A DNA stretch of 41,393 nt from Planctomycetota bacterium (lineage in GTDB: Bacteria; Planctomycetota; Phycisphaerae; WQYP01). Numbering within the stretch: position 1 is the first letter of the stretch; every line of letters begins with the position of its first letter. The position numbers were made by a program, and so were the translations under genes. Of this stretch, positions 1 through 41,393 are shown piece after piece. The notes beneath the pieces were generated by a model. The model had not been told where the DNA came from, searched no databases, and was given only the letters and a program-made list of their open reading frames with translations. The DNA lies in assembly GCA_021790475.1 (NCBI GenBank), contig JAJYDU010000005.1:1-41393 (forward strand). The letters run 5' to 3'.

Positions 1-561
1 ACCGCCAACATTCTTCTGCACGCCTCGGCCGATTCGCTGGTGATTCTTGATGAAGTCGGCCGCGGCACCAGCACGCTGGACGGTCTGGCGCTGGCCTGGG
101 CCATCGCCGAATATCTCGCCGACACCACCCGCTGCCGGGCGCTTTTCGCCACGCATTATCACGAGTTGACCGAGCTGGCCGAAACCACGTCCGTCGTGGT
201 CAATTACAATGTACTGGTGCGCGAATGGGAGGACCAGATTCTTTTCATGCACCGCATCGTACCCGGTCGGGCGGACCGTTCCTACGGCGTGCAGGTGGCG
301 CGCCTCGCCGGCGTGCCGCGCAGCGTGATTCAGCGCGCCCGCCGGCTCATGGAGCAGCTTAGCGTGCACGTGGGCAAAATCCGCCCCCGCGCCGCCGCCA
401 CCGCCGCCGCGGCCCAGAGCAATCTTTTCGATCCGGTCCAGTCCCAGGCGCTCTCCCAGCTGCAATCGTTCGATCCGGACCGCATGTCGCCCATGCAGGC
501 GTGGGAAGCCCTTAAAATGCTCCAGGGAATGCTTGCGGAAAATCCTTCGGAGCGCGTATGA
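1..561 (+). CDS. mutS: DNA mismatch repair protein MutS, C-terminal part (5' end lies outside window)
   Basis: Frame open from base 1; Walker B/signature region [25 protein letters not shown] and [11 protein letters not shown] typical of MutS ATPase domain. Confidence 0.95.
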
Positions 562-717
562 GAGGCTGATTTTCGCGGGGCGGCGCGGAAGGCGGCGGAC
601 CGCTACTTGAAAATATATATGTACGTGTTTTAATTATATGTGTCCGTTCTTCCCGGCCCGGGCGTGGTTCAATCCCCGCCGCCGCGTCGTCGGGGTATAA
701 CCGGTTCGTTGGCGGGG

Positions 718-3426
718 TTATCGCACTCTCGCGGGCGCCGCCACGGTACAGAGCGTTTCCGGTCCGCCCGGATCGCCGACCGCCGGCTGAAGTTGAACCG
801 TCGCGCGCAGATGAATGTCCGCCGAGGAACTGCCGATCAGCAGTTGCAACTCCCCCGGCGCAAGAACAAACTTCCGTTGCGCCTCATGCCAGTACCATAA
901 GGCCTGTTCCAGAAACGACAGGTGAAAGGAAACGCTTTTGCTTTCCCCGGGCGCCAGCTCCACGCGTTGGAAACCCACCAGTTGTTTGATGGGCCGCTGC
1001 ACCGGCGACTTGGGCGCGGTGATGTAAAATTGCACTACCTCCGCGCCGCGCCGCTGACCAATGTTTTGAATCAGCGCGGTCAAAGTGATGGACCCGCCCG
1101 GACCGAGCGTATCCGAGGAGACTTTCAGATCGCTCATTTGGAACCGGGTGTAACTTAAGCCAAACCCAAAGGGGTAAAGCGGCTTGCCCTCAAAGTACAT
1201 ATAGGTGCGGCCCTTGCGAATGTCGTAGTTGTGGAACGGCGGCAACTGCTCCACCGATTGATACCATGTGCAGCAGGTCTTGCCGCCGGGGTTGTAGTCG
1301 CCGAAAAGCACGTCGGCGATGGCCGTGCCCTGGGCCTGGCCGGCGAAAATCGCCGCCACAATGGCCGGCAGATGCGCCTGTTCCCAATTCACCGCCACAG
1401 TGTTGTTGCTGGAGAGCACCAGTACGGTTTTGGGATTTGCCGCGTAACACGCCTGGATCAATTCGTGCTGAGCGCCGGTAAGTCCGGTGGTTTTTCGGTC
1501 TTGCCCTTCCTGGTCCACGCTCTGATTAACGCCGCAGACCATGATTACCATATCCGCATCCCGGGCGGCGTCTACTGCTTTCCGGAATAACTCTTCTTTT
1601 TTTGGCTCGATAATTCCGCAGCCAGGATGGTAGACGAGTTGAGGCTTGCCCGGTTGCGGAGACGGTGGCGGAGGCGGCGGAGTAAGCTGGAATTGTTCGA
1701 CGTTGAACAGATACAAGCCGTTCCCGGAGAATTTAAAAAATACCTTGTGCTCGCCGGTAACGCCGTGCAGCGGAGCAGAAACATTGGTCCAGTTCTGCCA
1801 GCCGCCGGTTGGAGGAACTTTTAAGGTGGCGGCCAGAGGACCATGGAGACTCTCAAGGCGGACTTCAATGGAGCCGCCCCGGGTTTGGCTGGCGACCCGA
1901 ATGACGATCTCCTTTTTGCCGGTGAAATCCTGCGGTTTGAATTCCAGCCAGGATCCGTTGGTAATGAAGCCGACATAGACGCTTCTTTCGTCGGATGGCG
2001 CGGTTTGAATAGCCCGTTTTCCACCGCCGGAGCGGATAAAACTACCCGCCAATATTTCAGGATAATAAATCTCCGCACCCAAAGCGGCCGCGATCCCCTC
2101 CAGCGGTGAAATTTGCACGGTAGGCTGGCCGCTGTAACCACCGAGATGAAAGCCCGCCAGCGGCCCGATAACCGCAACTTTTTTCAGCGCCGATTTATCC
2201 AGCGGTAAAAAGTTATTATCATTCTTGAGCAGCACCAGGCTTTGCCGCGCCGCTTCCACCGCCAAAGCCCGGTGGGCCGGCGAATCCACCACGTCAAAGG
2301 TTATCCGGTTGTACGCAACCCGCTCCGGCGGATCGAACAGTCCCAGCAGGCAACGCGCCGTCAACAGCCGCGTGACCGCGCGGGAGATATCGGCTTCGCT
2401 GAGAAGTTCCAAATCCACCGCTTTGGCCAGATGCTTTTGGTACGTATCGCCGCAATTCAGATCGCATCCCGCCTGCATGGCCAGCGCTGCCGCCTGATGC
2501 AGCGTCGGTACGTAATGGTGGGGATTGTAAATGTTGTAGACGGCGTCGCAGTCGGAGGTAACGTAGCCGCGGAACCCCCAGCGATCGCGCAACAGACTGG
2601 TGAGCAGAAAGCGATCGGCGCTGCAGGGCACGCCGTTGACGGCGTTGTAAGCGCTCATCACCGTAAATACCCCGGCGTCGGTTACGCAGGCGCGGTAGGC
2701 GCGGGTGTAATATTCCCAGAAGCTTCGTGCATCGACCGAAGCGGATACTTCCATGCGATCATCATCGGTGTTGTTGCAGATGAAATGCTTGGCGCAGGCC
2801 GTGGTTTTCAGGTAGTTCGGATCATTCCCCTGCATGCCAAGAACCACCTGCACCGCCCACGTGCCCGCCAGGCAGGGGTCTTCCCCCGGCGCTTCTTCGC
2901 AGCGGCCCCACCGCGGGTCGCGGTGCAGGTTCAACGTTTGCGGCGAATAATAACTCAGGCCGATATTTTCTTTCTTGTGGTAGGCCCGGGCCTCGTCGGA
3001 AACCGCCGTGTAAACTTTGCGGGCCAACGCGGGATTCCATGAGCAGGCCATCGCCAGCGGCAGCGGAAACGATGTAACCGGCGCCGCCCGCACCAAACCG
3101 TGCAGCGCTTCGCCACTATAATAACTGTAGGCCGGCAGGCCCAACCGTTTGATGGCCGGAGCGCTGATGCCGGTCTGGGCGATCTTTTCCGCCAGCGTCA
3201 TTTGGTCCGCCAGGGCCGCGGCCCGGTTCCAGGCCTTCTTATAAGCCTCCGGGGAAGGACCGATTCGTTGAGCGTCTGACCGCTCCCGCCGGCTATCGGG
3301 ATTGGCGATCGGCATTTGCGCACAGCCGGCCATGGCCAGAACAGCGCCCGCCGCCGCGGCCACGGCGATAAATTCCCGTCGATCCAATGGGGTATTGGCA
3401 TGGTTTTGTTCTTTTCGCCGGGTCAT
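718..3426 (-). CDS. Glycoside hydrolase family 3 protein (beta-glucosidase/beta-xylosidase type) with embedded CBM6-like domain and C-terminal Fn3-like domain; signal peptide
   Basis: TLNLHRDPRWGRCEEAPGEDP, GFRGYVTSDCDAV, KHFICNN, YPFGFGLSYTRF motifs of GH3. Start MTRRKEQ at 3426 has AGGAGTT upstream; DRREFIAVAAAAGAVLAMAGC is a Tat/lipoprotein-like signal. Confidence 0.92.
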   Translation of the reverse strand: MTRRKEQNHANTPLDRREFIAVAAAAGAVLAMAGCAQMPIANPDSRRERSDAQRIGPSPEAYKKAWNRAAALADQMTLAEKIAQTGISAPAIKRLGLPAYSYYSGEALHGLVRAAPVTSFPLPLAMACSWNPALARKVYTAVSDEARAYHKKENIGLSYYSPQTLNLHRDPRWGRCEEAPGEDPCLAGTWAVQVVLGMQGNDPNYLKTTACAKHFICNNTDDDRMEVSASVDARSFWEYYTRAYRACVTDAGVFTVMSAYNAVNGVPCSADRFLLTSLLRDRWGFRGYVTSDCDAVYNIYNPHHYVPTLHQAAALAMQAGCDLNCGDTYQKHLAKAVDLELLSEADISRAVTRLLTARCLLGLFDPPERVAYNRITFDVVDSPAHRALAVEAARQSLVLLKNDNNFLPLDKSALKKVAVIGPLAGFHLGGYSGQPTVQISPLEGIAAALGAEIYYPEILAGSFIRSGGGKRAIQTAPSDERSVYVGFITNGSWLEFKPQDFTGKKEIVIRVASQTRGGSIEVRLESLHGPLAATLKVPPTGGWQNWTNVSAPLHGVTGEHKVFFKFSGNGLYLFNVEQFQLTPPPPPPSPQPGKPQLVYHPGCGIIEPKKEELFRKAVDAARDADMVIMVCGVNQSVDQEGQDRKTTGLTGAQHELIQACYAANPKTVLVLSSNNTVAVNWEQAHLPAIVAAIFAGQAQGTAIADVLFGDYNPGGKTCCTWYQSVEQLPPFHNYDIRKGRTYMYFEGKPLYPFGFGLSYTRFQMSDLKVSSDTLGPGGSITLTALIQNIGQRRGAEVVQFYITAPKSPVQRPIKQLVGFQRVELAPGESKSVSFHLSFLEQALWYWHEAQRKFVLAPGELQLLIGSSSADIHLRATVQLQPAVGDPGGPETLCTVAAPARVR

Positions 3427-3537
3427 GAGAATAACTCCTGAAAAATACTTGGCGCCTCTCCGGATAACCAATGGCCCCCGCATTCTTTCTGGCGGGAGAC
3501 GCACTTCTAAGCGGATTCGAACCAGATTGCCGCGCCG

Positions 3538-4110
3538 TCAACGGCCGCAGCGCACGATTTGCCGATCCGTAACAATCATCTGCATCGGGATATCGTGCGC
3601 CTCGAACGGTATCGTCTCGTCGATCAATTGTTCGTGAAAACACAAGGCGATCCGTAAACCGTGAAAATCGCCCTGCGAAAGAAACCGATCGTAAAAGCCT
3701 TTGCCCCGTCCCACCCGATAGCCACTCCGGTCGAAAGCCATTCCCGGCACGGCCACCAGGTCGATAAGTCCCAGCGATACCACCGTTCCCTGCACGGGTT
3801 CACGAAGAGAGGCGCCCCCCTGGCCGGAGGTGGTGTCCAAGCTTTTGATTTCAACCGGCTCGATCTGCCGCTCCCGCCAGCGTATACGGGGAACGGCGAT
3901 GGATTTCCCATCTTTCCAGGCTTGAATGGCCAGTGTGGAGGTTTCAACTTCGTTTTCCATGGAAAGGAAAAGCATGATCAACTGGGCGTTACGGAACTCC
4001 CGGGTTTCGGCAAGCTTTCGACAGACGGCCAGGGATCGCGTATGCCGCTCGTCGGGAGAAATTTCCGCCAGCAGCGAACGCATCCGGGCACGAATTTGCG
4101 CCTTGTCCAT
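3538..4110 (-). CDS. 5-formyltetrahydrofolate cyclo-ligase family protein
   Basis: LIDLVAVPGMAFDRSGYRVGRGKGFYDRFL signature of the 5-FCL family. Confidence 0.9.
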   Translation of the reverse strand: MDKAQIRARMRSLLAEISPDERHTRSLAVCRKLAETREFRNAQLIMLFLSMENEVETSTLAIQAWKDGKSIAVPRIRWRERQIEPVEIKSLDTTSGQGGASLREPVQGTVVSLGLIDLVAVPGMAFDRSGYRVGRGKGFYDRFLSQGDFHGLRIALCFHEQLIDETIPFEAHDIPMQMIVTDRQIVRCGR

Positions 4111-4177
4111 AAACCATCCTTTATGAACCGAACTTGACTAATCATCCCGAAGCCCGGCCCGGCGTCAAGGCAAAATG

Positions 4178-5566
4178 TCATGAAGGATCACCACCCCCGG
4201 CTTCCATTGCGGAATCCGGCGGCACAGCGGCGGCCGCCGCCGCGGAGCGAATAGCCGCCAGTTTTTCCAGATAGGCGCGAAGAACCGCCTCATGTCCCCG
4301 ATCGGTCGGTTGATAATACCGTTTGTCCACGCCCAGGTATTCCTGGGGAACATACCCTTGTGGAAAATCATGGGCGTATTGGTAGCCGGTATGGCCGAGT
4401 TCGGCCGCGCCGCGATAGTTTGAATCACGCAAATGACGCGGTACGGGTTGGGTTCTTTGTTCGCGCACATCCCGCATGGCCTGGTCAATGGCCACGGTGG
4501 CGGCGTTGCTTTTCGCAGAGCAGGCCAGGTAGGTGACCGCTTGTGCCAACGTCAGCCGGCATTCCGGCAGGCCGACAAATTCGGAAATCTGTACGGCGGC
4601 GGCGGCGAGCACGACGGCCATCGGATCGGCGTTACCGATGTCCTCGGAAGCGCAGATGGCGATTCGCCGGGCGATGAACCGCGGGTCTTCACCGGATGCG
4701 AGCATGCGCGCCAGCCAGTACACGGCGGCGTCGGGATCGCTTCCCCTGATGCTTTTGATCAGGGCGCTGGCGGTATCAAAGTGTTCATCCCCGGTGGGAT
4801 CGTAAACCAGAGCCTTGCTCTGGATCGATTCGCGCGCTGCGTCCAGAGAGATGATGAGCGGCTGACCGGCGGCGGAATCCGGCGCCGACTGGGAAAGCAC
4901 GGCGATTTCCAGGGCCAGCAAGGCGCAACGGGCGTCGCCATCGCAGATTCGCGTCAGGTACTCCATTGCCGCCGGTTCCATTCGCACGCACAAGCCGGGG
5001 AATCCGCGCTGCGGATCATGAATGGCCCGTTCGAGAATTTGCCCGATGTCCTGGGGCGACAACGGTTCAAATTGAAAAATCCGGCTGCGCGAAACCAGGG
5101 GAGCATTGACCGCAAAAAACGGGTTCAGGGTGGTCGCGCCAATGAGCACCACGATTCCCTGTTCCACATCGGAAAGAAGTATATCCTGCTGGCCGCGGTT
5201 GAAACGATGAATTTCGTCAATAAACAGCACGGTTTGCTGGCCGGTGTTCTCAAGCAGCGCCCGGGCGTCGGCCAACAGGTCGCGCACCTCTTTAACGCCG
5301 GCCGCGGCCGCGTGGATCTCAACAAAGCGCCGCCGGGTGGACTGCGCTATGAGCTGGGCGAGAGTTGTTTTGCCTGTTCCGGCCGGACCATAAAAAAGCG
5401 CGCTCAGGAGCCGGTCCGCCTCGATCATTCGTCGCAGCAGTTTTCCCGGTCCCAGGATGTGCTGTTGGCCGACAAATTCTTCCAAAGAGCGGGGGCGCAT
5501 GCGCACCGCCAGAGGCTGTGCGGATTCGAGGCGTTTGAGCCGGCTGGATGCGAAAAGGTCCGGCAC
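4178..5566 (-). CDS. rarA: Replication-associated recombination protein A (MgsA/RarA AAA+ ATPase)
   Basis: RPRSLEEFVGQQHILGPGKLLRRMIE, FYGPAGTGKTTLAQLIA, FIDEIHRFNRGQQD, IGATTLNPFFAVNAPLVSRSRIF. Confidence 0.93.
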   Translation of the reverse strand: MPDLFASSRLKRLESAQPLAVRMRPRSLEEFVGQQHILGPGKLLRRMIEADRLLSALFYGPAGTGKTTLAQLIAQSTRRRFVEIHAAAAGVKEVRDLLADARALLENTGQQTVLFIDEIHRFNRGQQDILLSDVEQGIVVLIGATTLNPFFAVNAPLVSRSRIFQFEPLSPQDIGQILERAIHDPQRGFPGLCVRMEPAAMEYLTRICDGDARCALLALEIAVLSQSAPDSAAGQPLIISLDAARESIQSKALVYDPTGDEHFDTASALIKSIRGSDPDAAVYWLARMLASGEDPRFIARRIAICASEDIGNADPMAVVLAAAAVQISEFVGLPECRLTLAQAVTYLACSAKSNAATVAIDQAMRDVREQRTQPVPRHLRDSNYRGAAELGHTGYQYAHDFPQGYVPQEYLGVDKRYYQPTDRGHEAVLRAYLEKLAAIRSAAAAAAVPPDSAMEAGGGDPS

Positions 5567-5796
5567 TCTACCTCCCGGTTACATCAACACGCCTGCCGGA
5601 GCGGTGCGCCACTTTGCCTGCGGGTACGCACCACCGAGGCGCAGTAAGTCCGGCCGGGGATACGTCTATTTTCCGCGCCCCTTATTGGCTGCATTTCCGG
5701 ATACCACACAATGGAACCCGGCGCACGCGGATTTTTTCGCAGGCGACGCGACACGAAATATTCCGAATCCGCCCGCCGGCGGGGCGATATTCGGCA

Positions 5797-6141
5797 TCAA
5801 GATACCGGCTTGGCGACCACGGAATCGAGGGCTGCTTTGAACTCCTTTTTCGACGTAAGTCCGACAAATCTTCGGGCGATCTGCCCCTTGTTGAAGAGGA
5901 TAATCGTGGGAATGGCGCTGATGTTGAATTTCATGGCCGTGTCACGATTGGAGTCCGTGTCCACCTTACCGACTTTCACGCGGTCTTTGTATTCATCGGC
6001 CAGTTCTTCGATGGTCGGCGCCAGCATGCGGCAGGGACCGCACCATTGGGCCCAAAAATCCACGAGAACAGGCTGTGAACCGTTGAGAACCTCCTGCTGA
6101 AAGTTGGCGTCTGTAATCTGCAAGACATTGTTTCCAGCCAT
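5797..6141 (-). CDS. trxA: Thioredoxin
   Basis: 114 aa; VLVDFWAQWCGPCRMLAPTIEELADEY, ISAIPTIILFNKGQ; AGGAGAA upstream of the start. Confidence 0.95.
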   Translation of the reverse strand: MAGNNVLQITDANFQQEVLNGSQPVLVDFWAQWCGPCRMLAPTIEELADEYKDRVKVGKVDTDSNRDTAMKFNISAIPTIILFNKGQIARRFVGLTSKKEFKAALDSVVAKPVS

Positions 6142-6333
6142 TATTTTCTCCTGTAGGCGACTCGCGGGAGCTTACCCGGCATCCATGAAATGTTAGGAGG
6201 CGATTTCGGGGGTGTCAAACTTGGATGGCGGCGACGAGGGGGTGAGTGGCACGGGGGTGAAACTCACCCGCTCCACTCACCCAAGTCGTCGGCCCAACTG
6301 GGGCCAGCTTTGCAAAAAGAGGCCGCCATCTTC

Positions 6334-6855
6334 TCACATACGCTCCGAACGCGGGTGGCGGCTTATTTCCAGAAGAAATGAAGCGGCCATGGAAACCAGG
6401 GCAATGACGATCAGCGGAATTCGGATCATCGGCGCCAGCGCCATTCGCATCCACCAGGGCGGCGGGACAACAGGCCTGGGATTAACGGGAACCAGGGCGT
6501 CATCAATCAGGCTCTGAACGCTGCGCGGACGAGCCGGCGCCCCGAGCGGCAACACTTGTTCGTTCGGATTGATGATATCAAGTTGGCGATCGGCTAGACG
6601 CCGCATGAGACGGGGATCGGTGGTGGCCGCCTTCAAAAATCTCCGTTGCAGTGCGATTTTTTCATTGACCAACCCGAGCGTGGCCTGAAGATCATTCCGC
6701 TGGCGACGGGCATATTGCATGGCGTTGCAAGCCGGGCCTAAAACAACCACGGCAATAATCAGCAAAGAAGCGAGCAGCATCGCCCAACTTACGACGCCGA
6801 CGCTGAATACCAGCGGCAAGACGATGAATTTTGGAGCATACCGATAACGGCGCAT
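6334..6855 (-). CDS. Hypothetical membrane protein with two hydrophobic segments flanking a charged central region
   Basis: Hydrophobic segments FIVLPLVFSVGVVSWAMLLASLLIIAVVVL and APMIRIPLIVIALVSMAASFLL; start MRRYRYAPKF chosen at 6855 (the ORF track starts at 6924). Confidence 0.55.
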   Translation of the reverse strand: MRRYRYAPKFIVLPLVFSVGVVSWAMLLASLLIIAVVVLGPACNAMQYARRQRNDLQATLGLVNEKIALQRRFLKAATTDPRLMRRLADRQLDIINPNEQVLPLGAPARPRSVQSLIDDALVPVNPRPVVPPPWWMRMALAPMIRIPLIVIALVSMAASFLLEISRHPRSERM

Positions 6856-7180
6856 GCGCAATTCCGTCCCTGGAACAAGGAACCGGCTCCTCAACATTGT
6901 GCCGGGTGGAACGTGGCAATACAAGTATAATCAAGCTTGAAACGTCATACACTCTCCAGATACCAAATGCAGGTATTTTATCGCCAATTATAGCCGGAAA
7001 ACACGTTTGACACCGCTCCGGGTTGTGTTATTATATGTTGCTTGGAAACGAGGTGTTTCGTGCGGACAGATCGTGCAGCTTTCCAATCGCTGCCAGCCAG
7101 GGCGACCGGAGTACCGGCGGCCCGGGTTGTTGTCCGCGCTGCCATTGCCCCGATCGGCGGCAGGATGATCCCGGCCGCAC

Positions 7181-7247
7181 GGTAGGGCGCCCCAATTTCC
7201 CGAAATTTCGTTTTTTTCGCGCCCTGCCGATCTTAGCAGGGTTTTTT
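7181..7247 (+). promoter_or_regulatory. Attenuator-like leader: antiterminator-type stem 7181-7190/7219-7228 mutually exclusive with terminator-type stem 7222-7227/7236-7241 plus T6 tract
   Basis: GGTAGGGCGC pairs with GCGCCCTGCC (one G-U); CCCTGC-CGATCTTA-GCAGGG-TTTTTT overlaps the 3' arm of the first stem. Located about 70 nt upstream of the cimA ATG. Confidence 0.55.
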
Positions 7248-7313
7248 ATTGATGGATTCCATGAATTTCTTGAGAATATAAAGTCCCGATCCATCGGGGC
7301 AGGCGAGGTTTTT

Positions 7314-8918
7314 ATGCCCAAAGTTGAAATATACGATACAACGCTGCGTGACGGCAGCCAGGGAGAGGGAATATCCTTTTCCATCCAGGACAAAATGTTG
7401 ATATGCAAAAAGCTAGATGAATTGGGAGTGGATTTCATTGAAGGCGGCTATCCGCTTTCCAATCCCAAGGACGCGGGTTTTTTCCAGGAAGCCCGTTCCC
7501 TGCAGCTGCGGCAGGCACGGTTGGTCGCGTTTGGCATGACCCGGCGAAAAGGGGTCAAGCCCGACCAGGACGTGGGCCTGAACGCCCTGCGCGACGCGCA
7601 AACACCTTATGTAACAATTGTCGGCAAAACCTGGGATATGCACGCGACCCAGGTGCTGGAAGTATCGCTGCAGGAAAATATCGACATGATCGCCCAAAGC
7701 GTGGCGTATCTGACCAGCCTGGGCCGAAAAGTTATTTACGACGCCGAGCATTTTTTTGACGGCGTCCAGGCCAACCCGGAATATAGCCTGCAAACCATCG
7801 CGGCGGCGGCCGAGGCCGGGGCGGTGCTGGTATGCCTGTGCGATACCAACGGCGGCTCGCTGCCGGAGCGGGTCGCCCAATGGGTTGCGGCGGCGCGCCG
7901 GAAGGTAGCGGCGCCAATCGGCATTCATCCGCACAACGACAGCGGCCTGGCGGTAGCCAACGCCCTGGCAGGAGTGCGGGCGGGAGCCGTGCAGGTGCAG
8001 GGAACCATCAACGGTTTCGGTGAACGGTGCGGCAATGTGGACATCACCACGGTGATCGCCAACCTGCGGCTGAAACTGGGTTATGAATGCCTGCCCCCGG
8101 ATTCGCTGGCGCATTTAACCGAGACCGCCCGCTATGTGTACGAGGTGGCGAATCTGAATCTGGTTAACAACCAGCCTTACGTCGGCACGAGCGCCTTTGC
8201 CCACAAGGGCGGCATGCACGTACATGCGGTGAATAAAATGACCCGCTCCTATGAACACGTGGCGCCGGAAGCGGTCGGCAATACGCGGCGCATCCTGGTT
8301 TCGGAACTTTCCGGCGTTTCCAATATCGCCGCCACGGCGGGCCGAAAGTTCAACATTGAAAAAGACCGGGCGGCGCTCAAGCTGGTGCTCGATCAGGTCA
8401 GCCGGCTCGAAGCGCAGGGCTATCAGTTTGAAGCCGCGGAAGGTTCATTTGAACTGATTTTGCGGCGGCAGATCGGGCGTTACCGGAAATTCTTTGACTT
8501 GCACCATTACCGTTGCGCGGTATCCCGCCAGGAGGGGGGGCAAGTGATTACCAAGGCGACGCTTTCACTGCTGGTGGAAGGCCGGCAGATCAACGCGTTC
8601 GCCGAAGGCGACGGGCCGATCAACGCCTTGGACGCGGCGCTGCGCCAGGCGCTGGCGCCGGCTTATCCGGGCATTGCCAGTCTGCACCTGGTCGATTACA
8701 AGGTGCGGGTGGTTAATGCCACGGCGGAAACGGCCGCGAAGGTCCGGGTGGTGATTGAATTCCGCTCGCCGGAAGGGTTTTTTGGAACCATCGGCGTGTC
8801 GGAAAATATCATCGAGGCAAGCTGGCAGGCCTTGTGCGACGCGGTGGAATATCGGCTGATCCATGAACAGGAAGCCCTTGCCGCCAAGGCAATAGAGCAG
8901 GCGAGCAGGAGAAAGTAG
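7314..8918 (+). CDS. cimA: (R)-citramalate synthase (isopropylmalate synthase superfamily, CimA type)
   Basis: MPKVEIYDTTLRDGSQGEGISFSIQDKMLICKKLDELGVDFIEGGYPLSNPKD, CDTNGGSLPERV, GIHPHNDSGLAVANALAGV, GTINGFGERCGNVD, and a C-terminal LeuA regulatory-type domain. ATG at 7314 preferred over the upstream ORF start at 7023. Confidence 0.88.
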   Translation: MPKVEIYDTTLRDGSQGEGISFSIQDKMLICKKLDELGVDFIEGGYPLSNPKDAGFFQEARSLQLRQARLVAFGMTRRKGVKPDQDVGLNALRDAQTPYVTIVGKTWDMHATQVLEVSLQENIDMIAQSVAYLTSLGRKVIYDAEHFFDGVQANPEYSLQTIAAAAEAGAVLVCLCDTNGGSLPERVAQWVAAARRKVAAPIGIHPHNDSGLAVANALAGVRAGAVQVQGTINGFGERCGNVDITTVIANLRLKLGYECLPPDSLAHLTETARYVYEVANLNLVNNQPYVGTSAFAHKGGMHVHAVNKMTRSYEHVAPEAVGNTRRILVSELSGVSNIAATAGRKFNIEKDRAALKLVLDQVSRLEAQGYQFEAAEGSFELILRRQIGRYRKFFDLHHYRCAVSRQEGGQVITKATLSLLVEGRQINAFAEGDGPINALDAALRQALAPAYPGIASLHLVDYKVRVVNATAETAAKVRVVIEFRSPEGFFGTIGVSENIIEASWQALCDAVEYRLIHEQEALAAKAIEQASRRK

Positions 8919-8982
8919 ACAGTAGAGCAATTGCGGTTGGCCATTATTATTGGCGTAGCTATCGCGAGATAGTTCTCATCAC

Positions 8983-9033
8983 GATCCCGACGTGTCCCGA
9001 TAACTATCGGGGCTGCTTATTGGGGTCGGGATC
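8983..9033. repeat. Nested palindromic element: outer 9-bp inverted repeat GATCCCGAC/GTCGGGATC enclosing CCCGAT-AACT-ATCGGG hairpin
   Basis: 8983-8991 is the exact reverse complement of 9025-9033; inner stem 8996-9001/9006-9011. Confidence 0.75.
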
Positions 9034-9062
9034 TACTTTCTAATTTGGATTCGCCCGCTATC

Positions 9063-9128
9063 CCGACATTGGTAGGGACAGGAGGGCGCCCACCAACCGT
9101 CCGGTGGCAGGCAGGTCGGTAATGTCGG
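9063..9128. repeat. Second nested palindromic element: CCGACATT/AATGTCGG enclosing CCACC-N8-GGTGG
   Basis: 9063-9070 is the exact reverse complement of 9121-9128; inner stem 9090-9094/9103-9107; lies directly upstream of valS. Confidence 0.65.
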
Positions 9129-9144
9129 CGCTAATGAGGACGAT

Positions 9145-12100
9145 ATGAACGAAGCGCTTTCCCCTCAATATGATCCGCAAGCGGTGGAAAGCCGCATTTA
9201 TGCACTATGGCTGGAGAAAACGGGGAATTTTCACGCTGTTCCCGGTGCCGCCGGATCGCCCAAATTCAGCATGGTGATTCCGCCGCCAAATGTGACCGGG
9301 GCCCTGCATCTGGGTCATGCGATCAATGGGACCATCCAGGACATTCTGGCCCGCTATCACCGGATGAAAGGCGATAATACTCTCTGGATACCGGGGATCG
9401 ACCATGCCGGCATCGCTACACAGGCGGTGGTGGAACGAACAATTTTCGAGCAGGAAAAAAAGAGTCGCCATGACCTGGGCCGCGAAGAATTGGTCCGCCG
9501 GATTTGGCAGTGGAAAGAAAAATTCGGCAATCGGATTATTCAGCAACTCCAGCGCATGGGCGTATCCTGCGACTGGAACCGCACGCGTTTCACGCTTGAT
9601 GACATCTGCGCCCGCGCCGTGCGCGAAGCTTTTTTTAAACTTTTCAAGGATGGCCTGATCTTCCGCGGCCTGCGGCTGGTGAATTGGGACACGCACCTGC
9701 AAACTGCGGTGGCCGATGATGAAATTTACCATGAAACGGTCAAAGGCCGACTCACCTCGATTAAATATCCGCTGGTGGACCGCCGGCCCGGTGAGCCGGA
9801 ATATTTAATCGTCGCCACCACCCGACCGGAAACCATGCTCGGCGATACCGCTTTGGCGGTGCATCCGGAAGATCCGCGTTATCAAAAGCTGATCGGTCGA
9901 AAGGCGCAAGTGCCGCTGATGGGCCGGGAAATTCCCATTATCGCCGATGGACTGCTGGTGGATCCGAAATTCGGCACCGGTGTGGTAAAGGTGACACCGG
10001 CGCATGATCCGAACGATTACGCCGCCGGCCAACGGAATCATCTGCCGCAGATCAACTTGCTTACGCCGGATGGAAAGGTCAATGGGAATGGCACGGGTAA
10101 GTCTGGGTTTTGGGGCAAGAGCTTTGATTATTCCGGCCTTCGATTCGCTTCCGATGCCCGCCGCCTTGTTTTAGAAGATTTGGAAGTGCTGGGCCTGATC
10201 GCCGAGTCCAAACCATACGAACACGAAGTCGGCCACAGCGACCGCAGCAAGACCCCTATCGAGCCATATTTAAGTGAACAGTGGTTTGTTAAAATGGGCG
10301 ATGTGGAGGGCGGTATCACTCTGGGCGATGGAACCAAATCCAGTGGGCTGGCCCAGGCGGCGCTGGATGCGGTCAAGAGCGGCCGCGTGAAAATCATCCC
10401 CGCGCGCTATACCCAGGGCTATATCGACTGGCTGTCGCAGAAACGCGACTGGTGCATCAGTCGCCAGTTGTGGTGGGGACATCGGATACCGGTGTGGAGC
10501 GTATCTTGTAACCCTGGCATAGATTTTGGACATCCAACTCGTGAGGAGGCGACACAAGAAATTGCTAATAAGATCGTTGCTTATATCAGCGACGAGAAAC
10601 ATAGCAATGATTTGATTTTTCGTGTCGATACAACCTATGGTCTACCGAAGATAGTTTTTTGCTGTCGAACTACCGAGGTTGCGGAAAAGATGGAGGAACT
10701 GGCGGGCTACATCAACGCGAATGCTACAGATACTATCCATTCACCACCGCTGGAGAAAGAGTCTGACCTTCGTCTTGCACCCAAGGGTTTGAGAGAACTC
10801 ATCCGGAATAACGGCCTGACCCTCGCTATCCGCAGGTTGATGCAAGACCCCGACGTTCTGGACACCTGGTTTTCCTCCGCGCTGTGGCCGCTATCGACTA
10901 TGGGCTGGCCCGCCAACGGAATCAGCGATAAACCTGAAGATCAACTATTGCCCTATTTTTATCCCACCGGTGTACTTTCCACAGCGCGGGAAATTCTCAC
11001 TCTGTGGGTGGCGCGGATGGTGATGTTCGGCCTTTACCTGCATGGCGATGTCCCGTTCAAACAGGTTTACATCCATGCGGTGATTCAGGACGGCCAGGGC
11101 CGACCGATGAAAAAATCGCTCGGCAACGGCGTGGACCCGGTGGACATTATCGAAAGCCACGGCGCCGACGCCTTGCGCTTCACACTGGCGGGCATGGCCA
11201 CCGAAACGCAGGACATCCGTTTGCCGGTGGTCAAAGATAAAGCCACCGGAAAAAATACCAGCCCGCGTTTTGACAGCGGCCGGAATTTTGCCAATAAAAT
11301 ATGGAACGCCGCAAGGTTTATTCTTTCGAATCTGGACGAATCCCATCGGAAACATGAAATTTCAAATTTCAACTCCCCAATCATCGCCATCGCCCAGTCC
11401 GGCAAATTGGAAGATCGGTGGATTTTAAGCCGGCTCAATCAAACCGTGCGCGCGACATACGAATCGCTGGCACAGTTTCGCTTCGCCGATCTATGTTCCA
11501 CGCTCTATGGCTTCTTCTGGAATGATCTGTGCGACTGGTACCTGGAAATCGCCAAGGCCCGCCTCCAACAGAAAGATTCATCCGTGCCAACCGTGTTGCA
11601 TTATTGTCTGCAAACCAGCCTGGCGCTGCTGCATCCCGTGATGCCGTTTATCACCGAGGAAATCTTCACGCGGTTGGCGCCAACGGCGGAATCATTGCTC
11701 CTGGCCGGCCCTTTTCCTGAATATATCCGGGAATTGGATTGTCCGCGGGCGGAAAAGGAAATGGACCTGTTGCAGCGGATCATCCGCGCCATCCGCGATA
11801 TCCGCAATCAATGCAACATCGAATCGAAAAAAATCCTGGACGCGGCGGTGCTTGTCAGCGCCCACGACAGAGCAATTGTGGTGGAGAACCGGACAATAAT
11901 TGAAACGCTCTCCGGTGCGACATTACGCGAGATAAAGGAGACAGGACACAGACTATCAGACATATTTCAAAAAGATACGGTGCGGGTGATTTTACCCTGT
12001 CTGCCCGGGCACAGGCAGACCGACGTTCAAATCCATGTATCCGGCGCGGCGGACCGCCCGGCCCAAATCAAGAAGCTTGCTCAGCGGCGCCTGGAACTGG

Positions 12101-12258
12101 AAAAATTGATTGCCGCGGGCAAAGCCCGTATGGCCAATGATGGTTTTATCAGCAAGGCGCCGCCGGCGGTTGTGCAGGGACTGCGGGAACAATTATGCAA
12201 ACAGGAATCGGAATTAACGGCCATTCAGCAGCGCCTGACGGAATTGACCGGCGCCTAG
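9145..12258 (+). CDS. valS: Valyl-tRNA synthetase (with non-canonical insertion around 10498-10842)
   Basis: PPPNVTGALHLGHAINGTIQDILARYHRMKG, WIPGIDHAGIATQ, VVKVTPAHDPNDY, CISRQLWWGHRIPVW, DPDVLDTWFSSALWPLSTMGWP, GRPMKKSLGNGVDPVD, C-terminal coiled coil. Confidence 0.96.
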   Translation: MNEALSPQYDPQAVESRIYALWLEKTGNFHAVPGAAGSPKFSMVIPPPNVTGALHLGHAINGTIQDILARYHRMKGDNTLWIPGIDHAGIATQAVVERTIFEQEKKSRHDLGREELVRRIWQWKEKFGNRIIQQLQRMGVSCDWNRTRFTLDDICARAVREAFFKLFKDGLIFRGLRLVNWDTHLQTAVADDEIYHETVKGRLTSIKYPLVDRRPGEPEYLIVATTRPETMLGDTALAVHPEDPRYQKLIGRKAQVPLMGREIPIIADGLLVDPKFGTGVVKVTPAHDPNDYAAGQRNHLPQINLLTPDGKVNGNGTGKSGFWGKSFDYSGLRFASDARRLVLEDLEVLGLIAESKPYEHEVGHSDRSKTPIEPYLSEQWFVKMGDVEGGITLGDGTKSSGLAQAALDAVKSGRVKIIPARYTQGYIDWLSQKRDWCISRQLWWGHRIPVWSVSCNPGIDFGHPTREEATQEIANKIVAYISDEKHSNDLIFRVDTTYGLPKIVFCCRTTEVAEKMEELAGYINANATDTIHSPPLEKESDLRLAPKGLRELIRNNGLTLAIRRLMQDPDVLDTWFSSALWPLSTMGWPANGISDKPEDQLLPYFYPTGVLSTAREILTLWVARMVMFGLYLHGDVPFKQVYIHAVIQDGQGRPMKKSLGNGVDPVDIIESHGADALRFTLAGMATETQDIRLPVVKDKATGKNTSPRFDSGRNFANKIWNAARFILSNLDESHRKHEISNFNSPIIAIAQSGKLEDRWILSRLNQTVRATYESLAQFRFADLCSTLYGFFWNDLCDWYLEIAKARLQQKDSSVPTVLHYCLQTSLALLHPVMPFITEEIFTRLAPTAESLLLAGPFPEYIRELDCPRAEKEMDLLQRIIRAIRDIRNQCNIESKKILDAAVLVSAHDRAIVVENRTIIETLSGATLREIKETGHRLSDIFQKDTVRVILPCLPGHRQTDVQIHVSGAADRPAQIKKLAQRRLELEKLIAAGKARMANDGFISKAPPAVVQGLREQLCKQESELTAIQQRLTELTGA

Positions 12259-12259
12259 G

Positions 12260-12285
12260 TCTATCCGGACAGGCTGTTGGATAGA
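12260..12285 (+). terminator. Possible weak terminator/hairpin between valS and the aminopeptidase gene
   Basis: TCTATCC-N12-GGATAGA perfect 7-bp stem; T6 tract only at 12294-12299, so spacing is not ideal. Confidence 0.3.
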
Positions 12286-12316
12286 ACATTGACTTTTTTG
12301 AAAGGATATATTGCTC

Positions 12317-13453
12317 ATGCGTGATCAACGACTGGACCGTCTGGCGTCGGTATTGGTGGGTTATTCGACCGGAGTGAAATCCGGCCAATTATGCCGGATA
12401 TCCGGCGAGGCCGTGGGATTGCCGCTCATGGAGGCCATTTACGAACAGGTGATTGCCGCCGGCGCGCACGCCTTTGTGAGTATTTCGTCCGACGCCATGG
12501 AAGAGGCATTTTTTCGTCTTGCTTCGCCGGCGCAGCTTGCTTATGTTTCGCCGCTGAGCCAGTTCATCATCGAAAAAATTGACGTATCCTTCGGCCTATG
12601 GGCCGATGAAAACACCAAAAGCATGACGAATGTCGATCCGAAAAAGCAGGCGGCGGCGGCCCAGGCGCGCAAGCCGATCAGTCAGCGGTTCCTGGAACGC
12701 GCCGCCAAGGGCGAATTGCAATGGGTCGGCACGCAATATCCCACGCAGGCCAGCGCCCAGGACGCGGAAATGTCGCTGCGCGAATACGAGAATTTCGTAT
12801 TTCATGCCGGTTTGCTGCACCTGCCCGACCCCGTAGCGGAGTGGAAGCGAATCAGCGAACGGCAGCAGCGGTTGGCTGATTTTCTCAATTCGGCCCGCGA
12901 GGTACGGGTGATCGGCAGGGATACCGATCTGCGACTGGGCGTAGAGGGGCGAAAATGGATCAATTGCTGCGGCCACGAAAATTTTCCCGATGGCGAAGTC
13001 TTCACCGGTCCGGTGGAGGATGCGGTCGATGGAACGATTCGCTACAGCTTTCCCGCGGTACACCATGGCCGCGAATGTCATGATATTTCCCTGACATTCC
13101 GGGCGGGCAAAGTGGTTGCGGCGCGGGCGTCCAAGGGCGAGGATTTTCTTCTGGCCATGCTGGATCAGGACGCGGGCGCGCGGGTGCTGGGCGAATTTGC
13201 CATCGGCACGAATTTTTCCATTACGCAATATACTAAAAACACGCTTTTCGACGAAAAAATAGGCGGCACGTGTCATGCGGCGCTGGGCGCGGCGTATCCT
13301 GAAACCGGCGGGAAAAACCAGAGCGGCTTGCACTGGGACATGGTATGCGATTTGCGCCAACCCGGCTGCCGCCTAGAGGTGGACGGCCAGCCGATTCTGG
13401 ACGCGGGCCGGTTTGCGGAACCCCAATGGCCAAACCCCGGCGCGCCGGGATAA
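12317..13453 (+). CDS. Aminopeptidase, M29 family (thermophilic metalloprotease type)
   Basis: GRDTDLRLGVEGRKWINCCGHENFPDGEVFTGPVEDAVDGTIRYSFP and EFAIGTNFSITQYTKNTLFDEKIGGTCHAALGAAYPETGGKNQSGLHWDMVCDLR are characteristic of M29. Confidence 0.9.
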   Translation: MRDQRLDRLASVLVGYSTGVKSGQLCRISGEAVGLPLMEAIYEQVIAAGAHAFVSISSDAMEEAFFRLASPAQLAYVSPLSQFIIEKIDVSFGLWADENTKSMTNVDPKKQAAAAQARKPISQRFLERAAKGELQWVGTQYPTQASAQDAEMSLREYENFVFHAGLLHLPDPVAEWKRISERQQRLADFLNSAREVRVIGRDTDLRLGVEGRKWINCCGHENFPDGEVFTGPVEDAVDGTIRYSFPAVHHGRECHDISLTFRAGKVVAARASKGEDFLLAMLDQDAGARVLGEFAIGTNFSITQYTKNTLFDEKIGGTCHAALGAAYPETGGKNQSGLHWDMVCDLRQPGCRLEVDGQPILDAGRFAEPQWPNPGAPG

Positions 13454-13516
13454 TGGGCCGTGGACAAATTTACCACACGGCGATTGATGCGTTTGGGATA
13501 TAATAAGGACATGAAA

Positions 13517-14113
13517 ATGAACCTGCGATTGTCAACCGTTTTTCTGGGACTGGGCGTTGCGACCTTACTGGCGGCGGGATGCCAACACCATTCCCGTACT
13601 CCTTCGCCGTCGCCGGCGATGCAATCAAAGGCATCTTCGGCAAAGGCTTTGTCCACGTCGGCGCCACGGGCGATGAACAAGGCCGCGACCGCACGACCAA
13701 CCGTATTGCGGCCCGCGACAAAGTTTGTTCGCGTGAATAAACTCGCCGACGGATTGATTATCCAGGACATCAAAATCGGGGCTGGCGCCAGGCCGCGGCC
13801 GGGAAAGCAGGTGGTGGTCAATTACACCGGCTGGTTGCCCAACGGTAAGATATTCGACGCCACCCGTCTGCACGGCAACCAACCGTTCATGTTTGTTTAT
13901 GATCGAGGCCAGGTAATTCCGGGATGGGACAAGGGACTCGCCGGGATGAGAGTTGGCGGCATACGTCAGCTTGTGATTCCCCCGAAACTGGCCTATGGCG
14001 CCCAAGGCGTTCCCCCGACCATTCCACCTCAAGCCACGCTTATCTTTCGCATTCACCTGCTGGCGATCATCAACAACACCGCCGGACCGGCCGGCGGGGA
14101 ACAGGAACGTTAA
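13517..14113 (+). CDS. FKBP-type peptidyl-prolyl cis-trans isomerase, predicted lipoprotein
   Basis: LATLLAAGCQHH lipobox; PRPGKQVVVNYTGWLPNGKIFDATRLHGNQPFMFVYDRGQVIPGWDKGLAGMRVGGIRQLVIPPKLAYGAQGVPPTIPPQATLIFRIHLLAI FKBP fold. Confidence 0.92.
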   Translation: MNLRLSTVFLGLGVATLLAAGCQHHSRTPSPSPAMQSKASSAKALSTSAPRAMNKAATARPTVLRPATKFVRVNKLADGLIIQDIKIGAGARPRPGKQVVVNYTGWLPNGKIFDATRLHGNQPFMFVYDRGQVIPGWDKGLAGMRVGGIRQLVIPPKLAYGAQGVPPTIPPQATLIFRIHLLAIINNTAGPAGGEQER

Positions 14114-14129
14114 AACCGGAGCGTACAAG

Positions 14130-15080
14130 ATGAAAATTTTATTGGCCAACCCCCGGGGATTTTGCGCCGGCGTTAACATGGCGATTGAATGTGTCGAACG
14201 CGTGCTGCTGCTCAAGGGTTCGCCGATTTACGTATTTCACGAGATCGTACATAACCGGCACGTGGTGGAACGATTTACGCGGCAAGGCGTTATTTTTGTC
14301 AACTCCGTCGAAGAAGTGCCGCCGGGGGCGACTTTGGTATACAGTGCCCATGGCGTGTCGCCGGAAGTGCGCCAGCGGGCCGGAGAGCGAAATCTGCTCC
14401 AGGTGGACGCCACCTGCCCGCTGGTAACCAAAGTGCACAACGAGGCGATTCGTTATGCCCGGCAGAAGTTCACCATTGTATTGATCGGCCACGCCGATCA
14501 CGACGAAGTCGTTGGTACGCTCGGTGAAGCGCCGGACGCGATTCGGATCGTCGAATGCGTCGCGGACGTGGACCGCCTGGAAATTCCGGACTCTCATCGC
14601 GTGGCCTATCTGACGCAAACCACGCTGAGCCTGGACGACGCGGCGAAAATCATCGCCGCGCTGAAGAAAAAATTTCCCCGCATTCAGGCCCCGCCCAAGG
14701 AAGATATCTGCTACGCCACCACCAACCGCCAGACCGCCGTGCAAAAACTGGCCGGGGAATGCGATCTGGTGCTTGTGGTGGGCAGCCGGAACAGTTCCAA
14801 TTCCAAGCGCCTGGTGGAAATGGCGCGAAACCGCGGCACCCCGGCGTACCTGGTTGACGATGCTTCGCACCTCGACCACGGCTGGTTCGGTCAATCCCAG
14901 AATGTGCTCATTACGGCGGGCGCCTCGGCGCCGGAAGACCTGGTGCAGGAAATTGTGGACCTTCTCCAATCGCGATACGGGGCAAGCGTGGAATTGCGGC
15001 ATGTCACGCCGGAAGACATGCACTTTGAATTGCCGCTGTCGTTACGAAAGCTCGAAGAGCGGTACCTGGCCGCCCCATGA
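14130..15080 (+). CDS. ispH: 4-hydroxy-3-methylbut-2-enyl diphosphate reductase
   Basis: MKILLANPRGFCAGVNMAIECVERVL, HEIVHNRHVVERF, FVNSVEEVPPGATLVYSAHGVSPEVR, DATCPLVTKVHNEA, ICYATTNRQTAV, SRNSSNSKRLVE. Confidence 0.96.
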   Translation: MKILLANPRGFCAGVNMAIECVERVLLLKGSPIYVFHEIVHNRHVVERFTRQGVIFVNSVEEVPPGATLVYSAHGVSPEVRQRAGERNLLQVDATCPLVTKVHNEAIRYARQKFTIVLIGHADHDEVVGTLGEAPDAIRIVECVADVDRLEIPDSHRVAYLTQTTLSLDDAAKIIAALKKKFPRIQAPPKEDICYATTNRQTAVQKLAGECDLVLVVGSRNSSNSKRLVEMARNRGTPAYLVDDASHLDHGWFGQSQNVLITAGASAPEDLVQEIVDLLQSRYGASVELRHVTPEDMHFELPLSLRKLEERYLAAP

Positions 15081-15225
15081 TCTCCGGGCGGCCGGGCCAA
15101 CGGTCGGACCGCTTACGGTATGGACAGATGGGGCGCATATCGCCGATACATAAAGGGAGGGGATACTTTTTTCGCCTGGAGGGACAGGCCGCCGGCCGGT
15201 TATGAGGTTCGCTTGCGAGCGTTTC

Positions 15226-17574
15226 ATGAATTTTCTTCGCCGCTTTAAGTATTTATCCTACTCGCTGGTTATTCTAAGCTTGGTGGGGTTCACCTACGCG
15301 ACCAAAAATTACCCGCTGATGGCATTGGCTGTCGTGGCGACGGCCTTGAGCTGGTGGTTGGTTGAGACGGGCAAGGGCCCGCCCATCCCGCGCTGGCTCA
15401 TCAACTGCGGGGTATTGCTGGCGGCTCTGATCCTGTTCTGGGAACTGGTGATTCAGGAGCAACCGAATATTCTGCTGGCCCTGAGTTATTTCATACTGGG
15501 GCTGATTCTTTGCAAACTCTTTGAGGTAAAAAGCAACCGCGATTACGGCCAGATTCTGATTCTAAGTCTGCTGCTGATGCTGGCGGCGGCAATTCTGACG
15601 GTATCGCCTGTTTTCGCATTCTTTCTGCTGGCGTACTTTGGCCTGGGACTTTATGTAAGCCTTATTTTTCACCTCCAATGCGAAACGCAGCGGGCGATGG
15701 CCCGGCACGCCGCGGCCGATCGGATGATGGGGCTGGCCAGCCAGCAGCCGGTGATTGCCCGTGATCTGCGAAGACTAAGTATTATCACCGGTGGATTTCT
15801 CTTTTTCTTCGCCTGCATGGTGTTCGTGCTGTTTCCCCGAACGGGCGTGGGGGGCATACTGGCCCGCTGGCGTATCGGCGGCGAACGGGTGGAAACGGGG
15901 TTTTCCAGTCGGGTAACGATGGGGCAAGTGGGGCGGCTGCGCCAAAGCAACACCATTGTGGCCACCGTGCGACTGGAGAAAAACGGGAAGAATATCGGTA
16001 GCGAAGGTTACCAGCCCTATTTCATGGGCAAAACGCTCAATATCTACAACCCGATCACCCACGAATGGAAGCGTTCGTCCCCCTCCTGGGAGTCGCAAGA
16101 TCAAACTTTCCACCTGAAGAAAAAAACGCATGCCACGGCCCTGGTTCGCCCCACCGCGTACCAGCCCCGGAGCGTCATCACCCAATACTACAGCTTCCTG
16201 AATCCCGTGCGGAGCCGCACGCTTTTCACCATTGCGCCCGCTGTGTGGTTCAAGTGTGCCGGATTGAAACAGGTCTTCAGACGGAATGATGGGTCGCTGA
16301 TGTGCCCTCCCCTGAATCACAAACCGCTGCACTACGAAGTAAGAAGCGCGGCTGTTTACAATCGCGCGTTGATCGGCCCGCGCCAACCACGGGTGTTTCC
16401 GGTTTCTTTCCGCTACCGACGTTCCCTTCCCGGGGGCAATTTCAGAATGATCCATTCGGCCACGATTCCGCGACGCGTCGCGGCGCTGGCGAAAAAGGTT
16501 GCCGGACGGATATTGAAGATTCGCCGCACGCCGTCCAACGCGGGAAAAGTCGATCTTGAACTGGCATCGCGCTTCTGCGATTACCTCCGCGCCAACTACC
16601 CTTATTCCTTTGACATGACACCGGTCAATCCGCGGATGGATCCGACGGAAGATTTCCTTCTTAACAAGAAGAAAATCGGGGGATATTGCGAGTATTTCGC
16701 ATCCGCCATGATCATGTTCTGCCGCACTGTGGGCGTACCGGCACGCATGGTGATTGGTTATCATGGCGGTGATTACAACCCCATCGCGGGTTATTACGTG
16801 ATCCGGCAGAAGTTCGCCCATGCGTGGGTGCAGGTCTATATTCCCGGACGCGGCTGGATGCAGTTCGATCCGTCCCCGGCTTCATCGCTGGCCGGCGTGG
16901 AGTCGCCCTTCACGTGGTACAGCGAGATTACCGGCTTTTTCCAATGGATACGGTTGCAATGGCTCCAGAGCATCATCGCGTTCAATTCCTCGATGCGCTC
17001 CAATGTTCTGCATACGACTTTGAAGGATGCCAAGACGTATGTAAAAAAAACGCTCGCCGCCGCCCGCCACTGGCTGGCAGTGATCCAGATGTTTTGGCGC
17101 AGCCGACAAATAAGTCCGCTGTCGCGCGGCGCTCTGATCGGTCTGCTTGTCGCACTGGCGGCATCCGCCTTCTGGATCGGTTCGCGCTGGCGAAAGAAAC
17201 GACAAAGCGTGCTTGGGCAGGTGGTCCACGGCCTGGATCGAAAACTGCAGCGCCAATTGACACGCGATCTGGCGTTTTTCGATCGCCTCCTGCAGGTGCT
17301 CCAGCATGACGGCATCAGACGCGAGCCGAACCAGACCCCCCTTGAATATGTTCAACAGGTTGGCAGCCGTGCCGGAGAGCCGCTGCCGGAAGCGGAAGAG
17401 CTGGTGCGAATTTTTTACGAGATTCGTCTGGGAAGTCAGCCGGTGTCTCCCGGTCTGGGGCGGCAAATCAAGCGAAACCTGAGCGACCTGGAGAATAGGT
17501 TAAAAAAAAGACTTTTATTTCCCAAAAGACTCGCTTATGATTCTAAGGAGGCATCAGCAGGTTTTCGGAAATGA
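15226..17574 (+). CDS. TgpA-like membrane transglutaminase-family protein
   Basis: N-terminal multi-TM region; GGYCEYFASAMIMFCRTVGVPARMVIGYHGG...GYYVIRQKFAHAWVQVYIPGRGWMQFDPSPA transglutaminase core; later TM segment and DUF4129-like tail. Confidence 0.88.
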   Translation: MNFLRRFKYLSYSLVILSLVGFTYATKNYPLMALAVVATALSWWLVETGKGPPIPRWLINCGVLLAALILFWELVIQEQPNILLALSYFILGLILCKLFEVKSNRDYGQILILSLLLMLAAAILTVSPVFAFFLLAYFGLGLYVSLIFHLQCETQRAMARHAAADRMMGLASQQPVIARDLRRLSIITGGFLFFFACMVFVLFPRTGVGGILARWRIGGERVETGFSSRVTMGQVGRLRQSNTIVATVRLEKNGKNIGSEGYQPYFMGKTLNIYNPITHEWKRSSPSWESQDQTFHLKKKTHATALVRPTAYQPRSVITQYYSFLNPVRSRTLFTIAPAVWFKCAGLKQVFRRNDGSLMCPPLNHKPLHYEVRSAAVYNRALIGPRQPRVFPVSFRYRRSLPGGNFRMIHSATIPRRVAALAKKVAGRILKIRRTPSNAGKVDLELASRFCDYLRANYPYSFDMTPVNPRMDPTEDFLLNKKKIGGYCEYFASAMIMFCRTVGVPARMVIGYHGGDYNPIAGYYVIRQKFAHAWVQVYIPGRGWMQFDPSPASSLAGVESPFTWYSEITGFFQWIRLQWLQSIIAFNSSMRSNVLHTTLKDAKTYVKKTLAAARHWLAVIQMFWRSRQISPLSRGALIGLLVALAASAFWIGSRWRKKRQSVLGQVVHGLDRKLQRQLTRDLAFFDRLLQVLQHDGIRREPNQTPLEYVQQVGSRAGEPLPEAEELVRIFYEIRLGSQPVSPGLGRQIKRNLSDLENRLKKRLLFPKRLAYDSKEASAGFRK

Positions 17575-17577
17575 GCG

Positions 17578-19536
17578 ATGATCAAAATTCTTCCGACAAT
17601 CGAATCACCGGCGGATCTTAAGCATCTGTCGATGGAACAACTCTGTGCCCTGGCGCAGGAAATCCGCGAAACGATTGTGACGACGGTGAGCGCCAACGGC
17701 GGGCATCTGGCCCCGAATCTCGGAACCGTTGAAATCATTCTGGCTCTTCATCTGGTTTTCAACATGTCGCAGGATCGGCTGCTGTGGGATGTCGGCCACC
17801 AGTGTTATCCGCACAAACTGATCACGGGACGGTATAAACAATTCTCATCGCTGCGCAAGAGCGGCGGCATCTGCGGTTTCCCCGATCCGGCGGAAAGCCC
17901 CTATGATCTCTTCAGCGTGGGACACGCGGGAACAGCCATCAGCACGGCGGTGGGTATGGCCCGCGCCGACGCGCTTCTCCAACATGATACGCGGGTCGTG
18001 GCGCTGGTGGGCGACGCCTCGATCGTCAACGGCGTGGCGTTCGAGGGTCTGAACAACGCCGGAACGCTCCAGCGGCAATTGCTGGTTATTCTCAACGACA
18101 ATTCCATGAGTATCAGCGAGCCACAGGGGGCGTTCGCCAATTACCTGGAACATCTGCGGGTGACCACCACCTACGACGAAGTTAAACGGCGCGTGCAGGA
18201 TCTGCTGGACCGCATACCCTATGGGCAGAAGATTTCGGACATAGGTTTTCAGATCAAGCACGGCATCAAGAACGCCATCGCTCCGGGACACATTTTTGAA
18301 GACCTGGGATTGAAGTATTTCGGGCCGGTGGACGGGCATGATCTGCCCGGCCTCCTGGAGAAACTCAACGAGCTGAAAAATCTTCCCGCCCCCGCGGTCC
18401 TGCACATCAAGACCGTCAAGGGTAAGGGTTATGAATGGGCCTGCGGGGACCCGACCACATTCCACAGTCCCAAGCCGTTCAAAGTGGAGGGCTGCCGCGT
18501 CGTGATCAACCAGGGATCGGGCCGGTCGTGGACGTCGGCGTTCGCCGAAGCGATGATTCAGCTGTGCCGCAAACACTCTAACGTGGTGGGGATCACGGCG
18601 GCCATGCCCGATGGCACGGGGATGATCAAGCTCAAGCCGCTTTTTCCCGAACGATATTTCGACACGGGCATCTGCGAAGGTCACGCCACCGCGATGGCGG
18701 CTGGTATGACCAAGGCCGGATTGCGTCCGGTGGTTGCAATTTACAGCACATTTTTACAGCGGGCGTTTGACCAGATTTTTCAGGAAGTGTGCCTGCAAGG
18801 TCTGCCGGTGATCTTCTGTGTGGACCGGGCCGGTTTGGTCGGCGATGACGGAGCGGTACACCACGGCTTCTGCGACCTGGCGTTTTTGCGAAGTCAGCCG
18901 GGCATGGTCCTTATGGCGCCATCGGACGAACGCGAGCTTCATGCGGCGTTGGAATTCGCCATGACCCTGGATGCTCCGTGTGAAATACGCTATCCGCGGG
19001 ACAATTGCCCGGCGCTGCCGCCGGGACCGGCTGTGGCGTGGTCGATGGACAGAACGGGCGGTGTTTCGCGCCGACTCAAAGAGGGACTGGACGCGACCAT
19101 AGTCGCCTATGGCGCGCTGGCGGCGCAGGCGCTAAGTGCCGCCAATCTTTTGGAGAACGAGGATATCCATGTGGGAGTGGTGGACGCCCGGTTCTGCAAG
19201 CCATTGGACGGCGCCATGCTCGACGATCTTTTCGAGAAAGCGCAGCCGATCATCACCGTGGAAGATCACGCCGTTATCAATGGTTTTGGTACGGCTCTGC
19301 TGGAATATGCCCAACTGCACGGCCATGATGGACGGTTGCTCACGCGCGTCGGTATTCCCGATCGGTTTATCAAACATGCCGGCCGATCGGAACAGCTCAA
19401 GGAAATCGGTCTGGATCCAGCCGGCATCGCCGCGACTCTCCGCGACGCCCTCGCCCGCCGCCAACCGTTGGAAGTGGATGCACCGACGCAACCACGGCGC
19501 GGTGGCCGGCGCCCCATCGCCCGCCTGCGGCATTAA
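17578..19536 (+). CDS. dxs: 1-deoxy-D-xylulose-5-phosphate synthase
   Basis: NGGHLAPNLGTVEIILALHLVF, DVGHQCYPHKLITGR, GDASIVNGVAFEGLNNAG, KTVKGKGYEWA, GICEGHATAMAAGMTKAGLRPVVAIYSTFLQRAFDQIFQEVCLQGLPVIFCVDRAGLVGDDGAVHHG. Confidence 0.93.
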   Translation: MIKILPTIESPADLKHLSMEQLCALAQEIRETIVTTVSANGGHLAPNLGTVEIILALHLVFNMSQDRLLWDVGHQCYPHKLITGRYKQFSSLRKSGGICGFPDPAESPYDLFSVGHAGTAISTAVGMARADALLQHDTRVVALVGDASIVNGVAFEGLNNAGTLQRQLLVILNDNSMSISEPQGAFANYLEHLRVTTTYDEVKRRVQDLLDRIPYGQKISDIGFQIKHGIKNAIAPGHIFEDLGLKYFGPVDGHDLPGLLEKLNELKNLPAPAVLHIKTVKGKGYEWACGDPTTFHSPKPFKVEGCRVVINQGSGRSWTSAFAEAMIQLCRKHSNVVGITAAMPDGTGMIKLKPLFPERYFDTGICEGHATAMAAGMTKAGLRPVVAIYSTFLQRAFDQIFQEVCLQGLPVIFCVDRAGLVGDDGAVHHGFCDLAFLRSQPGMVLMAPSDERELHAALEFAMTLDAPCEIRYPRDNCPALPPGPAVAWSMDRTGGVSRRLKEGLDATIVAYGALAAQALSAANLLENEDIHVGVVDARFCKPLDGAMLDDLFEKAQPIITVEDHAVINGFGTALLEYAQLHGHDGRLLTRVGIPDRFIKHAGRSEQLKEIGLDPAGIAATLRDALARRQPLEVDAPTQPRRGGRRPIARLRH

Positions 19537-20564
19537 CACTCGGAATGCTTTTCACCGCTGATAGCAATGAGTTTTTCCAGCACGCCGGACGCTTTGCCGG
19601 AATCGATTGCTTCCGCGGCGATGGGAATGCCGGCGCGAAGAGAATCCACCCGGCCGCCGGCCCAGAGCGCTGCGGCGCTGTTAAGAAGCGTCATGTCGCG
19701 CGGCGGGCCGGTCCGGCCTGTGAGAACCGATTGAATAAGGACGGCGGATTCCTCGGCGGAATTGACGCGGCATGGCTCCAATGATGATTCTTGCAAGCCG
19801 GCATCCTCCGGCGTGAATTGATAGATACGGGCCGTATGGCCGGAAAACTCGCCGATGCGGGTGGGACCGCTGATGGTAAGTTCACACAGATGACCATCCT
19901 GCGGGTCGGTTCCGCAAACAACCATGGCGCGAACGGTCCCCAGACGCATCAGCACGTGGAGGAATTGTTCCACCAGATTGGTGCGCGGCACGCCGGCGAC
20001 CTGCCGGCGAACGCCGGCCGGGTTGGTCAGTGGTCCCATCAGGTTGAAAATAGTGGCGAATCCAAGCGATTGGCGAATCTGGGCCACCCGGGCCATGGCG
20101 GGATGATGTTGCGGGGCATAACAGAAACATAAGCCGGCCTCGCGCAGGCAACGCTGCTGAAAAGCGGTGTCGGCCTGCACGCCGACACCCAGGGCCTGCA
20201 GCACGTCGGCGCTGCCGCTGCGGCTGGTGATGGCCCGATTGCCGTGTTTGGCCACCGCAACCCCGCAGGCGGCGGCAATGATGGCGGCGGTGGTGGAAAC
20301 ATTGAAAAGCCGGGAACCTGTTCCGCCGGCGCCGCATGTGTCGATGGCGCCTTGCGGCGCTTCCACGGATACAACATGCCGGCGCATCGCGCGGGCGGCG
20401 CCGGTAAGTTCGTCGATGGTCGGTTTGCGGAAAGTCAAAAGGGCCGCGAACGCTCCGATCTGCGCCGGTTCGGCATGGCCCGACATAATCTGTTCGAACG
20501 CGAAGATGGCCTGCTGCTCGGAAAGAGTTTGGCCCGCGACCAGATGGGCGAGAATTTCTTTCAT
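19533..20564 (-). CDS. trpD: Anthranilate phosphoribosyltransferase
   Basis: VDTCGAGGTGSRLFNVSTTAAIIAAACGVAVAKHGNRAITSRSGSADVLQALGV-like motifs; FNLMGPLTNPA. Translation reads IDTCGAGGTG. Confidence 0.94.
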   Translation of the reverse strand: MKEILAHLVAGQTLSEQQAIFAFEQIMSGHAEPAQIGAFAALLTFRKPTIDELTGAARAMRRHVVSVEAPQGAIDTCGAGGTGSRLFNVSTTAAIIAAACGVAVAKHGNRAITSRSGSADVLQALGVGVQADTAFQQRCLREAGLCFCYAPQHHPAMARVAQIRQSLGFATIFNLMGPLTNPAGVRRQVAGVPRTNLVEQFLHVLMRLGTVRAMVVCGTDPQDGHLCELTISGPTRIGEFSGHTARIYQFTPEDAGLQESSLEPCRVNSAEESAVLIQSVLTGRTGPPRDMTLLNSAAALWAGGRVDSLRAGIPIAAEAIDSGKASGVLEKLIAISGEKHSEC

Positions 20565-20683
20565 AAGGAACAACTCCCAGTCTTTCCACGCGCGCCGGAT
20601 AGCACTGCGGGACGTCCTTTCAGGCCGCCATTGCCCTGATCCTTCAGCCGGGCGGGATCAACACATCCCGGAACACTCCTTGT

Positions 20684-21853
20684 TTACCCGCGGACCACAC
20701 TCGCTCCCGCGGAGGCCCTGGCGACAAAAATCGAAGCCTGTTTTCCGGAGCGGCGGGGATATTCCGTTTTCTGCGCAGCGATCAGAGAATCAACCGCCCG
20801 CCGGGACACCATGATAATGATACAGCCGCCGAAACCGCCGCCGGTCAGGCGAGCGCCATAAACGCCGTCTACGGAACAGGCGATTTCCACCAGGGCGTCA
20901 AGTTCCGGGCAACTTACTCCGTAATCGTCGCGCAGACTTTGATGCGACCGGCACAATAGTCGGCCGCAAGTCAGCCAGTCCCGGCGGGACATACTCTCGG
21001 CGAACTCCAGCGTTCGCTGATTTTCGCTGATTACGTGCCTGGCCCGGCGAAAGACGGTTGGATCCATGTCCAGCCGCGTCTGTTCCAGCATGTCCGGTGT
21101 TACATCGCGCAGGGCCTTCACCGCCGGAAATTTCTTCCGCAGATGCGCCGCCGCAGCCTGGCACTGGTTCCGCCGTGTTTGATACTCCCCCCCCGTCAAT
21201 TCATGCTTGACGTTGCTGTTGGCGATCACGAGGCACAATTCCGGATCATTCAGCGGCGTATAGCGGTGCGTTAAATCGCGACAATCCAGGAGCATGGCCT
21301 GGTCCGCTCGGGCCAATACACATATAAATTGATCCATAATCCCGCAGGGCAAACCGGCGTACCGCTGTTCCGCCCACTGGCAGGCCAGCGCCATCTCAAC
21401 GGGATCCATCCGGCGGGCATTGGCGCGCAGCAGCGCCAGCGCGCCGGCCACCTCAAACGACGCACTGGAAGAGAGTCCCCCGCCCAGAGGCACATCGGTG
21501 GCCGCCAGCGCGTCGATGCCGCGCTCAATCAGGCCCCTGGTGCGAAGCGCCTCGGCCACGCCGCGGACGTACAGCGACCACGCCGGAGGATCCTTGCGAA
21601 CGGGGCGATCGAAACTGAATTCTACCATCTCGTTGCGGGAGGCGCTGTACAGGCGAATAGTCCGATCTTCGCGCCGGCGGCAGAGAATGACGGTGGCGCG
21701 GTCAATCGCCATGGGCAATACGAAACCGTCGTTGTAATCGGTGTGTTCTCCGATGAGATTCACGCGGCCCGGGGCGCGGACTTCGATGAGCTTGTCGGAG
21801 AAGGAATCGCCGAAACGTCGAAGGAATTCGTCATAAAGTTCATACATATCCAT
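20684..21853 (-). CDS. galK: Galactokinase
   Basis: VRAPGRVNLIGEHTDYNDGFVLPMAIDRATV, VPLGGGLSSSASFEVAGALALL, GLPCGIMDQFICVLA, GARLTGGGFGGCIIIMV. Confidence 0.95.
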   Translation of the reverse strand: MDMYELYDEFLRRFGDSFSDKLIEVRAPGRVNLIGEHTDYNDGFVLPMAIDRATVILCRRREDRTIRLYSASRNEMVEFSFDRPVRKDPPAWSLYVRGVAEALRTRGLIERGIDALAATDVPLGGGLSSSASFEVAGALALLRANARRMDPVEMALACQWAEQRYAGLPCGIMDQFICVLARADQAMLLDCRDLTHRYTPLNDPELCLVIANSNVKHELTGGEYQTRRNQCQAAAAHLRKKFPAVKALRDVTPDMLEQTRLDMDPTVFRRARHVISENQRTLEFAESMSRRDWLTCGRLLCRSHQSLRDDYGVSCPELDALVEIACSVDGVYGARLTGGGFGGCIIIMVSRRAVDSLIAAQKTEYPRRSGKQASIFVARASAGASVVRG

Positions 21854-22116
21854 ATACTATCACGTAATCGGAACAATCGAACCCCAGAGAAAAACGGTTG
21901 TTTATGTTAGGGGCCGGCATGGCCGGAAGCAACGGCCGGTGGCGGGGCTTCCCGCTGCGAATCGTTGCCGGGACGGACAAGCCCTGTTAGGCTTTCCCTG
22001 AAAATGTATCGCGGCCGCGTGGCCTGGCGGTTTGCCCGGTAGTATATCCCCGATGAAAGTATCGTAGATCATCAGGCCGCAGCGGGGTTAAGCCGGACCC
22101 GCCACTGGAGGTTTTT

Positions 22117-22473
22117 GTGAATCAGCCGCTCCCTGTACCGCACGGGACGATTTCGCCCCGGACTCTTCTATACCAACCGGGAACGCATGTTCGAGTGACC
22201 CAGCAGATCGCGCAGCGGGCGCACGTATACGCGATTACGCTCACGGGCCGGATTCTCCGGCAGGAGCGGCAGGAAAGCGGAAGCTGGTTTGCCCGCAATA
22301 AGGCTGACCGGTTATGGCTGGACCGGTTGATCGTTGAAAAAGACGATGGAGAGAAAATCGTGCTGAATCTGGACGAATTTACGCACGTGGATGTTCTCAA
22401 CGGCCCGCCGCCGATGGAAGGCGTTCCCCCCCTGGTCACGGCCGATCAGGATCGCGCCGGATCGTTGACGTAA
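22117..22473 (+). CDS. Small hypothetical protein (118 aa)
   Basis: ORF preceded by GGAGG (CTGGAGGTTTTTGTG); GSWFARNKADRLWLDRLIVEKDDGEKIVLNLDEFTHVDVL reads as a coherent small soluble protein. Confidence 0.6.
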   Translation: MNQPLPVPHGTISPRTLLYQPGTHVRVTQQIAQRAHVYAITLTGRILRQERQESGSWFARNKADRLWLDRLIVEKDDGEKIVLNLDEFTHVDVLNGPPPMEGVPPLVTADQDRAGSLT

Positions 22474-22517
22474 ACGGGAAGAACCAATCTTGACAGCGCG
22501 AACCTGGCTGGATTAAA

Positions 22518-22946
22518 ATGCGTAGTGTTGTTATGGTGCGCCATCTTATTGCAATCTTTTTCATCGTGATGTCCGGGGCGGTTTTGGCGGGGTATTTGCC
22601 GCCGGCCGCCGCATCATCGGGGCGACACTTACACTCTTTCCATCTCGCCCGCTTTTCTCCGCAGGCCGCCCGGCCGGTGTTCCCCGTGAATTCGAACAGT
22701 CCCTCTCTCATGGATCAGCATGGTTGCTGCCTTTCCTGCGGTCAGCGATCCGGCACGTTCGACACATTCGAGGTGTGTTCGCCACGAAGTCTTCGTGATC
22801 ACAAGCCCCATGGGCTTACGGTGTCGGCCAATCCGGCTTACACTCATCTCGAAGCGACGATTTATCGCTGGTTTCTCAGAATCCCTCTCCATCCTCCCTG
22901 GATGGCATCCTCTCTGCTTGCGTTGCATTGCGCCCTGACGATCTGA
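22518..22946 (+). CDS. Small predicted secreted protein with CCLSCG motif, upstream of the efflux operon
   Basis: N-terminal signal peptide-like VRHLIAIFFIVMSGAVLAGYLPPAAAS; cysteine cluster GCCLSCG. The 3' end runs into an imperfect ~50-bp duplication, so the true C-terminus is uncertain. Confidence 0.4.
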   Translation: MRSVVMVRHLIAIFFIVMSGAVLAGYLPPAAASSGRHLHSFHLARFSPQAARPVFPVNSNSPSLMDQHGCCLSCGQRSGTFDTFEVCSPRSLRDHKPHGLTVSANPAYTHLEATIYRWFLRIPLHPPWMASSLLALHCALTI

Positions 22947-23154
22947 TCCTTTCCGCTTCTTCTTGCGTTGTGTTGCGTTGCGCCCTGGCGATTCCGATCG
23001 TTTGCGGCGCGAGCCAGGCGCGTCCGCAGAATACCGCAAAAACCAAACAGATACATTTTATTGCCAGGGTGATTCCGATCCCGACGATGGCCAACCAAAG
23101 GGCGGCGGCGGGGCGACTCAAACACCTAAAGCCATACAGGATAGACCATTGCAA

Positions 23155-24729
23155 ATGAATAAGATAGAGACAACGTCTCCGGCCCGGCGACTCGGGTGTG
23201 GCCATATTTTATGGCAGTCTGGCTGGCCGCAGAAAGTAGACGCGGCGTCCCGCCGCGTAAAAAGCGGTTGGAAGCCGCTTCCACCATGGTTTGCCACAAA
23301 ATATGGCCACCCCCAACGACTCCGCTGGGCGGTGGTTTTAACGCTGCTGCTACCGGTGGGGTGCCAGTCCTACCACGGCAAGCCGCTAACGCCGGAAGCG
23401 GTGACGCAGACGCTAAAAACCCCTTCGTGGCGTGAACTTCGCGTCGCGGTGAAAAAAACAAGTTCCGAACAATTTCCGAAAACCATGCTTTCTCCGTCAC
23501 AGGCAATCACACCGGAAAGAGCCGCGGTGTTGGCACTGATTCTGAATCCTTCGCTGCGGGCCATCCGCGCGGCGCACGGTGAAGCCTCCGCCCAACTTCT
23601 TCAGGCGGGCATTTTAACGAACCCCGTACTCACCAGCAGTTTGGGTTATGTAACCGGGGGCTTCCGCACGGGCACGTTTAATCCTTACGGAATTGGCGTT
23701 GCTTGGAGCATCCGGCAACTAATTGACCGCCAGGCGCGGATAAGTTCCGCACGCTACGGGCTTAAGGAGGTTGATCTGGAAGTCGCATGGCGGGAATGGC
23801 AGACTGCGGAAGCCGCCCGGCTCGCGGTCTACGCCATGGCTAAGGCAAAGGAGCAACTCAAGGAGGCGCTGGCGGCCCGGCAGCAGCTTGATAAGACCTA
23901 TAAAATTGCGCAGCACGCCAATAGGCTGGGGCTGATCACCCTGTACAATTTGGGTATAGCGCTTACCGCCAGCCAGCGGGCGAAGGCCCTGGTTCTCACT
24001 TTCCGTCAACACTTTGAGCGTAGTCAATTGGAACTGGCGCGCGCCATGGGACTGGGACCGCAGACGGTATTTACCCTTAGCCCCAAAGTACGGCTGCCGA
24101 CGGCGGTTCATCTGCCGGACGTGGTAAAGCTGGAACACAAGGTGGCAAATCGGCGTCTGGATTTGCTGGCGCTGCACATGGGTTATCAGAGCCAACAGGA
24201 GCAGCTGCGCGCCGCCGTGCTGCGGCAGTTTCCCAGTGTCAGCATCGGTTTTACGCAGAACAGCGACCCCAACAACGTACACTACACGAGCTTCGGCGTG
24301 AGCATCGATTTGCCGATATTTGACCGCAACCAGGGCCAGATCGCCTTGGCTAAGGCGACACGCCGAGCGCTTTACGACGATTACATAGCGCGGGTGTTTG
24401 CCGCACGCTCAGACATCGCCACGGCGGCGATGAACATCCGGTCGCTTCAGCGGCGGATACGCCAGGCGCAATTCGCGGTCGGCAAGTACAGGGAGTTGGT
24501 GAATCGGGATCTACAAGGCTTACGCATCCGGAGCGTCAACATCCAGGCCTACGCCGCCGCCATGGAGCAATTGGAACGGGAGCGGATTGGGCTGGTGCAA
24601 TTGCAATATCGGCTCGCGCGGAATCTCATCGCCCTGGAGCTTTCGTCGGGCGACGCCTTTTTTGCGCAACATGGTAAGCCAAATAAGCCAACAACCACGG
24701 CTTCGAACAACAGTGGAGACGCACAATGA
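23155..24729 (+). CDS. TolC/CusC-family outer membrane efflux protein, predicted lipoprotein
   Basis: LTLLLPVGCQSYHG lipobox; LILNPSLRAIRAAHGEASAQLLQAGILTNPVL and SIDLPIFDRNQGQIALAKA are typical of the outer-membrane factor family. ATGA overlap with the downstream MFP gene. Confidence 0.85.
   Translation: MNKIETTSPARRLGCGHILWQSGWPQKVDAASRRVKSGWKPLPPWFATKYGHPQRLRWAVVLTLLLPVGCQSYHGKPLTPEAVTQTLKTPSWRELRVAVKKTSSEQFPKTMLSPSQAITPERAAVLALILNPSLRAIRAAHGEASAQLLQAGILTNPVLTSSLGYVTGGFRTGTFNPYGIGVAWSIRQLIDRQARISSARYGLKEVDLEVAWREWQTAEAARLAVYAMAKAKEQLKEALAARQQLDKTYKIAQHANRLGLITLYNLGIALTASQRAKALVLTFRQHFERSQLELARAMGLGPQTVFTLSPKVRLPTAVHLPDVVKLEHKVANRRLDLLALHMGYQSQQEQLRAAVLRQFPSVSIGFTQNSDPNNVHYTSFGVSIDLPIFDRNQGQIALAKATRRALYDDYIARVFAARSDIATAAMNIRSLQRRIRQAQFAVGKYRELVNRDLQGLRIRSVNIQAYAAAMEQLERERIGLVQLQYRLARNLIALELSSGDAFFAQHGKPNKPTTTASNNSGDAQ
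23194..23314. repeat. ~120-bp nested inverted-repeat element (MITE/REP-like) inside the 5' region of the TolC-family gene
   Basis: GTGGCCATATTTTATGGCA (23198-23216) versus TGCCACAAAATATGGCCAC (23292-23310): 19-bp inverted repeat with one mismatch. Inner hairpins ACGCGGCG-TCC-CGCCGCGT (23240-23258) and AAGCGG-N7-CCGCTT (23262-23280). Confidence 0.7.
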
Positions 24730-25808
24730 AACGTTTTATTTCTTTTATGATGATTGTTTTGGTACTGGTGGTGGGAATCGCCATCGGATTTGCGCTGGCG
24801 AAATGGGGGACCCCGTCAAGCGGGGGTAACGCCGGGGGCGTTGCGAGCGGCGTTACGACCGTTCTAACCACCCCTATTCGCCAAGGCAAAATTGCGCAGT
24901 CGATCACAGTTTATGGCGCGGTCGTGGCGAACCCCGTGTTGGAGAAGAGCCTTTCAGTGGCCTTTGAATCGCGCGTGGTAAGAGTATTCGTTGTCAAGGG
25001 TCAGAGAGTCTTGGCCAACCAACCCCTCCTGCGGATTCAGGCCAGCCCGGCGGAACGCCTTAAGCTGGCCGAGGCGAAAAACCATCTGAAAATCGCGACC
25101 ATGCAACTGCGGTTGGCGAAAGCGGAACTCAAGCTCCGGTTGACCACACAGGCCGACCTTATCGCGGCCCGGGACGCCCTGATCACGGCTTCACTGCGGC
25201 TGGCCGCCATGCAGCGCCTGGGGATTGGAACTCTGGTGACGTTGCGGGCGCCGGAGGAAGCGGTGGTGGTGGATACACCCGTGGTTCCGGGCAAGCTCGA
25301 ACCCCTCGGCACGGTGCTGATCAATTTATTGCCGGTAAACAAAATCCGGGTGGAATTATGGGTGCCGCCCACGAACGTGCGGCAACTGCGGCCGGGGCAA
25401 AATGTGGATATTGCGGTCGCCATACAAGGCGCTGAAATCCAGCAGCGGGGAACCGTCAGCATGATTACCGGCCAGGTCAATCCCGTCAGCGGATTGGTGA
25501 GCGTATATGTGACGCCGAATAAACCGGGCGGCCTGGTGATCGGCCAATACGCTTCGGGCAAACTTCACATCGCATCAAGCACCGGACTGATTGTTCCGCA
25601 TTCAGCGGTTCTGCCAATCGGCGGCCAGGAAGACATGTATACCGTCAAGGACTCCCGCGCCGTTCTGCATCATGTGAAAATAGGACTGTCCAACCACCGG
25701 GAAGTTGAAGTTTCCGCGCCGGGCCTTCACGTCGGCGAACCGGTTGTGGTCGTGGGGAACGCGGAATTGGCCGACGGCATGCCTGTAAAGCAAGGGAACC
25801 AACCATGA
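24726..25808 (+). CDS. RND efflux periplasmic adaptor (membrane fusion protein)
   Basis: N-terminal TM anchor; VTLRAPEEAVVVDTPVVPGKLEPLGTVLINLLPVNKIRVELWVPPTNVRQLRPGQNVDIAV, HlyD/AcrA-type barrel-sandwich and beta-barrel pattern; between TolC and RND genes with ATGA overlaps. Confidence 0.9.
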   Translation: MKRFISFMMIVLVLVVGIAIGFALAKWGTPSSGGNAGGVASGVTTVLTTPIRQGKIAQSITVYGAVVANPVLEKSLSVAFESRVVRVFVVKGQRVLANQPLLRIQASPAERLKLAEAKNHLKIATMQLRLAKAELKLRLTTQADLIAARDALITASLRLAAMQRLGIGTLVTLRAPEEAVVVDTPVVPGKLEPLGTVLINLLPVNKIRVELWVPPTNVRQLRPGQNVDIAVAIQGAEIQQRGTVSMITGQVNPVSGLVSVYVTPNKPGGLVIGQYASGKLHIASSTGLIVPHSAVLPIGGQEDMYTVKDSRAVLHHVKIGLSNHREVEVSAPGLHVGEPVVVVGNAELADGMPVKQGNQP

Positions 25809-28800
25809 GCTTCAATGAATGGATTCATAAGCATACACGCGCAGTGCTGTTCGTGATGGTGGCGCTGGCGCTGGCCGGCGGGGCAGCGGCTTTTATCCTT
25901 CCGGTGTCGTTATTTCCGAGGTCGAGTTGGCCGCGGGTGGAAGTGACCGTCAACTCCGGTTCCCGGACGGCGAAGATCATCGCCGTACAGGTCACCTATC
26001 CGATTGAAAAAGCCATGCGCGCTGTTTTGGGAGTACAGCGCGTCACCTCGACCACCAGTCGCGGCACCGCCGACATCTATGCGGATTTCGGCTGGGGCAA
26101 AAACATGGTTCAGGCGCTGGCGCTGGTGCAGTCGGCGGTGAACACCGTGCTGCCGTCGCTGCCGGCGGGAACCACCACCGTGATCCGGTTGCGCAATCCA
26201 AGTAATTACCAGATAATCAGCTACAGCCTCACTTCCAATACGGTTTCGCCGTCGCGATTGCGGCGAATCGCGCTGTTTCAGATCCGCCCGCTGCTGCTGG
26301 GGATCAGCGGCGTGGCCAAGGTCGGCGTGGAGGGTGGACGCACCCGCGAATACCACGTTATCATTAATCCCGCAAAGCTCGCGGCGTTTAAACTGGACAT
26401 CAATGATGTGACCCGCGCCGTCGCGGCCAACAACATCTTCAAAACCTCCGGAAAAATGGAGGATCACGATAAACTCTACTTCGTGGTAACCGATTCACGG
26501 TTTCACAACGTGCGGCAAATCGGCCGAATTGTAGTCAAGACCGGTGGCAACGGCGTTGTGCATTTGCGGGATGTGGCCCGCATAGAGTCGTCCTTCGCTC
26601 CGGTCTGGACACGCGCCACGGCAAACGGTAAACCCGCCGTCCTGATCGACGTTTATCAGCAACCGGACGGCAACACCGTTCAAATCATCAGTCAAACCCG
26701 CGCGGAAATGAAGAAGATCAAGAGCAAATTGCCCGCGGGCGTGGCGGTTAACCTCTGGTACAATCAAGGCCACGTCCTGATGGAATCGGCGGTGAGTGTC
26801 CGTGATGCGGTGATCGTGGGCATGGTGATGGCGGTGGTGGTGCTGCTGGTCTTCCTGCGCAACTGGAAAACCACCTTCATGGCCGCCCTGGTTGTTCCCG
26901 CCGCGCTGGCCACGACGGTGCTGATGCTGTATGTGCTGAATATGAGTTTTAACATCATGACGCTGGGGGGTATGGCCGCGGCCGTCGGTCTGATTATCGA
27001 TGACGCAATTGTGATGATTGAACACATCATCCGCCGGGTCGGTGAAAAGGGCGGGAACTACAGGGAAAAAATCATCCACGCCAGCGCCGAATTTACCAGT
27101 CCGCTGGCTGGTTCTTCGGCTTCCACCATTATCATCTTCGCGCCATTGGCGTTCTGGTCGGGATTGGTGGGCGAATTTTTCAAGGCCCTGTCGTTTACCA
27201 TGGCGGCGGCATTGCTGGCTTCATTCCTCCTATCCTGGCTGGTGGTGCCGGTGTTGGCGGTCCGCATGATAGGCGAGAAGGACGCCGTGCCGCACGAGCC
27301 GGGGTGGTTAACACGCCGTGCGCATGCAGGCTATGAGTGGGTCGCGAGCCGTCTTATTTCCCGGCCGGCCCTGGTGCTCCTGATTGTCGTTCCGGTGCTG
27401 GCGATCGGTTACCTGGCATACCAGAATGTCGGCAGCGGTTTTATGCCCGAGATGGATGAGGGCGGCTTCAGTATGTTTTACATAGCGCCATCCGGTGGTT
27501 CGTTGACGGAAACCGATCGCCTGCTGCGGCAAGTCGGTAAAATTCTGCGGGCGAACCCATACGTGGCAACCTACTCCCGACGCACCGGAATGCAGTTGGG
27601 CGGCAGTCTGACCGAATCCTACGCGGGCGACTATTATGTTCAGCTCAAGCCCTTTCCCCGCCCACCCATACAACAGGTCATGGATAAGATCGCCAAGGAG
27701 ATCCACCACAGCGTACCGAGTCTGTACATTGACCCCGAACAACTCATGCAGGACCAGATCGGCGATCTGACGGCCGTGCCGCAGCCGATCCGGGTGGAAA
27801 TTTTTTCCGACCATCAAAGCGTGTTGGATCGTGCGGCCCACAAGGTGCTTGCTGCCATTGAGAAGGTCAACGGCGTGGCCGACGCGCGCAGCGGCGTGGT
27901 TGTGGCGGGCGATTCGCTGTACGTCAAAGTCAATTCCGTCGCGGCCGGTATTCACGGCATGACCCCGAAACAGATATCCCGCTTCGTCCATGAATATGTT
28001 TATGGGGTCGTTGCCACTACCATTCGGCGCGGGCCGCAAATGATCGGGGTAAGGGTCTGGGCCCCTAGGGACATGCGCCGGACTCTGGCCGAACTGAGAA
28101 ACCTGCGGCTTCGTTCACCGGATGGACGCCAATTTCGCCTCAGCAGTGTCGCGCAAGTTCAAATCCGGACCGGCGAGCAGGAAATCGATCACATCAACCT
28201 CAAACGGATGATCGCGGTAACGGCGCGAATCCATGGTCGGGACATGGGCTCGACGATGGTGGATGTTAAGAAAGTCTTGAATCGGCCGGGCATGTTTCCG
28301 AAGGGTGTGTATTACCGGCTCGGCGGGTTGTATCGCCAGCAGCAGATCGCCTTTCGGGGGTTGGTGGTGGTGATGCTCGGCGGCGTGTTGCTGGTGTTTT
28401 TATTGCTTCTGTTCTTGTATGAAAGCTTTGGAGCCGCGATTGTCATGATGGTCATTCCGCTGCTGGCGCTGGCGTGCGTTTTTGTTGGGTTATGGATTAC
28501 CCATACGCAACTCAATATTTCCTCAATGATGGGGATGACCATGGTGGTTGGCATTGTGACCGAAGTGACCATCTTCTACTACTCGGAATACCACGAACTG
28601 CGCGACCATGAACACGGCGCCAAACGTCTGATCCAGGCGGGCAAGAACCGCATGCGACCGATAGCCATGACCACCATCGCCGCCATCCTTGCTCTTCTGC
28701 CGCTGGCGCTGGTAATAAGCCCCGGCGCGGCGATGCAGCAGCCGTTGGCGATAGCAATCATCAGTGGACTGGTGGTGCAAATGCCGCTGACGTTGTTGCT

Positions 28801-28858
28801 GCTGCCGGTGCTGCTGGGATTCCTTCACGAGGGAGGAGATGTTTTACCGGAAATATAA
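25805..28858 (+). CDS. RND-family efflux transporter permease (AcrB/HAE-like)
   Basis: ~1017 aa; TYPIEKAMRAVLGVQRVTSTTSRGTADIYADF, MTLGGMAAAVGLIIDDAIVMIEHIIRR with acidic DD pair in TM4, second repeat with MMGMTMVVGIVTEVTIF, TM-rich. Confidence 0.93.
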   Translation: MSFNEWIHKHTRAVLFVMVALALAGGAAAFILPVSLFPRSSWPRVEVTVNSGSRTAKIIAVQVTYPIEKAMRAVLGVQRVTSTTSRGTADIYADFGWGKNMVQALALVQSAVNTVLPSLPAGTTTVIRLRNPSNYQIISYSLTSNTVSPSRLRRIALFQIRPLLLGISGVAKVGVEGGRTREYHVIINPAKLAAFKLDINDVTRAVAANNIFKTSGKMEDHDKLYFVVTDSRFHNVRQIGRIVVKTGGNGVVHLRDVARIESSFAPVWTRATANGKPAVLIDVYQQPDGNTVQIISQTRAEMKKIKSKLPAGVAVNLWYNQGHVLMESAVSVRDAVIVGMVMAVVVLLVFLRNWKTTFMAALVVPAALATTVLMLYVLNMSFNIMTLGGMAAAVGLIIDDAIVMIEHIIRRVGEKGGNYREKIIHASAEFTSPLAGSSASTIIIFAPLAFWSGLVGEFFKALSFTMAAALLASFLLSWLVVPVLAVRMIGEKDAVPHEPGWLTRRAHAGYEWVASRLISRPALVLLIVVPVLAIGYLAYQNVGSGFMPEMDEGGFSMFYIAPSGGSLTETDRLLRQVGKILRANPYVATYSRRTGMQLGGSLTESYAGDYYVQLKPFPRPPIQQVMDKIAKEIHHSVPSLYIDPEQLMQDQIGDLTAVPQPIRVEIFSDHQSVLDRAAHKVLAAIEKVNGVADARSGVVVAGDSLYVKVNSVAAGIHGMTPKQISRFVHEYVYGVVATTIRRGPQMIGVRVWAPRDMRRTLAELRNLRLRSPDGRQFRLSSVAQVQIRTGEQEIDHINLKRMIAVTARIHGRDMGSTMVDVKKVLNRPGMFPKGVYYRLGGLYRQQQIAFRGLVVVMLGGVLLVFLLLLFLYESFGAAIVMMVIPLLALACVFVGLWITHTQLNISSMMGMTMVVGIVTEVTIFYYSEYHELRDHEHGAKRLIQAGKNRMRPIAMTTIAAILALLPLALVISPGAAMQQPLAIAIISGLVVQMPLTLLLLPVLLGFLHEGGDVLPEI

Positions 28859-28909
28859 AGTTGGGGGGTAACCGTTCACGGCGGCGCGGAAAACGGCCGC
28901 GGGTTGCCA

Positions 28910-28927
28910 TCCCGATGGCTATCGGGA
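28910..28927. repeat. Palindromic element TCCCGAT-GGCT-ATCGGGA
   Basis: Perfect 7-bp stem, 4-nt loop; same core as 8996-9011. Confidence 0.7.
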
Positions 28928-28969
28928 CTGCGTGGCTGGGGCGGCGCGGTGATTGGCGGTCCCGGCGCG

Positions 28970-29230
28970 CCGGGAAAACCCGTGCCTCTCGGGACGTACG
29001 CGGAAAACATCCGCTGCGTGAACGGTTACTATCAAAAGATCAGGCTTCCGCTGCGGCGGCGCATCGTCCCTGAAACACAGCTTGAGTATAATGGCATGTA
29101 TGCCGGCGTTTTTCTTCTGCTGCAAGCCAAAACAGATGAAATCCGCAATGCGCAAAACTATGTCTTGGCGCTGCAGCGCTATTGGATCGCCCGCGCGGAG
29201 CTTACCGAAGCACTTGACGGCGAATGGCCG
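28970..29230 (+). pseudogene. C-terminal remnant of a second TolC/OMF-family efflux protein
   Basis: YAENIRCVNGYYQKIRLPLRRRIVPETQLEYNGMYAGVFLLLQAKTDEIRNAQNYVLALQRYWIARAELTEALDGE matches the C-terminal helical-hairpin pattern of copper-associated TolC proteins. No N-terminal 300+ aa is present upstream in any frame (the RND gene ends at 28858). Confidence 0.7.
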
Positions 29231-29334
29231 GGACCCGGTGGGCAATCTCTCCGGCCCACCTCCGCGGCCAGGCCGCCGGCCCATACGCCCAGGCCATTGA
29301 GATCACGCTAAAATCAAGTGAAAGGAAACATGCC

Positions 29335-30912
29335 ATGTTTGAACGGTTTCTAAAAGTCGTCTCCGGATGGCGCACGGGCAACGCCTGTGAACAGGATTCC
29401 GATGGTTTTCAGAATGTGCGGCGGCGGACCGCACCGGCAATCCCGCTTGTCGGGATTCGGGACCGAATGGGTTTTGGTGGCGCTGCCGGGGATACCACGC
29501 CGTCTGCGACAACCAACGTAACACGCCGTGATGTACTTGCTTCCAGCGCCCTGGCGATCGCCGGCGGCGCGTTGGCCGTGCCGCAGCGGGCACTGGCGAG
29601 TGGTTCCGGAATCGCCGGGACGCCATCATCCCGAAAACTCCCGGGGCGCGAATCAAAACTTCGCCGCGCGTTGGAGGGGCATCCCTTGCCGCCGGGATTG
29701 CCCGGGCGCGACTATCTGCCGGTGGAGGCGCCCAACTCCGGCAAAATTCCCTTCCAAATTGTCGATGGCGTCAAGGTATTTCATCTGGTGGCGATGGAGG
29801 TGTGGAACGAATTTGTGCCGGGGCTTAAGGCCCTCTGCCGGGGTTACAACGGCATGGTTCACCCGGTGCTGGAGGCCATGGAAGGCGAACGGGTACGTAT
29901 GTACGTAACCAACCGTCTGCCGGAGGCCACTACGGTTCACTGGCACGGTCTGTACGTGCCCAACGGTATGGATGGCGTGGGCGGTTTGACGCAGGCGCCG
30001 ATTCCCCCCGGAGAAACATTCAAGTACGAATTCAACCTGGTGGAACACGGCACGAAAATGTTTCACGCGCACTACGATGAGATGACTCCGATCGCTCTGG
30101 GCTTGACCGGGCTGTTTGTGATTCACCCGCGCCGCCCCCAACGGCGCGTCGATCGCGATTTCGCCATCATGCTTCATGAATGGCGGATTGCGCCGGGCGC
30201 CTACCGTCCCGATCCGCTGGCCATGACCGATTTCAACGTGTTCACCATGAATGCCAAATCATTTCCGGCGACCCATCCGCTGGTAGCGCGCACGGGTCAG
30301 CGGGTGCGCATCCGCCTGGGCAATCTCGGGCCGATGGATCATCATCAGATCCATCTGCACAATTATTCATTTAATATTGTTGCCACCGATGGCGGCGATA
30401 TTCCGGAATCGGCCTGGCAGCGGGAAACCACCGTTCTGGTTCCGGTGGGAACAACCCAAACCATCGAATTTCCCGCCACCAACCCCGGCGACTGGGCCAT
30501 GCACTGCCACATGACCCATCACCTGATGACGCAGATGGGGCGCCATTTCGGCAACATGATCGGCGTAAAACCGGGCGACCTGGGCCGCCAGGTGCGGCGC
30601 CTGCTGCCGGATTACATGACCATGGGGCAAAACGGCATGACGGGCATGATGCGGATGCCCAGCCTGCCGAATTCGCAGCCGATGGCCGGCGGCAAGGGAC
30701 CTTATGGGGTTATCGACATGAGCGGAATGTTCACCATCCTTAAGGTGCGCGACGGCATCAAGACTTATGAGGATCCAGGCTGGTATTCGCCGCCGCCAGG
30801 TACGCGGGCCGATGTGGCCTCCCACCGGGACCTGCGGCGCGACGGCGTAAACCCCCATGTGGTTCCTGCCGTGATTGCCGGCCCGAGTTCTCCCGCCGCC
30901 GCCGAAGCGTAA
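29335..30912 (+). CDS. Tat-exported multicopper oxidase
   Basis: [22 protein letters not shown] Tat-like signal; Cu motifs [76 protein letters not shown]. Confidence 0.93.
29439..29457. repeat. Palindromic element AATCCCG-CTTGT-CGGGATT inside the 5' coding region of the multicopper oxidase
   Basis: Perfect 7-bp inverted repeat, 5-nt loop. Confidence 0.6.
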
Positions 30913-30956
30913 GGAAGCGCATCCGTTATAGGGCAATCCGGGATGTTTCCGCGAAT

Positions 30957-33503
30957 ATGACTGAATCATTTCCATCTGAATCCGGCTCGCCGGGCGGGTC
31001 ATCGGCACGGCCGGTCAATCGCCTTGCCGCCAGCCGCAGTCCGTACCTGCTCCAGCATGCCCATAATCCCGTCGACTGGTGGCCGTGGTGCGACGAGGCC
31101 CTGGAATCCGCCCGCCGACTGAACAAGCCGATTTTTCTTTCCGTCGGCTACTCGGCCTGCCACTGGTGCCATGTCATGGAGCGCGAGGTTTTTGAAAACC
31201 CATCCATCGCCGAGCTGATGAATCGAAACTTCATCAATATCAAAGTCGACCGCGAAGAGCATCCGGATATAGACGAAATTTACATGCTGGCGACCCAACT
31301 TTTAACCGGTTCCGGCGGTTGGCCCATGAACGTCTGGCTCACACCCGATCTGGTCCCCTTTTACGCCGGCACATATTTCCCACCGGAAGATATGCCCGGC
31401 CAGGCCGGTTTTCCGCGCGTATTGTTCGCCCTGGCGGAAGCTTACCAATCGCGGCGGAGAGAGATTGATGAGCAGGCGCGGCGCGTTGCCGCCGGTATTA
31501 TCGAGCAAGTCCGCCAAACCCATCTCTCCCCGGGGCGCAGGGACGCCGCCGCCTGGATTTCCGCCGCCTTGCGGCACGATAGCAACCGTTTTGATGGCGA
31601 ATGGGGTGGCTTTCGCGGCGCTCCTAAATTCCCTCCTCATCAGACCCTGCTGTTCTGGCTGTTGCTTCTGGAACATCCGGATTCTGATTCCTGGGCCACC
31701 GATCCAGGTGACGCGACAGATCAAAAAAATCAAACCCGCCAAATGCTCGCCGTTACGCTTGAACGAATGGCCCGCGGCGGTATTTTCGATCAACTTGCCG
31801 GCGGCTTCGCTCGTTACAGCACCGATACGCATTGGCTGGTCCCCCATTTTGAAAAAATGCTTTACGACAACGCCCAGCTCGCACCCATCTACATCCGTGC
31901 CGGACAGCTCTTTTCCAATGATTTCTGGACGCGCACCGGCCGCCGCACGCTGGACTTCTGGCTGGAGTCCATGATGTCGGAGGCGGGTCTTTTTCACAGC
32001 AGCCTCGATGCTGACAGCGAAGGCCGGGAAGGCGGATTTTATGTCTGGTCCCCGGACGAGATTGACCGGGTTTGCGACAACGATCTTGATCGCACGCTGC
32101 TGACGCTCTATTTTGGCTTCTCGCCACGGGGCAACTACCAGGGCGCCAATGTACTTTCCATTGTTCAAGACGCCGAACCAATAGCCCTACGCCTGAACCG
32201 GGAGCCGCGCGCCGTCGTTGAGCGCATACAAGTTCTTTCCAACCGAATGCTGGCGATGCGAAACCGACGCCATGCGCCGGCGATCGATGATAAAATTCTC
32301 GCCGGCTGGAATGGTTTGATGGTTTCCGCCCTGGCGCAAGCAGCCGCGGCACTGGGTGATCCGAAGTATCTGCAAGCCGCGATCAAAGCCATCGAGGCAC
32401 TTTTTTTCATTCATCGCGATCCGCACGGCGTCTGGCTGCATGTCAGTCGCGACGCAACGCCCGCTGCCATTGCCGCCTATCTGGAAGACTACGCTTTCGT
32501 TCTCCAAGGTGTGCTCGATCTGGCCGAGGCGCTCGCTGCACCCGTTTTTGGCAAATCCGAGGCCGCCCACTGGTGGTTGATCGAAGCACGGGTCCTGGCC
32601 GACGACATGATCGCCACTTTTTATGATCCCATTGACGGTGGATTTTTCGCCACTGGCGCTTCGCACTCGCGTCTCCTGGTCCGGCTCAAGCCCGCCGCCG
32701 ACAAAGCCATTCCTTCATCCAATGCGGTGGCGGTCCGTTCCCTTTTACGCCTGGCCCGGAAATACCCGGAGAAAAAATATCGTCAGCTCGCGCTGGAGAC
32801 CATAGAATCGTTTGCGGGCATGATCGAGCGATACCCCGCCATGTTTCCAACTATGCTGGCGGCGCTTGTGGAAAATCGCGGACGAATGGACGTTCCGTCC
32901 GAAACGCCCGCATCGCCACCCGCAACAGACAGTGCGAACATGCTTCCCCATGAAAATATTGAATTTCCGGTAGCGAACCCGGCCAAGCCGGTAAAATTAA
33001 CAGGCCCGCCTCCCGACTCCGCTCCAACCGCTACGTTCACCCGGACTATTGCTGCTCGAAAGGAGGCCGGCATCTTCACGATTAACGGTCCTTCCCGCTG
33101 CCGGTTGCGTCCTGGTGAGGAATTTTCATTGGCTCTGCGCCTGGGCATCGCCCCGGACTATTACATAGAGGCGCCGGCCACCGCCGACGGCGTCCGGCCC
33201 GTCATGCGCTGGAGCATGGAGACGGCGGCGCCGGTGAAAATATCCGGTGTGGAAACGCCTCTTCCCGCGCCTCTTACCGACATTCCCCACCAGCCCCTTG
33301 GTTATCGCAACCTGCTTTCCGTTACACTGCGACTGACGCTTCTTTCCCCTTTGGCCGCCGGTCAATATCCGGCTCAGATCATCTTGCGCGCTGCGCCTTG
33401 CACCCTCGGATGCTGCCTGCCGGAACAAAGTGCCGCCTTTTTTTTGATGATTGAGGTTGTGATTGAAAAAATCTTGGGAAAAACAACCGGCCAGCCGATA
33501 TAA
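30957..33503 (+). CDS. DUF255/YyaL (SSP411-like) thioredoxin-domain protein with C-terminal DsbD-alpha-like extension
   Basis: [86 protein letters not shown] is the DUF255 hallmark. C-terminal [30 protein letters not shown]...[16 protein letters not shown] resembles the DsbD N-terminal domain. Confidence 0.88.
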
Positions 33504-33537
33504 ATTACCACGTTCGCAGTTTATTCAAGGCGCTCAC

Positions 33538-34089
33538 ATGAATCGCAGGAAACTTCTGTTTTTCCTCCAATCGCTTCCGCCCCACCGGCCAACACCACCC
33601 CCGCCTGCCGGCAGGGAAAAAACAGGCGGGAACTCGCCCGCGGCGACGAATCTGGCACGGTCCCGGATCCGTGCGCAGCGGCTTTTCTATGACGAATTGG
33701 TTCGGCGGATGAAAAACGCCCACAACATCGCCATCCGTAAATGGCGTAAGAGCATGACGGGAGTCGCCTACGAGCTGCGCTACAGCAATGGTCGGATGAA
33801 GCGTATGGTTTCGGCTCCTCGTCCGCGCTCGCCGGTCAGCGCGTGTATCTTTCTTCACGAAGTGGGTCATCACGCCATAGGGTTTCGCAAATTTCGACCG
33901 CGTTGCCTGGAGGAATACCACGTCTGGCAGTGGGCTTTCGCCCAGATGCGCCGGTACGGAATTCCCATCAACCAGCGCGTCCTGCGGCACTATCGACGCA
34001 GCATGTACCATTACGTGCGCCTCGCCCGACGGCGCGGCCTTCGTCTGCTCCCGCCGATTCTCGGAGAGTTTCAATCTTGGCCGGGGTGA
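33538..34089 (+). CDS. Small hypothetical protein with HExxH zincin-like motif
   Basis: ACIFLHEVGHHAIGFRKFRPRCLEEYHVWQWAFAQM; start MNRRKLLFF at 33538. Confidence 0.6.
   Translation: MNRRKLLFFLQSLPPHRPTPPPPAGREKTGGNSPAATNLARSRIRAQRLFYDELVRRMKNAHNIAIRKWRKSMTGVAYELRYSNGRMKRMVSAPRPRSPVSACIFLHEVGHHAIGFRKFRPRCLEEYHVWQWAFAQMRRYGIPINQRVLRHYRRSMYHYVRLARRRGLRLLPPILGEFQSWPG
33600..33630. repeat. Palindromic element CCCGCCTG-N15-CAGGCGGG, containing CCTGCCGGCAGG, inside the 5' coding region of the HExxH protein
   Basis: 33600-33607 is the exact reverse complement of 33623-33630; 33604-33615 is a perfect 12-nt palindrome. Confidence 0.7.
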
Positions 34090-34152
34090 GTGCTTTCAAC
34101 GCGCACCGCCCATGCCGGTGTTCGAAGATAAGTATCAATGCGGGAATCCCGC

Positions 34153-35484
34153 TTACGCCTCGGACGGAACTTTCGAGAACGGCGCCATATTTCGTTCGCC
34201 CGCGATTGGTTCACCCGGCGCGCCGGCCGCCCGGCATTGCAGATGGGGCAGGGGGAATTGCCGGGCGAATTCGGCGACCTCGCCGCGAATTTTATTGAGC
34301 GCCGCGGCCTGGCCGCCGCTGGAGGCGCCGCGATCCAGCCATGCGGCGACATTTTTCATCTCCGGCTCCCGCAGGCCGCGGGTCGTCAGCGCCGGCGTTC
34401 CCAGGCGTATGCCCGAAGTCTCCAGTGGCTTACGCGTATCAAATGGGATCATATTTTTGTTTACAATAATACCGGCTGTCTGCAGCCACGATTCCACCGC
34501 CGCGCCGGTCAGGTTCGGGTCCTTGGCCCGCAGGTCGATGAGCATCAGATGGTTGTCCGTGCCGCCGGAAACCAGCCGGTAACCGCGCCGTTGCAATTCT
34601 TCCGCCAGTGCCTGGGCATTGCCCAGAATCTGCCGCGCATAGACTTTGAATTCCGGTTGCAGCGCCTCGCCGAACGCCGCCGCCTTGGCGGCGATGATGT
34701 GCATCAGCGGCCCCCCTTGCAGGCCGGGAAACACCGCCGAATCGAGTTTCTTCGCCCATTCGGCCCCGCACATCGCCAGGCCCGAACGCGGGCCGCGCAG
34801 CGTCTTGTGCGTGGTGGTGGTTATAAATTCCGCGTGCGGAATCGGCGAAGGATGCAGACCCGTCGCCACCAGGCCCGCAAAATGCGCGATATCCGCCATC
34901 TGCACGGCGCCGACTTCATGCGCAATCTCGGCGAACGCGGTGAAGTCCCAAATCCGCGGATAGGCGCTGGCGCCGGTGATGATAAGTTTGGGCTTGATCT
35001 CGCGGGCCAGGCGGCGCACTTCGGCCATGTCGATGCGTTCCGTTTTTGGATCCACTCTGTAATGGAAGGCCTGGAACCACTTGCCCGAGAGGTTGACGGA
35101 CTTGCCGTGGGTCAAATGCCCGCCGTGATCCAGGTGCAATCCCAGGATTGGATCGCCGGGTTGCAACACCGCCAGAAACACCGCCTGGTTGGCCTGCGAT
35201 CCGGAGTGCGGCTGCACATTCACATGCGCGCAGCCAAATAGCTTTTTGGCGCGGTCGCGGGCCAGGTTCTCCACCACGTCCACGAATTGGCACCCCCCGT
35301 AGTAGCGCTTACCCGGATAACCTTCCGCATATTTGTTCGTCAGCGGCGTGGCCGCCGCCGCGAGCACCGCCGGGGAGACGTGATTCTCGCTGGCAATAAG
35401 CTCCAGCGTTGATTCCTGGCGTTCCTGTTCATCACAAAGAGCCTGCCAGAGCGCCGGATCCGTCTGTTGAATGGGGTTCATCAT
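34153..35484 (-). CDS. glyA: Serine hydroxymethyltransferase
   Basis: [75 protein letters not shown]. Confidence 0.96.
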
Positions 35485-35642
35485 TTGCCTCGCCGGTTGG
35501 CAACTTCCGCCGCCGCAGCCGAAGTTCATGTACGGATTATATACTCCGACCGGCCCGTTTGAACACCAGATCAGTCTGTGAACGGTTGCTGTCGCTCATC
35601 GTCGGATCGTCATAGAATCTTCTCCCGTAAGAAGAGGTTTTC

Positions 35643-36752
35643 ATGCGAATGTTGCTGACTGGGCAGGTGGGGTTGGACCGCCAGGCGTATCTGGATGAAG
35701 TGGAGGCGATCGCCCGGGCCGCCGGCGAGAAGCTCAAAGTGTTTCATGTCGGGCAGATGATGTACCGCGAAGCGCGGGACGTGCAGCCCGACCGGATTCT
35801 GGACTTACCGCTCTGGCGGCTCAACAGCCTGCGGCGGGCGGTGTTCCGGGACATTCTGGCCGAACTGCCCGGGCATCCGAATGTGATCGTCAATTCACAT
35901 GCGACCTTTCGCTGGAAGCAGGGTTTATTTGCGGCGTTTGACTTCGACCAGCTGGCCCAATTCCGCGCGGATATTTATGTAACTCTTCTGGATAATGTAC
36001 AGACCGTGCACCAACGGTTGATTCGAGACCACAACGTGGAACATTCGCTCAAAGACCTGATGGTGTGGCGCGAAGAGGAAATTCTGGCCACCGAAATTCT
36101 GGCCAGGGCCGATCCCGGTCATCCGGGAGAGTTTTATGTACTGGCGCGCGGCCGGCACAAAAGTACGGCCATGACGCTATTCCGCCTGCTTTTGCGCCCC
36201 CGGATGCGCAAAGTTTATCCGAGCTTTCCCATGAGCCATGTGCTGGATCTGCCGCGGACGCAGAACGAAATCGACGAATTTCGTCGCCGCATGGCCGGGA
36301 GTTTCATCACTTTCGATCCCGGCGACGTGGATGAAAAGACTCTCCACGCCCGAGCCGTGGCGGCGGCGGCCGAGGGGCGGCAGACGATTTCCATTTCGCC
36401 GGATGATACCCACCCGCCCTTACGCACGGCGGAGATCATTTCCATTGGAGGCGACATCGACGGCCAGATTTGCGCCCGCGATTTCATGATGGTGCGCCAA
36501 AGCGACATGATCATATCGTATATTCCCCAATTACCCGGCGGCCGGCCGGGTCTTTCCAGCGGCGTGGAGCGCGAGCTTCAGCATGCCCACGACCATGCGC
36601 GGGAAGTCTACGTGATCTGGCGGTCGAAAGCCGCGCCGAGTCCATTCATCACGCAGGCGGCGAGCAGGCTCTTTGGGAGTGTGGACGAGGCGATGGAATA
36701 TTTCGCCGCCCGGGGGTATCTGGTCGCGCACAATCTGTTTGATAAGGTATGA
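35643..36752 (+). CDS. Hypothetical two-domain protein: N-terminal nucleotide-kinase-like (degenerate P-loop) plus C-terminal nucleoside 2-deoxyribosyltransferase-like region
   Basis: MRMLLTGQVGLDRQAYLDEVEAIARAAGEKLKVFHVGQMMYREA and NVIVNSHATFRWKQGLFAAFDFDQL resemble an adenylate-kinase-like fold; GGDIDGQICARDFMMVRQSDMIISYIPQLPGGRPGLSSGVERELQHAHDHAREVYVIW resembles the NDT/DUF4406 pattern. ORF boundaries well supported; function uncertain. Confidence 0.6.
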   Translation: MRMLLTGQVGLDRQAYLDEVEAIARAAGEKLKVFHVGQMMYREARDVQPDRILDLPLWRLNSLRRAVFRDILAELPGHPNVIVNSHATFRWKQGLFAAFDFDQLAQFRADIYVTLLDNVQTVHQRLIRDHNVEHSLKDLMVWREEEILATEILARADPGHPGEFYVLARGRHKSTAMTLFRLLLRPRMRKVYPSFPMSHVLDLPRTQNEIDEFRRRMAGSFITFDPGDVDEKTLHARAVAAAAEGRQTISISPDDTHPPLRTAEIISIGGDIDGQICARDFMMVRQSDMIISYIPQLPGGRPGLSSGVERELQHAHDHAREVYVIWRSKAAPSPFITQAASRLFGSVDEAMEYFAARGYLVAHNLFDKV

Positions 36753-38153
<1,401 letters not shown>

Positions 38154-38169
38154 ACGACTCCATGAACTG

Positions 38170-38187
38170 TCCCGATAACCGGCGGGA
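38170..38187. repeat. Degenerate copy of the TCCCGATAAC..CGGGA palindromic motif
   Basis: TCCCGATAACCGGCGGGA shares TCCCGATAAC exactly with 8995-9004 but the stem is degraded. Confidence 0.35.
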
Positions 38188-38222
38188 AAGATCGGACTTA
38201 AATCTTCAATGAGTTGACCGGC

Positions 38223-41192
38223 ATGGCTGTTTACCGCATAGAGGTTCACCCGCGCCATTCCTCGGACGATCCCACCGGGTCCGCCGTATTGGCGGAAATC
38301 CGCCAGCTGGGGATGGCTCAGGTGCACGCGGTCCGCACCGCCCGTATTTTTCTACTCCAGTCGCCGCCCGCGGCGCTGGGGGAAGACCAGGTCCGCCGCA
38401 TCGCTCATGAATTGCTGGCCGATCCGGTCACCGAACGGCCCGTGCTTGGCCATGAAGCGCCGGGTTCGGGCCGGTTGATTGAGGTTCACCTCAAGCCCGG
38501 TGTAATGGATCCGGTGGCCGCGAGCACGGAAATGGCCATCGGCGATCTGCTGGACCTGCCCGCGGCGGGCAGAGAACCGGTTGTGCAGGTGCGCACGGGG
38601 CGCCAGTACGTTCTTGCCGGCCACCTGACGGCTGACGCCGCCGCATTGATCGCCCGGCGCCTGCTCGCCAACGAGAGCATCGAACAAGTATATTTTGAAC
38701 CTTTGGTTCCGAATGAATTTCCGCATGGCCGGTCCCGCGAATTCCGCCGCGTGGAAGTGCCCATTCGCGCTCTTTCACCGGAAGAACTTCAATCTCTCTC
38801 CCGGCGGGGGCATTTGTTTCTCGATCTGGCGGAAATGCAGACCATCCAGAACTATTTTCGCTCTCTGGATCGCGATCCATCCGATGCCGAACTCGAAACG
38901 CTCGCCCAGAGCTGGAGTGAACACTGCGTGCATAAAACGCTTAAGGCCCGTATTGAGTTTACGCACCATCCGGCGGCTGGCGGCGCCGGCGACCACCACG
39001 AACATCATGCGCCGGGCGACACGGTGCAGATCATCGAAAACTTAGTCCAATCCACCATTTTTCGCGCCACCAGCGAATTGGCCCGCCCCTGGACGCTTAG
39101 CGTGTTCCGGGATAATGCCGGAGTCATGGCCTTCGATGACCAATACGCCGTCTGCATGAAGGTGGAAACGCACAACCGTCCCTCCGCCATCGAACCTTAC
39201 GGAGGGGCGGCAACCGGCATCGGCGGATGCATCCGCGATGTTTTGGGAACCGGTGGAGGCGCCCGGCCCATCGCCTGCACCGATATATTCTGTTTCGCCG
39301 ACCCGCAAACGCCCGGCGAGCAACTTCCCGCCGGCGTTATTCATCCTCGTCGCACCGCCCAGCGCGTGGTGGCCGGGGTCCGAGATTACGGCAACCGCAT
39401 GGGCATTCCCACCGTCAATGGCGCGATCTATTTCGATCAGCGTTATATCGGAAATCCACTGGTATTCTGCGGAACGCTGGGCATTCTCCCGCGCCATCTG
39501 GCCGCCAAGGGAGCGGCCCAGCCGGGCGATCATATTATTCTCATCGGCGGTCGCACGGGTCGCGATGGCATTCACGGCGCGACATTCTCCAGCAACGTGG
39601 TAACCGATAAGCATGGAGACGAATTCAGCCATGCGGTACAGATAGGCAATGCCATCACGCAGAAGAAAATGCTCGACGTGCTTCTTCAGGCCCGTGATTG
39701 TTCCGGTGGGCCGCTGTACCACGCCATCACCGACTGCGGCGCCGGCGGGCTTTCCAGCGCGGTGGGGGAAATGGGCGAAAAAACCGGCGCCATGGTGGAA
39801 CTGGATCGTGTACCGCTGAAATACCAGGGGCTTGATTACGCCGAAATCTGGATCAGCGAAGCGCAGGAGCGCATGGTGCTGGCCGTGGCGCCGCGGAATG
39901 TTGCGCTGTTGCTGGAATTGGCTGCTGCCGAAGATGTTGAAGCAACGGATATTGGCGTATTCGACGGTTCGGGCCGGTTGACTTTGCATTATCAGGGGCA
40001 CGCGGTGGCCGTTCTGGACATGAATTTCATTCATGGCGGATTGCCGCGCCCCACGCGTAAAGCCGTGTGGCAGGAGCCGGTCCTGGCCGAAGCGCGCCGC
40101 GCCGAGATTAGTCCGCCGCGCGATTACGCCGCCACCTTGACATCCTTGCTGGCCACGCCCACCATCGCCAGCAAGCATTGGATCATCCGCCAATACGATC
40201 ATGAAGTACAGGCCGCGACGGTACTTAAGCCCCTCGTGGGGCCGGACGGCGATGGTCCCGGCGATGCCGCGGTACTTTGTCCTGTTCCCGGGAGCCGGCG
40301 CGGGTTGGCGCTGGCCGTCGGATGCCAACCCCGTTTCGGCGACATTGACCCCTACCAGATGGCGCTCAACGGCATAGATGAAGCCATTCGCAACGTTGTC
40401 TGCGTGGGAGGCGATCCGGCCCGCACCGCATTGCTGGATAATTTTTGCTGGCCCAAATGCTCGGATCCGATGCACCTGGGCGCGTTGGTTCTCGCCTGCC
40501 AGGCGTGTTATGACGGCGCTAAAGCCTTTGGTACGCCGTTTATTTCCGGCAAAGATTCCCTTTCCAATGAATTCATCGCCGAAAACGGCCGCCGAATCTG
40601 TATTCCCTACACCCTGTTGATCAGCGCGCTGAGCATTGTGCCCGATGTTTCGCGATGTGTTACCATGGACGCCAAGCAAGCCGGCGATCACCTGCTGATC
40701 GTCGGCAATACCGCACGGGATATGGGCGGCTCGTATTACTGGGCGCTGCAGGGGCATTTGGGGCGCTGTGTTCCGAAAGTGAATCTCGCGACGGCTCCGC
40801 GGGTGCATGGCATTGTCGCCGGGCTTATCCACCAGGGGCTTGTCCGCGGCGCCCATGACCTTTCCGAAGGCGGTCTGGCGGTAGCGTTGGCGGAAACGCT
40901 TTTTGCGGGCCGCTTGGGCGCCCGGGTGGATCTGGCCGCCGTTCCCTGCTCGCAAGACGCCGACGCCGATGATGTACTGCTGTTCTCGGAATCGCCCACG
41001 CGTTATCTGCTGGAAGTCAGCGCCGAACATTTCGACGCCGTAGTCCGTTCTCTGCGCGGGCTGTGTTTTGGCGTCCTGGGCCGGATCACCGAACAACCCA
41101 ATCTGGTCATCCGTTCCGCCCATGCCGGTCATTTAATGGATGAACCCGTCGAAAATTTCCGCCGCGCCTGGCGCCGGACTCTGGATTGGTAA
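38223..41192 (+). CDS. purL: Phosphoribosylformylglycinamidine synthase PurL with two fused N-terminal PurS-like domains
   Basis: LAQSWSEHCVHKTLKARIEF, AVCMKVETHNRPSAIEPYGGAATGIGGCIRDVLGTG, GGRTGRDGIHGATFSS, DCGAGGLSSAVGEMGE; N-terminal YRIEVHPR... and RLIEVHLKPGVMDPVA... repeats. Confidence 0.94.
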   Translation: MAVYRIEVHPRHSSDDPTGSAVLAEIRQLGMAQVHAVRTARIFLLQSPPAALGEDQVRRIAHELLADPVTERPVLGHEAPGSGRLIEVHLKPGVMDPVAASTEMAIGDLLDLPAAGREPVVQVRTGRQYVLAGHLTADAAALIARRLLANESIEQVYFEPLVPNEFPHGRSREFRRVEVPIRALSPEELQSLSRRGHLFLDLAEMQTIQNYFRSLDRDPSDAELETLAQSWSEHCVHKTLKARIEFTHHPAAGGAGDHHEHHAPGDTVQIIENLVQSTIFRATSELARPWTLSVFRDNAGVMAFDDQYAVCMKVETHNRPSAIEPYGGAATGIGGCIRDVLGTGGGARPIACTDIFCFADPQTPGEQLPAGVIHPRRTAQRVVAGVRDYGNRMGIPTVNGAIYFDQRYIGNPLVFCGTLGILPRHLAAKGAAQPGDHIILIGGRTGRDGIHGATFSSNVVTDKHGDEFSHAVQIGNAITQKKMLDVLLQARDCSGGPLYHAITDCGAGGLSSAVGEMGEKTGAMVELDRVPLKYQGLDYAEIWISEAQERMVLAVAPRNVALLLELAAAEDVEATDIGVFDGSGRLTLHYQGHAVAVLDMNFIHGGLPRPTRKAVWQEPVLAEARRAEISPPRDYAATLTSLLATPTIASKHWIIRQYDHEVQAATVLKPLVGPDGDGPGDAAVLCPVPGSRRGLALAVGCQPRFGDIDPYQMALNGIDEAIRNVVCVGGDPARTALLDNFCWPKCSDPMHLGALVLACQACYDGAKAFGTPFISGKDSLSNEFIAENGRRICIPYTLLISALSIVPDVSRCVTMDAKQAGDHLLIVGNTARDMGGSYYWALQGHLGRCVPKVNLATAPRVHGIVAGLIHQGLVRGAHDLSEGGLAVALAETLFAGRLGARVDLAAVPCSQDADADDVLLFSESPTRYLLEVSAEHFDAVVRSLRGLCFGVLGRITEQPNLVIRSAHAGHLMDEPVENFRRAWRRTLDW

Positions 41193-41200
41193 ATAACGGG

Positions 41201-41393
41201 TGAGTAGCGCAAGGGAATTTCACCCCACGCCCTCGCAAAACCGGACATGAGCCTCTCGACTCATCCGGCTCCCATCACCCCCGCCATGGCGGTGGGCTTG
41301 CAGCCATAGATTCATCTCCCGCCTCGCGGCGAGATTGATCCGTTGGTCGTCCGCCGGATGACACAACCCCCTCACTCCGGTTGAACACAGCTT
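41201..41393 (-). mobile_element. Group II intron, 3' portion (domains V and VI and part of domain IV); 5' part and any RT gene lie beyond the window
   Basis: Reverse complement reads GAGCCGGATGAGTCGAGAGGCTCATGTCCGGTTTTG (41236-41271), a domain V hairpin (AGC triad, GAGA GNRA loop, bulge, closing helix). It is followed by GAGGGCGTGGGGTGAAATTCCCTTGCGCTACTCAC, a domain VI-like stem with 3' terminus near 41201. Confidence 0.82.
41236..41271 (-). ncRNA. Group II intron catalytic domain V
   Basis: Pairs GAGCCGGA/UCCGGUUUU and GAGUC-GAGA-GGCUC separated by a short bulge; matches the ~34-nt domain V architecture. Confidence 0.85.

Follow-up and report, generated by a model that had tools for sequence, protein, structure and literature searches.

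We suggest that the leader of cimA, the citramalate synthase gene of the isoleucine pathway, is in this planctomycete a ribosome-mediated transcription attenuator of the ilv/trp type, which senses charged isoleucine tRNA. Our estimate of the probability of this reading is about 0.92. Sequence comparison and folding together point to a short ORF with a maintained frame, an Ile codon, alternative stems, a stop codon positioned on one of them, and recurrence of the arrangement throughout the phylum. From these we infer that the leader is actually translated, that ribosomes stall on it and that transcription terminates within it. The core mechanism of attenuation is ordinary. What appears to be new is the phylum, the gene cimA and an additional helix, P1, which involves the start codon of the leader.

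The window, i.e. the whole stretch of 41,393 nucleotides that was analysed, corresponds to contig C25; the draft genome to which it belongs comprises 2.68 Mb. cimA starts with the ATG at 7314 and occupies positions 7314–8918 of the forward strand. It is identified by NCBIfam TIGR00977 (E 1.5e-199, 663.6 bits against a cut-off of 450), which places the gene downstream of the leader in the pathway of the amino acid proposed to be sensed. Its nearest named relatives belong to Planctomycetota, with the top match (62% identity) in a Tepidisphaeraceae MAG. The next gene in the 3' direction is valS, encoding valine--tRNA ligase (9145–12258, forward strand, NCBIfam NF004349, E 2.5e-303), and valS is also found downstream of cimA in many relatives. 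Between the two genes lies a terminator-like hairpin GTCCCGATAACTATCGGGGC (8994–9013) without a strong T-run; cimA and valS may be co-transcribed.

All elements of the leader are on the forward strand. The sigma-70-type promoter TTGACA-16-TATTAT (7007–7034), with TG before the -10 box, matches the consensus at 11 of 12 positions and ends 25 nt 5' of the leader GTG. The ribosome-binding site GAGGTG (7050–7055) ends 4 nt before the start codon, and the ORF spans 41 codons from GTG 7060 to TAG 7185, encoding VRTDRAAFQSLPARATGVPAARVVVRAAIAPIGGRMIPAAR. The original prediction placed here a tiny ORF, MIPAAR (7165–7185), with a weak ribosome-binding site and one Ile codon. It does end on the antiterminator arm, but it is the tail of the 41-codon ORF, which has instead a good ribosome-binding site and three Ile codons among its last 13 codons: ATT (Ile29, 7144–7146), ATC (Ile32, 7153–7155) and ATC (Ile37, 7168–7170). 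In G016, a genome of the same genus, the second is replaced by Ser and the third is kept.

The stop codon TAG (7183–7185) lies inside the antiterminator 5' arm GGTAGGGCGC (7181–7190). The 3' arm GCGCCCTGCC (7219–7228), supported by folding and covariation, completes the 10-bp stem. It overlaps the intrinsic terminator GCCCTGC-CGATCTTA-GCAGGGT followed by T6 (7221–7247), with the stem at 7221–7242 and the T-run at 7242–7247. The stem and the overlapping terminator are thus present where they had been predicted. A third hairpin from the same prediction, CCCGA-TCCA-TCGGG (7285–7298), is also present before cimA; a role for it is unsupported, since a counterpart, with a different sequence, occurs only in G016 and nothing beyond the genus speaks for it.

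A single terminator-like site is expected in a stretch of this kind: seven such sites are found in 4 kb against 5.1 expected, so that the terminator of the window alone is not improbable. The 10-bp antiterminator has z = -1.9 relative to shuffled upstream sequence. The improbable part is the combination of the elements and its conservation. That the terminator is constitutive, with a chance ORF before it and no regulation, is therefore extremely unlikely: the promoter stands directly 5' of the leader, the genes upstream of it are on the opposite strand, and all parts are conserved.

The proposed mechanism is as follows. In the first step, transcription would start about 20 nt 5' of the GTG that opens the 41-codon leader peptide.

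In the second step, with ample Ile-tRNA, the ribosome would reach the TAG within the antiterminator 5' arm and mask this arm. The terminator at 7221–7247 would then fold and transcription would end before cimA. In the attenuators of E. coli the stop codon is placed so that the terminating ribosome blocks the antiterminator, and the stop codon of the cimA leader has the same placement.

In the alternative step, when Ile-tRNA is short, the ribosome would stall on the Ile codons (the invariant ATT at 7144, and the ATC codons at 7153 and 7168). The segment 7181–7190 would remain free to pair with 7219–7228, thus blocking the terminator, and cimA would be transcribed.

Equilibrium folding of the RNA 3' of the ribosome, a simplification since real folding is co-transcriptional, agrees with this scheme. 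When the A site is placed on one of the three Ile codons of the window leader, whichever it is, the antiterminator is predicted with a probability of 1.0 and the terminator with 0.0; moving the A site to the stop codon brings the terminator to 0.98. In the model, the antiterminator thus prevents the terminator from forming and is itself covered by a ribosome that has reached the stop. Averaged over 70 leaders, the probability of the terminator is 0.56 in the stalled state versus 0.93 at the stop; it rises by more than 0.5 in 27 leaders and falls by as much in none, and over half of the 70 do not switch in equilibrium folding. In G016 the switching fails or becomes inconsistent when the RNA 5' of the ribosome is included in folding.

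The leader is conserved within the family. CimA was searched in 28 family genomes, 25 of which have the gene, and the leader was found in 19 of the cimA upstream regions (window included), distributed over eight genera; one further upstream region ends at a contig edge. None of the 19 deviates from GAGGTG, the GTG start or ATT as the Ile codon. The 3' motif containing ATT was located irrespective of frame, and still the distance from GTG to ATT is always a multiple of three (75, 78, 84, 90 or 93 nt), with no in-frame stop in between in any of the 19. The best promoter box ends 24–28 nt 5' of the leader start in 18/19; the promoter is clear in 14/19 (TTGAC[A/C/G]-16/17 with a -10 box) and weaker in genus g8. 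The conserved start, ribosome-binding site, promoter and frame suggest that the short ORF is translatable. A single invariant Ile codon is, on the other hand, few for a classical attenuator.

An intrinsic terminator is present in 9/24 family cimA upstream regions, with 0.7–2.7 obtained by shuffling for the family and non-family sets. The leader ORF is present in genera g6, g8 and g9, where a clear U-tract terminator was not seen, and no leader was found in the cimA upstream regions of genus g4. Thus, the attenuation mechanism is not uniform even inside the family. Genera g6, g8 and g9 may use a different exit, either translation or Rho, or control may have been lost in them. In genus g9 (L086, L094) the leader ORF is followed by a very strong hairpin without a T-run before the cimA ribosome-binding site, with the arms GTAACGCCGC../..GGCGGCGTTAC in L086, and this may point to an exit other than intrinsic termination. 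In genus g10 (L087, L089–L093, L096) a conserved hairpin with the TATAAT-like sequence GGCGGTAAATCCTTATAATGCC lies between the terminator and cimA; it is possibly a second promoter, bypassing attenuation.

The same arrangement recurs outside the family. Our set comprises 145 cimA upstream regions from outside the family, most of them planctomycete. By a strict rule 72 of them contain an intrinsic terminator, while 149 dinucleotide shuffles give about 2.7 (~2%). In the ORFs that stop just 5' of the terminator, we took the highest count of each amino acid over the last 18 codons and applied the same rule to shuffles. The mean for Ile is 3.75 versus 1.20 in shuffles (z = 21.5); Val is next with z 6.6, and every other amino acid has z below 4. 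All these z-scores overstate independence, since some genomes in the class and phylum sets are related to each other. Examples of Ile-rich ORF ends are SSIIIICKITGSS, AIARIIIIPLEIG and AVRAGIIIVPVV, each followed directly by the stop codon. Hence, the comparison of upstream regions called for by the original prediction gives recurrence of the leader ORF, the Ile codon and the terminator.

The position of the stop codon recurs as well. It lies within the antiterminator arm in 45/68 leaders, against 18.2 for random placement. Among 81 terminator-bearing cimA leaders, window included, 21 have an in-frame TAG within GGTAGG[G/C], and all of these close an Ile-containing frame. This recurrent GG-TAG-GG, the form also found in the window, pairs with the terminator CCCTGCC. 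Across lineages terminators and stop codons vary in concert (GGTAGGGC/GCCCTGCC; CTTAGGGC/GCCCTGAG; CCTGAGG/CCCTCAGG). The mean z of the antiterminator duplex over the 81 leaders is -1.7.

Covariation of both alternative stems, for which the original prediction looked to relatives, is found there. In 34 stop-anchored leaders with good pairing, 49 antiterminator cells are changed on both sides versus 23.6 in shuffles, and 75 terminator cells versus 27.4; none of 500 shuffles reaches the score of either stem. The antiterminator register was chosen for maximal pairing and rows with fewer than 6/8 pairs were dropped, so that the percentage paired is inflated; moreover, related sequences cannot count as independent. 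Together with conservation, folding, the kept frame and the codon content, the covariation strongly backs the predicted attenuator with mutually exclusive stems.

Neither the window nor 20 related loci gave anything relevant at the gathering threshold when scanned with Rfam 15; the best subthreshold match on the stretch (E 1.8) is to an unrelated sRNA. This agrees with the earlier remark that the leader could be matched neither to a T-box nor to a known riboswitch class. A T-box binding uncharged tRNA-Ile would suit the pathway, and the terminator/antiterminator geometry would suit it too. However, no Rfam T-box match appears even at E up to 10, and a conserved translated frame is not a feature of T-boxes; the probability of this alternative is close to nil.

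A second gene of branched-chain synthesis offers a comparison. leuA (2-isopropylmalate synthase) of the same genome has its own leader, encoding MTQQATRLNLPELVLIPITIGNRS, and a strong terminator. Its TAG is followed by GGT, which is complementary to the terminator 5' arm. A terminator is present in 24/24 family leuA upstream regions, where the ORFs are rich in Leu (z 9.5) and not in Ile (z -1.5). With Leu-rich leaders before leuA and Ile-rich leaders before cimA, the leader codons follow the pathway, as expected for attenuation. The locus L002 (G000:C143:1376-2860) and L181–L203 show the Leu-rich leuA leader attenuator: its TAGGGT stop lies within the antiterminator arm, and its terminator is strong. 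Genus g4, without the cimA leader, keeps the leuA leader. No leader is obvious upstream of the ilvB gene in the genome that carries the window.

The element which sets the cimA leader apart is helix P1, formed by the 5' arm GTGCGGACAG (7060–7069), containing the start codon, and the 3' arm TTGTCCGCGC (7130–7139). The start codon is thus paired to a stretch that lies right before the Ile codon. Across 27 leaders, drawn from several families, 93.6% of the cells are paired, 5 of the 10 pairs are changed on both sides, and the covariation score is reached by 0/500 shuffles. Judged by this covariation of sequences, the helix is real, while its interior is poorly conserved. In 17/150 class genomes, all of the same family, a covariance model of the P1 region has a single hit each, located 5' of cimA; the diverged P1 of other families was found by regular expression and inspection. 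The leader of G010 (L088) forms P1 as GTGCAGAGACAT/ATGTCTCTGCGC and keeps the helix, the frame and the Ile codon with a changed peptide (VRT to VQR, VRA to LCA). Hence, the helix and the frame, and not the peptide, are conserved.

We know of no described attenuator with a start-codon helix like P1. From the geometry, a ribosome stalled at the ATT would cover the P1 3' arm. Our guess is that P1 would close the start codon once the ribosome has passed and would open during stalling on the Ile codon. P1 might then be a distinct attenuator design, in which the stalled ribosome keeps its own start site open for the next one and the ribosome at the stop lets the start close, an idea that we advance tentatively and regard as rather doubtful. 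P1 could also set the default state of the window leader. In the model the untranslated window leader favours the antiterminator (0.72), and with the start region blocked it passes to the terminator (0.97). The G016 leader, when untranslated, has the terminator at 0.99 from the outset, therefore the flip upon blocking the start is not a common property. Classical attenuators usually terminate when untranslated.

P1 also bears on the alternative that a metabolite-binding riboswitch or another structured RNA controls the terminator, the ORF being incidental. P1 and GAGGTG are conserved as RNA, and G010 retains the helix via compensatory changes which alter the peptide, as such an alternative would have it. 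Nevertheless it is very unlikely, because every indel between GTG and ATT is a multiple of three, the enrichment of Ile codons extends over the phylum amid unrelated surrounding sequence, the P1 interior varies, Rfam gives no match and leuA has Leu-rich ORFs at the equivalent place. The original prediction left open an amino-acid or a riboswitch signal; what is conserved is the reading frame and the Ile codon, which favours amino-acid attenuation and leaves the riboswitch aside.

A leader-peptide attenuator might also respond to a nascent-peptide arrest motif (VRAxI) or to a shortage of valine, and not to isoleucine. The VRAxI motif is common to several families, GTT GTT GTC stands just upstream in the window and in G016, valS follows cimA and Val is the second enriched residue. 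However, G010 has LCAAI in place of VRAxI with P1, frame and ATT persisting, P1 pairing largely determines VRA and the starting VRT, the Val run does not extend beyond the genus and the phylum-wide enrichment is that of Ile. We consider this alternative unlikely. VRT...VRAxI as an arrest peptide was set aside, as G010 alters the peptide and keeps the helix and the frame.

The cimA leader is similar to the enterobacterial ilvGMEDA and ilvBN leaders (also trp, his and leu), which have a short ORF with branched-chain codons and an antiterminator/terminator pair. Unlike these, it precedes cimA, belongs to another phylum, has in this family no run of control codons (one invariant Ile) and carries the extra P1. 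In his and trp the pause or first hairpin (A:B or 1:2) lies inside the leader ORF, 5' of the antiterminator, and is opened by the translating ribosome. P1 differs in that it joins the start codon itself to a segment lying 14 to 5 nt upstream of the Ile codon, and it encloses 50–70 nt. The ilvB-II uORF of Corynebacterium and the ilvB-OMG motifs have a uORF rich in branched-chain codons before a biosynthesis gene, and in ilvB-II the lengths are divisible by three and the terminator overlaps the antiterminator (PMC10272879). The cimA leader is like them in its uORF with branched-chain codons and differs in the gene (ilvB) and in the lineages, with no Rfam relation found. Leader peptides with terminators also precede the branched-chain genes in the actinobacterial ilvB/leuA/trp set, where the LEU element of leuA forms a pseudoknot in which the Shine-Dalgarno sequence of this gene takes part (PMC1262725). 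The planctomycete leuA has here an ordinary terminator, in contrast to that pseudoknot.

According to a survey of 2010, leader peptides had until then been known only in Proteobacteria and Actinobacteria, to which it added Firmicutes (PMC2965389). Leader-peptide attenuation is described mainly in the first two phyla and in one Firmicutes case, and in the open-access literature we found none published for planctomycetes or for cimA. For Planctomycetota the present analysis suggests phylum-wide attenuation of cimA, and of leuA in this family, with codons matching each pathway. This offers, for the phylum, a branched-chain amino-acid switch open to direct testing; the start-codon helix, for its part, poses a puzzle of how leader translation is gated.

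Last, a stretch at the contig end of the window (41199–41273, reverse strand) matches the Rfam model for a group II catalytic intron domain with 53.5 bits.
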